Program-made: the position numbers and the translations under genes
Assembly (NCBI GenBank): GCA_024742875.1
Contig: JANSXP010000006.1
Coordinates: 1-64,000, forward strand
Source: Planctomycetaceae bacterium
GTDB taxonomy: Bacteria; Planctomycetota; Planctomycetia; Planctomycetales; Planctomycetaceae
Length of the DNA: 64,000 bases
Direction of reading: 5' to 3'
Notes under the pieces: generated by a model
Told to the model about the DNA's origin: nothing
The model's database searches: none
What the model saw: only the letters and a program-made list of their open reading frames with translations
Shown here: piece after piece, positions 1-64,000 of the stretch
Position numbering within the stretch: position 1 is the stretch's first letter
How the letters are laid out: the number at the start of each line of letters is the position of its first letter

Positions 1-852
1 GACATCAAAACTGATCGAGCTGCCAAAGTAAGGCAGCACGAAATCTTTCCACTCCACGTAGCCTTTCGTGCCACTTACGTTCACCCACTGCTGATGATTG
101 CCTCGGAACGAGTTGTAGAACGTCGCTGAGACACCACTGGCAAAGTGCAGTTCCCCCTGAAACTCCATGGGGACTTCATCCGAGCTGTCCGGCCGCTTCA
201 CGCCGTGCAGAATACGGCCGCGGACCTCCACAGGCATCTCATAATTTAGCGCCCACAGCGTGGCGCGAATCGTATACCAGCCCAGATCTCCAAGGCAGCC
301 AGCCGGTTCCATATCGCTGCTGGCGCGAATGTTACTGGCGATCCACTCCTCGTCCGCGTTGAAACTAAACTGACTGGCAATGCGGCGAATCGTGCCCACA
401 CTTTCACCGTCGTCCAGGACGCGGCGTATGGCGGGCATCCGATCGCTGTGCATATACATCACGCCGTCCATAAACTGCACGTTATGCTCCTGACAGGCGG
501 CGATCATGCGCTCCACGTCGGCCGCCGATACGCCACACGGTTTTTCAACCATCACGTGCTTTCCGGACTGCGCGGCTTTCACCACCCAGTCCGTGCGGAT
601 CCCTGTGGGCAGTGGAACGTAGACGGCGTCGATATCGCTGCGTCCCAGCAATTCGTCGTAGCTGCCGACGGCGTCAACGTCGTGTGACACAGGCACAGAC
701 GCCTGACAGTTGTCGATAAACTGCTGAGCCTTCTCGGTCGACCGGCTGGCGACTGCCATCACCCGACCGTTGCCGGACGCTGCGATAGAATGCCAATTCT
801 TCATCGCGATTCCAGCGGTACTCAGAATTCCCCATCGACACACTTCACTCAT
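1..852 (-). CDS. Gfo/Idh/MocA family oxidoreductase (3' end outside window)
   Basis: The minus-strand frame opens at an ATG (852) and runs off the window edge, so the C-terminus is missing. The N-terminus (MSEVCRWGILSTAGIA) is a Rossmann NAD(P)-binding start, and VEKPCGV near residue 100 is the EKP motif characteristic of this family. The following part matches the alpha/beta substrate domain. Members oxidise or reduce sugars, inositols or related compounds with NAD(P); the substrate cannot be read from sequence. A GAGG lies upstream of the start. No signal peptide is seen, so a cytoplasmic location is expected. The divergent neighbour is a beta-helix protein, loosely consistent with carbohydrate metabolism, but no operon is evident. 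Confidence 0.88.
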   Translation of the reverse strand, partial: MSEVCRWGILSTAGIAMKNWHSIAASGNGRVMAVASRSTEKAQQFIDNCQASVPVSHDVDAVGSYDELLGRSDIDAVYVPLPTGIRTDWVVKAAQSGKHVMVEKPCGVSAADVERMIAACQEHNVQFMDGVMYMHSDRMPAIRRVLDDGESVGTIRRIASQFSFNADEEWIASNIRASSDMEPAGCLGDLGWYTIRATLWALNYEMPVEVRGRILHGVKRPDSSDEVPMEFQGELHFASGVSATFYNSFRGNHQQWVNVSGTKGYVEWKDFVLPYFGSSISFDV

Positions 853-1085
853 TGCTCACTGCCTCATTAATTCATTGAGGAAACGCCTGATCGGCCGGCC
901 GTCTGACCGCGTCGCCGCATTCCCCCCGGTTGGTCTGAGATAGTGTGGGAATCGGGACTGATTCTCAAGCCCTGAGACCATTTGTCACCAAAAACAGCGC
1001 CGGAATTCGCCCGCAGCCGTGCTGGACTTCTCCTGGCACCGCATTCCTGGTGTCATGTGGCGATTCAGCAGGCAAGTGAGGAAAC

Positions 1086-2495
1086 ATGATGAGCAACGTA
1101 CGGGATTTTGGCGCGACCGGTGACGGCACAGCCGACGATACGCAGGCCATTCAGCACGCTCTGGCAGATGGCGACGGCGAAGTGGTTTTTCCGCGGGGAA
1201 ATTACCGTGTCACCCGCACACTGCACGTGCCTTTGCAAAAATTCGGTCGCACGTCCCTCTCGGGATCTGGCGGTGTGGCCAAACTCATCATGGATGGCCC
1301 CGGCGCCTGCCTCGCGATTGAGGCTACGCATACGGGCACCGCCGATCCGGCAAGTTTCCGCGAACAGCAGTGGCAACAGGAACGCATGCCCACGGTCGAC
1401 GGCATCGAAATCGAAGGCCGACACAAGGAGGCCGACGGAATTCTCCTGCGGGGTGTCGTGCAGCCAACACTGACCCGTGTGCTGATTCGCCGCGTGCGGA
1501 CTGCCTTAAAAGTGACGGGGCGGGCACGGAACGTGATCGTCAACGGATGTCACTTCTACGAAAACTCGGGAGTGGGCATCCACCTGGCTCAATTGAATCT
1601 GCATCAGGTCATCATCGCGGATTCGCATATCAGCTACTGTCGACTGGGCGGAATCCGCATTGAGGACAGCGAGATTCGCAATCTGCAGATCACCGGCAAC
1701 GACATTGAATACAACAATTACCGTGCTCACAAACGTCAGTTTCCGGACGCCGCCGGAGAACCCACGGCGGAGATCTATATCGATGTCTCAACGGGCAGCG
1801 TCCGTGAAGGAACCATTGCCAGCAACACCATTCAGGCAACCTACAGCCCCGGTGGTGCCAATATTCGGTTTCTGGGCAGCGGAGAGACGGGCCACGAAAA
1901 AGCTGGGATGTGGACCATCACAGGAAATCTGATTGGCAGCCAGAGCAACAACATCCATTTGACGCGTGCGTACGGCGTCAATATCACGGGCAACTACATT
2001 TACAGCGGGCATCACCGCAACCTGCTGGTGGAAGACTCACGCAATATCGTCGTTGGTTCCAATTCCTTCGGCCACAATGCAGATTACGGCAACAAGGCTC
2101 TGGCCACCGGCCTGCGGTTTGTGAACTGCCGCAACTGCAACCTGACGGGCGTACTCATTCAGGACGCACCGCTGGGACAGCACACCGTCTCGGGTGCAGT
2201 GGCACTGCAGCGGGATGCTCTTGTGGAAATCATCGATGGCCAGTCGTTCAACATTTCCGGCTGCCAGATTCTCGACGGAACTCCGGTCGGGCTGCGGCTG
2301 GAAAACTGTTCCAACAGCCTGGTGTCCGGGTGCTCGATTCTCGATCAGCGGTCCGAACGGAAAATGCGGCGGGCCATCGAATGCCGTGGAGGGACAGGAA
2401 ATCTGATCAGCAACAATCGCCTGTCCGGACGAAAGGCCGATCTGCCAGCGGATCGGCCGGGATTCACAGTGAGCGGCAATGTCTTCGATTCCTGA
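1086..2495 (+). CDS. right-handed parallel beta-helix protein (pectate lyase-like)
   Basis: The 469-residue product starts with NVRDFGATGDGTADDTQAI, the N-terminal signature of pectate-lyase-3/glycoside hydrolase 28-type beta-helix proteins. About 300 residues of beta-helix coils follow, with recurring ITGN, IHL and NNI rungs (for example VNITGNYIYSG). Such proteins bind or cleave polysaccharides, or act as structural folds; no catalytic set can be assigned by eye. A GAG/GGAA sequence precedes the tandem ATGs at 1086 and 1089. No clear signal peptide is visible, which is unusual for a polysaccharide lyase and leaves location open. Confidence 0.82.
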   Translation: MMSNVRDFGATGDGTADDTQAIQHALADGDGEVVFPRGNYRVTRTLHVPLQKFGRTSLSGSGGVAKLIMDGPGACLAIEATHTGTADPASFREQQWQQERMPTVDGIEIEGRHKEADGILLRGVVQPTLTRVLIRRVRTALKVTGRARNVIVNGCHFYENSGVGIHLAQLNLHQVIIADSHISYCRLGGIRIEDSEIRNLQITGNDIEYNNYRAHKRQFPDAAGEPTAEIYIDVSTGSVREGTIASNTIQATYSPGGANIRFLGSGETGHEKAGMWTITGNLIGSQSNNIHLTRAYGVNITGNYIYSGHHRNLLVEDSRNIVVGSNSFGHNADYGNKALATGLRFVNCRNCNLTGVLIQDAPLGQHTVSGAVALQRDALVEIIDGQSFNISGCQILDGTPVGLRLENCSNSLVSGCSILDQRSERKMRRAIECRGGTGNLISNNRLSGRKADLPADRPGFTVSGNVFDS

Positions 2496-2668
2496 CATCC
2501 CGAAAGCCCTCGGTCTTCCGGAACGCCCGCCGCAAATGCCCCGACCGCCCAGACTGCCAAAGCGAGATTGACACTATTTGCGAAATCCAGGAGAAGCCTT
2601 CCGTCGGAATGACTTTTGATCGCACTCGGTTCTGCCGAGGCTGCGACACCGTTCGATGGAGCGAACCT

Positions 2669-4060
2669 ATGCGAATTCTCTGCTGCCTGCTGATCCTGAC
2701 ACTCGCCGGATGCGGCTCGAAATCTGAGACCGGGGCGAAAGCCGGCATCCCACTGTCGATCAAAAGCCCCGAAGCGGCAAAAGAGAAGACCGAAGCCGCT
2801 CCCAAACCCACCAAAGAGCAGGCGGCTGCGGTGGGCAATCCAGGCGTGGAAACGCTGGTGAAGAAAGCACGAGCGGCCGTTGTCCTGGGACAGCCTGTTG
2901 TGGCCGTGGAAGCGCTCAGCCAGGCCATTGGGCTTTCGCCCGATGAAGCTCGACTGTTCCGCCTGCGTGGTGACGTCTACGCGCTTTTGGGACAGGACGC
3001 CAACGCCAAGGTGGACTTCTCTCTGGCCATCCGGCTCGAACCAAAGAACGCGAATCTGCGAAACGTGCGCGGCTACTTTCTGATGAGTCATGGTCTGACA
3101 GATGAAGCCCTGGCAGATTTCGAACAGGCAACGCAGCTGGATCCGGCAATGAGCACGGCCTGGAACAACATGGGGCTGGTGTCACTGGCGCGCAAAGAAT
3201 TCAAGACCGCCGAACAGCGCTTCACCAAAGCGCTGGACAACGACACCGACTATGTGGATGCCCTGAACAATCGCGGTTTCGTGAGATTCAAACAGCAGAA
3301 ATACAAGACGGCGCTGACCGACCTGAACCAGGCAGTGAAGCTGAACGGGGACTACGCCAGTGCGTGGAACAATATCGGTCTGGTCCACATGGCACAGCAG
3401 AATTACGAAGCCGCCATCAAGGCGTTTGACCAGACCGTTCGCCTGGCCCCCATGGACTCTCGCTGGCTGGGCCACCGCCGAGCGGCATTGCTGAAGCTCG
3501 AAAAGTTTGAAGCCGCCGCCGCTGATGCAGAACGCATCCGCTGGCTGGCCAATCTGGATGTGCTGACTCGTGAGTCGATGCAGCATTCTGAGAAGGCCGA
3601 AAACTGGATCCGTCGTGCCAGGTACCTTGTCAAAGGGTCAGAATTTGGGGCCGCCGTACAGGACTACAGCCGCGCCCTGGCTGTGTCGCCGGGAAACACT
3701 GAAGCGCTCAACGGACGAGCCTTCGCGCTGCTGAACATCGGAGAATTTCAGAAGGCCATCGCGGACTGCGACGAATCACTGGTGTCACAGGAAACGGTCG
3801 AAGCCTACTCCGTGCGAGCCGACGCCTGGATGGGTCTGGAAAACTTCGCGCAGGCGGTCAGCGATTATGAGGCGGCGCAGCGGTTTGACGAAAAGATCGC
3901 CACCGCCTACCGCAGTTACGCGGACCAGTTGCGCAAAGACGGCGAAAACGAACAGGCTGCGGAAATTGAAGCACGACTGAAGGCCATCACCGACGGACTG
4001 AATGGGGTGTCGACAGAGTCCAACAGCGAGCCGCTGCCGTTTCCGGAAATCACCCGCTGA
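2669..4060 (+). CDS. TPR-repeat lipoprotein
   Basis: The chosen ATG gives MRILCCLLILTLAGCGSKS, a lipoprotein signal peptide with lipobox LAGC, so the mature protein should be lipid-anchored. The frame is open further upstream, but that part overlaps the beta-helix gene and lacks protein-like character. After a Lys/Pro/Glu-rich linker there are many tetratricopeptide units from about residue 60 to 440 (ALADFEQATQLDPAMSTAW, SAWNNIGLVHMAQQNYEAA), interrupted near residue 300. TPR arrays mediate protein-protein contacts; the partner is unknown. The Shine-Dalgarno GGAG (2658-2661) lies in the loop of a short hairpin, GTTCG (2651-2655) with CGAAC (2662-2666), just before the start. Confidence 0.85.
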   Translation: MRILCCLLILTLAGCGSKSETGAKAGIPLSIKSPEAAKEKTEAAPKPTKEQAAAVGNPGVETLVKKARAAVVLGQPVVAVEALSQAIGLSPDEARLFRLRGDVYALLGQDANAKVDFSLAIRLEPKNANLRNVRGYFLMSHGLTDEALADFEQATQLDPAMSTAWNNMGLVSLARKEFKTAEQRFTKALDNDTDYVDALNNRGFVRFKQQKYKTALTDLNQAVKLNGDYASAWNNIGLVHMAQQNYEAAIKAFDQTVRLAPMDSRWLGHRRAALLKLEKFEAAAADAERIRWLANLDVLTRESMQHSEKAENWIRRARYLVKGSEFGAAVQDYSRALAVSPGNTEALNGRAFALLNIGEFQKAIADCDESLVSQETVEAYSVRADAWMGLENFAQAVSDYEAAQRFDEKIATAYRSYADQLRKDGENEQAAEIEARLKAITDGLNGVSTESNSEPLPFPEITR

Positions 4061-4126
4061 TCAACGGCCGATCAACAGTTCGTCTGTCGAGGCCCGCACG
4101 CCCCGTCGCCCAGACCATGACGCCGG

Positions 4127-5122
4127 CTATTCGCCCCGCAGCGGACGCTTCATCAGCGCTATCGTCGCTTCGCGCGGCGATTTGTCCTCAAACAGCACAC
4201 GATAGACCTCCCGGGCGATCGGCATATCAATGCCACGTTCTTCGGCAATCTGCACAATGCTCTGGGCGGTGAAGACTCCTTCGGCAACCGCCTGCATACC
4301 GTCTCGAATTTCGGCCAGCGTGTGCCCGCGTCCGAGCAGTTCTCCTACATGTCGATTGCGACTGTGCCGACTGCCGCAGGTTGCAATCAGATCCCCGATG
4401 CCGGCCAGTCCGTAAAAAGTGTCGGGCGATGCGCCCAGCGCCGACCCAAAACGCACCATCTCGGCCAGTCCCCGGGTAATCAGTGCCGACTTGGCGTTGT
4501 CGCCGAATTCCAGCCCATCACTGATGCCAGCGGCGATGGCGATCACATTCTTCAGCGCGCCCCCCAGTTCCACGCCCAGAAGATCGGTGTTCGAATACAC
4601 CCGCAAATGCTGGTTGGAGAACACGGACTGAATGATTTCTGCAGCCGGCAGGTGATCGCTGGCCGCGACAACGCTGGCTGGCTTGGCACACGCCACCTCT
4701 TCGGCATGACAGGGACCGCCAAATGCCACCACAGGGCGGTCTCCCAGGATGTCCTGAATCACCTCGCTGGGGCGCGTGAGCGTTTCCACTTCAATGCCTT
4801 TGATGGCGCTGACCATCAGGGCATCTGCCGAAATACGCGATGCGTGTTCGTTCATCGCGTCGCGCAGCGAGCGGGTGGGAATGCAGACCACCACGATGTG
4901 GGCCCGCTCAATCACACCAACATCGGACGTGACATGAATGGACGGTTCCAGTTCGACTCCCGGCAGCAATCGGGAATTGACGCGTGTTTCGGCGATATGC
5001 GACGCGAAAGTGGCGTTGCGAACCCACAGTGTGACACTGGCGGCCGTTTGCTGAGCGAGCACCTTGGCACAGGCGGTGCCCATGGCTCCTCCGCCCAGCA
5101 CACACACATTTTTGTCAGTCAT
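4127..5122 (-). CDS. gpsA: NAD(P)-dependent glycerol-3-phosphate dehydrogenase
   Basis: GpsA reduces dihydroxyacetone phosphate to sn-glycerol 3-phosphate for phospholipid synthesis. The N-terminus has the dinucleotide-binding loop VLGGGAMGTACAKVLA. The central part carries FGGPCHAEEVA, and the C-terminal domain has GGALKNVIAIAAGISDG with the catalytic lysine and GLAGIGDLIATC, all typical of the family. The product is 331 residues from the ATG at 5122, preceded by AGGCGGGG. An upstream in-frame ATG (5170) would add 16 residues with no family counterpart. It is a cytoplasmic enzyme, apparently monocistronic and convergent with the TPR lipoprotein gene. Confidence 0.95.
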   Translation of the reverse strand: MTDKNVCVLGGGAMGTACAKVLAQQTAASVTLWVRNATFASHIAETRVNSRLLPGVELEPSIHVTSDVGVIERAHIVVVCIPTRSLRDAMNEHASRISADALMVSAIKGIEVETLTRPSEVIQDILGDRPVVAFGGPCHAEEVACAKPASVVAASDHLPAAEIIQSVFSNQHLRVYSNTDLLGVELGGALKNVIAIAAGISDGLEFGDNAKSALITRGLAEMVRFGSALGASPDTFYGLAGIGDLIATCGSRHSRNRHVGELLGRGHTLAEIRDGMQAVAEGVFTAQSIVQIAEERGIDMPIAREVYRVLFEDKSPREATIALMKRPLRGE

Positions 5123-5339
5123 ACCCCGCCTTTTTGCTGTACCTCGTTCATGCTGAGGCATCGGATCCACCTACGTGCAGAATCAACAGCGTTAATGTAT
5201 TCGGTCTGACCGGTATATGACAGGCATCGAAATGGCTTTGCCTGGCCGTGAAAATTTGCTCGTCCGGCATTCCCGAACCAGACTCCAGCGTGTCATCTCA
5301 AGCAAATAATGACTGCATACAGATCGAGAGGTAGGGGTC

Positions 5340-5573
5340 ATGGATCTCCAGACGCCAGCAGCCAAGAGTCCTGACTTCGTGGAACGCCGCAAGCAGGAAA
5401 AAACGTCCGACGGCTTTGAACGACGTCAGTTTCGTGACGGCAATCGCTCTTCCCGCCCGGAAGTTGCCGAATTCGCAGAGGCGATTGATCAGTACAAGAT
5501 CACTCACCATCGTCGCTTTATCACGTTTGAAGAGCTGTACGATGTGATGGTGTCACTGGGCTACCATAAGTAG
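5340..5573 (+). CDS. small conserved-looking protein, paralogue of the next gene
   Basis: A 77-residue product with a basic N-terminal half (FVERRKQEK, FERRQF) and a helical C-terminal half ending ELYDVMVSLGYHK. A purine-rich GAGAGGTAGGGG directly precedes the ATG. The next gene encodes the same architecture: ERRKQ/DRRKQ, then EFAEAIDQYK against [10 protein letters not shown], then VMVSLGYHK against [10 protein letters not shown] do not recognise the family. No membrane segment, signal peptide or metal motif is visible. The charged N-terminus and short helical C-terminus could suit a nucleic-acid or protein-binding adaptor, but that is a guess. Confidence 0.7.
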   Translation: MDLQTPAAKSPDFVERRKQEKTSDGFERRQFRDGNRSSRPEVAEFAEAIDQYKITHHRRFITFEELYDVMVSLGYHK

Positions 5574-5796
5574 TCCTACAATCGATACGACCGGTTGTTT
5601 TACGCGACCGCTCATGTTCACTTCCGTTATCAGCACGCATTCTTCTGCTTATTTGACGCATCCGTCATTTTTTGTGGAAGAGTACTAAAGTTGAGCCGAG
5701 CTCAGCGACTGGGGCCTGTGACACGCTTTCTCCGCACGAAGCGCTGGCGTCACAGGCTTCCTCCGTTTCCCTCAAACGCGAGAAAGTGCTGAAGAC

Positions 5797-6138
5797 ATGA
5801 TGGAATCCGATACCGATTTGTTGGTCACAGATCGACGCCGACGCAGCCGACGGGCTGCCGGAACTTTGCGAAGTCAGGAAGAGCTTCGTGAGGATCAACC
5901 TGAACCGGAAGTTGTTGATCGTCGCAAACAGGATCGTCGACGACAGATTGATCCCACGACCTGTGAACGAGATTACTCCGGCTGTGAAGTCGAATTCATG
6001 CGAGCCATGGACGACTACAAACGCAAGAGCGGTCGCCCGTTTCCCACGTGGAGCGAAGTGCTCGAGGTGCTGATCAGCCTCGGCTATCGCAAAGTGGCGG
6101 AGCCATCAGAAATGGTGTGGCGAAGTTCGGGCGACTAA
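5797..6138 (+). CDS. small conserved-looking protein, paralogue of the preceding gene
   Basis: The 113-residue product has a highly basic, Arg-rich N-terminus ([22 protein letters not shown]), then a C-terminal domain of about 45 residues ([28 protein letters not shown]) homologous by eye to the 77-residue upstream protein. It is longer at both ends. The start is ATG 5797, or 5800 immediately after. The 223-base gap from its paralogue suggests a tandem duplication with separate expression. An intrinsic terminator follows at 6210. Function unknown. Confidence 0.7.
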
Positions 6139-6209
6139 TCGAAACACAGCGGGCAGGGAAGCATACCGCATCGATTCGTTCAACCATTCATTCGCACATC
6201 AAACATCGA

Positions 6210-6232
6210 GGGCAGGCAACTGCCCTTTTTTT
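6210..6232 (+). terminator. intrinsic terminator after the small paralogue
   Basis: GGGCAG (6210-6215), loop GCAA, CTGCCC (6220-6225), followed by seven T residues. It ends the plus-strand transcript before the convergent phosphatase gene. Confidence 0.85.
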
Positions 6233-6278
6233 ATGCGCGGTGGTTTTCCACAGCCGGACGACTGCTGCGGGGAATGCA

Positions 6279-7940
6279 TCAAACGCCTGGACGGCCAAAC
6301 ACCATGATCGTGATGTCATCATTCTGTGGGCGGCCATTGGCATGAGAGCGCACGTCAGACAGCAGATCTTTCCCCAGCTGAGCGGGGTCTTTTGAGCCTT
6401 CACGAATGAAGTCAATCACACGGTCTTTGCCGTACAGGTTGCTGTCGGGGTCCATCGCTTCATCCACGCCGTCAGTGATCAGCGTGAAAATGTCACCGGC
6501 CTCAATATCGCGCGTGATGACGGGATACTCATATCCATCCATGATGCCGATGGGAATCCCAATGATGTCGTCACCAATTTCCTCGATACTGCCGTCGGCC
6601 TTGCGAATCACGGGCGACATATGGCCCGCGTTGGTGAGCGTGATACTGTTCTTCTGCAGGTCAATGACGCCCAGAATGTACGTCACGAAACGGCCTTCGA
6701 CCATGTTGTGACACATGTGATCGTTGATCCGCTGTATGGCGACGGAAACATCATCGGTGAAGCTCATGGTGGCCTGCACCACGCTGGCCATGCGTGACAT
6801 GATGAGCGCTCCGGGTACTCCTTTTCCGGCCACATCCCCAAAACTGACGCACACCTTGTCTTCGCCGATCATGAAGCAGTCAAAGTAGTCTCCCCCCACT
6901 GCCTGCGCCGCATCATAGGAGGCGTAAAACTGATAGCCGTCCACTTCGGGGAGTTTGTCCGGCAGCAGGGCCCGCTGCACATTGGCAGCGATCATCATCT
7001 CCTTATCCTGCTTCTGTTTGTCCAGAAACGTCACCAGCAGCCGGGCATTTTCATAGGCGGTGGCCGCCTGACTGGCAACCGCCAGCAGCAGCTGCAAATC
7101 GTCGTCAGTAAACCGTTTCATTGGGTTTTGCGTGTCCAGATTGATCACGCCAAACGGCCGGTCTTCCAGGTCCAGCAGCGGCACACACATCATGGAGTGA
7201 ATGGTCAGACTGGAAATGGACTCACTGGCACTGAAGCGGGAGTCACTGGCCGCGTCGGCTGACAGAATTCCCGATTTCTCTTCCAGCACGGTATCGAGAA
7301 TCGTGCGACTGAGCCGAACCGTTTCGTCCGTATTGGTGCTGCGATGCTTTTGCGCCACTGGCACCAGGGTGCCAGTCTCTGTCCGCTGCATCAGAATCGA
7401 ACCGCGGTCCGCCTGAGGAAAAATGTCGAACAGGGCGTCCAGGATACGCGGACTGATGTTTTCAATTTCAACAGTACCCGCGAGGGCCTTATTGATTTTC
7501 AAAATCCCCTTCAGCTTGTCTTCCGGCCGCACATCCAGCAGGCCGTATCCACCGGCCGCCGCAGACCCCATGATTGTGCTGCTGGCTTCTTCGTTGACTT
7601 CAATTCCCAGCGGTCGTCCGAATGCCGACGATTCTTCGGGATCTCCGGAATCATCTTCATAGCGGAATTTGATGGGGCCCAGCTTGATCCGATCACCGTT
7701 CTTCAACGGGGCCGGCGTGTTGGGTGTCAGCTGCTTGCCATTCAGGAACGAACCGTTGCCGCTGCCCAGATCTTCCAGCATCACGTCGTCGCCCTGACTG
7801 ATCAGCTGAGCATGAAAGCGGGACACCATATTGGAGTCCAGCTGCAGCGTGCAGTCCGGATGGCGTCCCAGCTGCACCGGGTACGCCGTCAGTTCATGAG
7901 GAACTGCCTGACCATCTTTGAGTAACACAATGCGGGGCAT
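6279..7940 (-). CDS. FHA-GAF-PP2C (SpoIIE/RsbU-type) serine phosphatase
   Basis: The 553-residue protein has three recognisable parts. Residues about 1-95 are an FHA phosphothreonine-binding domain (VQLGRHPDC, SRFHAQL, LGSGNGSFLNG). Residues about 165-330 look like a GAF sensor domain (SMMCVPLLDLEDRPFGVINL). Residues about 345-550 are a SpoIIE/RsbU-type PP2C phosphatase with metal-binding acidic motifs (AVGGDYFD, FGDVAGKGVPGALIMS, LITDGVDEA). Such proteins usually dephosphorylate anti-sigma-factor antagonists in partner-switching signalling. No transmembrane segment is visible, so it should be cytoplasmic. No anti-sigma or STAS gene lies next to it, so its target is not indicated. Confidence 0.92.
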   Translation of the reverse strand: MPRIVLLKDGQAVPHELTAYPVQLGRHPDCTLQLDSNMVSRFHAQLISQGDDVMLEDLGSGNGSFLNGKQLTPNTPAPLKNGDRIKLGPIKFRYEDDSGDPEESSAFGRPLGIEVNEEASSTIMGSAAAGGYGLLDVRPEDKLKGILKINKALAGTVEIENISPRILDALFDIFPQADRGSILMQRTETGTLVPVAQKHRSTNTDETVRLSRTILDTVLEEKSGILSADAASDSRFSASESISSLTIHSMMCVPLLDLEDRPFGVINLDTQNPMKRFTDDDLQLLLAVASQAATAYENARLLVTFLDKQKQDKEMMIAANVQRALLPDKLPEVDGYQFYASYDAAQAVGGDYFDCFMIGEDKVCVSFGDVAGKGVPGALIMSRMASVVQATMSFTDDVSVAIQRINDHMCHNMVEGRFVTYILGVIDLQKNSITLTNAGHMSPVIRKADGSIEEIGDDIIGIPIGIMDGYEYPVITRDIEAGDIFTLITDGVDEAMDPDSNLYGKDRVIDFIREGSKDPAQLGKDLLSDVRSHANGRPQNDDITIMVFGRPGV

Positions 7941-8053
7941 GGGGACATCCGGCTGAGATCGGAGGGTTCGAATTCGGCTGTCGACCAGGCAGGAGACAGC
8001 GACGGCTCGGTGTGATGGCTTTAGTCTAGTTCAAAAACGCTGCGTTTGGCGAA

Positions 8054-9340
8054 TCAATCCACACCGCCAAAAATGGACTCGACGTTTCCGCGCAGTACAC
8101 GTTTGCCCAGCAAAATGGCCTTTTCCACAGACCAGCCACGGTCAGCGACAAAGTCGGTCGCCAGCACCCGCGCCAGAATTCGGCGATACATGGCGAACTT
8201 CGGCAGAGCAAACTCAAGCTTGTACATATCGCTGTAGTAGCCAATCTGCTTGGTCTGCGGCACAGCCTGCAGTCGAGCGCGGGTGTCACGTTCGATGAAG
8301 ACGGGAATGTTCGAATACCACCAGTGACCGTCTGTCACCACGTTTGGAAAAATCCACGCGTAGCTCACCAGTTCCTGATTGCTCGTTTCTGACAGCACAG
8401 AAATCGGGAAGATGACCTGCGGAAAGGCGTTCAGCAGTGACTTGTACTGAATCAGCGAAACCCGTTTGTCGTACAGGTCCTGCCCCTGAAAGACGCCCGC
8501 TTCAAACACGCGGCGGTTCACGCCAATCATCAGGTCAAACGGAAACCGATGTTCCACACAGTGTTCGGCAAGACTCCAGAAAACAAAACAACTCAGAGAC
8601 GTCATTTCATCCGCAGAAAGCTGTTCACCGGAAAACACTTTGGCCACCAGCGGATCAGCCACTGCCTCGGAAACGGGCTGTGGACTGAAGTCAGGAGGCA
8701 GAGAGATGGCACACGCCCTGGCGTTGCCGGACTTGAAGCGTTCAAACAGCACACCAAGCGCGTTTTTCAGTTCCGCCGCAGAGCCGGGCGACACACCGGT
8801 CGACGTCTGCAGTCGGTCACGCACCGCGGACTGCCCGAGGTGAAACACCAGATCATCCGTGCGCAGGCAGGGGATGTAAAACTTCGTATCGAATCCGGTC
8901 AGCGGATCATCAAAATCGTTGGTCAGAAAAACACCGTCCAGCCCGCTGGTGTCCAGCACGCTCTGTTCCCAGTCGGGTGCCGACATTTTCTGCAGCGATG
9001 TGTCATAAACGGCTTCCCAGTTGGACTCATCGAGGCGATCCCCCTGGAAGTCAAAAAAGGTCTGACACATTTCCAGCAGCCAGCTGTATTGCGCCGTGTT
9101 TTCAATCGTTGCCAGCCACGGAATCAGTCGGGCCACCTTCTCTTTGGGATCCAGGCCCGGCTCTTCAATCTGCCCTTTGGCAAGGCCAGCCGAATGCGCC
9201 AGTTCGGTGTAGTAGTGGTACCCCATGATGTCAGCCAGAGTCTGTGAGGCGGCCGAGTGAGGGTTGATGTGCGTGTGGGGATCAATGAGCCGAAGGGCTT
9301 CGAGCTCGGTGAGAATGTCCTGCGTCAACTGCTGTGACAT
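8054..9340 (-). CDS. uxaC: uronate isomerase family protein
   Basis: Near the N-terminus LIDPHTHINPH gives the HxH metal-binding start of the amidohydrolase TIM-barrel family. The C-terminal half (WWYSNIPVFIERDTRARL, GYYSDMYKLEFALPKF, YRRILARVL) matches the end of glucuronate/galacturonate isomerases, which convert uronates to fructuronate or tagaturonate. At about 430 residues it is a little shorter than typical UxaC, so a divergent substrate is possible. ATG 9340 is used here; a TTG at 9346, with AGGA at a better distance, would add two residues. Cytoplasmic. No other uronate pathway gene is adjacent; the M20 peptidase gene is divergent. Confidence 0.75.
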   Translation of the reverse strand: MSQQLTQDILTELEALRLIDPHTHINPHSAASQTLADIMGYHYYTELAHSAGLAKGQIEEPGLDPKEKVARLIPWLATIENTAQYSWLLEMCQTFFDFQGDRLDESNWEAVYDTSLQKMSAPDWEQSVLDTSGLDGVFLTNDFDDPLTGFDTKFYIPCLRTDDLVFHLGQSAVRDRLQTSTGVSPGSAAELKNALGVLFERFKSGNARACAISLPPDFSPQPVSEAVADPLVAKVFSGEQLSADEMTSLSCFVFWSLAEHCVEHRFPFDLMIGVNRRVFEAGVFQGQDLYDKRVSLIQYKSLLNAFPQVIFPISVLSETSNQELVSYAWIFPNVVTDGHWWYSNIPVFIERDTRARLQAVPQTKQIGYYSDMYKLEFALPKFAMYRRILARVLATDFVADRGWSVEKAILLGKRVLRGNVESIFGGVD

Positions 9341-9653
9341 ATTCAATCAGGTCCTGGTTCTGGTGGCATGCCGTGAAGGTGGAGACAGCACACCGGAAGA
9401 CGTGCGGCAAGGGCCAGCGTCCGTCCAGTCGTGCGTCCCACGAAGACCGGCGGCCGGTGATAAGCGACGAGGAACTTTTTCCATTGTCGTGTGTCTCACC
9501 GAAAACCCGGGCGATCTTCAGACAGAATCTTAGCCGCCGGGCATCGGCGGTTCCATGACACGCCCGTCGGTGTACGATGGAATTCCGACTCCAGCCCCCA
9601 TCACCCGCGGAACGCTCGCTTTCACCTCCACCAGCCCAATTCCCCAGTTCCCC
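9341..9653. other. intergenic region between divergent genes
   Basis: About 310 bases that should hold the promoters of both divergent genes. I see a short GC hairpin, CCGCCG (9534-9539) with CGGCGG (9545-9550), but no convincing -35/-10 pair or T-tract. An in-frame ATG at 9555 could extend the M20 peptidase by 33 Pro/Thr/Ser-rich residues, which I consider non-coding. Confidence 0.5.
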
Positions 9654-10793
9654 ATGCACAGCACGTCTTTGCTCCGTCAGCTCGTTGATTTTCCTTCGGT
9701 CAGTTCCACTTCCAACGTGGCCGTGTCACGCTGGGTCGAGGGACAGCTGCGGCAACTGGGATTCCGCACAGAATGGCTTGAGTACACCGACGCAGCGGGC
9801 ATCGAGAAGGCCTGTGTGATCGGGCAGGCGGGGCCCGATCAGGGTCGTGGCCTGGCCTATTTCTGCCACACGGATGTCGTGCCGGCGGACTCCTGGAGTT
9901 TTCCGCACAGTGATGCATGGACGCTTCACGAACGGGACGATCGACTCTATGGCCGCGGCAGCTGTGACATGAAAGGTAGTCTGGCCGCCATGCTGGCAGC
10001 CGCCGAGGCAGTCTCCACGGATCGTCTGACGGCCCCTTTGACAATCGTTTGCACGGCCGATGAAGAGGTCGGAATGGCGGGGGCGCGGCACGTGGCGGAA
10101 GCCTCATCAATCTACAGGGATCTGACCGTGCGTCAGAGCCGCGGCATTATCGGAGAACCCACACTGCTCACTGTCGTGCATGCTCACAAGGGGGGGCGTG
10201 GCCTGCGAATCACGGCCCGGGGAATCGCCGCGCATTCCAGCACCAGCGATGGGGTCAACGCCAACTTCGCCATGATCCCGTTCCTGCACGAGATACATCA
10301 GCTGTGCGCTCGCATCGAAGGAGACAGCCAGTGGATGGACGACCGTTTTGAACCGCCAACGATCAGTTTAAATCTGGGTATCAATGACCACACGCACGCG
10401 GTGAACATCACGCCGCCGCAGTCTGTCTGCACGATCTACTTTCGCACCATGCCGAATATCGATGCGGACGCTCTCGTTGCAGAAATCACCGGGACCGCCG
10501 AAAAACATGAACTGGAACTGGAGACGATGTTTGCCGGCGAGCCGATGTTCACGCGCCCTGACGCCCTCTTCATCCAGGAACTGGTGGCCGAAACAGACAC
10601 CGCAGCCTCTGCCACGGTTTCGTACGGCACTGATGGCTCGTGGTTTACGGATCTGGAAGACCTGGCCGTGCTGGGTCCCGGCTCCATAGAGCAGGCGCAC
10701 CGTGACGATGAGTGGATCAGCATCGAGCAGTTGCAGCGTGGAGAGCAACTGTACCGTCAACTCATAGAGAAGTACTGCGTCGACGGCAGCTAA
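9654..10793 (+). CDS. M20 family metallopeptidase (ArgE/DapE-like deacylase)
   Basis: The 379-residue protein carries the M20 metal centre in order: FCHTDVVP (first ligand His), YGRGSCDMKGS (bridging Asp), CTADEEVGMAGA (catalytic Glu and ligand Glu), and PGSIEQAHRDDEW near the end (last ligand His). The dimerisation domain (GGRGLRITARGIAAHSS) lies between. Members hydrolyse N-acyl amino acids, N-succinyl-diaminopimelate or short peptides; acetylornithine deacetylase is one possibility, but no arginine gene is nearby. ATG 9654 is chosen because LLRQLVDFPSVSS directly after it is the usual family N-terminus. No signal peptide is seen. Confidence 0.88.
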   Translation: MHSTSLLRQLVDFPSVSSTSNVAVSRWVEGQLRQLGFRTEWLEYTDAAGIEKACVIGQAGPDQGRGLAYFCHTDVVPADSWSFPHSDAWTLHERDDRLYGRGSCDMKGSLAAMLAAAEAVSTDRLTAPLTIVCTADEEVGMAGARHVAEASSIYRDLTVRQSRGIIGEPTLLTVVHAHKGGRGLRITARGIAAHSSTSDGVNANFAMIPFLHEIHQLCARIEGDSQWMDDRFEPPTISLNLGINDHTHAVNITPPQSVCTIYFRTMPNIDADALVAEITGTAEKHELELETMFAGEPMFTRPDALFIQELVAETDTAASATVSYGTDGSWFTDLEDLAVLGPGSIEQAHRDDEWISIEQLQRGEQLYRQLIEKYCVDGS

Positions 10794-10853
10794 GCCGCAG
10801 CGGCTTCCTCTGGCGGGATGACCCAGGGGCGGATGACAGCGTCCAGACGACGG

Positions 10854-11885
10854 CTATGGCCGCTGCACGGATGAAGGCTTCCAGCCGGTGTCAAAATTGA
10901 ACCGGGAATCCAGCGACGAACTTCCGGCAGGAGCACCGGTCGTCGTGGGGGGCGTCAGCGTCGGAGTCGTGTCCGCAGGGACAGCCGGTTGTCTGTCGAA
11001 ATCAACGAACGGATCTTCGACCAGCTCGGGGGTCGCCGCTGCCGGCGCTGCAGAGCGCTGCCACTGTGGCTCCGCAACGGCGGCGGGAGTTTCCGGGACA
11101 GCCGAAGCGGCCGCGCCGCGCGCTTCTCCCAGTGTGACACGACCCGCTGTCTGAGCGTTGTAGCGAGCAAATGGATTCTCATCTCCCAGGGGACGTTCAG
11201 CGGCCGGCACCACGCTGCCCGCCGCGCCGCTCGCCCTTTCCGCAGCCGTCCGCTGGATGAAAGGAGTGGCGATGTCGTCTTCAAGTGGCTCGATCGCGAA
11301 CCGCGAAGCGTCTGCCGCAGCGTGATCCACGAAATCCGGGATGGCGTCTGCGGCAGTCTGTGCAGCGGCCGCCACGGGTGTGGCTGCCTGCTGCGCATCG
11401 CGGTGCCATTCCTGCTTTTGCTCTGCAGCCCAGGCCGCAAAGTCTTCGTCGAGGGCCTGAGCCGTTTCCGTCAGACCGCTGGCCGTGGCCTGATCACCCA
11501 GAAACTGTGACATCTCCTGCAATGTCTGATTTTCCACTTCCTCAAACTGCTGCTGCGCAAAGGCGCCCGCGTCCTGCACGGCAGCGGTGCCGGCAGCCTC
11601 GCTGCGCTGGAGGAAATCATCGGCCGCTGCGCCCACTTCGCTGGTCAGTGTTGCACCGCTGACACGCAATCGATCGAGTTGCCCGGCAGAATCAGCATCA
11701 CGAGAATGTGATGCCGTCATCGTGGGGCTGGCCTCTGGCTGAAACCGTGGATCTTCCGACATAGGCTCCGCAAACGGGTCTTCCATGCTTGCGTAATCAC
11801 GTCGGGTCAGCTGGCGAAACCGGGAACAGCCGGTCAGCGAACAGCTCAGCACGATGAGCAGTGTGCAGGTGGTCAAGCTCTTCAT
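10854..11885 (-). CDS. uncharacterised Ala/Gln/Asp-rich lipoprotein
   Basis: The 343-residue product begins with a lipoprotein signal (TLLIVLSCSLTGC), then a low-complexity sequence rich in Ala, Gln, Glu and Pro with predicted helical stretches (QQFEEVENQTLQEMSQFL) and several DPF segments. No enzymatic motif is visible. Its ATG overlaps the stop codon of the upstream haem-domain gene (ATGA at 11882-11885), so the two are probably translationally coupled and act in the same envelope process. The role is unknown; structural or scaffold functions would fit. Confidence 0.75.
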   Translation of the reverse strand: MKSLTTCTLLIVLSCSLTGCSRFRQLTRRDYASMEDPFAEPMSEDPRFQPEASPTMTASHSRDADSAGQLDRLRVSGATLTSEVGAAADDFLQRSEAAGTAAVQDAGAFAQQQFEEVENQTLQEMSQFLGDQATASGLTETAQALDEDFAAWAAEQKQEWHRDAQQAATPVAAAAQTAADAIPDFVDHAAADASRFAIEPLEDDIATPFIQRTAAERASGAAGSVVPAAERPLGDENPFARYNAQTAGRVTLGEARGAAASAVPETPAAVAEPQWQRSAAPAAATPELVEDPFVDFDRQPAVPADTTPTLTPPTTTGAPAGSSSLDSRFNFDTGWKPSSVQRP

Positions 11886-13120
11886 CGCGATGCCTTTCGC
11901 GACGTCTCTTCCGAGAACGCCTGGTTCAGGTAGGTCTGAGGTTCAGCAAAGTGCCCCGCACCCTGCGTCACGCCGCGTGCTTCGCTGCGTGTTCGGCCGT
12001 GAACCATTTGATTGAATTCATCCGGATTGAAGTCATCGTGCCGAGAGGCAACGTTGGCTTCGTGTACAAACTTTTCGCTTTGCTCACGTCGGTAGCTCGC
12101 CTGAGTCAAAGTCCCCCTGGCCAGCGCCCGATCGATACCATCCGCCGTCGATTCGGCGGACACCGTCTTCCGACCTGCCGACGGCACATCGAGAGAACGA
12201 CTGTGCTGGGGACCACGGGACTTCGGACCATCTGTGGTCGCTGACAGTGGTTCTGGCAGTGCGGGGTCCATCTGAACGGCTGCCGCCTGCACCCAGTCCT
12301 TCAGTTTCTGTCGCAGTCGACCGCCCGACTGACCGGGAAACAGGAGGGCCCGCGAACCACCGTGCAGGCCATAGGTGGCTTTCAAAACCGGGCTTTGTTC
12401 CGGGTGCTCGAAATCCATCTGTCCGATCAGCGCGGCGAGATTTTGCTCCGAGCGGACCGGGGTGACCCCACGGCGAATGTTCAGAACCACGAAGTCATTC
12501 TGACCAGGACCATGACAGCGGGCGTTGCCGCACTTGTTGGACAGCAGCGGCTGAATAGTGCGAGTAAACTCCAGAGCCAGATCTTCCGGCAGGCCACCCA
12601 GAGAACGCCGCTGGGGCGCGAGGGCTCCATGCTCCCGGACTTCCCGCAGACGCTCGGCCACCTTCTGTGCCTGAGTCATGCGCGGCTGCCCGGCCGAGTT
12701 CTCCAGCTGCACCAAACCGGCCAGCATTCGTTTTGCATCACCGCGATAGGGATCCAGGTGCAGAGCATCGAGGATTTCCTGCTTGGCTTTTCCGTACAGC
12801 TTCTGCTCCAGACACCAACGCGCCAGTTCCAGATGCGTGTCCGGAGTCAGCTCCTGTTTGGAGTCCCGCAGCTTCTGCCACGCCTGCTCAATGTCATCTG
12901 CCAGGAAATGCACCTGCTCACTGCCGACAAAGATACGGCCTCCTGGCTGCACGATATCGTACCCCTGCTGCCGCGGCGTCAGGGCACCGCGAATCACGCG
13001 ACCGGAGCGCAGGACCAGCAACTGGTCTGACTTCGGCTGTGTGCGAAGCGCCAGTTCATCTGCCCGCAGAGTCAGGCAGATCAACTGCAGCGAAGCAATC
13101 AATGGAAAGAGAAAGCGCAT
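11882..13120 (-). CDS. secreted protein with C-x4-CH haem-type motif
   Basis: The 412-residue product has an N-terminal hydrophobic signal (LFPLIASLQLICLTLRA) and a small beta domain (LLVLRSGRVIRGALT, GGRIFVGSEQVHFL). A helical region resembling a TPR unit follows (YGKAKQEILDALHLDPYRG). Around residue 195, IQPLLSNKCGNARCHGPG resembles planctomycete cytochrome-c-like domains but has four residues between the cysteines instead of the usual two. The C-terminal third is low complexity. Export to the cell envelope is expected. It is the first gene of a two-gene unit, overlapping the lipoprotein gene by four bases. Haem attachment is plausible, not shown. Confidence 0.75.
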   Translation of the reverse strand: MRFLFPLIASLQLICLTLRADELALRTQPKSDQLLVLRSGRVIRGALTPRQQGYDIVQPGGRIFVGSEQVHFLADDIEQAWQKLRDSKQELTPDTHLELARWCLEQKLYGKAKQEILDALHLDPYRGDAKRMLAGLVQLENSAGQPRMTQAQKVAERLREVREHGALAPQRRSLGGLPEDLALEFTRTIQPLLSNKCGNARCHGPGQNDFVVLNIRRGVTPVRSEQNLAALIGQMDFEHPEQSPVLKATYGLHGGSRALLFPGQSGGRLRQKLKDWVQAAAVQMDPALPEPLSATTDGPKSRGPQHSRSLDVPSAGRKTVSAESTADGIDRALARGTLTQASYRREQSEKFVHEANVASRHDDFNPDEFNQMVHGRTRSEARGVTQGAGHFAEPQTYLNQAFSEETSRKASR

Positions 13121-13341
13121 GGGGCCAGAGCTGTGACCAGCTCGCGTGAGAAATCATCGATATCACGGGAAAAATAGCCCTCACCGCCGAAACGGGTCAA
13201 TACGTCTTGACCCGCCCTGAAGGGGGAGCCCGCGACAAGCTGGCTGGCGATGTGCGATGCGGGCCACAGTTCGGCAGAATTCGCCAGCCCTCTCTCACGA
13301 GGCCGGGAAATCACGCATTCAGCAGATGATCGCCACGTGAA

Positions 13342-13968
13342 TTACCCGCTGGTACGTTCCAGCAGATAAAACGCACTGTCGGCGCGCAGATTGGCAGCCC
13401 AGGCGCGGTCCACCGCCCGTCCGCGTATGATGGGGCGTTCCTTCACGATGCGCAGGCCGATACTCTGCATCAATTCGCGAAAGTCCCGCATACTCATGAA
13501 ATGAACGTTCGGTGTCTCGTACCACTTGTGGGGCAGGGCCTCTGTCACCGGCGTTCGCCCGCGGCGGAGAACCTCGTACCGCACTCGCCAGTGGCCGAAA
13601 TTGGGCACCACCACCAGCCCGCGAGAGGCGACTCGCAGCATTTCCTTGAGCACCTGCCGGGGACGCTGCACCTGCTGCAGCGTCTGACTGAGCACGGCGA
13701 AATCGAAGGTGTCCGACGGGATGTCGGCCAGCCCCTTGTTCAGGTCGGCCGCCACCACGGGCAGCCCGCGGCGGACGACAGCTTCCACATTGCTCAGTTC
13801 AACGTCGACTCCCGCGACATTGCAGCCGAGTTCATCCTGCAGCCGTTTCATCAGTCGCCCGTCACCGCAGCCCAGGTCAATCACCCGACTGCCGGGGTCA
13901 ATGTGCCGAATGATCAGGTCGTCCACGAGCTGAACAGACGGGTCAGGAAGCTGGTAGCGATAGGCCAT
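13342..13968 (-). CDS. metW: methionine biosynthesis protein MetW
   Basis: This 208-residue class I methyltransferase-fold protein has the SAM-site loop VIDLGCGDGRLMKRL, the MetW-typical DFAVLSQTLQQVQRPRQVL, and PNFGHWRVRYEVL, RMPVTEALPHKWY-like and TPNVHFMSMRDF segments. MetW accompanies MetX in many bacteria and is needed for full homoserine acyltransferase activity. It lies 49 bases downstream of metX on the same strand, consistent with a metX-metW operon. Cytoplasmic. Confidence 0.93.
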   Translation of the reverse strand: MAYRYQLPDPSVQLVDDLIIRHIDPGSRVIDLGCGDGRLMKRLQDELGCNVAGVDVELSNVEAVVRRGLPVVAADLNKGLADIPSDTFDFAVLSQTLQQVQRPRQVLKEMLRVASRGLVVVPNFGHWRVRYEVLRRGRTPVTEALPHKWYETPNVHFMSMRDFRELMQSIGLRIVKERPIIRGRAVDRAWAANLRADSAFYLLERTSG

Positions 13969-14017
13969 AGCGGGGCGTCGAACGTGTCATTCACAAGGCG
14001 CAAACGGAGAGGGAACG

Positions 14018-15193
14018 TCAGGCGCGAGCGGCCTGCAGTGTTTGCTCCAGAAACGGGGAAATTAAACTGGTCAGTGGCCCCAGATCAATCAGAAACGAGT
14101 CGTGACCGTACGGACACTCCAGCTCGACAAACGTCACGTGCTTGCCTTCCTGCAGCAGCGCCGAGGTGAGTTCCCGACTCTGACTGGTCGGAAACAGCCA
14201 GTCCGTGTCATAGGACGCCACCAGGAATCGGGCCTGCACATCCCGGACGGCTTCCGACAGGGTTCGGTCATCGCCGGACAGATCGAAATAGTCCATCGCG
14301 CGAGTCAGATACAGATAGCTGTTGGCATCAAACCGCTGCACAAAGCGTTTGCCCTGATAGTGCAGGTAACTTTCGATCTGAAACTCGGTTTCCTTCTGCA
14401 TTTCAAAGGCAAAACCACCCTGATCCTGCAGGCGTCGACCAAACTTCAACTCAATCGAGTCTTCCGACAAGTACGTAATGTGCGCCACCATGCGGGCCAG
14501 AGCCAGGCCGTAACGCGGACCATCCTTGTCGTAGTAGCGTCCGTTCCCAAACCCCTGATCGGCGTAGATTGCCCGCCGTCCGACTGCGTTGAAAGCGATG
14601 CCCTGAGCGGCCAGTTTGGGGGCCGATGCCAGACAGACGGCCGCACGCACCTGATCAGGAAAACGCACGGCCCATTCGAGCACCTGCATGCCCCCCAGAC
14701 TGCCGCCCACAATTGCCAGCAGGCGATCAATGCCCAGATGTTTCACCAGTTCCGCGTGCACCTGAACAATGTCGGCCACCGTGAGAAAGGGAAAGTCCAG
14801 GCAGAAACGCTCGCCTGTCTGCGGATCCACGCTGCCCGGTCCCGTCGTTCCCTGACAACCGCCGAGAACGTTGGCGCAGATGACGAAATACTGCGACGTA
14901 TCCAGAGCTTTGCCAGGCCCAATCAGTCCGTCCCACCAGCCGGGCTTGTCGTCGTCTTCGTGGTGGCGACCCGCCGCATGCGCGTCTCCGGTGAGCGCGT
15001 GGCAGATAAACACGGCGTTATCGCGGCGATCATTCAGCCGTCCGTACGTCTCGTAGGCCACATCGACAGAGGTCAGCTGGGCGCCAGACTGAAATGTCAG
15101 TGGGCGTTCTTCACTGAACAGGGACGCATACTGCGTCTGGACCAGCCCAACGCTGTCTGCCGGGAATACGGATGGGGATCTCACTTCAGCCAT
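14018..15193 (-). CDS. metX: homoserine O-acetyltransferase
   Basis: MetX acylates L-homoserine from acetyl-CoA (or succinyl-CoA in some lineages), the first committed step of methionine synthesis. The alpha/beta-hydrolase fold is clear: VFICHALTGDAHAAG, the nucleophile elbow GGSLGGMQVLEW, the catalytic Asp region ASYDTDWLFP, and the catalytic His in YGHDSFL. NVLGGCQGTTGPGS is also typical. ATG 15193 gives 391 residues; a GTG at 15229 would add 12 residues but sits inside the leader hairpin region. It is followed by metW. The long upstream leader is described separately. Confidence 0.94.
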   Translation of the reverse strand: MAEVRSPSVFPADSVGLVQTQYASLFSEERPLTFQSGAQLTSVDVAYETYGRLNDRRDNAVFICHALTGDAHAAGRHHEDDDKPGWWDGLIGPGKALDTSQYFVICANVLGGCQGTTGPGSVDPQTGERFCLDFPFLTVADIVQVHAELVKHLGIDRLLAIVGGSLGGMQVLEWAVRFPDQVRAAVCLASAPKLAAQGIAFNAVGRRAIYADQGFGNGRYYDKDGPRYGLALARMVAHITYLSEDSIELKFGRRLQDQGGFAFEMQKETEFQIESYLHYQGKRFVQRFDANSYLYLTRAMDYFDLSGDDRTLSEAVRDVQARFLVASYDTDWLFPTSQSRELTSALLQEGKHVTFVELECPYGHDSFLIDLGPLTSLISPFLEQTLQAARA

Positions 15194-15613
15194 GGATACG
15201 GTTGAAAGCTTCCTGTTCGCCAAAATCACTGGCCATCCGGACTAGCGGATGGACGGTCCTGTGCGTACCTGGTTCGGGCCAGCGCTCCAACACGGCAACT
15301 TCCGTAGCCCTTGAGGAAACAAAGTCCAGACTGCCTAACTTACCTCGAACGTGCGATGTCGACCGCCGCACACAACAGATCGAACCATCGGTCTGTGATC
15401 AGGATAGTGCGATTGCCACAGCAATTGCCCCGGCAACCACGCCGGAAGACCGGAAAAACGGGGGAATCACGCCATTGTGCCACCCGGTGGCCGTCATCGC
15501 ACCACGAACTTCGTATTGCTGGAATCACGGCGATTGGCCTAAACTGCGAGGGACGCCCCTTGGGGGAGACTCAAAACACCACAGATTCGTCACGGTTCGG
15601 CAGGGAGGCCAGA
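15194..15613. other. intergenic region metX/lpxD with structured metX leader
   Basis: About 420 bases between divergent genes. On the metX side there is a perfect 7-bp hairpin, CCATCCG (15233-15239) with CGGATGG (15246-15252), 40-60 bases before the metX ATG, and weaker hairpins up to about 15310. On the lpxD side a dyad GCCACC-C-GGTGGC (15479-15491) is present. No T-tract terminator or named riboswitch could be matched. Confidence 0.5.
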
Positions 15614-16723
15614 GTGGCAGCACAGTCAATTCACGCACTCACAGCTGGCGAAATCGCGTCACTGCTGGACGCCGAGCTGATCGGATCGGGCGACGCCATC
15701 GTCTCCGGCACGAATTTCATCGAGCGAGCCAGTGCAACCGAGCTGGCTTTCGTCGGCTGCAGCAAAAACGCTTCTCGAATCGAAGACACGGCGGCCGTGG
15801 TGATCATTGCTCCGCCGGACCTGAAGACGGCCGCCCAGGACGACCCTGAACGAACCTACATCCTTACGGAACGACCGGAAGACGCATTCCTGACCGTCGC
15901 CCAGAAGATCTGTCCAACGCGCCCCGAAAGCTGGACAGGGGTATCGCCACAGGCCTCCATCGCCGCGACAGCAAAGATAGGTCGTAACACGACCGTCTGT
16001 CCTTTTGCCGTCATTGGTGAGCACGTCAGCATTGGCGAAGACTGTCACATCGGCCCGGGCGCGGTGATCGGCAGTGATTGTCACATTGGTGACAACACAC
16101 GCATTGACGCTCAGGCCGTGCTGTATGCCGGCACTCAGGTTGGCAGCGATGTCACCATCAACGCCGGCACGGTGCTTGGGGCAGAAGGCTTTGGCTACAG
16201 CACGGTCAATGGCCAGCATCGTCGTTTGCCACACGTCGGCCATGTGGTCATCGAAGATGATGTGGAAATTGGCGCCTGCACGACGGTCGACCGCGCCAAG
16301 ATGGGCGCGACGGTGATTGGCAGTGGAACACGGATCGATAACCAGGTGATGGTGGGACACAACTGCCAGATCGGCAAGCACAACCTGATCGTGTCTCAGG
16401 TGGGGCTTGCCGGATCCTGCTCAACAGGCGCCTATGTCGTGCTCGCCGGGCAGGCCGGCATTGCCGATCATGTCCATCTTGGCGATGGCGCCATTGTGGG
16501 GGCCAAATCGGGCGTGCATCGTGACATGCCCGGTGGAAAAACCTATCTGGGCAGCCCCGCCACGGAAGCAGCCGAGCAGGCGAAAATTGTCACTTCTCTG
16601 CGACGCCTGCCGCAGCTGCGCAAGACCATCAAGGAACTCCAGCAACAGGTGGCCACACTGCAGTCCGAACTCGCACAGGCCATCGATTCACTCGGCGACC
16701 AGGCAGCCCGGGAAGCTGCATAG
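15614..16723 (+). CDS. lpxD: UDP-3-O-(3-hydroxyacyl)glucosamine N-acyltransferase
   Basis: LpxD adds the N-linked acyl chain to UDP-3-O-acylglucosamine in lipid A synthesis. Residues about 1-105 form the uridine-binding domain (ASATELAFVGCSKNAS). Residues about 110-300 are left-handed beta-helix hexapeptide repeats (VSIGEDCHIGPGAVIGSD). The active-site His region MVGHNCQIGKHN is present, and a C-terminal helix rich in Gln/Leu ends the protein (LRKTIKELQQQVATLQ). The start is GTG 15614 with a strong GGGAGG five bases upstream, giving 369 residues; the open frame upstream has no protein-like features. lpxI follows after 13 bases. Together they indicate lipid A production and an outer membrane. 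Confidence 0.93.
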   Translation: MAAQSIHALTAGEIASLLDAELIGSGDAIVSGTNFIERASATELAFVGCSKNASRIEDTAAVVIIAPPDLKTAAQDDPERTYILTERPEDAFLTVAQKICPTRPESWTGVSPQASIAATAKIGRNTTVCPFAVIGEHVSIGEDCHIGPGAVIGSDCHIGDNTRIDAQAVLYAGTQVGSDVTINAGTVLGAEGFGYSTVNGQHRRLPHVGHVVIEDDVEIGACTTVDRAKMGATVIGSGTRIDNQVMVGHNCQIGKHNLIVSQVGLAGSCSTGAYVVLAGQAGIADHVHLGDGAIVGAKSGVHRDMPGGKTYLGSPATEAAEQAKIVTSLRRLPQLRKTIKELQQQVATLQSELAQAIDSLGDQAAREAA

Positions 16724-16736
16724 AACCAGTGGACTC

Positions 16737-17663
16737 ATGAACGATCACTCCCATCCTGACATTATTCCCTTTCCACGAGACCGGTGTGCCAACGTGAACG
16801 TCCAACCGACTCGCATCGGACTGCTGGCGGGCGCCGGCACATTCCCCATCGAGTTTGCCGAGGCCGCGCGGGCGGCCGGTCATTCGGTGTTTGGACTGGG
16901 TGTCGCCGGAATGGCGTCCGCGGAACTGGCTGACTACTGCGACGAGTTTCGCTTCTACCCGCTCGCTCGTATTGGCAAAGCGATCCGCCTGTTCAAAAAA
17001 GGGCACGTGACGAATATCGTCATGGCGGGCAAAATTGAAAAGACGGTGCTGTTTCATCCGTTCCGCTGGCTGCGTCTGCTGCCCGACTGGCGAACCATTC
17101 ACATGTGGCTGCGGTACGCCCGCGAAAACAAAAAAGACGATACGATCCTGCTGGCCATCATCCGCGAATTTGAACGCGATGGCTTTCATTTCGATTCCGC
17201 GCTCACTTACGCTCCGGAGCTTCTCGTGAAACACGGATTTCTGACCAGGAAAAAACCATCCGTCAGTCAATGGCGGGACATTCAGTTTGGCTGGGATCTG
17301 GCCAGGGAAATGGGTCGCCTGGATGTGGGACAGACGGTCTGCGTGAACGACACGGCCGTGATTGCGGTGGAAGCCATCGAAGGCACTGACCGCTGCATTC
17401 GTCGTGCGGGCGAGTTGTGTCGCCGCGGAGGATTCACGGTCGTGAAGGTGGCCAAGCCACAGCAGGACATGCGGTTTGACGTTCCCACCGTCGGCGTGGA
17501 CACCATCAAGACCATGCACGAAGCAGGCGGACGGATTCTGGCTATTGAAGCCGGCATGACGATTCTGCTTGACGGCGATGAAGTCGTCAGCCTCGCCAAC
17601 AAGCTGGGCATTGCGATTGTCGCCGTCAACGCCGAAGAACTCGCCCTGCGGGTGGCCGCCTGA
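16737..17663 (+). CDS. lpxI: UDP-2,3-diacylglucosamine pyrophosphatase LpxI (DUF1009)
   Basis: LpxI hydrolyses UDP-2,3-diacylglucosamine to lipid X and UMP, replacing LpxH in some bacteria. The family start RIGLLAGAGTFPIEFAEAA is followed by RIGKAIRLFKKGHVTNIVMAG and, in the C-terminal catalytic half, VGQTVCVNDTAVIAVEAIEG, PQQDMRFDVPTVGVDTI and ILAIEAGMTILLD. ATG 16737 gives 308 residues, about 28 longer at the N-terminus than typical; a GTG near 16794 would give the usual length. It sits 13 bases after lpxD, so an lpxD-lpxI operon is likely. Confidence 0.92.
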   Translation: MNDHSHPDIIPFPRDRCANVNVQPTRIGLLAGAGTFPIEFAEAARAAGHSVFGLGVAGMASAELADYCDEFRFYPLARIGKAIRLFKKGHVTNIVMAGKIEKTVLFHPFRWLRLLPDWRTIHMWLRYARENKKDDTILLAIIREFERDGFHFDSALTYAPELLVKHGFLTRKKPSVSQWRDIQFGWDLAREMGRLDVGQTVCVNDTAVIAVEAIEGTDRCIRRAGELCRRGGFTVVKVAKPQQDMRFDVPTVGVDTIKTMHEAGGRILAIEAGMTILLDGDEVVSLANKLGIAIVAVNAEELALRVAA

Positions 17664-17956
17664 TAAATCCGTGCGGCCGCAAATGCGGACTGCCTTCGCA
17701 GACTGCCAGTCGTATCAGTTTTTCCGACGACAGCAACCTGGCTGCTCCGATTGAGAAAAGCCCAACGATCGCGCGCCTGTTTGTTGGCGGAGGACAGCGG
17801 TATTCGTTGAATTGTTTTGGCAGGCTCGCGCAGGCCGTTTAGACTGGCGGAAGCAGATCGCCGTGGACTGTCGGGACAGTTTCCCGATGGCCCCGTCTGC
17901 CGGCTGCGGGCGTCTGCCTGCAATCCGTCTGATTCCCTGCTCGTTGGGCCGTGCTC

Positions 17957-18955
17957 ATGCCAGTTCACAACCTTCCGACAAATTTCACTCGCATTGCCCT
18001 GCTGGCGACGATTCTGCTGGTGTCGCCGCGTCCTGCTGCCATGGGGCAGGACAGTAACATCGACCTGGATCGGGACGGCATCGTGTACGTCATCGGTCAG
18101 GTGCGTCAGGTGATCAATCGCGCGGGCCTGGTCGACCTGGGGGACGCACATACCGTCCGTCGAGCTGAACGCCTGGCCGTCATTCGCCGCGAAAAAGATC
18201 ACTACGTGCCGATCGGTGTGGTGACGGTGAACGAAACCTACCCCACGTTTTGTGTTCTGAACCCCACTCCCCGGCTGACCGTGGAAGTCGGTGACATCGT
18301 GATGACAGTCCGGGAGTTTTCGGAGCTGACTCCCCCCGCCCAACATCAGCGGCGGTTCATCGAGCAGCAGATCGTCAAGAATTCGGGCGCCAATGGTTAC
18401 TCCACGCGTCTGCGACGTGATACGGCCGCAACGCTGCTGAAGTACACCCGCAGCCAGCCACGCTGGGAAAAACAGACGAATCAGATCCTCGGTTACCTGA
18501 ACGGGGCGTCGTTCAGTGACGGCCGCGAAAAAACCGTGTCGCGGCTAATTCGGCATATCAATATGCTGCGACGTGATTATCGGGAAGGTCGCAACAGCAT
18601 TGAGATCATGGGTACCGAATGGAACTCCGTGATGGACGTCCTGTTTGGTCGGACGGTCAAATCGCAGCATGCGGCCTCGCAGGTCGGTGACGCAGACGCC
18701 GATGACGGGTTTGCTGATGACGGCCCCACGCCTCGGGATATTACCCGGATCGTGGACGAAAAGCTGTTCGACCGCAATCGACAGGAGCGCCTGCTGTTTA
18801 AGTACATCGTCGCCGCCGCGCTGGAGCGTTCGCCGCGGAAGCTCGACCTGTGGGTCCGTCAGAAAGCGGAACAGAGTCAGTTCATCCGCCTGGACACTGA
18901 AGATGTCGTGCTGGATGTAGTTCGCAAAATCATCCGGGATCTAAAAAACCAGTAG
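17957..18955 (+). CDS. uncharacterised secreted protein
   Basis: A 332-residue product with a signal peptide (IALLATILLVSPRPAAMG). A beta-rich domain follows (VYVIGQVRQVINRAGLVDLG, VGDIVMTVREFSEL), then a mostly helical, charged C-terminal region. The first domain reads like a small beta-barrel of the kind in which a Gly-Asp-Ile-Val stretch ends each repeat, but I cannot name a family. GTG 17951 lies six bases upstream of the chosen ATG and is equally possible. Nearest neighbours are lpxI upstream and a small membrane protein downstream on the same strand; no functional link is evident. Confidence 0.7.
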   Translation: MPVHNLPTNFTRIALLATILLVSPRPAAMGQDSNIDLDRDGIVYVIGQVRQVINRAGLVDLGDAHTVRRAERLAVIRREKDHYVPIGVVTVNETYPTFCVLNPTPRLTVEVGDIVMTVREFSELTPPAQHQRRFIEQQIVKNSGANGYSTRLRRDTAATLLKYTRSQPRWEKQTNQILGYLNGASFSDGREKTVSRLIRHINMLRRDYREGRNSIEIMGTEWNSVMDVLFGRTVKSQHAASQVGDADADDGFADDGPTPRDITRIVDEKLFDRNRQERLLFKYIVAAALERSPRKLDLWVRQKAEQSQFIRLDTEDVVLDVVRKIIRDLKNQ

Positions 18956-19103
18956 GCGACCAGTCAGAAGCGTATTCGCGCGGGACAAACATCGCTGATC
19001 TGACGGTCGCTCGAGAAACTGCAGAATTGCCTGAACAAATCCGAATTGGATTCCGCCTCCTGTTTTCGTAAAGTTGTGTCACAGCAACCGCGGAACCGGA
19101 TCC

Positions 19104-19517
19104 ATGGGACGACACTGGAAATATCGCCGAGACGACGGCGGCAGCATGCTGGCCACGATCATCGTCATCGTGGGTGGCTGCGGGCTGTGCTGGTTCATCG
19201 CTGTCTCCGCGAATGCCTTTCAGCTGCAGCTGGGGATTTCGATTGTTTCCGTGATTGCCGTCGTGCAGCTCATCCGTCTTCGCTACGGCAAAAGCCGGGG
19301 CGCCCGGCTGAGCATCTTCAACGCGATCCAGCGCAATCCATGTGACGAAAACGCGGCCGCCCAGTATCGTCCCGTAAAAATCAAAGACCGACGATCCGAG
19401 TCGCCGGCGGGCGGCAACAAGCCGATCACGGCGGAAGAGGCGCATCAGATTCAAATCAACAGCGCCAACACGTGGGTGCCCGGCAAGGCCACCCAGCGTG
19501 ACGCAGACCAGAACTGA
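19104..19517 (+). CDS. small membrane protein of unknown function
   Basis: The 137-residue product has two adjacent hydrophobic segments (residues about 16-35, LATIIVIVGGCGLCWFIAV, and about 40-57), then a polar basic tail of about 75 residues. Positive residues flank the segments, so a two-helix inner-membrane hairpin with a cytoplasmic tail is likely. ATG 19104 is used; a TTG at 19074 would add ten residues. No family recognised. Confidence 0.6.
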   Translation: MGRHWKYRRDDGGSMLATIIVIVGGCGLCWFIAVSANAFQLQLGISIVSVIAVVQLIRLRYGKSRGARLSIFNAIQRNPCDENAAAQYRPVKIKDRRSESPAGGNKPITAEEAHQIQINSANTWVPGKATQRDADQN

Positions 19518-19586
19518 CGACCGGCGGACCGTCCCCTTCTTTTTGCAGCCAGATTAGCCGGTGAACGATGTTTTCACGAGACGACA

Positions 19587-21764
19587 TCAGCCAAGGTGCA
19601 GCTGCGGCTCATTTGTGTCACATGGTGTGACCTTCCCAATAAAGACTGGGGGACAGGTGGCGTCGGCAAACTTCTGCTCGAAAGCCGTCACACCAGCCGG
19701 GGGCACAGCCAGCAACAGACCGCCACAGGTTTGCGGGTCAAACAGGGCCGGATACTCGGCCCCCACCTTCAGATCGGCAGCGCGTACGATTCGGTTTTGA
19801 ACATGCCGATTGCCAGGAGCCAGTGTACTCTCAATGCCCGCATCCAGCGCTGCGGCAGCCCCTGGCAGCAACGGGACACTTGCCAGCTTCAAATGCGCAG
19901 ACATTTCACTGGCGTCCAGCATTTCCAGCAGATGTCCGGCCAGTCCGAAGCCCGTCACATCGGTGGCTGCCCGGATGTCGAACTGCGACGCGGCCGCCGC
20001 GTACTGAGACTGATGTTCCAGCATGGTGGCCACCAAAACTTCAAAATCCGCGGCGCGGCATTCCTGACGCATGTGGGCCGCCAGCAACACGCCGATCCCC
20101 AGAGGTTTGGTCAGATACAGCCGATCCCCCGCACGCAGATTGGCTTTGCACAGCAGAGCGTTTACAGAAGACTGCGGTTCGCCAAACACCGTGAAGCCGA
20201 TCTCCAGTCGCGGCCCCACTATGGTGTGCCCGCCAGCTACAGTGGCTCCCATGGCTTCGAACTCGCGGCGTGCGCCCGCCATCAGATCGGCAAACACCTG
20301 CTGCTGGCTGTGGGTGGGACCTTCCGGCAGCACGACATTCGCCAGAGCGGCATTGACGCTGGCCCCCATAGCCACAAGATCACTGGCTGAGTGCAGGGCC
20401 GCCACGCGACCACTCAGCCACGCGTCCCGAAAAGGACTGGTGAAAAAGTCGGTCGAAGCAACCACTGTGCCACCGGATTGAAGTGGCAGAACGGCCGCAT
20501 CATCCAGCGCCGGTCCTTCGCTGCCAGCGGCGACGGCGGAAACCACAGACGACAGCACATCACCGCCCAGTTTGCAGCCACAGCCGCGGCACTGCATGGG
20601 CTCGTCATCGTCCATGGCCTCAAAAGTCTGATACATCTTCATGAAGCGGCCATCGACGAAGTCCTTCCAGCGTTTTACCCAGGTGCCGGAAAAACTGAAG
20701 CCCCGCAGTTCACCGATCGCACTGCCATCCCCGGTGTTCAGCAGTTTGAGAAACGATCGCTGCGGCTCATAGGCCAGCAGCCGCTGCCGATTCAGCTCGC
20801 GCTCCAGATTCTGCCACAGTACCGGCCCCTGACGAACGGCGTAAACGCCGGCCTTGGGCAATTTTTCCGTCACGATCGTGCCCGTGTCTCCGACAGCAAA
20901 GATCGGAGCCGCCGACGTGACGCGCAATGTGCTGTCAGTGGCCAGAAAGCCACGGTCGGTCAGTGGCAGTCCCAGTTTCTTCAACAGTGGGGGTGGTGTG
21001 GCACCGGTCGCCCAGATCACAAGATCAGCAGGAACCAGCTGGCCATCGTTCAAATGAAGACCGTCATCGTCTACACGGATCACGGGCTTGCCGGTCGTCA
21101 CGGCAATGCCGGCAGCGTCCAGCTGCTCTTCGGCACGCCGGCGAAATGAGGGAATCGCGCCGCTGAGGATTTCGCGGCTGCGCGTCACCATTTGAATCTG
21201 GTAAGGATGCCCGAACAGATCCAGAAAGCCTCGCAGGCAGAAGGCAATTTCCGTGCCCGCCACACCGCTTCCAGCCACCACCACCCTCAGCGGCTGATCG
21301 CCGCGTCGCTGCAGAGCGGCTGTCACCGCTTCCTCCAGCCGTGGCAGAAACGTCTGCATGGGTTTGATTTTCAGCACCCTGGAAGTTGCCATCTCCGTGC
21401 CCGCCGTTGTGGGCACGGAGCCCACACCAATGGAAAGCACGTCAAACGGAACGGGCGGACGATCGGCCAGGTGAATCAATCGCTGCTGCTGATCAATGCT
21501 CGTGACGTCATCAACAATCAACCGCGCGCCTACAGATGCACACAGTCGCACCAGATCAATCTGCATGTCTGAAGGCGTGTTTTGCTGCGCCAGAACTGCT
21601 GGCAGCATGCCGGAATACGTGGCAACAGTGCGGTCCGAAATGCACGTGAGTGCCGCATCCACAAACGGCTGCATCTTCCACATTCGGACAATGTGGGCGT
21701 TAGTATGCCCCACACCCAGCAGAACAACCTGCCGCGACGGCAGCGGCGGTTCGGAGGACTTCAT
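19587..21764 (-). CDS. selD: NADH dehydrogenase-like / selenide water dikinase fusion (NDH-SelD)
   Basis: The 725-residue protein has two parts. Residues 1 to about 370 are an FAD/NAD-dependent oxidoreductase of the NDH-2 type (VVLLGVGHTNAHIVRMW, VVVAGSGVAGTEIAFCLRG, IFAVGDTGTI). Residues about 380-725 are selenide, water dikinase, which makes selenophosphate from selenide and ATP: CRGCGCKLGGDVLSSVVSA carries the reactive cysteine and lysine, and LDDAAVLPL and ATDVTGFGLAGHLLEM are also typical. Here the catalytic residue is Cys, not Sec. The fusion is known in bacteria; the oxidoreductase may supply reduced selenium. It starts in a 4-base overlap with the end of selA. Confidence 0.93.
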   Translation of the reverse strand: MKSSEPPLPSRQVVLLGVGHTNAHIVRMWKMQPFVDAALTCISDRTVATYSGMLPAVLAQQNTPSDMQIDLVRLCASVGARLIVDDVTSIDQQQRLIHLADRPPVPFDVLSIGVGSVPTTAGTEMATSRVLKIKPMQTFLPRLEEAVTAALQRRGDQPLRVVVAGSGVAGTEIAFCLRGFLDLFGHPYQIQMVTRSREILSGAIPSFRRRAEEQLDAAGIAVTTGKPVIRVDDDGLHLNDGQLVPADLVIWATGATPPPLLKKLGLPLTDRGFLATDSTLRVTSAAPIFAVGDTGTIVTEKLPKAGVYAVRQGPVLWQNLERELNRQRLLAYEPQRSFLKLLNTGDGSAIGELRGFSFSGTWVKRWKDFVDGRFMKMYQTFEAMDDDEPMQCRGCGCKLGGDVLSSVVSAVAAGSEGPALDDAAVLPLQSGGTVVASTDFFTSPFRDAWLSGRVAALHSASDLVAMGASVNAALANVVLPEGPTHSQQQVFADLMAGARREFEAMGATVAGGHTIVGPRLEIGFTVFGEPQSSVNALLCKANLRAGDRLYLTKPLGIGVLLAAHMRQECRAADFEVLVATMLEHQSQYAAAASQFDIRAATDVTGFGLAGHLLEMLDASEMSAHLKLASVPLLPGAAAALDAGIESTLAPGNRHVQNRIVRAADLKVGAEYPALFDPQTCGGLLLAVPPAGVTAFEQKFADATCPPVFIGKVTPCDTNEPQLHLG

Positions 21765-23161
21765 GATGTCATTCCTGAAGACTGCGCCGCCTGCAGTGCG
21801 GCATTGAGGCTCTCAACCAGCGGCTGCAATTCACCTGGCAGAACGGTGCGCAGATCCAGTCGCACGGCCCCGTCACGAATGACGGCCTGTACGGGACTGT
21901 CTGCTGTCCGCAAATCACGGGCAAACCGAACCGGGTCGGGTGCTGTTACAGCCAGTCCGCAGCTGGTGACCTGAGACCCTGGAACCGATCCTCCGCCGAT
22001 TTCCGATACACATTCCACGATTTCCACGGATGTCCGATCGTCGCATTTCAGACCGGCCACAACCTGTTCGCAGCGAGCACGAATGCTGTCGACGGATTCG
22101 TACATCATCCGCAGCAGGGGCAGATGTTCGCGGGCGGCACCGCTTAAGTGAATTTCGACCGTCGCCTCCAAAGCGGCCAGTGTGACTTTGTCGATCCGCA
22201 GGGCCCGCGCCATCGGACTGGATCGCAACTGCGCGATCCGCTCCTTCTTTCCCACGATGATTCCCGCCTGCGGCCCGCCAAACAGTTTGTCGCCGCTGAA
22301 CAAAGTCAGCTCAGCGCCTGTGGCCACGCTCTCGGGGATTGTCGGCTCCGCCAGCCCGAGTGACTCCAGACTGTGCATGCAGCCGCTGCCAATGTCGTCG
22401 ATGACGGGCAGATTATGCGCTGCTCCCAGCTGCACCAGTTCTGCGGTGTCCGGCTCGGTCACAAAACCACCCTGATAAAAATTGCTGCGATGTACGCGGA
22501 TCAGTGCGGCCGTGCGGTCTGTGATGACACCTTCGTAGTCATGAACGTAGGTCCGGTTGGTCGTCCCCACTTCACGCATCACGGCTCCAGAAGCTGCGAA
22601 TACTTCCGGAAGCCGATAACCGCCGCCGATTTCCACCAGTTGGCCACGTGAGATGACCACTTCCCGGCCGGCCGCCACGGTTTGCAGCGTCAGCATGGTG
22701 GCCGCCGCGCAGTTGTTGACGATCACTGCGTCTTCAGCGCCCGTCAGTTCGCACAACAGTTCGCACACGCGTTCGCCACGTTTGTTGCGGCGACCGGTCC
22801 ACATGTTCATTTCCACATTGGAATAGGCGACAGCAGCGTTCATCCGTTCGACGGCGGCCTCTGCCAGGCAGGCCCGTCCCAGATTGGTATGCAGCAGGAT
22901 GCCGGTCGCGTTGATGACCGACTGCTGACGTCGCCCCATTTCGAAATGACTCGCATCGAGCGTGTGCTTCACCACGTAACTCACGGCCGCTTCATTCGTG
23001 AACTCTCTCCCGGCGACGATTTGCTGGCGACACTCGTCGATTCCGGCGCGGATCCAGCCCAGGACCTGCTGCCGCGGCAGCAGACCTGCGATGGCCTGCA
23101 GCCCTGGATCGCGAACCACAAGGTCCACAGCGGGCAGGCAGCGGAACGAATGTTGTGGCAT
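21761..23161 (-). CDS. selA: L-seryl-tRNA(Sec) selenium transferase
   Basis: SelA converts seryl-tRNA(Sec) to selenocysteinyl-tRNA(Sec) using selenophosphate. The PLP-dependent fold is recognisable from VINATGILLHTNLGRACLA near the N-terminus, TGAEDAVIVNNCAAATML, and the PLP-lysine region FSGDKLFGGPQAGIIVG near residue 290. ATG 23161 gives 466 residues with a normal N-terminus; the frame extends 15 codons upstream without homology. It is translationally coupled to NDH-selD downstream (ATGA overlap). selB and the tRNA(Sec) gene are not in this window. Confidence 0.94.
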   Translation of the reverse strand: MPQHSFRCLPAVDLVVRDPGLQAIAGLLPRQQVLGWIRAGIDECRQQIVAGREFTNEAAVSYVVKHTLDASHFEMGRRQQSVINATGILLHTNLGRACLAEAAVERMNAAVAYSNVEMNMWTGRRNKRGERVCELLCELTGAEDAVIVNNCAAATMLTLQTVAAGREVVISRGQLVEIGGGYRLPEVFAASGAVMREVGTTNRTYVHDYEGVITDRTAALIRVHRSNFYQGGFVTEPDTAELVQLGAAHNLPVIDDIGSGCMHSLESLGLAEPTIPESVATGAELTLFSGDKLFGGPQAGIIVGKKERIAQLRSSPMARALRIDKVTLAALEATVEIHLSGAAREHLPLLRMMYESVDSIRARCEQVVAGLKCDDRTSVEIVECVSEIGGGSVPGSQVTSCGLAVTAPDPVRFARDLRTADSPVQAVIRDGAVRLDLRTVLPGELQPLVESLNAALQAAQSSGMTS

Positions 23162-23240
23162 AAGTGAGCTCGTTGTACGGGAATTCATTGATGGCCACCC
23201 GTGCAACTTGAGGTCGTGGTGGACATCGTGTTATGCAGGG

Positions 23241-23268
23241 ATAGTAATGGGCTGGTCCAGTTTGTCGA
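23241..23268 (-). promoter_or_regulatory. candidate sigma-70 promoter for selA-selD
   Basis: On the minus strand a TCGACA (5/6 to TTGACA) at 23263-23268 is separated by 16 bases from TACTAT at 23241-23246. It would start transcription about 70 bases before the selA ATG. Pattern match only. Confidence 0.4.
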
Positions 23269-23396
23269 TTCCGCCACCAGCACTCAAGGGGACGTCGCGC
23301 GGTGTTCTGCTCGCCAACAGTCCGGCAACTGTTCACGGACCTCTTCTCGCCCAATGTCTCACAGATCGTAAAGTAAAACAGCGAACATGAGTTGCC

Positions 23397-23424
23397 TTGA
23401 ACTGCCCCAGGCCAGTTCTATACT
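23397..23424 (+). promoter_or_regulatory. candidate sigma-70 promoter for the peroxiredoxin gene
   Basis: TTGAAC (23397-23402), a 16-base spacer and TATACT (23419-23424). Transcription from here would give a leader of about 140 bases before ATG 23573. Pattern match only. Confidence 0.45.
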
Positions 23425-23572
23425 CGCGGTACGGATGTGGCGACTGGCGACCGGGACGGACCTTCGGATCATTCGCCATCGCTTCCGCTTTTCTTTTTCT
23501 CGAAGCAGCAGACACCTCCAGCCGGAATCACTGAATTCGGCAGGACCAGTAACGACTAATAAGGACTCTTCG

Positions 23573-24121
23573 ATGACTGTCAAAGTTGGACAGCCAGCCC
23601 CTGGGCTCGACCTCGCACTGCAGGCTTACGACCGCACCAAAGACAATGCGGATGATCAGTTTCAGGATCTGAAACTGGCAGATTACAAAGGTAAGTGGGT
23701 TTGCCTGTTCTTCTACCCACTGGACTTCACCTTTGTTTGTCCCACCGAACTGGTGGCCTTCAACGATGCCCTGGGCGAGTTTGAAGACCGAGAAACGGTT
23801 GTGCTGACAGCCAGCACGGACAGCGTGTACTCGCACAAAGGCTGGTGCGACTCCCACGAAGATCTTGCCAAGCTGAAGTACCTGATGATTGGTGATGTAA
23901 ATCACGAGCTGTCCGCTGCGTACGATGTGCTCGATGAAGGCAAAGGCATTGCGTTCCGCGGCGTCTACCTGATCGACCCTAATGGTGACCTCCGCTGGCT
24001 GGCCGTTCACGATCTGGGTGTCGGCCGCAACGTGGACGAAGTGCTGCGAGTCCTGGATGCCCTGCAGACAGACAAGCTGTGTCCCTGCAACTGGAAGAAG
24101 GGCGAGGACACGCTCAACTAG
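23573..24121 (+). CDS. peroxiredoxin (AhpC/TSA family, 2-Cys type)
   Basis: The 182-residue thioredoxin-fold peroxidase reduces hydrogen peroxide and organic hydroperoxides. The peroxidatic cysteine is C56 in FTFVCPTELVAF; the resolving cysteine is one of two in KLCPCNW (C170 or C172) at the C-terminus. The usual helix-capping segment FRGVYLIDPNGDLR is present. ATG 23573 is preceded by AAGGA at a normal distance; the upstream frame is leader. A perfect intrinsic terminator follows, so the gene is monocistronic. It lies divergent to selA; the active site is Cys, so it is not a selenoprotein. Confidence 0.94.
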   Translation: MTVKVGQPAPGLDLALQAYDRTKDNADDQFQDLKLADYKGKWVCLFFYPLDFTFVCPTELVAFNDALGEFEDRETVVLTASTDSVYSHKGWCDSHEDLAKLKYLMIGDVNHELSAAYDVLDEGKGIAFRGVYLIDPNGDLRWLAVHDLGVGRNVDEVLRVLDALQTDKLCPCNWKKGEDTLN

Positions 24122-24173
24122 CCGTGTAATCGCTGCCTGATAGACCGATCAGGCGAATGAGAAAAACTTTCCG

Positions 24174-24204
24174 CCGACAGCGAATTTTGCTGTCGGCTTT
24201 TTTT
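24174..24204 (+). terminator. intrinsic terminator after the peroxiredoxin gene
   Basis: Perfect 8-bp stem CCGACAGC (24174-24181) with GCTGTCGG (24189-24196), 7-base loop, then C and seven T residues. Confidence 0.93.
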
Positions 24205-24630
24205 ATGTTCCGGCGCCTGCGCCTTAGTTCCTACGAAACGCGACTGGTCAAGCCGTTTTGCCAAAACGGGCTGACGGACCGTTTACTCGCCGCGGATTCG
24301 GAGGATCACGGAACACTTCCTCGGTTTACGGCCTTTTGCCGCTGCGAAAGCGATTCGGGACAACCTGGCATTTCCCGATTCGACGAGATCGGAGACTAGG
24401 CGAATGGCTCAGACAGACTTGGGAATCTTTCCACACCGCCCTGGCTTTCTGGTTCACCCAACTTCTCTTTAGTGGAGGCGGGGGTAGACTGGTTAACTTA
24501 GGGTTCCGACTCATTCCTGCGCCGTCACCTTGTTTCTCCCATTTGTCAGCAAATGGGACACATCAGTCTGGGCAGACTCCTTCCGACTGGCGCAACAAAG
24601 CATCACACAGCCCGAATGCAGGAGAACAGA
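24205..24630. other. intergenic region and leader of the metalloprotease gene
   Basis: About 425 bases. It contains a 7-bp hairpin CCGTTTT (24253-24259) with AAAACGG (24263-24269), and a perfect 9-bp hairpin TCCCATTTG (24537-24545) with CAAATGGGA (24550-24558) about 70 bases before the next start. Neither is followed by a T-tract. No convincing ORF or promoter pair was seen. Confidence 0.5.
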
Positions 24631-27516
24631 ATGCAACGTCTCAAGATGTCGACAGCCGTGCTGCTGTTGACCGGTATGGTCACGGCCGCGTCCGGACCGG
24701 TCGCTTTGGGTCAGTCCCCCAGTGACTTCCCGCCGCACGCCAAAGTGCTGGACGGCTTCACCAAAGTCGTCAGCAAGGCGAACATCACTCCGATGTACTC
24801 GCTGTACACCCGGAAAAAAGATGGCAATGTCTACGCGGAACTGCCGCGCACCTATGCCACCAAGAAGTATTACATCGCCATGACGCTGGCCAGTGGCGAC
24901 ACCTACGCCGGCCTGCAGGGCAACGACATGTACGTCTACTGGCGGCGGTACGACAAGCGTCTGGCGCTGATGATGCCCCAGATTGACATTCGAGCCAATG
25001 GGGACAAAGAGGCGGCTTCTTCTGTGAAGCGTCTGTTCACCGACCGCATGATTCTGGATGTGCCCATCGTGTGCATGGGACCTGGTGGTGGTCCGGTCAT
25101 CGACCTCGACGCTCTGCTGGTCACCAACGCGACACGCTTTTTTGGCGGTCAGGGGTCTGTTGGACCACAGACTCGCTACGGCATTTTCTCTGTGGCTACG
25201 GCCAAGGCCTTCAAAAGCAACATTGAAGTCTGCTTCGAAGTCCCTGGCCCCAGTGGTGCCCTGAAGAAACTGCACTATTCCATCAGCGAAATCCCAGCCA
25301 GCACCGGCTACCAGCCACGCGTGGCCGATCAGCGTGTTGGATTTTTCACGACGGCCTATTCGGACCTGGCCAAGTACAACGATCGTGAAACCCGCGTGCG
25401 TTACATCAATCGCTGGCACATCGAAAAGGCTGATCCCAAACTGGAGATCAGTCCGCCCAAAAAACCAATCGTCTTTTACATTGAGCACACGACTCCTGTC
25501 CGCTACCGACGCTGGGTACGGGAAGGCATTCTCTCCTGGAACAAAGCCTTTGAAGCCATCGGGATTTCCGATGCCATCGAGGTTTACTATCAGGATGCCA
25601 CGTCCGGTGCTCATATGGACAAAGATCCGGAAGATGTCACCTACAACTTCGTTCGCTGGCTGAACAACGATATTGGTACGGCCATTGGCCCAAGTCGTGT
25701 GCACCCGCTGACCGGTCAGATTCTGGACGCGGATGTCGTGCTGACGGACGGCTGGATTCGTCACTACCAGAAGCAATTCAATGAACTGCTTCCCAAAGTG
25801 GCGATGGAAGGTTTTGGCCCCGAAACTCTGTCGTGGCTGGCCGATCACCCTCAGTGGGACCCACGCCTGCGACTGGCCACACCATCGAATCGCCGCATGA
25901 TCGCCCAGCAGATCGCGCTGGACGCTATGAAACCGATGGCCGGTCATCCCATCGCCAATGCGGACCCCACTCTGTATGGCGACGACGAATTTGACGGTCT
26001 GACAGGCCGCACCAGTCAGATGAACGGCATGTGCCTGGCGTCCGAAGGCATGTCCTTCAACCTGGCCATGATGAAAATGACTCTGGCCCTGCTGGATGAC
26101 GAAGAGAAAGCGTCTGACACGGGTGAGAAGGACGAAGACAAGGATGGCGAAAAGGACGACAAAAAAGAGGAAGCCAAAAAGCCCGTCAAACCGACCGGCC
26201 CGATGCTGGACGGCATGCCCGAGTCTTTCGTTGGTCCTCTGGTGGCACACCTCGTGGCTCACGAAGTGGGGCACACCCTGGGACTGCGTCACAACTTCAA
26301 GGGCTCCAGCCGATACAGCATGGCTGAAGTCAACAGCGAAAAGGTCAAGGGCAAAGAGCAGCTGTCGACCACCGTCATGGACTACATCGCGGCCAACATC
26401 AACATGGGCAGCGGCGACGTTCAGGGCGACTGGTGCATGACGAGCATTGGTCCTTACGACATGTGGGCCATCGAATACGGTTATGGATTCGGCGACCTGA
26501 AAAAGGTTCTCGCTAAATGCACGGATCCGGATCTGGATTTTGGAACGGATGAAGACACATCCGGACCTGACCCGTATGCCCGCCGCTATGACTTCAGCAA
26601 AGACCCACTGGACTTTGCCGAAAACCAGGTGCGACTGGCGAAGCATCATCGTGGTCGTCTGCTGTCAGACTTCATCAAGGACGGCGACAGCTGGGATCGC
26701 ATTCGCTACGGCTACGAACTGACACTGTCGATGCAGACGCGTGTGGTTTCGATGATGGCCAACTGGGTTGGTGGCGCGTTTGTGTACCGTCACAAAAAGG
26801 GTGATCCCAACGGCAAAAAGCCGATCGAAGTCGTGCCCGCTGAACAGCAGCGTAAAGCCATCGCCTTTGTTGTGGAAAATACGTTCACGGACGAAGCCTT
26901 CGGTCTGACTCCTGAACTCACCACGGCGATGGGTCTGGACAAATGGTCAGACAGCAATTCCTTCGGGACGGATGCGACATGGCCCATCCATGACCGCATC
27001 ATGGGCATTCAGTCGTCAGCTTTGACGATGCTGATGAATCCCACAACGCTGAAGCGAGTGTATGACAACGAGTTCCGCGTACCTGCCGATCAGGACACGC
27101 TGACACTGCCCGAAATGCTGTCAGACGTCACGACGGCTGTCTGGTCAGAACTGGACGGCAAATCGAAAGGCAAGTACTCCGATCGCAAGCCGATGATTTC
27201 CAGCCTGCGTCGCAATCTGCAGCGGGAGCACCTGGAACGACTGATCGACCTGACACTGCCGGGCGGCGGTTCCAGCGCGGCCTCTCGAACGATCTCCATG
27301 CTGGCGTCGGAAACTCTGCGAGATGTTCACAAGAAGATCGAGGCGTGTATTGCGGCCGGTGCTGACAAGCACGACGCCTACACGGCCGCTCATCTGTCGC
27401 AGGCCAAAACCCGTATTGAAAAGGCTCTGGATGCCGACTACATCCTGAACCCTTCCAGCGGTGGCGGCGGCGGGTTGGGTAGTCTGCTACTGTTCGGTCA
27501 GCCTCAGGAAAAGTAG
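24631..27516 (+). CDS. secreted zinc-dependent metalloprotease (metzincin-like)
   Basis: The 961-residue product has a signal peptide (VLLLTGMVTAASGPVALG) and a long N-terminal region of the DUF5117/DUF5118 type (NGNVYAELPR-like, TRYGIFSVATAKAFKSNIE). The metzincin zinc site HEVGHTLGLRH has ligands H544, H548 and H554 and catalytic E545; STTVMDYIAANI supplies the Met-turn. Just before the zinc site, residues about 490-525 form a Lys/Glu/Asp-rich insert. Substrate unknown; an envelope or extracellular peptidase is expected. AGGAG lies six bases before ATG 24631, and an intrinsic terminator follows, so it is monocistronic. Confidence 0.9.
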   Translation: MQRLKMSTAVLLLTGMVTAASGPVALGQSPSDFPPHAKVLDGFTKVVSKANITPMYSLYTRKKDGNVYAELPRTYATKKYYIAMTLASGDTYAGLQGNDMYVYWRRYDKRLALMMPQIDIRANGDKEAASSVKRLFTDRMILDVPIVCMGPGGGPVIDLDALLVTNATRFFGGQGSVGPQTRYGIFSVATAKAFKSNIEVCFEVPGPSGALKKLHYSISEIPASTGYQPRVADQRVGFFTTAYSDLAKYNDRETRVRYINRWHIEKADPKLEISPPKKPIVFYIEHTTPVRYRRWVREGILSWNKAFEAIGISDAIEVYYQDATSGAHMDKDPEDVTYNFVRWLNNDIGTAIGPSRVHPLTGQILDADVVLTDGWIRHYQKQFNELLPKVAMEGFGPETLSWLADHPQWDPRLRLATPSNRRMIAQQIALDAMKPMAGHPIANADPTLYGDDEFDGLTGRTSQMNGMCLASEGMSFNLAMMKMTLALLDDEEKASDTGEKDEDKDGEKDDKKEEAKKPVKPTGPMLDGMPESFVGPLVAHLVAHEVGHTLGLRHNFKGSSRYSMAEVNSEKVKGKEQLSTTVMDYIAANINMGSGDVQGDWCMTSIGPYDMWAIEYGYGFGDLKKVLAKCTDPDLDFGTDEDTSGPDPYARRYDFSKDPLDFAENQVRLAKHHRGRLLSDFIKDGDSWDRIRYGYELTLSMQTRVVSMMANWVGGAFVYRHKKGDPNGKKPIEVVPAEQQRKAIAFVVENTFTDEAFGLTPELTTAMGLDKWSDSNSFGTDATWPIHDRIMGIQSSALTMLMNPTTLKRVYDNEFRVPADQDTLTLPEMLSDVTTAVWSELDGKSKGKYSDRKPMISSLRRNLQREHLERLIDLTLPGGGSSAASRTISMLASETLRDVHKKIEACIAAGADKHDAYTAAHLSQAKTRIEKALDADYILNPSSGGGGGLGSLLLFGQPQEK

Positions 27517-27560
27517 AGCGTTGAGTAAACGGCGTTCACGCAAAGCCCTGATTTGACGTA

Positions 27561-27597
27561 AGCCCTTCGAGAGCTAAGCTTCTCGAAGGGCTTTTTT
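27561..27597 (+). terminator. intrinsic terminator after the metalloprotease gene
   Basis: Perfect 12-bp stem AGCCCTTCGAGA (27561-27572) with TCTCGAAGGGCT (27581-27592), followed by a run of T residues to 27597. Confidence 0.93.
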
Positions 27598-27634
27598 CGT
27601 ACCCGTTCGCCACACCGTCACGCGGATTTCTCAG

Positions 27635-29179
27635 TTGAGCAAGCGGCAGCTGATCATCATCGGCCTCTTATCTGTCGCATCCGTGGGCATGGTGATGTGG
27701 CCCAATCTCCCCCTGGGCGTTCCCGGAGAGTGGACCTGGCAGCGACACAACCTGCCAGCGACCGCCGGGGAATCGACTCTGCGTTTGCTCTGGCCGTGTG
27801 TTGCCGCAGCGCTGCTGCTGGCCGTCAGTCGCTGGGCCCCGCCCGCGAACGGAGCTTCGCTGGCAGGCTCCTGCTCTCGGCACATTGCGTTGCTGATCGC
27901 TGCCTGCTGCTGGTGGCAGGCCGTGCAGACTGCGGCCCCGTTAACTCACAAAGACCTCAAGCCGCTGTGGGTTCTCTACAGCCCATCCGCTTCCGGTTAT
28001 TTTCTGGAAGCCGCCGTCGCCATGCCATCCACGACCGAATTTCTGCAGACCTACGAAGCGCGCATGCAGGAGGGAGACGTGCTGCATGTGGGCACCCATC
28101 CGCCCGGTTTGTTTCTGCTCAGTCGCGGCTGCATCCAGGCGTGCGGCAACACGACCGTCAGCGCGTTGGTCGACAAACTCGCCAGCACGGATTCGGCCGA
28201 CGCATTTTCGGAACTTGCCCGAGAGGCGCGACTGTCCCGACCGCTGTCGGAACAGGAAATGCGCGGACTGCAACTGCTGTGTCTGATCACGCAACTGTCC
28301 ATTCCGCTCACGCTCCTGCCACTGATGCTGCTGGTCGGGGCAATCGCGGGGCGGGAGGCCGCATGGCGATGCGGCTGTTTGTGGGCCACGCTGCCCTGTC
28401 TGGCAATCTTTTTTCCCAAGTCCGACCTCCTGTTTCCGCTGACGTCCCTGAGTGTTCTGGCACTCACGTTTGCTGCATTGAACGGGCAGGGCGGACGGCG
28501 CCTGCTGGCGATTCCCGCCGGCATCATGCTTTGGCTGGGGCTTCTGCTTAGCCTGGCGCACCTGCCGACAATTGCCGTACTGGTCCTGATGACGCTGACA
28601 CGCTGGTGGCAGACACGTGGCGATCGGCAGGTCATTCGCGGCGATGTGATCACCGGAGCACTCGTGCTCGGTACCGTTCTGGCGTGCAGCGTCGCGTGGT
28701 CACTGGCGACCAGCTGCAATCTGCTGCGTGTCTGGCAGTGGAATCTCTCCAACCACGCCGGGTTCTACGAGCAATACACGAGGACTTACTGGAAGTGGCT
28801 GCTTGTCAATCCCGTGGAACTGTGCCTTGCCGTGGGAGCACCCGTGGCAGCCTCCGCCGTGCTGGGTATCTGGACGGCGCTTCGGCAGGCCCCAAGGGAA
28901 CAGAAGCAGACCGATCAGCAGCCCCTCTCGCATCCTCCCGCCCAAACCCATCCGTCGCCGATGATCATCGGCCTGTGTGGCGTCATACTTCTGCTGTGGC
29001 TGTCGGGCAAAAATCAGGGAGAAGCTGCCCGTCTGTGGTGCTTCATGGCTCCGTGGATACTGGTGATTGGTGCCGGCACGTTGAAAACCCTTTGCACACA
29101 AGCCTGGCAGACGATCCTGGCGCTGCAGCTGCTCGTCAGCGTCGCTACGGTGCTGCGTGTAAACGGATTTTCATTTTAA
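27635..29179 (+). CDS. polytopic membrane protein, possibly GT-C glycosyltransferase-like
   Basis: The 514-residue product has about nine to eleven hydrophobic segments, starting with LIIIGLLSVASVGMVMW and ending with a cluster near the C-terminus. A polar loop after the second or third segment (PSASGYFLEAAVAM, VGTHPPGLFLLSRG) has the layout of the first extracytoplasmic loop in GT-C glycosyltransferases, but no DxD-type motif is certain. The start is the TTG at 27635, with a weak ribosome binding site; this is the least secure part. It has its own transcription unit after the upstream terminator and is convergent with aroH. Confidence 0.72.
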   Translation: MSKRQLIIIGLLSVASVGMVMWPNLPLGVPGEWTWQRHNLPATAGESTLRLLWPCVAAALLLAVSRWAPPANGASLAGSCSRHIALLIAACCWWQAVQTAAPLTHKDLKPLWVLYSPSASGYFLEAAVAMPSTTEFLQTYEARMQEGDVLHVGTHPPGLFLLSRGCIQACGNTTVSALVDKLASTDSADAFSELAREARLSRPLSEQEMRGLQLLCLITQLSIPLTLLPLMLLVGAIAGREAAWRCGCLWATLPCLAIFFPKSDLLFPLTSLSVLALTFAALNGQGGRRLLAIPAGIMLWLGLLLSLAHLPTIAVLVLMTLTRWWQTRGDRQVIRGDVITGALVLGTVLACSVAWSLATSCNLLRVWQWNLSNHAGFYEQYTRTYWKWLLVNPVELCLAVGAPVAASAVLGIWTALRQAPREQKQTDQQPLSHPPAQTHPSPMIIGLCGVILLLWLSGKNQGEAARLWCFMAPWILVIGAGTLKTLCTQAWQTILALQLLVSVATVLRVNGFSF

Positions 29180-29234
29180 CCGTGGGCATTGTGCCAACAA
29201 GCGGCCGGGCCTGGCCGAAGAGCGGTCCGAGAGG

Positions 29235-29606
29235 CTACTGGGCGCTTTTCATGTCCGGACGCAGCTGTGCGGCTTCACGCAGGTAGACATGCTCAATTTC
29301 CGACGGCTTCCGGTCCGAATTCACATGCAGCAGGATGCGGATGCAGCGGGACATGGCTCCGGGCACCGGAATTTCCAGAGCACACAGCAAGGGCACGGTT
29401 GTCATTCCCAGCTTACGAGCCGCCTCGGCCGGAAAACAGGCCGTCAGATCGGCCGTGGTGGTGAACACGGCCGAGATGATGTCGTCGAAGTCCGATATCT
29501 CGTTGCGTGTCAGAATGCCCTGAATCAGCTCAGCAGTGGCTTCTCGAATCTGGTCCGGGTCGTCAGCTTCGACGGAAATTGCTCCCCGAATCCCACGTAC
29601 AGCCAT
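29235..29606 (-). CDS. aroH: chorismate mutase (AroH type)
   Basis: This 123-residue protein converts chorismate to prephenate for Phe and Tyr synthesis. It lines up without gaps to the Bacillus subtilis AroH active site: R7 (MAVRGIRGA), E78 ([10 protein letters not shown]), R90 ([10 protein letters not shown]) and Y108 (IEHVYLREA) fall at the same positions. The fold is a trimeric pseudo-alpha/beta barrel, not the AroQ helical type. ATG 29606 has AGGAG nine bases upstream. It is cytoplasmic, monocistronic and divergent from ppdK. Confidence 0.95.
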
Positions 29607-30066
29607 TGAATTACGCTCCTGCATTGCCAGTAGGGCTGGTCCAGAGTACGCCCAGCAACCTGAAAACGATGTGCGGCAGATGACAGAAACTGGCCTGCGC
29701 GCGGTCGCGCTACATTCTGAGAGGATCGTGTGTGCTGGCAAGAGACGATTGCATCTGGGCTCAAAAATCTCGCTGGCACTAAGCAATTGTCTCGTTTCTG
29801 GCCAGTTATTGCGGTGCTTGAAGTTTCCACAGGCTGCTGTTACCGTTCTCGCTCGTTGAAAACGCCATTCGGTGCCGCATGGAGTACGCGCGGACGAAGG
29901 GCCTACCCAATGACGATTATTTCGTGTCGATTCCACGTCGTTTCGACGCCATTCTCAGCATTCTCAGTCAACTGTCACAGCTGTGAGACTGAGTCTGGAA
30001 CATCCAGAGCGTCACCCTGACGCCGCATTTCGCCACCGTCGGTGGCAGCATGAGGTCTAACTCAAC
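29607..30066. other. intergenic region aroH/ppdK
   Basis: About 460 bases. It contains a 35-codon open frame (29879-29986, listed separately) and a perfect dyad GCCACCG-T-CGGTGGC (30032-30046) just before the ppdK ribosome binding site (GAGG 30052-30055). No convincing -35/-10 pair was identified. Confidence 0.5.
29879..29986 (+). CDS. possible small protein upstream of ppdK
   Basis: A 35-codon frame from ATG 29879 to TGA 29986 begins [20 protein letters not shown] and ends in a Leu/Ser-rich stretch ([10 protein letters not shown]). It reads like ordinary protein, with no rare-residue runs, and lies 80 bases before the ppdK start. There is no convincing Shine-Dalgarno sequence, and in-frame sense codons continue upstream of the ATG to a TGA at 29819-29821. 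It could be a real small protein, a leader peptide or chance. Confidence 0.25.
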
Positions 30067-32796
<2,730 letters not shown>

Positions 32797-32858
32797 AACG
32801 GCACGGGAACGTGGAAGCTGCCAAAAGCCTCCACCTGAATGCTGTGCAAACGATGATG

Positions 32859-32894
32859 AATGGCCGAGGCATATTGCCTCGGCCATTTTTTTTT
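32859..32894 (+). terminator. intrinsic terminator after ppdK
   Basis: Perfect 10-bp stem TGGCCGAGGC (32861-32870) with GCCTCGGCCA (32876-32885), 5-base loop, then nine T residues. Confidence 0.95.
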
Positions 32895-33029
32895 GCGAGG
32901 GTGGAAACGAAAGCAGGGCTCGCACCTGCAGGCAACTTTGCGTTGGCGGTATCGCCTGTCGACCCACCGCACCGAACTTTGGCAGCCGTTGTGTGTCTCC
33001 TGCAATTCCACCAGTTGAGGGAGAGTGAA

Positions 33030-34628
33030 ATGGCCAAAGTCAAGATATCGCGCAACGTGCTGAATGCCGCCATTGAACGCAGCGTGCTGAGTGTGGACGA
33101 GAAGGAACGTCTCACGCGGATGATTGGAGACGGCGCCAAGAAAGGGTCAGCCTCGCTTGATCTGACACAGGTACCCACGCCATTCGTCTGGTCACTGCTG
33201 GACGATTCCCGTCTGGGGGCCAATCAACGCGCCGCCATTGCGCTGCAACTGCATGGCATGCCGAATGCGGGCGCTGGCAAAGAGGCCGTTTACGATCAAC
33301 GCTGCCAGGACCCCACGGACTTTGGATCCACATTCCTGATGCTCGGCCATCGCGCGCCCAACTGCGAAGTCTTCTACAACAACCGCTGGTACCCGGTGAT
33401 CATGCATGTCGATTTCGTGAAAGGGCAGGACGATTTGACGCGCAGTGTTGTCCTGCATGCCCACCTGTCGATTTGCGAAATCACGTACAGTATACGGCAT
33501 CACATTTACAGTGAGTTGTTTCTGGATGATGCCGGGGAAGTGTGCGAACGTTCCGTTCAGGAAGTGCTGAACCGCCTGGGACTGCGGCCCCTGCAGACCT
33601 CGGCGGGCGACTTCAACCTCAAGCTGGTGCGGGCAGAACGACTGGCACGTGATCAGGGCAAAGTGGTGACAGTGTCTGCTGCCGTGCTGGAGTTCTCGGA
33701 TGACCGCTGGTGGAGCCAGCTGGAGACGCGCGCTCTGGGCACATTGGAATCACCACGTCGCGTTGTGGTGGAACCCGAACTGGAAGTCAGCGAAAACCAT
33801 CGCAGCTACTACTCCGCTTATGGCAATGACGACCGATCTGCCAGTCGTCTGCCGTTTGTACGCGTGTTTAGTCTCGATCTGAAACGCTATGTGTTTGCCG
33901 ACGTGGACGACATCGCAGAATACGAGTTTGCGAAGGATGCCATGAGTCGGCTGCATCTTCCTGATCGTCTGCTGTCGGTTCTGTCAAAGGTATTTGGCAC
34001 ACCGCTGGACCGGCTGTTTGGTGACGTGATTGCCGGCAAGCATGGCGGTGTGGTCGTCCTGGCCAGCGGCAGTCCTGGCGTGGGCAAAACACTCACGGCC
34101 GAAGTCTACGCGGAGCAGACAGAGCGACCGCTCTATGTCCTGGAGCTGGGAGAGCTGGGAACGAACGTGGAGCAGGTGGAAGAGAACCTGGGGCGCGTGT
34201 TCACGCGTGTCTCTCGCTGGAATGCCGTCCTGCAGTTTGACGAGTGCGAGATCTTTCTGACCGAGCGCGGCGACGACCTGAATCGTTCGGCGATTGTGGG
34301 CATCTTCCTGCGACTACTGGACTACTATGCGGGGATCCTGTTTCTGACGACTAATCGGCCCGACGTGCTGGATCACGCGGTACGCAGTCGAGTAATGCTG
34401 AAACTGGAATACCCGGATCTGGATCTGGCCTCACGTCGGCAGATCTGGAAAACGATGTTTGCCGCAGCTGGCCTGAGTCTAACGGGCGGCAGTTTCGAAG
34501 AACTGGCTGAGACAAAGATCAACGGCCGGCAGATTCGCAATTTGTCTCGTCTGGCAAAGGTCCTGCACCCGGATGGCGGCGTCACGCTGACGGAAATGCG
34601 GTACATCCTGACGTTCGGCTGCGCCTGA
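33030..34628 (+). CDS. AAA ATPase with long uncharacterised N-terminal region
   Basis: The 532-residue protein has an N-terminal region of about 320 residues without a family I can name (FYNNRWYPVIMHVDFVKG, ITYSIRHHIYSELFLDD), then an AAA module. Walker A is GSPGVGKTL (about residue 347), Walker B is LQFDECEIFL (about 400) with DECE in place of the usual DEAD-like sequence, then FLRLLDYYAGILFLTTNRPD (sensor 1) and a conserved arginine pair (VRSRVMLKLEYPDLD). The AAA half closely resembles fungal AAA proteins of the DUF7025 type. The start ATG 33030 is preceded by GAGGGAGAG. Cytoplasmic. It converges on the nucleotide kinase gene. Function unknown; unfoldase or remodelling activity is a family-level guess. 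Confidence 0.85.
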   Translation: MAKVKISRNVLNAAIERSVLSVDEKERLTRMIGDGAKKGSASLDLTQVPTPFVWSLLDDSRLGANQRAAIALQLHGMPNAGAGKEAVYDQRCQDPTDFGSTFLMLGHRAPNCEVFYNNRWYPVIMHVDFVKGQDDLTRSVVLHAHLSICEITYSIRHHIYSELFLDDAGEVCERSVQEVLNRLGLRPLQTSAGDFNLKLVRAERLARDQGKVVTVSAAVLEFSDDRWWSQLETRALGTLESPRRVVVEPELEVSENHRSYYSAYGNDDRSASRLPFVRVFSLDLKRYVFADVDDIAEYEFAKDAMSRLHLPDRLLSVLSKVFGTPLDRLFGDVIAGKHGGVVVLASGSPGVGKTLTAEVYAEQTERPLYVLELGELGTNVEQVEENLGRVFTRVSRWNAVLQFDECEIFLTERGDDLNRSAIVGIFLRLLDYYAGILFLTTNRPDVLDHAVRSRVMLKLEYPDLDLASRRQIWKTMFAAAGLSLTGGSFEELAETKINGRQIRNLSRLAKVLHPDGGVTLTEMRYILTFGCA

Positions 34629-34646
34629 CGGACCTCACAAAGACAG

Positions 34647-34681
34647 CGGGAGGATTCCGAAAACGTGTCGGAATCCTCCCG
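34647..34681. terminator. bidirectional terminator between convergent genes
   Basis: Perfect 14-bp inverted repeat CGGGAGGATTCCGA (34647-34660) with TCGGAATCCTCCCG (34668-34681), 7-base loop. T-rich but interrupted tails lie on both sides, so it probably serves both the AAA ATPase and the kinase genes. Confidence 0.8.
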
Positions 34682-34688
34682 TGCTGTT

Positions 34689-35741
34689 TCAGTTTTTGGG
34701 AGGAAACGGTCGCAGGCCGAGCAGCATCTCGGCGCGTTCAGTCAGCGGGCGTGCGGCCGCTTCGACGTCTGTGAAATCGGACAGGCACTCAATCACCGAC
34801 TGATAAACGGTCTGCCGGTCAAAGCTGGTATCGATTTCCACGCACAGTCCGGCCGCTCGAAAGTAGTCGACGGTCGGAAGTGTCTGTTCTTTGAATCGGC
34901 GGAATCGTTCTTCGAGTGCTTCCACATTGTCATCGGAACGCCCCGTGTATTTGGCGCGTCCGAGCACACGCTGCTTCAGCACGTCCAGCGGACACTCCAT
35001 GTAGAGCATTTTCGGAAGCTTCACATCGGCACCGACCACCCGCTGCCATTCTTCCAGGTTGCCCATCGAACGCGGAAACCCATCCAGCAGAAAGTTGCGT
35101 TTGCCCGTGCTGCGAGTGATGGTTTCCATCGTGCTGCGCAGCAGGCGCACCACGATGTCGTCGGAGATGAAGTTTCCTCCGGCCAGCAGCTCTCTGATGG
35201 ACGCCGCGAGGGGCCCTTCCTTTTCCTGCTCCGCCCGAAGCAGCTCTCCGGTGGACAGGTGCACCCAGTCCAGCTGTGATTCAGCCAGTTCACACATCGT
35301 GCCCTTGCCGGCCCCCGGCCCCCCCAGCACGAAGACAATGTTCGGTTCCGGGCAGGCTTCCCGCGGATCGCAGTGATGAATGGTCAGCTGTGGGGCGGGT
35401 GCGACCCCCTTGTGGTACACCTCCCAGGGTTGATCGGTGGGAGGCAGATCATCTTCGCACGTGATGTGATAAGCCAGATGACCGTCCTGTCTCGCGATCC
35501 GCCACGACTGATAACTGTTGGAATACGACAAAGTCGGACTGCGTTCACAGTTGCCGTCCGCCCGGTCCCAGGCAAATTTGCCGTTCCAGTAGCCAACAGA
35601 TGAGACGGTTCCGGACTCGGATTTGGCCGCAGGGGCCGTCGACGGCACAAACAACCCGTCGACCTCCGGGATGCCGGCGCCGGAGACTTCGATAAACAGT
35701 GTGTTTGGCTTTGGATTTGTGGATTCCACCTGCTCTCCCAT
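34689..35741 (-). CDS. UMP/CMP-kinase-like nucleotide kinase with extra N-terminal domain
   Basis: Residues about 135-330 form a short-type adenylate/UMP-CMP kinase: P-loop GGPGAGKGT (140-148), HLSTGELLRAEQE, NFLLDGFPRSMGNLEEW (NMP-binding region) and GRAKYTGRSDDN (short lid). The lid sequence GRSDDN is closer to eukaryotic UMP-CMP kinase than to bacterial Adk. Residues 1-130 form a separate beta-rich module (IEVSGAGIPEVDGLFV, YWNGKFAW, SWRIARQDG, LPPTDQPWEVYHKGVAPAP) resembling a domain I recall from protist and algal proteins. Phosphate transfer to a nucleoside monophosphate is expected. ATG 35741 has GAGG upstream. Cytoplasmic. The chromosomal adk gene is presumably elsewhere. Confidence 0.85.
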   Translation of the reverse strand: MGEQVESTNPKPNTLFIEVSGAGIPEVDGLFVPSTAPAAKSESGTVSSVGYWNGKFAWDRADGNCERSPTLSYSNSYQSWRIARQDGHLAYHITCEDDLPPTDQPWEVYHKGVAPAPQLTIHHCDPREACPEPNIVFVLGGPGAGKGTMCELAESQLDWVHLSTGELLRAEQEKEGPLAASIRELLAGGNFISDDIVVRLLRSTMETITRSTGKRNFLLDGFPRSMGNLEEWQRVVGADVKLPKMLYMECPLDVLKQRVLGRAKYTGRSDDNVEALEERFRRFKEQTLPTVDYFRAAGLCVEIDTSFDRQTVYQSVIECLSDFTDVEAAARPLTERAEMLLGLRPFPPKN

Positions 35742-35960
35742 GGCGTTGCCTCTGGATCTCGCCCGTTTCGTACGGCTTACGACCGGGAAGTTAGATCACT
35801 GATCAGGGCGACGCAATCCGATCGCTGTTGGGAATCTGCAGTTCCCCCTGCCGACTGGCGGACGAACGTAAGAAACGCGGAAATTCGACCGAACCTTCAG
35901 ACTGGACGGGGGGTCGCTGCCAGTGCCCGATGATTTTCCGGGCTTAGCCGAGGAATCCTG

Positions 35961-36050
35961 ATGTCTGTCACACGATTTTTGCCCAACCTTTGCCACAGCC
36001 GATTTGCAGGTGATCGACCATCGCTGCAGGCGCTGCTGTTGCGTATGTGA
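35961..36050 (+). CDS. putative 29-residue leader peptide or small protein
   Basis: The frame ATG 35961 to TGA 36050 encodes 29 residues beginning MSVTRFLPNLCHSRF and ending LQALLLRM. A clear Shine-Dalgarno GAGGA (35950-35954) lies six bases before the ATG. The stop is followed 17 bases later by an intrinsic terminator, and the last codons form one arm of a 12-bp inverted repeat. This layout suits a translated leader peptide controlling the EF-G paralogue 220 bases downstream, or a free-standing small gene. Coding is not proven. Confidence 0.45.
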   Translation: MSVTRFLPNLCHSRFAGDRPSLQALLLRM

Positions 36051-36116
36051 CACCCTCAAGGCACTCGGCCCGGTGTTGATGTACGCCGGGCTTTTTTTGT
36101 GCGCCAACAGCAGCGC
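36030..36116 (+). repeat. 12-bp inverted repeat enclosing the orphan terminator
   Basis: GCGCTGCTGTTG (36030-36041) is an exact reverse complement of CAACAGCAGCGC (36105-36116). The terminator hairpin lies between the arms, giving a nested structure in read-through RNA. The left arm is made of the last codons of the 29-codon ORF. Confidence 0.85.
36068..36098 (+). terminator. orphan intrinsic terminator in the EF-G paralogue leader
   Basis: GCCCGGTG (36068-36075) pairs with CGCCGGGC (36084-36091) over 8 bp (one G-U), followed by seven T residues (36092-36098). The only upstream plus-strand frame it can serve is the 29-codon ORF; otherwise it is an attenuator for the gene at 36271 or the end of an unannotated RNA. 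Confidence 0.85.
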
Positions 36117-36270
36117 TCTGAACTGCCAGTGCGACACCACTGGGTGTCGTCCCTTCTTCTTTTCCCGCGCAGAAGCGCGGTATGGCACAGGCTGCACGCT
36201 GCGTTTTGGACTCCTTCGCACATCCTGTCGATGACGCTGTGGTTTCGCTGCGCGCAGGCCATTTTTCGGA

Positions 36271-38334
36271 ATGACTCTCATGACGACCAAACGACGCAAT
36301 ATTGGCATCTCGGCCCACGTCGACGCGGGCAAAACCACTTTGACGGAACGCATCCTCTATTACACCGGCCGCATCCATCAGATGGGTGAGGTCCACAGCG
36401 CATCGGGAGCCACCATGGATCACGATTCACTGGAGGCCGCGCATGGAATTACCATTTCTTCGGCCGTGACTCAGGTCACGTGGAAGGACCACACCCTGAA
36501 CATCATTGACACTCCTGGCCACGTGGACTTCACTGTCGAGGTGGAACGCAGCCTGCGTGTGCTCGATGGCGCTGTACTGGTGCTGTGTGCTGTTGGTGGC
36601 GTTCAGAGTCAGTCGCTGACCGTCGACCGACAAATGAAACGCTATCAGGTGCCTCGCGTTGCCTTCATCAACAAGATGGATCGCAGCGGCGCGGACCCGG
36701 ATCGTGTGGTGCAGGAACTGGCTGACAAGCTGCAGACGACGCCTGTTGTCCTGCAGTACCCGGTGGGAACCGGGGGTGACTTCAATGGGGTCATTGACCT
36801 TCTGACCATGCAGTGGGTGCAGTTTCAGGGAGAACATGGGGAACGCGTGATGCGATCCGCCATACCTGACGAGCTGTCTGCGGCGGCTGAAACCGCCCGG
36901 CAGCGGATGCTGGACACCCTGAGTCTGTTTGACGACGAGATTATGCGACAACTGCTTCAGGACGAAACTCCGTCTGCGGAGCAGTTGCAGCAGGTAATTC
37001 GCAATGCCACATTAGGGCTGCAGGTCACGCCCGTTGTGATGGGCTCTGCCTATCACAATCAGGGGGTTCAGGAACTGCTCGATGCGGTGACATTCTGTCT
37101 GCCGTCTCCTGAAGAAAGAGAGGTTTATGCCAATGACAATACGGCATCGGAATCGGCTCAGCTGCAGCGGAAACTGACAAGTCATGCGGACGATCCTGTC
37201 GTCGCCATGGCCTTCAAGACCGTTGTGGAATCGTTTGGGCAGCTGACGTATCTGCGCGTTTATCAGGGGACCATTCGCAAGGGCGATTCTCTGACGAACG
37301 CCAGAACGGGGCGGTCTGTTCGATTTCGACGCCTGGTCCGTCTCCATGCGGGTCAGCGTGAGGAGATCGCCTGTGCGGTCGCCGGGGACATTGTGGGAGT
37401 CATGGGTGTCGACTGTGCATCGGGAGACACGTTTCACAGCCCGCAGATTTCCTGTTCGCTGGAAAACATCTTCGTGCCGGATCCAGTCGTGGAGCTGTCA
37501 ATCACTCCGATTGACCCGCAAAGCGCATCCACACTGGCAAAGGCACTGGACCGGTTTCGGCGACAGGACCCCACGTTTCGCGTCACAGCAGATTCACTCA
37601 CGGGCGAGACACTGATTTCCGGAATGGGACAACTCCATCTGGACTTGTATGTGGAACGCCTGCGAGACGAATTTGACTGTTTGTGTGAGACCGGGGCTCC
37701 CCGGGTGGCTTGGCGACAGCGGCCGACTGTGTCGGTGGAATTCAACCATCGGTTGAGCAAACAGTCGGGCGGTCCTGGTCAGTTTGGTCACATCATTGGG
37801 CATATGGAACCATTGTCTGAGGATACGGACCAGCGATTTGAGTTTGTTGACGAAGTTAAGGGCGGACGGATTCCCCGGGAGTACATCCCGGCCATCCGCA
37901 AAGGCTTCGAAGACGCACTCCATTCAGGACCAGCGGGTGACTTTGAGGTTGTGGGAGTGAAGGTTGTCCTGACAGACGGCACCTTCCACGAGCAGGACTC
38001 GTCCGACAAAGCCTTTCGTGACTGTGCGCGAGACGCGATGCGGACGCAGATCCTGCCTCATGCCGGCGTTGTTGTGCTGGAGCCGTTCATGCGACTGCAA
38101 CTGGAACTCCCCGAGGAGTTTCAGGGGCGGGTCACGGGACACCTGATCAGCAGTCTCGGTATGGTGACGTCTTCGACGACAGTGGGCGGTGTTTGTTCAC
38201 TCGTCGCCGAAGCCCCACTGTCACAGCTGTTCGACTATGCCACGCAGCTGCGTTCACTCACGCAGGGGCAGGGCAGTTTCCGCATGGAACTGCTTGGATA
38301 TCGTCGCACCAGTCAGGCTCACGTCATTGCGTGA
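36271..38334 (+). CDS. fusA: elongation factor G paralogue
   Basis: EF-G drives GTP-dependent translocation on the ribosome. The 687-residue product has the five G motifs: AHVDAGKTTLTERI, switch I/II with DTPGHVDFTVEVERS, NKMDRSG and GSAYHNQGVQ, then domains II-V (MAFKTVVESFGQLTYLRVYQ, GMGQLHLDLYVERL, PFMRLQLELPEEFQGRVTG). Instead of the usual arginine in the R-GITI segment it has HGITISSA, and the switch region carries MDHDSLEAAHG. Genes usually flanking the main fusA (rpsL, rpsG, tuf) are absent, so this is a secondary EF-G. ATG 36271 or 36280 can start it. It lies behind a structured leader with an attenuator-like terminator. Confidence 0.9.
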   Translation: MTLMTTKRRNIGISAHVDAGKTTLTERILYYTGRIHQMGEVHSASGATMDHDSLEAAHGITISSAVTQVTWKDHTLNIIDTPGHVDFTVEVERSLRVLDGAVLVLCAVGGVQSQSLTVDRQMKRYQVPRVAFINKMDRSGADPDRVVQELADKLQTTPVVLQYPVGTGGDFNGVIDLLTMQWVQFQGEHGERVMRSAIPDELSAAAETARQRMLDTLSLFDDEIMRQLLQDETPSAEQLQQVIRNATLGLQVTPVVMGSAYHNQGVQELLDAVTFCLPSPEEREVYANDNTASESAQLQRKLTSHADDPVVAMAFKTVVESFGQLTYLRVYQGTIRKGDSLTNARTGRSVRFRRLVRLHAGQREEIACAVAGDIVGVMGVDCASGDTFHSPQISCSLENIFVPDPVVELSITPIDPQSASTLAKALDRFRRQDPTFRVTADSLTGETLISGMGQLHLDLYVERLRDEFDCLCETGAPRVAWRQRPTVSVEFNHRLSKQSGGPGQFGHIIGHMEPLSEDTDQRFEFVDEVKGGRIPREYIPAIRKGFEDALHSGPAGDFEVVGVKVVLTDGTFHEQDSSDKAFRDCARDAMRTQILPHAGVVVLEPFMRLQLELPEEFQGRVTGHLISSLGMVTSSTTVGGVCSLVAEAPLSQLFDYATQLRSLTQGQGSFRMELLGYRRTSQAHVIA

Positions 38335-38341
38335 CATCTGC

Positions 38342-38380
38342 ACAGCCCGGTCTGAATTCAGGCCGGGCTGTCTTTGTTTT
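38342..38380 (+). terminator. intrinsic terminator after the EF-G paralogue
   Basis: ACAGCCCGG (38342-38350) pairs with CCGGGCTGT (38363-38371); the tail CTTTGTTTT is T-rich but interrupted. Confidence 0.8.
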
Positions 38381-38484
38381 CCGCATGATCACATCCTCTT
38401 CAGCGACAGGGGCTCAGCAGAGGTTGAGATTTGCAAACGCACGTGTCACGATGGGCCTCAGCACACAGTCCCCGAAGGATAGAA

Positions 38485-39951
38485 ATGATGAAAAGTGCAC
38501 AATCGCTGATACTGCCCCTGGTGACCGTCCTGAGCACCTCGATGTCTGCCGTCGCAGCGGACCTGCAATACGATATCCCGCCAGGCCAGACGATTCCCTA
38601 CACCGTCAAGGTCACGGTTGATGCTCCGGATTCGACTGTCACTATGGCGGGCGTGGTCACCGTGACTGGGAAGGCGGCCTCCGAGGATTCTCTCACCCTG
38701 CAGTTTAAAGGCGGATTGACAAAGTCTGAAAAGACCAAAGCCCGCCGCGGCTTTGGACCGCCACGGTTTGGCGGACCTCCCCGCCGCGGTGGTCCCTCAG
38801 GGATCCGTTCCCCGTTTGACCAGCCTGACTTTCCTGGACTGTATTCCAACACCAGCAACACACTGGTGATCTCTCGATCCGGTCAGATCACCAGCATGAA
38901 AGGCAACTCTCAATTGCCCTATCTGCTGGGCAATCTGTCGCTCTTCTTTTTCGAACCACTGCCGGCCGATGGCCAGCAGTCCTGGCAGGACGGTAGCGGC
39001 ATCAGCATCACTTCCAAATCGTCTCCCGCTTTCGGACCACGATTTGGCCCATTCTCAGGTAGCAACGACGAAACCGTGACAGGCGGAGGCGAACGAGTGG
39101 ATTACCAGGTGACAGAGACCACCAGGAAACTGGTCAGCATCAAACGGACCTATTCTCTGACTTCACCGCCGGCTTCGGGTAAAGAGTCCTCCTACAAAAT
39201 GAGCGGTGAAGGAACATGGGTCTTCAACCAGAAGATAGGAGTGTCCGAAAGCGGTGATCATAAGTTGAATATGGAAATCAACCGCAACAATCAGACCACA
39301 AAAATGCCGCTGACCATATCGTGGCATCGGATGTCCGACGAGGAATTCACGGCGCACAAACAAGCCGTGGCAAAACGCGAGGCGGAGCTCAAAGAGCGAC
39401 TGGCCAAACAGGCGGCCGCTCGCAAAGCGGCCGGGCCAAAACCGATCGACTCGTTTCGTAAGAAGAACGCCATGCGACAGCTGACTCACAAACACTGGAC
39501 AGCCGTCTGGGGTAAGCTGGAAGCACTCAACCGGATTGGTCCGACGCCGGTTGTTAAAGAAGACATGGATATGGCCATGCAGGTTGGCATCCTCCGCGGC
39601 CACAGTCATGAAAAAGTGCGTGCGTCTGCCGAAAAAGTGTGGGCCAAATGGAAGGGCCGATTTGAAGAACTGGCCACCGAAGAGCAGAAGGCGGCCGTCG
39701 CCGCGGCGGTCAGCGATTCGAAAATGGAAGAACAGAACCCGTTTGTGGTGGAACAGCCAGGCGACGATGGCAAAGGCATGCGCACATGGAGCACCGGCTC
39801 AGGAAAGTTCACGCTGAAGGCGGAATTCGTCAGAGTCGAAGGCAACACGGTCGTGCTCAAGGATGAGAACAAGCGGACCGTGCGTGTGCCCAGGACCAGC
39901 CTGTCCTCTGACGACCAAAAGCTGGTGGAGCGACTAAGCAACGATCTGTAG
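38485..39951 (+). CDS. secreted protein with C-terminal SHD1 domain
   Basis: The 488-residue product has a signal peptide (LILPLVTVLSTSMSAVAA), a beta-rich N-terminal domain interrupted by an Arg/Gly/Pro-rich stretch (FGPPRFGGPPRRGGPSG), a helical Lys/Ala-rich middle (residues about 290-400), and a C-terminal SHD1 domain (RTWSTGSGKFTLKAEFVRVE, VRVPRTSLSSDDQKLVERL). SHD1 was defined in the yeast actin regulator Sla1 and is frequent in planctomycetes; its role there is unknown. AAGGA precedes the tandem ATGs 38485/38488. Envelope or extracellular location expected. It is downstream of the EF-G gene but separated by a terminator. Confidence 0.83.
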   Translation: MMKSAQSLILPLVTVLSTSMSAVAADLQYDIPPGQTIPYTVKVTVDAPDSTVTMAGVVTVTGKAASEDSLTLQFKGGLTKSEKTKARRGFGPPRFGGPPRRGGPSGIRSPFDQPDFPGLYSNTSNTLVISRSGQITSMKGNSQLPYLLGNLSLFFFEPLPADGQQSWQDGSGISITSKSSPAFGPRFGPFSGSNDETVTGGGERVDYQVTETTRKLVSIKRTYSLTSPPASGKESSYKMSGEGTWVFNQKIGVSESGDHKLNMEINRNNQTTKMPLTISWHRMSDEEFTAHKQAVAKREAELKERLAKQAAARKAAGPKPIDSFRKKNAMRQLTHKHWTAVWGKLEALNRIGPTPVVKEDMDMAMQVGILRGHSHEKVRASAEKVWAKWKGRFEELATEEQKAAVAAAVSDSKMEEQNPFVVEQPGDDGKGMRTWSTGSGKFTLKAEFVRVEGNTVVLKDENKRTVRVPRTSLSSDDQKLVERLSNDL

Positions 39952-40103
39952 ACCCGGCATTCCGGGCGTCCCATCTTTCACGAAGAAAATCAGGACAAAT
40001 CGACGTCGGCAGGCGGATTCCGGCTGGCATCGAGCGTTTCACAGGCTGATCCTGAGCCGTCGAAACAGCTCGGTCTCCATCAACCAGTTCGAAAAGGTGC
40101 GTT

Positions 40104-41759
40104 ATGCCGCTGCAACGCCTGTGCCTGCTGTCTGTACTCGTATTCGTCACGTTCCTGGACTCGCCGATCGACGCGCAACAGACGACTGAGCAGCCCGAAG
40201 GACCGACGAAAACTTCGGGAGAGAGCCCCGCTGAACAAAAACCGGTGGAGCTTCCTGAAATCGCCGACGAACCAGCGTCGATTGATCCGGCCACGCTCGT
40301 GAATTCGAAACTCGCCGAAAAAGTCACGGTCGTTTTTCGTGAAGCCGCACTGTCGGAAGTCGGAGAGTGGATTGAAAACAACGCCGGCATTCCGGTCCTG
40401 ATCGATCGCAAGGCGCTGGAACTGGAAAACATCAGCCTCAGTGAACCAGTGACAGATCAGCTCGCTGACGAACCGCTGTACCTGCTGCTGAATCGACTGT
40501 CCGTGATTGATGTGGCGTGGTACGTCCAGGGCAGCATCCTGAGAATCACGTCTCAGCAGGAGGCGGAGGAACGAAAGGTGACCATCCCCTACAGTGTCTC
40601 CAAACTGCTGGATGCCGGCTACGAAGTGGAACGGCTGACAGACGTCATCCTGAACTGCATTGAAGGCCCCTGGTACGATCTCGACGGTGAGGGCGGCAGC
40701 GTCGACTTCCTGGGCGATGTGCTGTTTGCCATGCAGAATCACGAACGACATCTTGAACTGCGGGGGCTGCTGAAGGCGCTGGAGAAGCACTCCCGACGCA
40801 CGTTCATTCTGGCACCTCCGGAGCATGAAGCCCTGCGAAGCAAACTGCAGCAGAACGTTTCTGTCGATTTTGATGACAGTCCTCTGATTGAAGCGTTAAA
40901 CGATCTGGCTCAGCAGACGCGCATTGCCATCCGACTGGATTATCGTGCTTTGGCAAAGTACCGGATTCGTTTGAGGCAGCCGGTGTCCATTCGCCTGGCA
41001 GAGCGAAAACTGCAGACAGTACTCGACGTGATGCTCGCGCAGCTGAAACTCACGTGGATTTTGAAGGATGGAGTGCTGCTGGTTACCAGCACAGACTACG
41101 CCGAACAGCGGCAGCTCACGGCCGTTTACGATGTGCGGGATCTTTGTCGCAGTTTCGATGAGTCCGAAGGTCTGGCCAACGCCATAATGCGTCAGTCCGA
41201 CAGCATGTGGGAAGACGTGGACGGAGAAGGGGGGGCCATTCAGTTTCCATTGGCCGGCGTGATGGTCGTTCGTCAAACAGGCCGCATTCATGAGCGGCTG
41301 CTGTCGCTGCTGGAAGCCTATCGCGGAGCTCTTGCGTCGTCCAAACAGCGCAAGCGGCACGATCCGGATGAGGATGTCCTCACCCGCTACTATCGGATGC
41401 AGTCGGATGTGGCGAACGTCGAACTGATGCAGTTCCTGGTCAAAACAGTCGCACCGGATTCCTGGCGAATCGCCAATGAAAAGGCGGTTGGTGAAATCCG
41501 GGGCATTCTTCCCGCTGGAAAACGGTCGATCGGTGGGAATGTGAAAGCGGGAATTGCCAGCAGCAACGTCGATCACAGCGTGCTGGTGATTGTGCAAAAA
41601 CGCAGGGTGCACCTGGAGATTGAGGACATTCTGGGACGAATCCAGAACGGTGATGCCTCCCTGAAGTCTGGTCTGGGTGGCGGAGGTCTGGGCGGTGGCG
41701 GCTTTGGCGGTGGGTTCTTTTCGCTCCCGCAGTCATCCAGCTCACCCGCCAAACGGTAG
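40104..41759 (+). CDS. secreted protein with two STN/secretin-like repeats
   Basis: The 551-residue product has a signal peptide (LLSVLVFVTFLDSPIDA), a Pro/Glu/Thr-rich linker, and two related modules. The first covers about residues 75-160 (AALSEVGEWIENNAGIPVLI, LLNRLSVIDVAWYVQGSILR), the second about 255-335 (PLIEALNDLAQQTRIAIRLD, LDVMLAQLKLTWILKDGVLL). Each looks like the secretin/TonB N-terminal (STN) fold. The tail is Gly-rich (GLGGGGLGGGGFGGGFF) and ends basic. No secretin channel domain follows, so it is not a full secretin; an adaptor in the envelope is possible. AAAGGTG precedes the ATG. Confidence 0.75.
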   Translation: MPLQRLCLLSVLVFVTFLDSPIDAQQTTEQPEGPTKTSGESPAEQKPVELPEIADEPASIDPATLVNSKLAEKVTVVFREAALSEVGEWIENNAGIPVLIDRKALELENISLSEPVTDQLADEPLYLLLNRLSVIDVAWYVQGSILRITSQQEAEERKVTIPYSVSKLLDAGYEVERLTDVILNCIEGPWYDLDGEGGSVDFLGDVLFAMQNHERHLELRGLLKALEKHSRRTFILAPPEHEALRSKLQQNVSVDFDDSPLIEALNDLAQQTRIAIRLDYRALAKYRIRLRQPVSIRLAERKLQTVLDVMLAQLKLTWILKDGVLLVTSTDYAEQRQLTAVYDVRDLCRSFDESEGLANAIMRQSDSMWEDVDGEGGAIQFPLAGVMVVRQTGRIHERLLSLLEAYRGALASSKQRKRHDPDEDVLTRYYRMQSDVANVELMQFLVKTVAPDSWRIANEKAVGEIRGILPAGKRSIGGNVKAGIASSNVDHSVLVIVQKRRVHLEIEDILGRIQNGDASLKSGLGGGGLGGGGFGGGFFSLPQSSSSPAKR

Positions 41760-41769
41760 GTGCATCGAA

Positions 41770-41877
41770 ATGGCACACACGATCCCTGTGCCATGATGCC
41801 GCGCCGCAACACAGCCCCACAGGCGTGGTTTAAGAACCACACGTGCACCGCAGGATGTCGGACTCTTCGGTGTGGTT
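41770..41877 (+). promoter_or_regulatory. structured intergenic element with alternative pairings
   Basis: ATGGCACA (41770-41777) pairs with TGTGCCAT (41787-41794). Then GTGGTT (41825-41830), loop TAAG, AACCAC (41835-41840) forms a perfect 6-bp tetraloop hairpin, while AACCACAC (41835-41842) is also an exact complement of GTGTGGTT (41870-41877). The two pairings exclude each other. A further hairpin GGCTGTT (41933-41939)/AACAGCC (41946-41952) lies downstream. No T-tract. Could be a leader element of the gene at 42040 or the 3' end of the upstream gene. Confidence 0.4.
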
Positions 41878-42039
41878 GGCATCATCTGAGGCGGCCCGTG
41901 TTGTCTTTGCACATATTCGACATGGCTGCACGGCTGTTCCTGCAAACAGCCTGCGACAACGCAGACAGGCACACATTGCTGAACGGCTGACGTACGGTTG
42001 CTGATATTCTTCAGTTTCAGCTACGAGATTCCGCCCCAC

Positions 42040-43548
42040 ATGCCCAGTCCAAAACGCGCACAGATCCGTTCGTTCGAACAGTTGCTCCTGCTCTCCGCCA
42101 CCGCCATCGAAGGAACCGATCACGCCGACTGGCTCACGGTCTGCGGACAGGACGCTGTCATCAACGCACATGGAGGCGATGATCAGATTTGCGCGCCAAC
42201 AGGCACCAATCAAATTGATGGCGGGGCGGGCAACGACATTCTGTATGTGTATGAAGGAAAACAATCGGACTTCATTCTGCAGAAGCGTCCCGACGGCAGC
42301 GTCCTGCTGGAGGGCGTCGGGCTGAACAATGAATGGGTCAGCAACACGCTGACCAGCGTCGAGCGAATCAGCTTTCGAGATGGCATGGTCTGGGTGGGCG
42401 ACAATGCCGAACGGACACTCAATGGCACCCGGCAAAACGACTTTCTGTCCGGATCGGAGTTCACCGATCTGATTCAGGCGTTTGCCGGCGATGACGCGAT
42501 TTATGCGCCGTTCAACGTACAGACCATCGATGGCGGAGCCGGGCTGGACACACTCATCGTCTACGAGGGCCGCCTGGCGGACTACGACGTCACTGTGGAA
42601 GACGATGGAGTCCGAATTCAGGGACCTGGGCTCAATGGCGAGCAGATTGACAATCTACTGGTGAATGTCGAACGCATTTTGTTCAACGACAGGCTTCTGG
42701 ACCTGCGGGAACTGGCAGTGGACCAGCCGTCTGCGGCCCCTGAAACCGACGCATCCGCTCCTTCGCCAGCGTCTGACCAACAGGATGCAGGTCGGCAACA
42801 GGCGGCCGATGGGTGGGCGGCTGATGAACCGTCAACTGACGTGCCGGCGCCGGATATCCCTCCTGCAGATGCCGCACCAGCGACTGATGACGCGCCGTCT
42901 CCTGCGGAATCTTCGACCGAACCCCCGGAACCAACAGGGCCCGTGCCGTCTTCGCCACCTCCGGCGTCGCCAGATGCAGCGTCCGGTGGCCTGGATTCAG
43001 CCCCGGAAATGCCCGATTCTGGTGATACTCCAGCGTCGCAGACTCCGTCTGATGAAAACACAGCAGACAGTCAGCCGGCCATCGAGCCTCCGCCAGCCGT
43101 ACCCGATGAACCACCAAGCGATAATCCGCTGGTCTCACCGGTGCCTGAATTCGTGCAGGAGGTTGTCGATCTCACCAATGAGTTCCGGGCCCGCAACGGC
43201 CTGAATCTGCTGAGCATCAGTTACGAACTGCAGCAGGCGGCCCAAAGCCATTCCCGCGATCTGGCTGTCTCAGACTACTTCAGCCACACCGGTCTGGATG
43301 GTCGCCAGCCATGGGATCGAGCGTTTGACGAAGGCTACAACTACCAGACGATTGGTGAGAATATCGCTGCCGGACAGCTCACGCCGCAGCAGGTCGTGCA
43401 GGCGTGGATCAACAGCCCGCCCCATCTGGCCAACCTGATGAATGACGCCTTCACGGAAATTGGAGTGGGGTACGACTTCCTTGGCGAGGACACAGGCAAC
43501 ATCAACTATCAACACTACTGGACACAGCTGTTTGGCACAGAGCTTTAG
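42040..43548 (+). CDS. RTX-repeat protein with C-terminal CAP (SCP/PR1) domain, copy 1
   Basis: The 502-residue product starts with RSFEQLLLLSATAIEG, resembling the planctomycete LEPR-XLL-type N-terminal motif. Two modules follow (residues about 25-115 and 120-215), each with RTX-like GGAGNDILYVYEG or GGAGLDTLIVYEG and ending NVERI.F. A Pro/Ser/Ala/Asp-rich linker of about 150 residues leads to a C-terminal CAP domain (VVDLTNEFRARNGLNLL, YQTIGENIAAGQLTP, HYWTQLFGTEL) with the usual His and Glu of the CAP cavity. Secreted or surface-exposed, calcium-binding repeats likely. ATG 42040 is chosen over an upstream frame extension. The next gene is a tandem paralogue. Confidence 0.85.
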   Translation: MPSPKRAQIRSFEQLLLLSATAIEGTDHADWLTVCGQDAVINAHGGDDQICAPTGTNQIDGGAGNDILYVYEGKQSDFILQKRPDGSVLLEGVGLNNEWVSNTLTSVERISFRDGMVWVGDNAERTLNGTRQNDFLSGSEFTDLIQAFAGDDAIYAPFNVQTIDGGAGLDTLIVYEGRLADYDVTVEDDGVRIQGPGLNGEQIDNLLVNVERILFNDRLLDLRELAVDQPSAAPETDASAPSPASDQQDAGRQQAADGWAADEPSTDVPAPDIPPADAAPATDDAPSPAESSTEPPEPTGPVPSSPPPASPDAASGGLDSAPEMPDSGDTPASQTPSDENTADSQPAIEPPPAVPDEPPSDNPLVSPVPEFVQEVVDLTNEFRARNGLNLLSISYELQQAAQSHSRDLAVSDYFSHTGLDGRQPWDRAFDEGYNYQTIGENIAAGQLTPQQVVQAWINSPPHLANLMNDAFTEIGVGYDFLGEDTGNINYQHYWTQLFGTEL

Positions 43549-43741
43549 AGATCCGGTGTGGCAGATGACAGGCGGCTCTCACTGGCCGTGTTGCCTTTTG
43601 GCAACATGTCGGCACGACACGCGCAATTGCCCCATACATTCAACCAGTGGCGAATAGGCAACGTTTCCGCTTCACGTTCGCAACCTGCTGCTCGTTAACC
43701 TGACTACCGCCAGTGTTCTCCCCTCACATTTGGTAGTGACG

Positions 43742-45019
43742 ATGCAACAAACCTCTCGAACCGCGCGGCTGATTTCGCTGGAAGCGATGCAGCTGATGTC
43801 TGCGACCACCACTGAAGGCACCAGTGCCGGCGAATGGCTATCAGGCACAGACGCTGACAACATCATTCTGGCCGGCGGCGGCAACGACGAAATCCACGCC
43901 CCCATCGGCGACAACACGATTGATGGCGGCAGCGGGACGGACGTGCTGCACGTCTACGAGGGCAACCGCGGCAGCTATGCCCTCAATCAGCTAAGCGACG
44001 GTTCCTGGGAACTGTCCGGGCCCGGACTGAACGGTCAGCAGATGTCCGCGCGGCTGACCAATGTGGAACGCATCAGCTTCAACGATCAGCAGGTCATTCT
44101 GGATACTGCCGCGCAGACCGTCCAACCCCCATCGTCGCAGGCTTCCCCCACCGCACCCGCAGCAGAGACAGGCTCCGCTGCCGGAGAGTGGATTTCCGGG
44201 ACCGCAGGCAACGATGCGATCAATGCCGGCGACGGTGATGACACCATTCATGCGCCACTGGGCAACAATCAGATCGATGGTGGCAGCGGTTTTGACACGT
44301 TCGTCATCTATCAGGGCAGCCGTGCTGACTGGACCATCCGGCAGCTGTCCACCGGTGAAGTGGAAGTTTCCGGACGCGGGCTCAACGGAGTTTCGCAGGT
44401 GAACACGCTCCGCAATGTGGAGGCCATTGCGTTTAATGACGCCGTAGTTGACCCGAACGGAATCAATGAGGCTGCCGAGACGTTTGCAGCTGAATCCGAA
44501 TTCCAACCCGCACCCGCACCCGCACCGGCATCTGCCGGCGACCAGCCAGCGATTTCAGAACCGTTCATCGCAGATCCTCAGCCGGAGCCGGAACCAGCGT
44601 CCATCTCTGCCCCTGACGATTTTGTCACAGAGGTCGTGCGTCTGACAAACGTTATTCGGGCAGAGAATGGGCTGCCCCCCGTAACGCTGGATGCGGAACT
44701 GCAGTCTGCCGCCAGTGACCATTCGGCTGACATGGCGTTTCGGGACTTCTTCGGTCACGTGAATCTCGAGGGACAGCAACCGTGGGACCGCGCGCTGGAG
44801 GCTGGCTACGATTATCAGACCATCGGTGAGAACATTGCTGCCGGTCAGCTGACACCGGCAGAAGTTGTCCAGGCCTGGTACGACAGTGCCTCACATCGAG
44901 AGAACATCCTGAACCCCGCCTTTCGCGAAATCGGCATCGGTTACACGTTCCTCGCCAGCGACACGGGCGGTCTGAATTACAACCACTACTGGACGCAGCT
45001 GTTCGGCACGGAACGCTGA
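43742..45019 (+). CDS. RTX-repeat protein with C-terminal CAP (SCP/PR1) domain, copy 2
   Basis: The 425-residue product repeats the architecture of the previous gene: N-terminal ISLEAMQLMSATTTEG motif, two RTX-like modules (GGSGTDVLHVYEG, GGSGFDTFVIYQG) each closed by NVERISFND or NVEAIAFND, a much shorter Pro/Ala linker, and a CAP domain nearly identical in key segments (YQTIGENIAAGQLTP, HYWTQLFGTER). The chief difference is the linker, about 50 residues against about 150. ATG 43742 is used; TTG 43730 and the GTG after it are alternatives. A perfect hairpin TGTTGCC/GGCAACA (43589-43606) lies in the 193-base gap between the two genes. Confidence 0.85.
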   Translation: MQQTSRTARLISLEAMQLMSATTTEGTSAGEWLSGTDADNIILAGGGNDEIHAPIGDNTIDGGSGTDVLHVYEGNRGSYALNQLSDGSWELSGPGLNGQQMSARLTNVERISFNDQQVILDTAAQTVQPPSSQASPTAPAAETGSAAGEWISGTAGNDAINAGDGDDTIHAPLGNNQIDGGSGFDTFVIYQGSRADWTIRQLSTGEVEVSGRGLNGVSQVNTLRNVEAIAFNDAVVDPNGINEAAETFAAESEFQPAPAPAPASAGDQPAISEPFIADPQPEPEPASISAPDDFVTEVVRLTNVIRAENGLPPVTLDAELQSAASDHSADMAFRDFFGHVNLEGQQPWDRALEAGYDYQTIGENIAAGQLTPAEVVQAWYDSASHRENILNPAFREIGIGYTFLASDTGGLNYNHYWTQLFGTER

Positions 45020-45129
45020 CGCCGTTGTGAACCTGCTGGCACCGTTCGCGCAGCCTCGCACCGATAGCATCTGACGCCGTGTTTGGTATCTTTGTCATAC
45101 CATTCCGCACTCTATTGGCGAGCCATTTC

Positions 45130-46266
45130 ATGCGACGACTTCCGCCGTTCTTGCTGCTAACGTTTCTGCTGCTGTCTGACGGCATTGCCAGGGCAGAAGA
45201 ACACCGTCTGTACGTTGGGACCTACACCCGCGGCGACAGTCAGAGTGAGGGAATCTACACGGCCATCTTTGACGATCAGACGGGACAACTGTCTGGAACC
45301 GCTCTGGCGGCGAAAGCCGACAACCCGTCGTTTCTGGCCATCCATCCGACGCGGCCACTGCTGTTCGCGTGCATTGAAACCAACGATTACGAGGATCAGC
45401 CAACGGGCGCGGTGGCAGCTTACCAGCGTAGCGAAAACGGACAGCTGACGCTGCTGAACATGCAGCCCAGCGGCGGTGGGGCGCCGTGTCACTGCAATAT
45501 CGATGCGACCGGTCGTTTTCTGCTGGTCGCCAACTACCTCGGTGGAAATACGGCCGTCTTTCCCATCGGAGAAGACGGTCACCTTGGCTCCGCTTCATGC
45601 ACGATCAACCACATCGGCAGCGGCCCCAACAAAAGCCGCCAGGAGGCTCCACACGCACATTCGGTCAATCTGTCGGCCGACAATCGCTTTGCCTACGTGG
45701 CCGATCTGGGCATCGACCGCATCATGACCTACCGGTTCGATTCCCGGAACGGGCGACTGGTTCCCTCCGCAGTCCCGGCCACAGCGACCGTCCCGGGCGG
45801 GGGCCCGCGGCATTTCGCCCTGCATCCGAGTGGCAAACTGGCCTTTACCAATAACGAGCTCACCTGCCAGATCACCTCCTTCCAGAGAGATCCACAATCG
45901 GGTCGACTGTCAGTGATCGGCCATTTTTCGACGCTGCCGAACGACTTTGACGGTCGCAAAAGCACGGCCGAATGCCTTGTCCATCCTTCCGGGAAATTCC
46001 TCTATGTTTCCAACCGAGGACACGAGAGCATTGCCGTTTATTCCATTGATGAGTCGTCCGGTCGGCTCACCCGCCTGGAAATCGTCAGTTCCGGGGGACG
46101 CGAACCTAGAAACTTCCGACTCACCGCAGACGGCAAATGGCTGCTCGCAGAAAACCAGAACAGCGACAGTATTCAGATCTTTCGGGTGCTCACTAACGGC
46201 ACACTGCAGCCTCACGGACCTCCCGTGAACATGGCTCGTCCGGTATGCATCAGATTTGTGGAGTGA
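45130..46266 (+). CDS. secreted lactonase family protein (6-phosphogluconolactonase-like)
   Basis: The 378-residue protein has a signal peptide (PFLLLTFLLLSDGIARA) and a seven-bladed beta-propeller of the YbhE/cycloisomerase-2 lactonase type: VGTYTRGDSQSEGIY, NPSFLAIHPTRPLLFACIE, GGAPCHCNIDATGRFLLVAN, GGGPRHFALHPSGKLAF, ECLVHPSGKFLYVSNRG, REPRNFRLTADGKWLLAEN. Cytoplasmic relatives hydrolyse 6-phosphogluconolactone; an exported copy probably acts on another lactone or is a non-enzymatic propeller. ATG 45130 is selected because the signal peptide starts there. Same strand as the RTX-CAP genes but with a separate 110-base gap. Confidence 0.85.
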   Translation: MRRLPPFLLLTFLLLSDGIARAEEHRLYVGTYTRGDSQSEGIYTAIFDDQTGQLSGTALAAKADNPSFLAIHPTRPLLFACIETNDYEDQPTGAVAAYQRSENGQLTLLNMQPSGGGAPCHCNIDATGRFLLVANYLGGNTAVFPIGEDGHLGSASCTINHIGSGPNKSRQEAPHAHSVNLSADNRFAYVADLGIDRIMTYRFDSRNGRLVPSAVPATATVPGGGPRHFALHPSGKLAFTNNELTCQITSFQRDPQSGRLSVIGHFSTLPNDFDGRKSTAECLVHPSGKFLYVSNRGHESIAVYSIDESSGRLTRLEIVSSGGREPRNFRLTADGKWLLAENQNSDSIQIFRVLTNGTLQPHGPPVNMARPVCIRFVE

Positions 46267-46324
46267 GGAACCCAGGATCAGGGCAGAACATGGCGATCGG
46301 CCGCCACCTGCAGACGGTTTGACA

Positions 46325-47071
46325 ATGAACAAAGACGACTTCAACAGCTGGCTGGCAGAACGAACACAGACTCAGTCGAAACTCCTCATGGGCGCGATCG
46401 TCGCCATGTGTGGAATCGGGCTGCTTGGGTTTCTCATTCAGGGTGGTCTGCTGTACGCCATTTTTTCGGCAGCCTACAGTCGGGTGGCCGCCATTGTTGT
46501 GTTGCTGGGGCTGTTTGGCGGCATGGGCTACTTCACCTGGCTGACCGGCCCGAAGACGCTGAAGGATGAGGTGCACGAGGTGGAACTGGTCGATGGCACC
46601 GTCCGCATTCCCATTGCCCCGTCGCTCTCAAACGCATGGACCTATGCAATGGGCAGCCGGGATTCCGCACTGAGTATTCTGGAGCGCATTTTTGCGTTTC
46701 TGATGCTGGTACCGCGAATGTTCTGGACTGCGTGGTATCTGACCAAACGGGTGCACGATGTTCGCGCGATCAACGTGCGGGAATGCGGCGCCATTCTCCG
46801 CTTCGTGCTCAAGAAAGCAGAGCGGGTCGACGCGACCGAAATTGCCGAAAAGAGACCAAAGACCAACCTGCCGGAAACTCTGCGTCAACTATCGCTTCTG
46901 GACGGCGTCGTTTTCCTGGTGCGGGGCAAGCTGGGACTCACACTGGCGAATCGATTTAAGGACGATGTGGAAGAGGGTGTGGCAGGGCGTAAGAAACCGT
47001 CCAGCCGGAAGTCCGGACAACAGTCGGCCGACGACCGATCGGCTGACGAGAGACTCTTTGAAGACGACTAG
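46325..47071 (+). CDS. uncharacterised membrane protein
   Basis: The 248-residue product has two strong transmembrane segments (residues about 22-42, LMGAIVAMCGIGLLGFLIQGG in part, and about 50-72), a third weaker hydrophobic stretch near 120-138 (LERIFAFLMLVPRMFWTAWY), then a soluble C-terminal region of about 90 residues ending in a Lys/Arg/Asp-rich low-complexity tail (ADDRSADERLFEDD). No family recognised. ATG 46325 is taken; it lies 58 bases after the lactonase gene, so co-transcription is possible. It converges on the epimerase gene. Confidence 0.68.
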   Translation: MNKDDFNSWLAERTQTQSKLLMGAIVAMCGIGLLGFLIQGGLLYAIFSAAYSRVAAIVVLLGLFGGMGYFTWLTGPKTLKDEVHEVELVDGTVRIPIAPSLSNAWTYAMGSRDSALSILERIFAFLMLVPRMFWTAWYLTKRVHDVRAINVRECGAILRFVLKKAERVDATEIAEKRPKTNLPETLRQLSLLDGVVFLVRGKLGLTLANRFKDDVEEGVAGRKKPSSRKSGQQSADDRSADERLFEDD

Positions 47072-47102
47072 GGCTGCTCGCTTCGTCATTAAACGGCCGT
47101 CG

Positions 47103-48002
47103 CTAACCGGCATGTTCCAGCAGAGTTTTCACGGTCGCTTCCAGCAGTGGCTCTCCGCCAAATGACATTCCGAGAGCCTTGATCTTGTCGCTCACGATTT
47201 GATGCCTCGGGGCAATCGGCTGGCCTGTGATCGTAGACGTGGAACCAGTCAGCCGCTTCGCCATTTCGGCGATCTCCAGTTGTGACACATAGCGATCATA
47301 ACAGCTGTAGACTTCTCCGGCGTTGTCATGCGTGTGCAGCAGAAGATCCACAGCGTCCGCCACGTCGGACGCGTGCACTTCCTTGCCACCGCGCCGACAT
47401 TCGACATCCTCGCCCCTGCTGATACGGGCAATCAGATCGAACCATTTGCTCCGCGGCGGGTCATGATGGAGCCCGTAGACTCCCGTTGGACGCAGCGCGA
47501 CAACAGGAAAGCCCACGCCGAAGCCATAGCTGTGCACAAACTGCTCGACGGCCGCTTTGTAAGCTCCATAGTGTGTGGTCATCCAGAGCGGGTGCGTCTC
47601 ATCCAGCGGACGATCCTCCAGGATCTTTTCATGCACCGCGCAGGTGGACAGGAAGACAAACTTTCGAACGCCCGCGGCGCGAGCCACCTCCATCAGCTGG
47701 ATCGAGCCAACCACATTCTTTTGTACGAATTCGGCGATATCCCCTTCGCCACCGCGAAAGGACTCCCCGTGGCGGTGCAGCCCGGAATGAACAACGGCAT
47801 CACAGCCGGCCACCAGATCTTCACACGCCTGACGGCTTCCCAGCTCGCCCGGCTGCCAACTCAGCGAGCCGGCCCCTTCATCGATGGAGAAGCAGCGATT
47901 CGGGTTGCGGTACCAGCAGCGGCAGCTGTTCCCTTCCGCCAGCAGTTTGCGGACGATGTATCGTCCAATAAATCCCGTCGCGCCGGTGACAGCCACATTC
48001 AT
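47103..48002 (-). CDS. NAD-dependent epimerase/dehydratase family protein
   Basis: A 299-residue short-chain dehydrogenase (extended type). The nucleotide-binding start VAVTGATGFIGRYIVRKLL has the GxxGxxG motif, and FLSTCAVHEK plus THYGAYKAAVEQFV supply the catalytic Ser/Thr and Tyr-x3-Lys. RPTGVYGLHHDP follows, as usual. Substrate unknown (nucleotide sugar or similar). ATG 48002 is chosen because the Rossmann motif starts directly after it; an upstream start would add 11 residues. Cytoplasmic. Confidence 0.88.
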   Translation of the reverse strand: MNVAVTGATGFIGRYIVRKLLAEGNSCRCWYRNPNRCFSIDEGAGSLSWQPGELGSRQACEDLVAGCDAVVHSGLHRHGESFRGGEGDIAEFVQKNVVGSIQLMEVARAAGVRKFVFLSTCAVHEKILEDRPLDETHPLWMTTHYGAYKAAVEQFVHSYGFGVGFPVVALRPTGVYGLHHDPPRSKWFDLIARISRGEDVECRRGGKEVHASDVADAVDLLLHTHDNAGEVYSCYDRYVSQLEIAEMAKRLTGSTSTITGQPIAPRHQIVSDKIKALGMSFGGEPLLEATVKTLLEHAG

Positions 48003-48185
48003 GAACACAGATTTCGTAAGAACAGGGGCAAACAATTCCGCAGAACGGCAATCGCAGCAGCCCGAAAGAAAACGAGAATTGCACTAAGAGAAAAAACTGT
48101 CGTCGGAGATGTCAGCAGACGACGTCCCCGGTCGCGGGCGGGCATTGCGTGAGGGCCGTGGTGGTATTGGCGTGGCCGCAGCACG

Positions 48186-49025
48186 TCAGTCTTCAAAAAT
48201 GATGATCTCGTCCTCATCATCGTCGTCAGTCGTCCCCTCGATAATTTCAGCGTCCAGAATCTCCGCGTCCAGAATCTCTGCGTCCAGAATCTCTGCGTCA
48301 GGCACTTCGTCGTCCGGAACAGCCTCCGCCTCCAGGATCTCCACCTCTTCCAGAAGATCGTCGTCAACCAGTTCAGCGGCAATGATCTGATCGTCGGCAT
48401 CCGCCGGAACATCATCGATGATTGGCTCATCAATGACCTCGACCTCGTTCGTCTCCAGCAGGAAGGCGTCGTCCTGCTCCAGAGGCACGACATCATCGAT
48501 TATCTCAAATTCCTCTTCGCTGATGGGCTTCACATCATCCACAACGTCGGGCTCAGGATCCACCAGCTTGATCTGATCCGACTTCATCAGCTCTGCGTCG
48601 GCACCAGGCTCCGGTACCACCTCGGCTACAGGATCGGCAACCGGCGCGGCGGCGATTCCACTCGCCTGGTGACCGTTTGACGTCGGTTTGTCGGCGGCGG
48701 GCGCATCACTGACCACCGTGCGTTTGGATTCGATACGGGCGTTGGGGTGAAACTGAAATTCCACGTCCCCAATCTGCACCTTGTCTCCCAGCTGCATGGG
48801 GCTCACACGAGAGACACGTTTTCCGTTGACCCAGATCCCGTTCATGCTGCCCAGATCACGGATGAAGTAGGCATTGTCCACCTGCACCAGACAGCAGTGG
48901 CGACGCGAGATCTTCTGACTGTTGGTGATAATCGCGTCGCAGTCGGATCCACGTCCCACCATGACCACCGCGCGGTCAATCGGAATGACTTTTCCCTGCT
49001 TCAAGGGCTGAAGGACGGCGACCAT
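48186..49025 (-). CDS. FHA-domain protein with acidic repeat tail
   Basis: The 279-residue product has an N-terminal FHA domain (VMVGRGSDCDAIITNSQKIS, RRHCCLVQ, DLGSMNGIWVNGKRV), residues about 15-95, which binds phosphothreonine. The remaining two thirds are extremely acidic and Ile/Val-rich, ending in a tandem EILDA repeat and DDDDEDEIIIFED. FHA proteins usually dock to Ser/Thr kinase substrates; no kinase gene is nearby. No membrane segment. The acidic tail may interact with basic partners, but that is a guess. Confidence 0.85.
   Translation of the reverse strand: MVAVLQPLKQGKVIPIDRAVVMVGRGSDCDAIITNSQKISRRHCCLVQVDNAYFIRDLGSMNGIWVNGKRVSRVSPMQLGDKVQIGDVEFQFHPNARIESKRTVVSDAPAADKPTSNGHQASGIAAAPVADPVAEVVPEPGADAELMKSDQIKLVDPEPDVVDDVKPISEEEFEIIDDVVPLEQDDAFLLETNEVEVIDEPIIDDVPADADDQIIAAELVDDDLLEEVEILEAEAVPDDEVPDAEILDAEILDAEILDAEIIEGTTDDDDEDEIIIFED
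48250..48294 (-). repeat. 15-bp tandem repeat in the FHA gene
   Basis: Three consecutive 15-base units (plus-strand GCGTCCAGAATCTCY) at 48250-48264, 48265-48279 and 48280-48294, with one substitution, encode three successive EILDA units on the minus strand. A degenerate fourth copy begins at 48295. In frame, so copy-number change would lengthen or shorten the protein without disrupting it. Confidence 0.85.
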
Positions 49026-49320
49026 AGTTGTCGAGCCTGCTCAAGATTGGTGATCGTGGTTGATGAGATTTCAACGAAAGCAAGAAGGGAACAAGACGTC
49101 CGGGGCTGAAATTCTGCAGGCCCCCTGCCGGCTCGGCCAGTGAAATGTGAGACCGGTCATCGAAATCATCGGAATCGCTCTAATCGTTCCGACAGAATCA
49201 GATGAAACTTGAGCCTCGAAACGGCCGCCCGTTCAACTTCCAGCGGAAGAACGCTAATAATCGGATCTGCGGCAGCCCATCCCGCTGCTGTCGCCGACTG
49301 ATCCATCAGGAACTGCGTTC

Positions 49321-50661
49321 ATGAATCTGTTTGCCGCTGAAGAATCCCGAAACCGCGATCAGGCTCGCCCGCTCGCTGCCCGCATGCGACCCCAGTCGCT
49401 GGAAGAATTTACGGGGCAGTCGCACATTCTGGGCGCGGGCAAACTCCTGCGAAGGATGCTGGATGCCGACAAAATTGGCTCCATGATCTTTTACGGCCCG
49501 CCCGGGGTTGGCAAAACGTCGCTGGCTGAACTGATCGCCAAACACACCAGGCGAAGGTTCCGCAAACTCAATGCGACCATGGCGGGCGTCAAGGATGTCC
49601 GCGAACTGCTGGCGGAAGCCGACAAGCGACTGTCCACGCAGGGTGTGCAAACGGTGGTCTTCATCGACGAACTGCATCGATTCAGCCGCTCTCAGCAGGA
49701 CATCCTGCTGCCTGACGTGGAAGCGGGCACGATTTCGCTGATTGGTGCGACCACGGCCAATCCGTTCTTTTCTCTCGTGGCGCCGCTCATCAGTCGCAGT
49801 CAGATCTTCGAATTTCAGGAACTGACGACCGATGACATCACTGGACTTTTGCGTCGCGCTCTCACGGACCCGGAACGAGGGTTTGGGCAGCACGGTGTTG
49901 AAGTGGACGCCGACGCCCTGGCGATGATTGCGGAACTGTCCGATGGAGACGCGCGCCGCAGTCTGACATCGCTGGAAATCGCCGTGCTGTCTGTCGCAGA
50001 CTCTTCGCGCCATGTGGACGTGGAAGTCGCCAGAGAGTCACTTCAAAAGCGTGTGGTCCGTTTCGATCCCGGTGGAGACGATCACTACGACGTGGCCAGC
50101 GCATTCATCAAAAGTATTCGTGGCAGCGATCCGGATGCCGCACTGTACTGGCTGGCCCGAATGCTGGAGTCCGGAGAGGACCCCCGTTTTATTGCGCGAC
50201 GTCTGGTGATTTCTGCTTCGGAAGACATCGGTAATGCCGACCCTCAGGGCCTCCTGATCGCAACAGCCGCCTTTCAGGCCACGGAGACAATTGGCATGCC
50301 GGAAGTCCGCATCAACCTGGCTCAGGCCACCACCTATCTGGCCTGCGCGCCCAAATCGAACGCCTCGTACACGGCCATTGATGCGGCCCTTCAGGATATC
50401 CGGACACAGAGTGTGCTGCCGGTTCCCATGCACCTGAGGGACGGGCACTACAAAGGGGCCGAACGCCTCGGGCATGGCAAGGGCTATCTCTACGCCCATA
50501 ACGATGAACGCGGTTTTGTTGAGCAGGACTACCTTGGCGTAGAGAAGCAGTACTACCATCCCGTGAATCGGGGCCGTGAATCCGAGTTTCAGGTCTGGGT
50601 GGACCAGCTTCGACAGTCACGCCGGGACGCCACGCCGGGCAATTCCGGCAGCGATGACTAA
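49321..50661 (+). CDS. rarA: replication-associated recombination protein RarA (MgsA)
   Basis: RarA is a AAA+ ATPase related to clamp-loader subunits that acts at stalled replication forks. The 446-residue length is normal. Walker A is GPPGVGKTSL (about residue 59), Walker B is VVFIDELHRFSRSQQD, sensor 1 lies in IGATTANPFFSL, and the clamp-loader-like C-terminal domain has HYDVASAFIKSIRGSDPDAA and the RLVISASEDIGNADP signature. AGGA precedes ATG 49321. Its stop overlaps the stop region of the convergent gene by four bases. Cytoplasmic. Confidence 0.95.
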   Translation: MNLFAAEESRNRDQARPLAARMRPQSLEEFTGQSHILGAGKLLRRMLDADKIGSMIFYGPPGVGKTSLAELIAKHTRRRFRKLNATMAGVKDVRELLAEADKRLSTQGVQTVVFIDELHRFSRSQQDILLPDVEAGTISLIGATTANPFFSLVAPLISRSQIFEFQELTTDDITGLLRRALTDPERGFGQHGVEVDADALAMIAELSDGDARRSLTSLEIAVLSVADSSRHVDVEVARESLQKRVVRFDPGGDDHYDVASAFIKSIRGSDPDAALYWLARMLESGEDPRFIARRLVISASEDIGNADPQGLLIATAAFQATETIGMPEVRINLAQATTYLACAPKSNASYTAIDAALQDIRTQSVLPVPMHLRDGHYKGAERLGHGKGYLYAHNDERGFVEQDYLGVEKQYYHPVNRGRESEFQVWVDQLRQSRRDATPGNSGSDD

Positions 50662-51548
50662 GCCGCTTTACTGATGCGGGGCTGACTGGCATACCAGTTC
50701 AGCGCACCACTCAGACGCGCCTGTTTTTCGCCGCCGGGTATCAGCTGCAGAGTCTTCGCGGCGAGTGAGGCAAACGGCCGGGGAATGGCGGCCGTCAGTC
50801 CACGCCGCAGTTCGATTCGCTGGCCAATCGGTCGTTCCACAAACCCCATGCCTCGCTTGAACAGATCCAGCGATTCTCCGCCTGGCTGCAGTGACTGCAG
50901 CCCGATGGACACTTCCTGAATCTCCTCCCGCGCCATCGTGTGTTCCAAAAAGGTGTACAGCATGGCGTTGTTTGGCTTGAACTTCAGCTTTTCCTGACTC
51001 GACCGCACGATGCAGACATACTCCGTTGCTTCCACGCGGAACGAGATCAGAAACGCGCCCAGTTCTCCTTCATGCCACGCGGCCCAGGTTGTCGCACAGG
51101 GACTTTCTGAAACGGCGTGAAAATAGTTTTTCCAGTAAGTCTCAAAATCGTGCGGCAGACTCCGCCCCTGGCGAATGAGAGTTTCGGCATGCAGCCGGAT
51201 GCCCGCTTCTCCCAGGTCCTTCGCATCCATGGGGCCGGCTTCGCAGAATCGCAGTCCCTGGCGAGTTTTGTTGCGGGCGCGACTGATCAGCGTCCGCATG
51301 CCATAATCTTTATCAGTCACGACGTGCTGATAGCTGGGGACGCCACTGTCCACATCGCACGAATAGCGGGCCATCACGCCGGAAGGCCCAAGCACCTCCC
51401 GGGGATCAAAGTGCTCCGGATCAATCAGCCGATCGTAGGGAGTCGCCGTCCAGGCGCGGGAAAACACGTCATACCAATACAGTCCCTGGTACTCTCTGAC
51501 GGTGTGTCCAATTCGCTCGAGAAACTCGGCGTGGTAATGAGCGTCCAT
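50658..51548 (-). CDS. GNAT/FemAB-like acyltransferase family protein
   Basis: The 296-residue product (from ATG 51548) has a C-terminal half reading like a GNAT/FemAB-type N-acyltransferase fold (TWAAWHEGELGAFLISFRVE, FKPNNAMLYTFLEHTM, EVSIGLQSLQPG). The motif is weak and no close family is recognised. A GTG at 51605 would add 19 residues. It converges on rarA with a 4-base overlap of the stop codons. Function unknown; N-acylation of a peptide or amino sugar would be consistent with the fold. Confidence 0.6.
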   Translation of the reverse strand: MDAHYHAEFLERIGHTVREYQGLYWYDVFSRAWTATPYDRLIDPEHFDPREVLGPSGVMARYSCDVDSGVPSYQHVVTDKDYGMRTLISRARNKTRQGLRFCEAGPMDAKDLGEAGIRLHAETLIRQGRSLPHDFETYWKNYFHAVSESPCATTWAAWHEGELGAFLISFRVEATEYVCIVRSSQEKLKFKPNNAMLYTFLEHTMAREEIQEVSIGLQSLQPGGESLDLFKRGMGFVERPIGQRIELRRGLTAAIPRPFASLAAKTLQLIPGGEKQARLSGALNWYASQPRISKAA

Positions 51549-51807
51549 GTCATGACCCGAAAGGCGGCTGACAGAATCCCGATCAAACGCCGCCGGTTCG
51601 ATCACAGGCCGCTCGCAAGCGGCCGGGATGGTACCTCACTCGACCGATTTGCCTCAATACGCTTTTTCGAACGCGATGGTGACCACTCGATCGCCAGAGC
51701 AGGGCGATTTTGACTCGTTTTTTCAGCTGTCGGCGATTGTCACCCGACAACACGCCCGGGCAACCGCTATTTTTCACTCACCACACACCGCCCGATTCTG
51801 GTCGCCC

Positions 51808-52869
51808 ATGAGTTCCCCGGTTCATTTTTTCGATGCCGACGAAGTTGAGCAGCTGCGTCGCCGCGCACGCCTGGATCCTCAGGTAATTCGGCAGCTGCGC
51901 AACGATCTGCTCAAGAAATTCCGGCCTACCGACGAATGCCTGACGGGCCTTCCCGCGGACGAGGATCTGTCCGTCCATTCCCTGAAGCTGTATCGACAGC
52001 TGAATTCGCAAACAGACGGCGCCACCAAACTGCTGTTTCGCAACGCCGATCAGTTGCTGCTCGAATCCGTAATTCTGCGCATCGCGACCGGTCGTACGAC
52101 ACTGTGCGTCTCCAGCCAGGTGGGCTGTGCGGCGGCGTGTGATTTTTGCGCCACTGGAAAAATGGGCATCGCGCGGAATCTGACGGCCGCCGAAATTCTC
52201 GACCAGGTGCTGCAGGCCGGGCAGCTGCTGGCCACAGAATCGCGACGACTGAACAACATTGTCTTCATGGGCATGGGAGAACCGTTTCATAACACGGTCG
52301 CCCTGTATGAGGCTGTGCAGCAGCTCACTGACCCGCGGCTGTTTGACCGCTCCGGTGGCAACATTCTGGTGTCCACAGTGGGACTGCCGGACGAGATGGT
52401 CCGCTTTGCCAGGGCTTTCCCAAATGTCAATCTGGCGCTCAGCCTGCACTCAGCTGATCAGAAAAAACGCGAGTCGATCATTCCCCTTGCCAGGACGTAC
52501 CCACTGAAGTCACTGCACAACGCCGTTCGCCAGGTTCAGCAGATCAGTGGACGCGAGCTGATGATTGAGTACCTGATGCTGCAGGACATCAATGACTCTG
52601 TGGCCGACGCCGAACGGCTGCTGGACTGGCTGACCGATCTCTCGGTCCACGTGAATCTGATCCCCTACAACGCTGTTGAGGAGAGTCCACATCTGCAGGC
52701 GACAGGGCGGCCTCAGATTGAAGCGTTTGCCAGGGTGCTACGCGATGCTGGTCGCAAGACCACCATTCGCTACTCACTGGGCAGCGACATTGAAGCCGCA
52801 TGTGGACAGCTGGTGCGCATGGAAAATCGTCAGCAGGCCATCGACAGCCATCGCGCGTCAGGCAGCTAG
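51808..52869 (+). CDS. rlmN: radical SAM RNA methyltransferase, RlmN family
   Basis: RlmN methylates C2 of A2503 in 23S rRNA and A37 of some tRNAs. The 353-residue protein has the radical SAM cluster motif C107-x3-C111-x2-C114 (CAAACDFCATGKMG), FMGMGEPFHN, and STVGLPDEMVRFA. The second catalytic cysteine is C332 in DIEAACGQL, as in RlmN/Cfr. The preceding loop reads YSLGSDIEAA where most RlmN proteins have R-x-R-G, so substrate assignment is less certain. ATG 51808 is used because the family N-terminus starts shortly after it; upstream codons lack homology. Confidence 0.85.
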   Translation: MSSPVHFFDADEVEQLRRRARLDPQVIRQLRNDLLKKFRPTDECLTGLPADEDLSVHSLKLYRQLNSQTDGATKLLFRNADQLLLESVILRIATGRTTLCVSSQVGCAAACDFCATGKMGIARNLTAAEILDQVLQAGQLLATESRRLNNIVFMGMGEPFHNTVALYEAVQQLTDPRLFDRSGGNILVSTVGLPDEMVRFARAFPNVNLALSLHSADQKKRESIIPLARTYPLKSLHNAVRQVQQISGRELMIEYLMLQDINDSVADAERLLDWLTDLSVHVNLIPYNAVEESPHLQATGRPQIEAFARVLRDAGRKTTIRYSLGSDIEAACGQLVRMENRQQAIDSHRASGS

Positions 52870-52940
52870 ACGGCCATCACCGTCCAAGTGCCCGAGTGGC
52901 CCTGGACGTAGCGGGTCACGATGAGCTCGTCGGCCGCTCG

Positions 52941-54869
52941 CTACTGAGTCTTTCCAAAATGAAAGACGCTGCGTCCATTGACCGTCTCAATGGTGTAGTA
53001 CACCTCTCCCTGCTCATCTTCACCAAAAGCCAGCACCGGGAAGCCCGCTTTGGCGATGATGGCGTTCTGCACCACTTTTCCGCTTTCGGCGTCGTACTTG
53101 AGTGCCCAGATGCGACCGCTGATGTAGTCCGCGTAGAGATACATGCCCTGCAGTTCCGGAATGCGACTGCCGCGATAGACGAACCCTCCGGTAATGGACT
53201 TGCCCGTCTGATGATCATACTCCCACACGGGTTCCACCACCGACTGATTCTCCGGCAGCGCAATGTTGTTGAACGGATAGGAGGCTTCCCGCACGCTCCA
53301 GCCGTAGTTGCCGCCGGCTTTGACGATATTTATCTCTTCCCAGAAATCCTGCCCCACGTCTGCGGCCCACAGATCTCCCGTCATGCGATCGACCGTCATT
53401 CGCCAGACATTGCGAAACCCGTAAGCGTAGATTTCCGGTCTCACGTTTTCCTGTCCGACGAACGGGTTGTCAGCAGGGATGGCATAGCCCTTTCCTGACT
53501 CCTGACGGTTGACGTCAATCCGCAGAATGGAGCCCATCAGTGTTTGCAGGTTTTGACCGTTCCGCAACGGATCATTGCGACCGCCTCCATCGCCCAGCCC
53601 GATGTACAGATACCCGTCTTTGCCAAATGCGATGCTGCCACCATTGTGGTTGGAAAATGGCTGATCGATCTTCATCACCACCTGCTCGCTGTCCGGATCA
53701 GCCTTATTCGGATCGTCCGCAGACACCTGAAATCGCGACACAATCGATGTTCGCGGCTCGTCAGCGGACGTGTAGTAGACGTAAAAGGATCCATTGCTGG
53801 CGTATTCCGGATGGAAGGCCAGTCCCAAAAATCCTTCTTCGTTGTTCTTCTTCCAGTCCGCCACCTGACCACGCAGATCCAGAAAGAACGTGGCTTGCTC
53901 AACGTCGCGTCGATTCTTGAAGACGTAGATAGCGCCGCGCTGAGTGCCGGCGAAAATCCGATTGCTGCCATCGCCCGCATGTGTCAAAGCCATGGGGCGA
54001 ATGTTGCGAATCCGTCCCTGCTCATCCACACCTTCAAAGCCCTCCCATTTGAGCTGTGGAAATGCTTCTTCGCTGGCAATGTCGAGCGTCTGCTCACCCG
54101 TTGACGGCACACTGCCGTCGGCCGCGAGGCGGCGGACCTTGATGTTTCGAAACGAGACTGGATTGCCGTGATCCTGCAGGCAAATGTGCCCCTTTGTGGC
54201 TTTGCCGAAGGCGGCAAACTTCGCAAACTTGCTGGCCGCCACGCGCTTGTCCCACTCCGCATCGCCCTTGCGGAACGTGTAGTACGCAACGCCGTTCACG
54301 GCCACCTGACACAGGCGGGGAGAGATGCGCAGGTACAGCTGATTCCACTCTCCGGCTGGGCGGGTGGCATCGTCTATGTCCGGCAGATCAATGCCCGCCT
54401 GCTGTTCCGCGCGAGCCGCCCAGCGTGGCTTCACCGGTTTGTAAAGCTGATACAGCCAGCCGGCCTTCTGGGGATCGTGACCGTCCACGTTGTCCTGAAT
54501 CTGAACCTCCGGTCCGGTCTGCCACGGACGGGCTTCGGTCTCCAGCACGTGGAACATCAATCCACTGTTGCCGCCTTTGGAAATGCGGTACTCGAGAGAC
54601 AGCTCGAAGTTTTCGAACTGCTCTTTTGTGATGATGTCGCCCGCCTTCTTCTTCTTCCAGTGGATGGCCCCTTCGCTGACAGCCCAGCCATCTCCCATCT
54701 CCTGCTTCTGATAGTTCCGCCAGCCTTCCATAGACCGGCCATCAAACAGCAGTTCCCAGCCGCCCAGTTTTTCCGCCGGCGTGAGTCCATTCACAGGAAC
54801 TTCGGCCGCCGCCGAGCCAGACAGGATTCCAATCAGAGAGACAAACAGTGTCAGGGCAACCGGTCGCAT
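52941..54869 (-). CDS. DUF1080-PQQ-dependent sugar dehydrogenase fusion
   Basis: The 642-residue protein has a signal peptide (LTLFVSLIGILSGSAAA). Residues about 30-235 are a DUF1080/3-keto-disaccharide hydrolase domain (GWELLFDGRSMEGWRNYQ, FELSLEYRISKGGNSGLMFH). Residues about 265-642 form a glucose/sorbosone dehydrogenase beta-propeller (NGGSIAFGKDGYLYIGLGDG, YGFRNVWRMTVDRMTGDLW, ADVGQDFWEEIN). Members of the second family oxidise sugars with PQQ; DUF1080 relatives bind or cleave sugars. Periplasmic or extracellular. The pairing suggests binding and oxidation of the same carbohydrate. Monocistronic, convergent with rlmN. Confidence 0.92.
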   Translation of the reverse strand: MRPVALTLFVSLIGILSGSAAAEVPVNGLTPAEKLGGWELLFDGRSMEGWRNYQKQEMGDGWAVSEGAIHWKKKKAGDIITKEQFENFELSLEYRISKGGNSGLMFHVLETEARPWQTGPEVQIQDNVDGHDPQKAGWLYQLYKPVKPRWAARAEQQAGIDLPDIDDATRPAGEWNQLYLRISPRLCQVAVNGVAYYTFRKGDAEWDKRVAASKFAKFAAFGKATKGHICLQDHGNPVSFRNIKVRRLAADGSVPSTGEQTLDIASEEAFPQLKWEGFEGVDEQGRIRNIRPMALTHAGDGSNRIFAGTQRGAIYVFKNRRDVEQATFFLDLRGQVADWKKNNEEGFLGLAFHPEYASNGSFYVYYTSADEPRTSIVSRFQVSADDPNKADPDSEQVVMKIDQPFSNHNGGSIAFGKDGYLYIGLGDGGGRNDPLRNGQNLQTLMGSILRIDVNRQESGKGYAIPADNPFVGQENVRPEIYAYGFRNVWRMTVDRMTGDLWAADVGQDFWEEINIVKAGGNYGWSVREASYPFNNIALPENQSVVEPVWEYDHQTGKSITGGFVYRGSRIPELQGMYLYADYISGRIWALKYDAESGKVVQNAIIAKAGFPVLAFGEDEQGEVYYTIETVNGRSVFHFGKTQ

Positions 54870-55105
54870 AGGGAGTCACTCAGCAGAACAGAGAAAACGG
54901 AAACGAAGAAACCGAAATCGAAAGGCCAACAGGGCAAGGGACAAAGTGCACACTGCCTGTTCCGAAGTCTAACCGGACAGGGCGTGCGTTGCACGTACTC
55001 TCAACTCGCACTCGTGGACACCGCAGCGGATTAGAAGATCGGCCGTCGCGCGGCGACTTCACAACGGTCAACGGCCCTGCATGGAAGGTTGTCAGCAGCC
55101 GGATG

Positions 55106-56593
55106 TCACTCTGTGTTGCCCATCAGCGTGGCCAGCCAGCGGGTATCTTCAAATCCATCCATGGCAATGCGAGCGGTCATCGTCAAAGGCACGGACAGCA
55201 GCATGCCCACTGGTCCCAGCACCCATCCCCAAAAGAGCATGCAGCAAAAGACCACCAGCGGCGAGATGCCCAGGCTCTTGCCCATCATTCGTGGCTCGAC
55301 GAAGTTGCCGAGGATGCCGTTGACCGCCACATAGCCAAACACACACGCAAATGCTGGCAGACCGCCCAGTTCCAGCCAGCCAATCAGCACAGCAGGAATG
55401 GCAGCGATGAACGATCCGACATTGGGGATGTAGTTGAACAGAAAGGCAATCAGCCCCCACAAAGGCGCATGCGAGATGCCAATGAAGTGCAGCCAGACAG
55501 CAATCACCACACCGGTGATGAGGCTGATCCACGTCTTGATGACGATATAGTGCTGGACACTTTTGACAATCTGCGTGGCTCGTTCGGTTGCCTCTTCAGT
55601 ACGGACAAATGCCTCGTTAATTTTGCGGGTGAATCGCGGCGCTTCCAGCAGAATAAAGACAACCATCAGCAGCACCAGCATCGTCTTGCTCAGCAGCAGG
55701 CCAAGACTTTGCACCACTGTGGTCGCCAGACGAATGAGTGTACTGGGATCAAACTGACCAAAAACCTCGTCCGTCCAGCTTTGTTCCGTGTCGGGCATCG
55801 GCTGCTCCGACACCTTCCACAGGGTGGACCCCGAGGGCCGCTGCAGTCGAATCACATCAGCCGGTGTGGCGGAACGATTCGTCGTCTCTTCGGAGGGCGT
55901 GATGTCGCTCTGATCAGAGTCCTGTTCGTCATCGCCTGGCTGTGCACTCTCGGTCGTTGTTTCGCGATCCGAGTCGGCGGTGTCCGCTGCCGCTGAAGGT
56001 CCGCCAGTCAGGTTACTGGACGGACTGTCCGTTGCGACGCTGAGCGAACTGTCTTCTGTCAGGTCCGCATTCGCCCCGATATCACCCGAGGCACCGGTGG
56101 GTGCTGAGGGGCCTTCATCGACATCGGAAGTTCCCGCGGCGGGCTCATCAGCGACGCCATCATTGCCCCCTTCGCCGTCAGCGACGCCCACCTCCGCATC
56201 TGAATCTGCGTCTGCATCTGCGCCCCACTCGGGCATCCAGCTCTCCGCGAGGCTCTTGAGCGCCTCTTCTTTTTCGCCCAGCTTCTCGATGTAGTATTCC
56301 TGCTGAGAGGTGAAGCCGGCGATCGAGCTGGTCACGAAAAAGACGACACCAAACAACACGATGGACAACACGCCAATCACCACCAGCAGCGACAGCCACT
56401 CAGACATTCCCCGGGCGAGCAGACGAAAATAGGCCGGAGCGCTGATGATCGACAGAAATACGGCCAGCAGCAGCGGATTCAGCACGGGTTCCGCGGCCCG
56501 CATACCGGCGACCACAATCACAAAGGCGGCCGCCATATACAGATAAGAGACGCCGCCCGTCGAATTGTCTGTGGCCGGGGATTCGGAAGTCAT
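55106..56593 (-). CDS. AI-2E family (UPF0118) transporter with large acidic insert
   Basis: The 495-residue membrane protein has the AI-2E/TqsA-like fold: three N-terminal hydrophobic segments (residues about 15-90), a long central region, and a C-terminal set of about five segments (ISLITGVVIAVWLHFIGISH, LWGLIAFLFNYIPNVGSFIA, GNFVEPRMMGKSLGISPLVV). The GNFVEPRMMG signature is typical. Residues about 115-265 hold an Asp/Glu/Ser/Thr-rich insert of about 150 residues not found in ordinary members. AAGGTGG lies before ATG 56593. Substrate unknown; the family name is not evidence of AI-2 export. Located just downstream of the ABC cluster (58-base gap), so co-transcription is possible. Confidence 0.88.
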   Translation of the reverse strand: MTSESPATDNSTGGVSYLYMAAAFVIVVAGMRAAEPVLNPLLLAVFLSIISAPAYFRLLARGMSEWLSLLVVIGVLSIVLFGVVFFVTSSIAGFTSQQEYYIEKLGEKEEALKSLAESWMPEWGADADADSDAEVGVADGEGGNDGVADEPAAGTSDVDEGPSAPTGASGDIGANADLTEDSSLSVATDSPSSNLTGGPSAAADTADSDRETTTESAQPGDDEQDSDQSDITPSEETTNRSATPADVIRLQRPSGSTLWKVSEQPMPDTEQSWTDEVFGQFDPSTLIRLATTVVQSLGLLLSKTMLVLLMVVFILLEAPRFTRKINEAFVRTEEATERATQIVKSVQHYIVIKTWISLITGVVIAVWLHFIGISHAPLWGLIAFLFNYIPNVGSFIAAIPAVLIGWLELGGLPAFACVFGYVAVNGILGNFVEPRMMGKSLGISPLVVFCCMLFWGWVLGPVGMLLSVPLTMTARIAMDGFEDTRWLATLMGNTE

Positions 56594-56651
56594 CGTTCCA
56601 CCTTACCTGGCGGTCAGTCGACGGTTCCGCAGAAGCCCCCGATGGTGCGCC

Positions 56652-57449
56652 CTAAAGTTCACTTTCGGCAGCCGTCGTGAATTCGCGGACCTGCACGCTC
56701 GCAAAGCTAACGCTCAGAAAAACGGCGGTCAACGCCAGCAGCCACATCAACTGCAGAACCGCACTCTCATCAGAGGCGATGTACATATACAGCTCGGGTC
56801 GGTCAAACTGCTCTGGAATACTGATCCAGTTTGCCAGCAGCGATCTGAGCCGAAACTGAATCGTCATGCGATTGACGACCGCCGGAAACATGGCCAGAAA
56901 CAGCTCCACGGCTCCCGTGTAGACCACACAAAAGACCATCGCCCGGGCATGAAACAGGGTGCCAATCATCATGTACAGTGCGGCATACGCGAACGCCGAA
57001 CAGACGCTCAGTCCACAAAGCGCGATCATGGTGTCAAACTTGTGGTAGACCCGTGACAGCGGCACCGCCACACAGATCCCCAGAATGGTGGCAGACGAGG
57101 CCCACGTCACGGCCACCAGATACTTGCCAACCAGCAGATAGAACAGTCCGTTCGGCCGAGTCGCCAGGTAGATCCAGCTGTGTTGTTCCAGTTCCGTGGC
57201 GACGGTGGGAGCGGCCGTCAGCAGTACTCCCAGCATGCAGGCAATACTGGGCGCAAGAAAGTAAATCGCGATCGTAAAAAAGAACCCGATTTCGTCTGGC
57301 GCCAGCCCACTGCGGGAAAAGTTCATGTACTGCGTCATCATCGCTGTGATGACGACCGGAAAAGCGGCCACAATTAACCACCAGAAAGAACGCCCAGGGG
57401 TGAGGATTCGCTTCAGTTCAAATTTGTAAATCGCAATCAGACTGTTCAC
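56652..57449 (-). CDS. ABC-2 type transporter permease
   Basis: A 265-residue membrane protein with about six hydrophobic segments (LIVAAFPVVITAMM, FFFTIAIYFLAPSIACMLG, LVAVTWASSATILGICVAV, ALTAVFLSVSFASVQV). The layout is that of an ABC-2 permease. GTG 57449 overlaps the stop of the ATPase gene (57446-57448), with GAGGTG just upstream, so translational coupling is expected. Pairs with the ATPase at 57446-58399 to form one exporter; substrate unknown. Confidence 0.82.
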   Translation of the reverse strand: MNSLIAIYKFELKRILTPGRSFWWLIVAAFPVVITAMMTQYMNFSRSGLAPDEIGFFFTIAIYFLAPSIACMLGVLLTAAPTVATELEQHSWIYLATRPNGLFYLLVGKYLVAVTWASSATILGICVAVPLSRVYHKFDTMIALCGLSVCSAFAYAALYMMIGTLFHARAMVFCVVYTGAVELFLAMFPAVVNRMTIQFRLRSLLANWISIPEQFDRPELYMYIASDESAVLQLMWLLALTAVFLSVSFASVQVREFTTAAESEL

Positions 57450-58399
57450 AGCTCACCTCGATGAATCTTCAGCAGAGAGTTGAACAGCGCCTGCAGCGAA
57501 TCATCGGCAGAAACCATTCTCGTGATGCTAACCCCCACTGCCGTGGATATCTGCGGCAGCCGAGAACACAGAGTCCCGGCGCGCAGTGTCCTGACATGCA
57601 GTCGTTCTCCGCCGGTAAGCTGTTTTTCCACAACCACCGAGGTGGCCAGTTCTTCCTGCATCAGCGCGCCGGCCAGCTGGTGGGGCTGCGAGCAGTCAAT
57701 TTCGATTTCTGATGGCGTGTCAAACAGCAGCTCGTTGACTTCCGAAGCGGTCCCGGACGCCAGCAGCCGACCTCCACAGATCAGCAAAAACGAATCGGTC
57801 AGCGCTTCAATTTCATGCAGCACATGACTGGCAATGATCAGACTGTGCCCCTGGCCGATCCAGTCACGAAGCACGTCCGTCATCTCCGCTCGACCGACAG
57901 GATCCAGACCGCTGAAGGGTTCATCCAGGACCAGCAGTTCCGGGCGATGGGCAATGGCCTGGGCCAGTTTAGTACGCTGCCGCATACCGCGCGAATAGGA
58001 GGCAATGGGACGGTTCATGGCATGTTCCATTCCCACCAGCTTGAGGCATTCCACCGCCCGCTCCGTGGCGGGCGAATGGGCGACACCGTGCAGCTGCAGC
58101 AGCAGACGCACCCAGTCGAGACCGGTGGTGGAGGAATAGAGTCCTTCAAACCCGGGACAGAAGCCCAGTTTTTTCAGCAGCCGCATGTTGTTGCGGGGAT
58201 TCTCACCGAGGACTCGCACGGTTCCACGAGTGGGCACCAGCTGGCCAATCAGCAGATTCAGCAGCGTGCTTTTGCCAGCCCCGTTGGGTCCCAGCAGTCC
58301 ATACGCTCCCGGCTTCAGCTGCATACTGAAGTCATTGACGCCGATCACCGTGCCATACAGCTTGGTAACCTGATCCAGTTCCAGTAAATACTCGGACAT
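57446..58399 (-). CDS. ABC transporter ATP-binding protein, first pair
   Basis: A 317-residue ABC ATPase: Walker A LLGPNGAGKSTLLNLLIG, signature YSRGMRQRTKLAQAIAHR, Walker B LLVLDEPFSGLDPVGR, and H-loop SLIIASHVLHEIEAL. The extra C-terminal segment of about 100 residues is usual for ABC-2-type exporter ATPases. It is coupled by a 4-base overlap to the permease gene downstream and follows the second permease by 61 bases. Cytoplasmic side of an inner-membrane exporter. Confidence 0.93.
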   Translation of the reverse strand: MSEYLLELDQVTKLYGTVIGVNDFSMQLKPGAYGLLGPNGAGKSTLLNLLIGQLVPTRGTVRVLGENPRNNMRLLKKLGFCPGFEGLYSSTTGLDWVRLLLQLHGVAHSPATERAVECLKLVGMEHAMNRPIASYSRGMRQRTKLAQAIAHRPELLVLDEPFSGLDPVGRAEMTDVLRDWIGQGHSLIIASHVLHEIEALTDSFLLICGGRLLASGTASEVNELLFDTPSEIEIDCSQPHQLAGALMQEELATSVVVEKQLTGGERLHVRTLRAGTLCSRLPQISTAVGVSITRMVSADDSLQALFNSLLKIHRGEL

Positions 58400-58460
58400 C
58401 GCAAGTCAGCGGAAAAACAGGGAGGCAAGAAACCGATCGAACAACGCAGCAAAGGGAACA

Positions 58461-59432
58461 TCACGCACGCAGCGGCGCCGACACCTTGCGAAAGATGATG
58501 GTGGCACAAATCGCGGACAGCGCGATGACAAAGACAAACTGCGTCTGCAGCTGCCCGGTCATTGACGTCAATCCCAGGATCGCAGCCGACAGGTCATTAA
58601 ACAGCAAAAACAGAAATGACAGTCGCAGCACCGTCTCGGACGCATCACCATTCATGTTGACCATCATCGTGAACGCCGCCAGCCCAAAGATCCAGATAAA
58701 GAACCAGCCGAACGTCGCGAACCGACTTTCCGTGGTCAAAGACGAAAACATCAGCGCCAAAAGTGACGTCGGAATAATCATGGTGGCGGAGGCCAGCAGG
58801 ACCCGCAGCGGAATGTCCCACGTGTACGCCAGCACTGAAATATCGGGAGAGAGCAGCACGGCAAACAGATACAAAATCAACTGCGGCAATGTGCAGGTGA
58901 TCATCAGAAAGAAGGCCACCGTGCCGAATTTGCCCAGAATATACTGAGCCCGCGTGAGGGGCCTGGAGAAATACAGCAGGAAGGCTCGCGAGCGAACGTC
59001 ATGCGATATCAGCGACGGAGCACACAGCCCCACTACCATCACCAGCGCGATGGATTGTGAGCGCTGCAGCTGCAGCATCACGGACTTCCAGAACAGGGGC
59101 CTGACCTCGCTGAGCATCTGCTCAGGCGTCAGATTCGGCAGACTGAGCATCAGGGCCTGAATCTGTGGGCCCAGCTCACGGGGCAGAACAAAAGCCAGAG
59201 CGGGAAGAAACCCGCGAGCATCCATGCCACTGTTCGGTTTGAGGAATTGCTCAAACAGAAAAATGAAGATGCCGTAGACCAAAGGCGGAGCCCAAACGAC
59301 GAACGCAATCCGCCGCAGCCACTGACTTTGCCAGGCACGACGAATCCCGATCCCGGAAATCACGGCCCAGCGGCTGCTGCCCGACTCCCGTTCACCTTCC
59401 CATTCGCGATATCCGAGGTTATGAATCGGCAC
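58461..59432 (-). CDS. ABC-2 type transporter permease, second pair
   Basis: A 323-residue membrane protein: hydrophobic segments include IAFVVWAPPLVYGIFIFLFE, SIALVMVVGLCAPSLIS, FGTVAFFLMITCTLPQLILY, and ILGLTSMTGQLQTQFVFVIA near the end. The likely start is GTG 59432, which overlaps the end of the ATPase gene by 14 bases, with GGGAG seven bases upstream. The frame extends farther upstream, but that part lies within the ATPase gene and has no membrane-protein character. Partner of the ATPase at 59419-60351. Confidence 0.8.
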   Translation of the reverse strand: MPIHNLGYREWEGERESGSSRWAVISGIGIRRAWQSQWLRRIAFVVWAPPLVYGIFIFLFEQFLKPNSGMDARGFLPALAFVLPRELGPQIQALMLSLPNLTPEQMLSEVRPLFWKSVMLQLQRSQSIALVMVVGLCAPSLISHDVRSRAFLLYFSRPLTRAQYILGKFGTVAFFLMITCTLPQLILYLFAVLLSPDISVLAYTWDIPLRVLLASATMIIPTSLLALMFSSLTTESRFATFGWFFIWIFGLAAFTMMVNMNGDASETVLRLSFLFLLFNDLSAAILGLTSMTGQLQTQFVFVIALSAICATIIFRKVSAPLRA

Positions 59433-60351
59433 TTTGTGACTCCCGGACCACGTTAAGAAACACTTCTTCCAGTGAGGACTGCGACGGTGTGAGATTCTGA
59501 ATGACGGCCTCGCAGCTTTCTGCCACCCTCCAGATACGGTGGGCCACATCTTCAGCGATTCCCGGCACCCGAACGGCCGACTTGCCGGACAGCTGACAAT
59601 CCAAACCGTCTGCCTGCAGGGCAGACTGGAACGCCGACGCATCCGATCCCAGGGCAATGGTCACTTCCGGATTGGGCGAACGCAGCAGTTCATCCAGTGG
59701 CGCTGTGAGACGCACCTTACCGCTGGCCACAATCGTGACCGCATCGCACACCACCTTCACATCGGGCAGAATGTGCGTACACAGAATGATGGCCTTGCCA
59801 AACTTGCGGTTCAGAATGCTGATGCGGTTGAGCATCGTTTCGCGTTCTTCCGGATCCAGCCCTGAAGTCGGCTCATCCAGAATCAGCAGTTCCGGGTCAT
59901 GCACAATGGCCATGGCAAAGCGAAGCTTCTGTCGCATGCCCGTGGAGTACGTTTCCACATTGCGATAGCGTTCCTGGCCCATGCCGCAAAAATCGAGGAT
60001 TTCGTGACCGCGTCGCAGCGCTTCTTTACTGGGCAGCTGCGAAAGCCGCCCGGCCACCTGCACCGATTCGATACCGGACTGACCGTACATGTAACAGTCA
60101 TCCTCCGGCATAAAGCCCACCTTGCTGCGGATAGCGCCGGACTCTGTGTGAATACTGTGGCCCAGCACGCTGCCTTCGCCCGAGGTGGTGCGGACAAGTC
60201 CCAGCAGAACTTTGATCAGCGTGCTTTTTCCGGCCCCGTTGGGACCCAGCAGCCCTGTGATGCCTGGGCCAATTTCCAGGTTCACATCATCCAGAGCACG
60301 GAAACTGCCGTAGTCCTTGGTCAGGTTTTTCAATTCAATCAGCGGTGTCAT
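59419..60351 (-). CDS. ABC transporter ATP-binding protein, second pair
   Basis: A 310-residue ABC ATPase: Walker A LLGPNGAGKSTLIKVLLG, signature YSTGMRQKLRFAMAI, Walker B LLILDEPTSGLDPEER, and a His-loop in ILCTHILPDVKVV. The C-terminal 80 residues are the usual regulatory extension (LTPSQSSLEEVFLNVV). ATG 60351 is used because MTPLIELKNLTKDYGSFRAL is the family N-terminus; the upstream frame is leader. First gene of the four-gene ABC cluster running to 56652. Confidence 0.93.
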   Translation of the reverse strand: MTPLIELKNLTKDYGSFRALDDVNLEIGPGITGLLGPNGAGKSTLIKVLLGLVRTTSGEGSVLGHSIHTESGAIRSKVGFMPEDDCYMYGQSGIESVQVAGRLSQLPSKEALRRGHEILDFCGMGQERYRNVETYSTGMRQKLRFAMAIVHDPELLILDEPTSGLDPEERETMLNRISILNRKFGKAIILCTHILPDVKVVCDAVTIVASGKVRLTAPLDELLRSPNPEVTIALGSDASAFQSALQADGLDCQLSGKSAVRVPGIAEDVAHRIWRVAESCEAVIQNLTPSQSSLEEVFLNVVRESQSADS

Positions 60352-60649
60352 GGAGCCTGCAGAAAGGGTGCGAGATGCTGCGACAGTGTCTGTGGTGATT
60401 ATCCGTGACGAGAGGTGAGTGCAGAAAACAGGCCGTGTGTGTGTCACCCACACGCAAACAGTCGCGTGCGCCACTCACACGTGAATGCCGTTCGTCGCCG
60501 GACCCGGCTTATTAGATGAGATCCCAAAACAGCCTCGCCTGCTTCCGCCCCCTGGGGTGTAGTGGATAGAGACGGCGACCGGAATTCAACCATGCGACAG
60601 AAATCCGAAAAATGTCGGGGCGACCGACGAGCCGATCCATCTCCCAGCA
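60352..60649. other. intergenic region before the ABC cluster
   Basis: About 300 bases. It holds a GT-rich stretch (GTGTGTGTGTCACCCACACGC-like, near 60436-60456) able to form a short hairpin. No clear promoter, ORF or terminator was seen. Confidence 0.4.
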
Positions 60650-61558
60650 TCAGCCGGACTGGCTCGCCGCCAGCGCTGCGGTGATGGTGGAGAACTGAAT
60701 GTCGACGATGTCGGTGATCTCCTCGGCATAGCCTCCAGCCAGTGTGATCACCAGGGGCAGTGAACGCTGACGACAGAATTCCAGCACACGGGCGTCCCGT
60801 TGCTGCAGCCCTTCCCGCGAAACGGACAACCCACCCAGCGTGTCGCCTTCGTACGGATCGGCGCCGGCCAAAAAGAAGACGATGTCGGGAGGAGGTTGCC
60901 GAGCGCACCAGTAAAGTCCCACATCCAGCTGTTCCAGATAGGTTTCTGTGGAGCATCCCGGTTCCAGGAGAATATCGAGGTCACTGTTCTGCTTGCGGGC
61001 GGGAAATGCTTTCCGAGCGTGCAGCGAAAACGTGGTCACCGTGGGATCTTCCTGGAAGATCGCCGCTGTGCCATCGCCCTGATGCACGTCCCCGTCGATG
61101 ACCATGGCGGTGCGGATACGTCCTTCCTGCTGCATCGTGCGGGCAGCCACGGCCACGTCGTTGAAAACACAGTAGCCGGCTCCCCGATCCTCGAAGGCAT
61201 GATGCGTCCCACCCGCCAGGTTGGCCGAGAAGCCATCGGTCAGGGCGCACCGCGCGGCCGCGATGGTGGCCCCCGTCGAGCGGCGACTGCGTTCGGCCAT
61301 CTGCTGGCTCCAGGGAAAGCCAATGCGGCGCGTTTCATCGGGCGTCAGTTCGCCCCGGGTCACTCGGCCAATCCAGTCTTCGGTGTGCACGTAGCCGAGC
61401 TGTTCGTCCGTAGCCGCTGGCGGCACGCACATTTGCTCTGGCGCAAACAGGCCGGACTGTTCCAGCCGTTCCCGCAGCAGACGATACCGCTGCATGGGGA
61501 AACGGTGCCCCTCGGGCAGTGGCAGCACAAACAGATCAGTGTGGAACAGTTTCATCAT
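60650..61558 (-). CDS. histone deacetylase family protein
   Basis: A 302-residue member of the arginase/HDAC superfamily (class II-like, acetoin-utilisation type). The zinc site and catalytic residues are recognisable: GGTHHAFEDRGAGYCVFND with the catalytic His pair (H119, H120), and VIDGDVHQGDGTAA with zinc ligands D157 and H159. The third zinc aspartate lies in AGADPYEGDTLGG. Bacterial members deacylate small molecules or proteins, for example acetylpolyamines; substrate unknown. ATG 61558 or 61555. Cytoplasmic. No acetoin or polyamine gene is adjacent. Confidence 0.92.
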   Translation of the reverse strand: MMKLFHTDLFVLPLPEGHRFPMQRYRLLRERLEQSGLFAPEQMCVPPAATDEQLGYVHTEDWIGRVTRGELTPDETRRIGFPWSQQMAERSRRSTGATIAAARCALTDGFSANLAGGTHHAFEDRGAGYCVFNDVAVAARTMQQEGRIRTAMVIDGDVHQGDGTAAIFQEDPTVTTFSLHARKAFPARKQNSDLDILLEPGCSTETYLEQLDVGLYWCARQPPPDIVFFLAGADPYEGDTLGGLSVSREGLQQRDARVLEFCRQRSLPLVITLAGGYAEEITDIVDIQFSTITAALAASQSG

Positions 61559-61703
61559 TCACCAACCGCACACGCCTCGCAGCAGCAACCCCGTCCGGGC
61601 ACCACACTCTGGCAATCTCAAAAGCGGTGCTGCAACAGGCCTGGCCCGCGACGAGCTCGCCAGGCTCACATCTGCCGGGACGAAATCGGTGCCGAACGTT
61701 CGG

Positions 61704-63137
61704 CTATCGGAAGGACCCCGCCCACGGAGCCGTATGCACCAGACTGCGCATCCGCCATTCCCGCAACTCGGCCAGCAGTTCCTGCTTCATGGTTGAATGC
61801 TCTTCGCTGTTCCACAAGTTGGTGACTTCGTCAGGGTCGTTGACCAGGTCAAACAGCTGACCCTCATCTTCATCGATGAAATGCACCAGTTTCCATCGAT
61901 CACTGCGGACCATCGACATGAAGTCCGTGCCATCCAGAATGTGATCCTTGCCGTGTTCCGCGTAGACAAAATCACGCGGGTCCCAGTCACGACCTTCCAG
62001 TGCCGGCAGCAGCGATTTGGCCGCCATGGTTTCCGGTGGTTCAATGCCGGCCAGTTCCAGAATGGCGGGGCCGATGTCCATTTGCTGACACAAACCGTCG
62101 ATCCGCCTGTTGGCTTCAAAACGCCCGGGGCTCCACACGATTAGCGGCATCTTCGTGATGATGTCGTACATCGTCCACTTCTGGCTGTGACCGTGGTCCG
62201 TCAGGCAATCGCCATGATCACTGGTGAAGATCACGACGGCATTGTCCAGGTAGCCCTTGTTTTCGAGTGAATCGAGGATCTCGCCGATCTTTGTATCGAT
62301 CATCGTCACGTTGGCCAGATAGTAGGCTCGCTGTCGATGCCGCTCTTCCTGCGTGGGATTGTCTTTGTGCACCACGCTGTCATGGTCAATATCGAAGTTG
62401 TGCTGCCGCAGCACCTTGAATGCGCGCGGCTGATTTTCTTTTTCCTCATCGGTGACCTCCATCAGCGGCAGGTCTTTGCTCATGTACTTCTCGGCCTCTT
62501 CGGGCGTCGGATCGTACGGCGGATGCGGCCCGGGGAATCCAATCTGCAGGAACAGAGGCTGTTCGGTTTTGGGCTTGGTGTCGATCCACCAGGTAGCCAT
62601 ATTGCCCACAAAATTATCCGACTGCATGTCGGCATCCAGTTCCCACAGAAACGCCCCCAGCGCGTCTTTGTAGTCCTCGCGCTGGCGATAGAGTTCCCGC
62701 TGCTGCTTCACCAGCCCGCGGGCATGCAGCGCCTTATCCCACTCGTCGTAGTAGTAACGTTCTTCCATGTAGCGGTCTTTGTTCTCGACCACATACCGCT
62801 CATCAAACCCCATCGGTGTGTGGTAGGGATACGTGTGCATCTTGCCAATGTTGATGCAGCGGTAGCCACTTTCCGACAGTGACTCGATCCAGCCGTGATT
62901 CCACTGATCGGCGTTTTTCAAAATGCCTGTCGTGTGCGGGTAGTAGCCCGTGAACAGACTGGCACGTGACGGCGCGCAACTGGGAGCCGAGATGTGGCAA
63001 TTGGTAAACGTGGTGCCTTCGCGGACGAGCCGATCGAGGTTCGGCGTGTCCATGTAGTCAAAGCCCAGTTCTGCGATGGTGTCAAACCGCTGCTGGTCGG
63101 TGATGATGAAGATGATGTGGGGACGCTCGTCGGCCAT
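61704..63137 (-). CDS. sulfatase (formylglycine type)
   Basis: A 477-residue alkaline-phosphatase-superfamily sulfatase. The N-terminus HIIFIITDQQRFDTIAELGF carries the metal-binding Asp pair; the sulfatase signature is C54-APSR (SAPSCAPSRASLFTGYYPH), where C54 is the residue converted to formylglycine. FTSDHGDCLTDHG holds the second metal site. Members hydrolyse sulfate esters, commonly of polysaccharides. There is no signal peptide, so a cytoplasmic location is predicted, unlike most polysaccharide sulfatases. The formylglycine-generating enzyme is not in the window. Confidence 0.93.
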   Translation of the reverse strand: MADERPHIIFIITDQQRFDTIAELGFDYMDTPNLDRLVREGTTFTNCHISAPSCAPSRASLFTGYYPHTTGILKNADQWNHGWIESLSESGYRCINIGKMHTYPYHTPMGFDERYVVENKDRYMEERYYYDEWDKALHARGLVKQQRELYRQREDYKDALGAFLWELDADMQSDNFVGNMATWWIDTKPKTEQPLFLQIGFPGPHPPYDPTPEEAEKYMSKDLPLMEVTDEEKENQPRAFKVLRQHNFDIDHDSVVHKDNPTQEERHRQRAYYLANVTMIDTKIGEILDSLENKGYLDNAVVIFTSDHGDCLTDHGHSQKWTMYDIITKMPLIVWSPGRFEANRRIDGLCQQMDIGPAILELAGIEPPETMAAKSLLPALEGRDWDPRDFVYAEHGKDHILDGTDFMSMVRSDRWKLVHFIDEDEGQLFDLVNDPDEVTNLWNSEEHSTMKQELLAELREWRMRSLVHTAPWAGSFR

Positions 63138-63202
63138 GTGGTTCGTTTCAGCAGGAATCTGTTTGCGTGGATCAGTTGACAGTGTTCAGCGGGGCGACAT
63201 TG

Positions 63203-63892
63203 TTACCGACCTGTCGCCACCGTGGAAGCGACAATGGAAGGGACAATGGCGGCCACGATAATGGCCGTCTGAATGGCCTTGATGGTTTCCTGTGTGGCGC
63301 CTTCTGCCAGAATGTTTCCGCTGGCCAGATTCACGATGCGTTCCTGATGCTGTTCCAGTTCCGCAGGCGCAAAATTCTCCTTCAGCAGGCCGGCGTGCCG
63401 GGCCAGTGCAACCAGCACCGTCGTGCGGGCATCGGCCGCCGCATCGCGGAACATCAAAGCCGCCATCCGCTGCCGAATTTCGTCTTCGAACGTGCCGTCC
63501 AGTTCCGGATAGATGCGACGGGAGAAGACCCAGAGCACCTTTTTCTCATCGGCCGTCACAATGCCTTTTTCGGCCAGCTGACCGGCGACTCGATGTGGCA
63601 GATCCCTGATCTGTGCCGCCTTCGACACCCAGTGCGAGAGATTGCGGGGCTTATCACACGCCTTGATCAACTGGATGACTTCACAAAGAATCTCATCGTC
63701 GGGCAGATCCTGATCGGGCACTGTCACGTCGCCTTTGCCGTCATCCGCCGCCTTAATGCGGTCCTGCAGCAGCAGTTCACTCAGTAAGCCACCCGCAATG
63801 GAGTACAGATACATGCCGTGCGTGAAGGTCCCCTTTTTGTCGTTCAGGGCCAGCAGCACAATTTCGTGGTGTAAAAACAGCGTTTGACTCAT
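63203..63892 (-). CDS. GPP34 (GOLPH3/Vps74-like) family protein
   Basis: A 229-residue protein with the GPP34 fold of eukaryotic GOLPH3: LFLHHEIVLLALNDKKGTF, YSIAGGLLSELLLQDRI, PRNLSHWVSKAAQIRDLPHR and ILWVFSRRIYPELDG-like segments. In eukaryotes these proteins bind phosphatidylinositol 4-phosphate and retain Golgi glycosyltransferases; bacterial members are uncharacterised. The C-terminus has a hydrophobic stretch (AIQTAIIVAAIVPSIVA), possibly membrane-associating. ATG 63892 has GGAG upstream. It lies 65 bases upstream of the sulfatase on the same strand, so the two may be co-transcribed. Confidence 0.85.
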   Translation of the reverse strand: MSQTLFLHHEIVLLALNDKKGTFTHGMYLYSIAGGLLSELLLQDRIKAADDGKGDVTVPDQDLPDDEILCEVIQLIKACDKPRNLSHWVSKAAQIRDLPHRVAGQLAEKGIVTADEKKVLWVFSRRIYPELDGTFEDEIRQRMAALMFRDAAADARTTVLVALARHAGLLKENFAPAELEQHQERIVNLASGNILAEGATQETIKAIQTAIIVAAIVPSIVASTVATGR

Positions 63893-64000
63893 CAGCGGAT
63901 CTCCGGAAACCTGGAATCGCCGATGATACGGCACGACCGTCTTTCTTGCACGCCCACCAGCAGTCGCCGGCGTCCACAAGCCAGCCTGAGTCTCTGTCTC

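Follow-up and report, generated by a model that had tools for sequence, protein, structure and literature searches.

What does an intrinsic terminator do immediately upstream of a gene for elongation factor G (EF-G)? This question is raised by a locus of a Planctomycetaceae bacterium within what we call the window, the whole stretch of 64,000 nucleotides that was analysed. A first-pass annotation had described a Shine-Dalgarno (SD) sequence, a 29-codon open reading frame (ORF), a terminator with seven Ts, a 12-bp inverted repeat and two later hairpins in front of an EF-G paralogue, and had proposed that the position of a ribosome on the ORF decides whether transcription terminates. All of these elements are present in the sequence (Table 1). 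The terminator stem (36067-36092) has 10 bp and a loop of 6, starts 16-17 nt past the leader stop codon and is accompanied by a run of 7 T at 36092-36098; the predicted folding energy of the stem-loop is -19 to -19.5 kcal/mol. The two later hairpins lie at 36131-36150 and at about 36165-36180, before the EF-G gene. It is also correct that no other plus-strand gene accounts for this terminator, since the adk gene (34689-35741) is on the minus strand and the plus strand before the terminator contains no gene of annotated size.

Table 1. Elements of the leader and the gene that follows it, with positions in the window.
Feature	Position	Strand	Basis or remark
Shine-Dalgarno sequence GAGGA	35950-35954	+	6 nt 5' of the leader ORF start; read from sequence
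Leader ORF, 29 codons, MSVTRFLPNLCHSRFAGDRPSLQALLLRM, C-terminus ALLLRM-UGA	35961-36050 (UGA 36048-36050)	+	Sequence
Segment A, TGACACC, antiterminator strand; first triplet is the leader stop codon	36048-36054	+	Family comparison, folding
Segment B, GGTGTTG, inner portion of the terminator 5' arm	36072-36078	+	Sequence, folding
Intrinsic terminator (B:C hairpin and 7 T)	36067-36098	+	Sequence, folding
12-bp inverted repeat, left arm, within the leader ORF	36030-36041	+	Sequence
12-bp inverted repeat, right arm, 3' of the termination site	36105-36116	+	Sequence
Possible degenerate ECF-type promoter, GACCGAACCTTCA-N-GGGGTCGCT	35885-35917 (approximate)	+	Weak PWM match, not significant
Diverged extra EF-G paralogue	36271-38334 (start 36271 or 36280)	+	TIGR00484, 782 bits

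The terminator is of a common type in a rare place

Terminators of the form GCCCGG..CCGGGC-T7 are a stock type, with 8 in this genome, and in genus relatives they are found 3' of groEL, tRNA and other genes. Base rates for the genome of the window were taken from 1.26 Mb of its 8.2 Mb. In this sample, 54 of the 83 comparable terminators lie behind a same-strand gene, 15 are inside predicted genes and 14 are orphans with no same-strand gene within 150 nt upstream. The window terminator is therefore common in type and rare in placement. An orphan-looking terminator elsewhere on the contig of the window (C22, 118228-118252) ends a 54-aa lipoprotein-like ORF that is below the gene-calling cut-offs.

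We compared the other leader elements with shuffled sequence. An ATG ORF of at least 20 codons with an SD sequence, ending no more than 40 nt from the terminator, occurs in 2.7% of shuffles, and 0.25% of dinucleotide shuffles contain an exact 12-bp repeat within 100 nt. The leader ORF is thus modestly unlikely by chance and the repeat more so. The fold of the whole leader is not unusually stable relative to shuffles (z of -0.9 and -1.5).

The same arrangement precedes tRNA arrays

Two other terminators of the genome, at C20 (51.5 kb) and C33 (251.7 kb), resemble that of the window. Upstream of each is an ORF of 29-31 codons that starts with ATG and whose stop codon opens the segment TGACACC or TGACATC, and downstream of each is a tRNA array. 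This arrangement of ORF, TGACACC-like segment and terminator is found before tRNA arrays throughout the genus. We built a covariance model, R2, from 10 tRNA-array leaders, leaving the window out, and ran it over 397 genomes of the class, 112 of which contained matches. There were tRNA genes no more than 500 nt downstream at 76 of the 95 best-examined matches, in arrays of up to 13 tRNAs, and another 21 of 52 weaker matches were upstream of tRNA genes. The first tRNA often begins 2-25 nt past the T run, so that many of these terminators must be read through and there is no space for a promoter in between.

The module that defines this family consists of an ORF of 28-69 codons (most commonly 33) ending in Leu-Arg-X-UGA, a TGACACC-like segment A of which the UGA is the first triplet, and a terminator 17-45 nt further on. 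Loosely defined, Leu-Arg-X-stop is found in 54 of the 76 tRNA-linked leaders. The Leu codons at the leader end include CTG, TTG, CTC, CTA, CTT and TTA and the Arg codons CGC, CGT, CGA, CGG, AGG and AGA. This variety of synonymous codons argues for selection on the peptide. Over whole related leader ORFs, dN/dS is just mildly below 1.

For the anticodons of which we found a core tRNA as well as an array tRNA (Tyr, Trp and Gly; C20, C33 and C56), the two share only 63% identity, and the arrays therefore look like a second, diverged tRNA set. A fourth leader in the genome precedes a Phe/Lys array (L159; C20, about 48.6-49.2 kb, minus strand). Its terminator differs in sequence, with a 3' arm that by eye is copied at the end of an ORF, and it has Leu-Arg-Tyr-UGA and an ECF-type promoter.

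Rfam models recognised the tRNAs of the array loci and nothing in the leader, and no cis-regulatory family reached its gathering score in the window. A known RNA family was rejected as the identity of the leader for want of any match. We found no description in the open-access literature of an attenuator for tRNA operons or arrays, nor any earlier account of this leader family.

The end of the leader ORF can pair with the terminator

The 3' arm of the terminator, which we call C, resembles segment A, and A and C compete for segment B. Across the family, 87.6% of A:B cells are paired and the covariation score was reached by none of 500 shuffles, in counts that are inflated by kinship of the sequences. 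Sliding the register of A against B reduces the paired cells to 51% or less. The pair adjoining the UGA is G-C in 43 leaders, A-U in 10, C-G in 2 and G-U in 10; the base before the UGA covaries with its partner. The variety of pair types and the result with shifted registers speak for a real A:B pairing. When prefixes of the RNA were folded, the probability of A:B before C exists was above 0.5 in 74 of the 76 tRNA-linked leaders. In the window, A and B form 7 of 7 pairs, including two of the G-U type, with loss of the pair at -1. Here the predicted probability of A:B is 0.97 before C is made and 0 at full length, when the terminator wins.

Other pairings had been considered for this leader. 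The first-pass annotation had named CCGGGC (35938-35943) as the switch partner of 36068-36073, and the probability of this pairing was near 0 in all folded prefixes. We rejected the 12-bp repeat as an antiterminator, since its 3' arm lies past the T run and a terminated RNA would not contain it; the repeat can close only when transcription has already gone beyond the terminator. The antiterminator is instead likely to be formed by TGACACC, which starts with the stop codon, and GGTGTTG. The original observation is thus confirmed and its interpretation partly supported. The notion that ribosome position on the ORF decides termination gains comparative support, as the module recurs ahead of tRNA arrays and its alternative pairing covaries, but the antiterminator originally proposed was the wrong one.

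The window probably carries the module, without a tRNA array

When R2 was run on the window it scored 35.0 bits, the third-highest of all matches in the 1.26 Mb of the genome. An ordinary terminator of the same genome (C77) scored 33.9 bits, and membership of the window in the family therefore rests jointly on the ORF, Leu-Arg-X-UGA and TGACACC. The order and spacing of the elements match those of the family: an ORF with a good SD sequence, Leu-Arg-Met-UGA, TGACACC and a terminator. When the window's own upstream sequence was shuffled, the ORF, 7 of 7 A:B pairs and Leu-Arg-X came together in 0.04% of cases, an optimistic figure as the test was devised after the pattern had been seen. It is very improbable that this is just a stock terminator in the space separating two divergent genes, behind an ORF that arose by chance. 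The terminator type is indeed common, the fold is ordinary and the ORF alone is not rare, but the combined pattern is as scarce among shuffles as stated and fits a family that was derived without the window.

No tRNA lies downstream of the leader within the window, so we do not class it as a tRNA-array leader. The window very probably carries the attenuator module shared with that family, without being a tRNA-array leader itself. Leaders that lack a tRNA are rare: the 147 places that were examined yielded the window itself, L280, probably L315 and also L196, which is at a contig end. Of the 19 best-examined matches with no tRNA, only the window, L280 and L196 have Leu-Arg-X-stop. L280 and L315 contain leader-like modules with no tRNA found downstream; these are either relics or leaders with other targets.

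The gene behind the leader is a diverged EF-G

The EF-G of the window is full-length. It scores 358 bits against the tet_protect model, which is below the cut-off of 775 for that model. It is at best about 60% identical to the EF-G copy that is conserved in the genus and family. Searches of 397 genomes of the class and 392 of the phylum yielded no orthologue with more than about 62% identity, and a scan of public genomes returned only relatives of 37-46%. The genome contains other EF-G copies at C100 (59% identical) and in the str operon at C56 (38% identical), a set that agrees with a planctomycete origin. A GDG-like insertion in switch I marks spdEFG1 of spirochaetes, planctomycetes and deltaproteobacteria (PMC3150367); it is present in EF-G of the C100 type and absent from the window copy. 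The window EF-G has HGIT where its nearest relatives have RGIT. It is on a long branch, with changes in 28 of 261 columns that are otherwise invariant in 35 relatives. As judged from its sequence, it is a lineage-specific, fast-evolved extra copy.

Conservation of the leader upstream of EF-G in relatives had been set beforehand as a test. Neither the ORF sequence nor the DNA is conserved there, as expected for an EF-G that lacks a close orthologue, and a conserved leader upstream of the relatives' EF-G was rejected with none found. Conservation of the leader emerges only in the comparison with tRNA-array leaders. We also rejected an insertion of EF-G in place of a tRNA array by adk, as the adk gene of relatives has no tRNA next to it.

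A conserved terminator, CGCCAGACAGG..CCTGTTTGGCG-T7, separates rpsG from fusA in 7 of 8 genus genomes (L003, L036, L038-L042), at a distance of about 70-150 nt from the str-operon EF-G, on its upstream side. The str-operon fusA of these genomes may be attenuated or may have its own promoter. This terminator was rejected as a homologous leader on account of its position between rpsG and fusA, its other sequence and the lack of a leader-ORF pattern.

Candidate promoters of the leaders

Of 78 leaders, 47 strictly match an ECF-type promoter motif, GCGCGAACCATTT-N15/16-GCGTCTTA; the background is 0.17 per spacing. The motif can also be written GCGCGAACC(A/T)TTT-N15/16-GCGTCTTA before tRNA-array leaders (L193-L222 and others). 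The three best matches in the 1.26 Mb of the window's genome are exactly the three tRNA-array leaders. The fourth-best, at about 38852 of C46 on the minus strand, is 81 nt upstream of an apparent seryl-tRNA synthetase gene. Recognition by an ECF sigma factor is our reading of the motif, and it suggests that the tRNA arrays may belong to a stress regulon.

In the window, the best ECF-type match has a PWM score of -0.6 against a family median of 23.3, and 18% of shuffles score as high. We rejected it as a promoter on this score. Sigma-70-like promoters were no more frequent in the leader region than in shuffles. The searches for sigma-70-like and ECF-type promoters identified none for the window leader, and motif searches found none between 36116 and EF-G.

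These searches bear on two other explanations of the locus. The 29-aa ORF, or a small RNA, might be a unit of its own that is ended by the terminator, with EF-G transcribed from a separate promoter. Neighbouring genes do have terminators within about 60 nt of their stop codons, and the other orphan terminator of the same contig ends the 54-aa ORF mentioned above. We nevertheless hold this to be improbable, given that we found no free-standing gene homologous to the 29-aa ORF, that the end of this ORF follows the pattern of the tRNA leaders and that the stretch from 36116 to EF-G yielded no promoter.

The leader might instead be the relic, or a captured copy, of the leader of a lost or rearranged tRNA array, and as such be unused or lower EF-G constitutively by premature termination. 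This is doubtful, though clearly less so than a small independent gene. The missing ECF-type promoter match is in its favour, as are an A:B pairing that is weaker than in most relatives, the existence of leaders without tRNA elsewhere (L280, L315) and signs that the locus was rearranged, EF-G not adjoining adk in six genus relatives. Against it, the ORF, SD sequence, Leu-Arg-X-UGA, A:B complementarity and terminator are intact together, the window contains no tRNA and adk of the relatives has no neighbouring tRNA array.

A proposed switch and its meaning

On balance, we lean towards the reading that the leader is a ribosome-sensing transcription attenuator, from a family that in this class normally stands before tRNA arrays, and that it acts here on EF-G. 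We read the locus as a trp-type attenuator of this kind that was captured by an EF-G paralogue, or as the relic of one. RNA polymerase would make A, then B and then C. With a ribosome stalled early in the ORF, or with none, A would be free and would pair with B first, delaying the terminator and permitting readthrough. A ribosome arriving promptly at the UGA would cover A, leaving B to pair with C, and transcription would stop. The ribosome bound at the leader UGA would be the off-signal, and impaired translation would lead to expression of the tRNA arrays and, in the window, of EF-G. The leader ORF has no run of control codons and Leu-Arg-X-UGA is family-wide; Leu-Arg-X before the UGA suggests that the nascent peptide may slow termination of translation. 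Ribosomes at a stop codon in E. coli disturb a hairpin that follows within about 27 nt (PMC4824070). With the stem of the window 16-17 nt past the stop, a ribosome there could directly occlude the terminator, an effect of opposite sign. The earlier suggestion that the EF-G paralogue may be linked to the state of translation gains comparative support from the shared module.

Many bacteria have tRNA arrays. A conserved leader peptide, an attenuator and an ECF-type promoter in front of them would tell when the arrays are made and open the control of their expression, and their purpose, to tests. A more tentative idea, possible rather than probable, is that diverged tRNA arrays and, here, a diverged EF-G form a backup translation kit under a shared leader-peptide attenuator. 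This kit would be released when ribosomes miss the leader UGA, for example upon tRNA cleavage or ribosome poisoning, and in the arrays the ECF-sigma-type promoter would act as a second stress gate. The EF-G case suggests that the same switch is able to recruit a translation factor into a coordinated programme; that a diverged EF-G under this type of switch serves backup translation is conjecture. The main discovery is the leader family. In terms of mechanism, an antiterminator that is opened by the stop codon itself, behind a conserved Leu-Arg-X-UGA, would make a clean variation on ribosome-mediated attenuation.

Comparison with known systems

In trpL of E. coli, a leader ORF is combined with competing 2:3 and 3:4 pairings, and a ribosome at the stop codon favours the terminator. 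The leaders described here are like attenuators of the trp/his type in their leader ORF, their competing pairings and a terminator that would be favoured by a ribosome at the stop codon. The window itself has a translatable ORF upstream of a terminator and a same-strand gene, with a predicted antiterminator pairing that excludes the terminator. Unlike the trp/his type, these leaders contain no run of a single control amino acid, the stop codon begins the antiterminator strand, Leu-Arg-X-UGA is conserved and the usual targets are tRNA arrays. In the tet(M) leader of Tn916, terminators and a leader ORF of some 28 codons precede the gene of an EF-G-like ribosome GTPase, whereas the window gene encodes an EF-G of canonical type and not a ribosome protection protein.

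The rpsL-leader attenuators of str operons (PMC2965389) have premature terminators close to genes of translation factors. Those precede rpsL, whereas the terminator here comes before an EF-G gene that does not belong to the str operon, and it is accompanied by a leader peptide. The tRNA array units of two reports (PMC5966550, PMC12803027) are the same kind of object as the arrays behind the leader family, and the window differs from them in having no tRNA. Arrays have been proposed as a putative antidefence system (PMC12803027). Word searches within both reports (PMC5966550, PMC12803027) found that neither a terminator nor a promoter is mentioned for tRNA arrays.

In hflXr/rli80 of Listeria, the gene of a GTPase that acts on the ribosome is behind a ribosome-dependent attenuator with a short ORF and alternative structures (PMC6310831). 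That ORF is 14 aa long with an RLR motif, and the system is induced by drug-stalled ribosomes (PMC6310831). The RLR motif of hflXr/macrolide-type leaders is absent from the window peptide, which has 29 codons and ends in ALLLRM. With a GTPase gene behind a ribosome-dependent attenuator that contains a short ORF in both, as predicted for the window, hflXr/rli80 is the nearest functional analogue of this locus.
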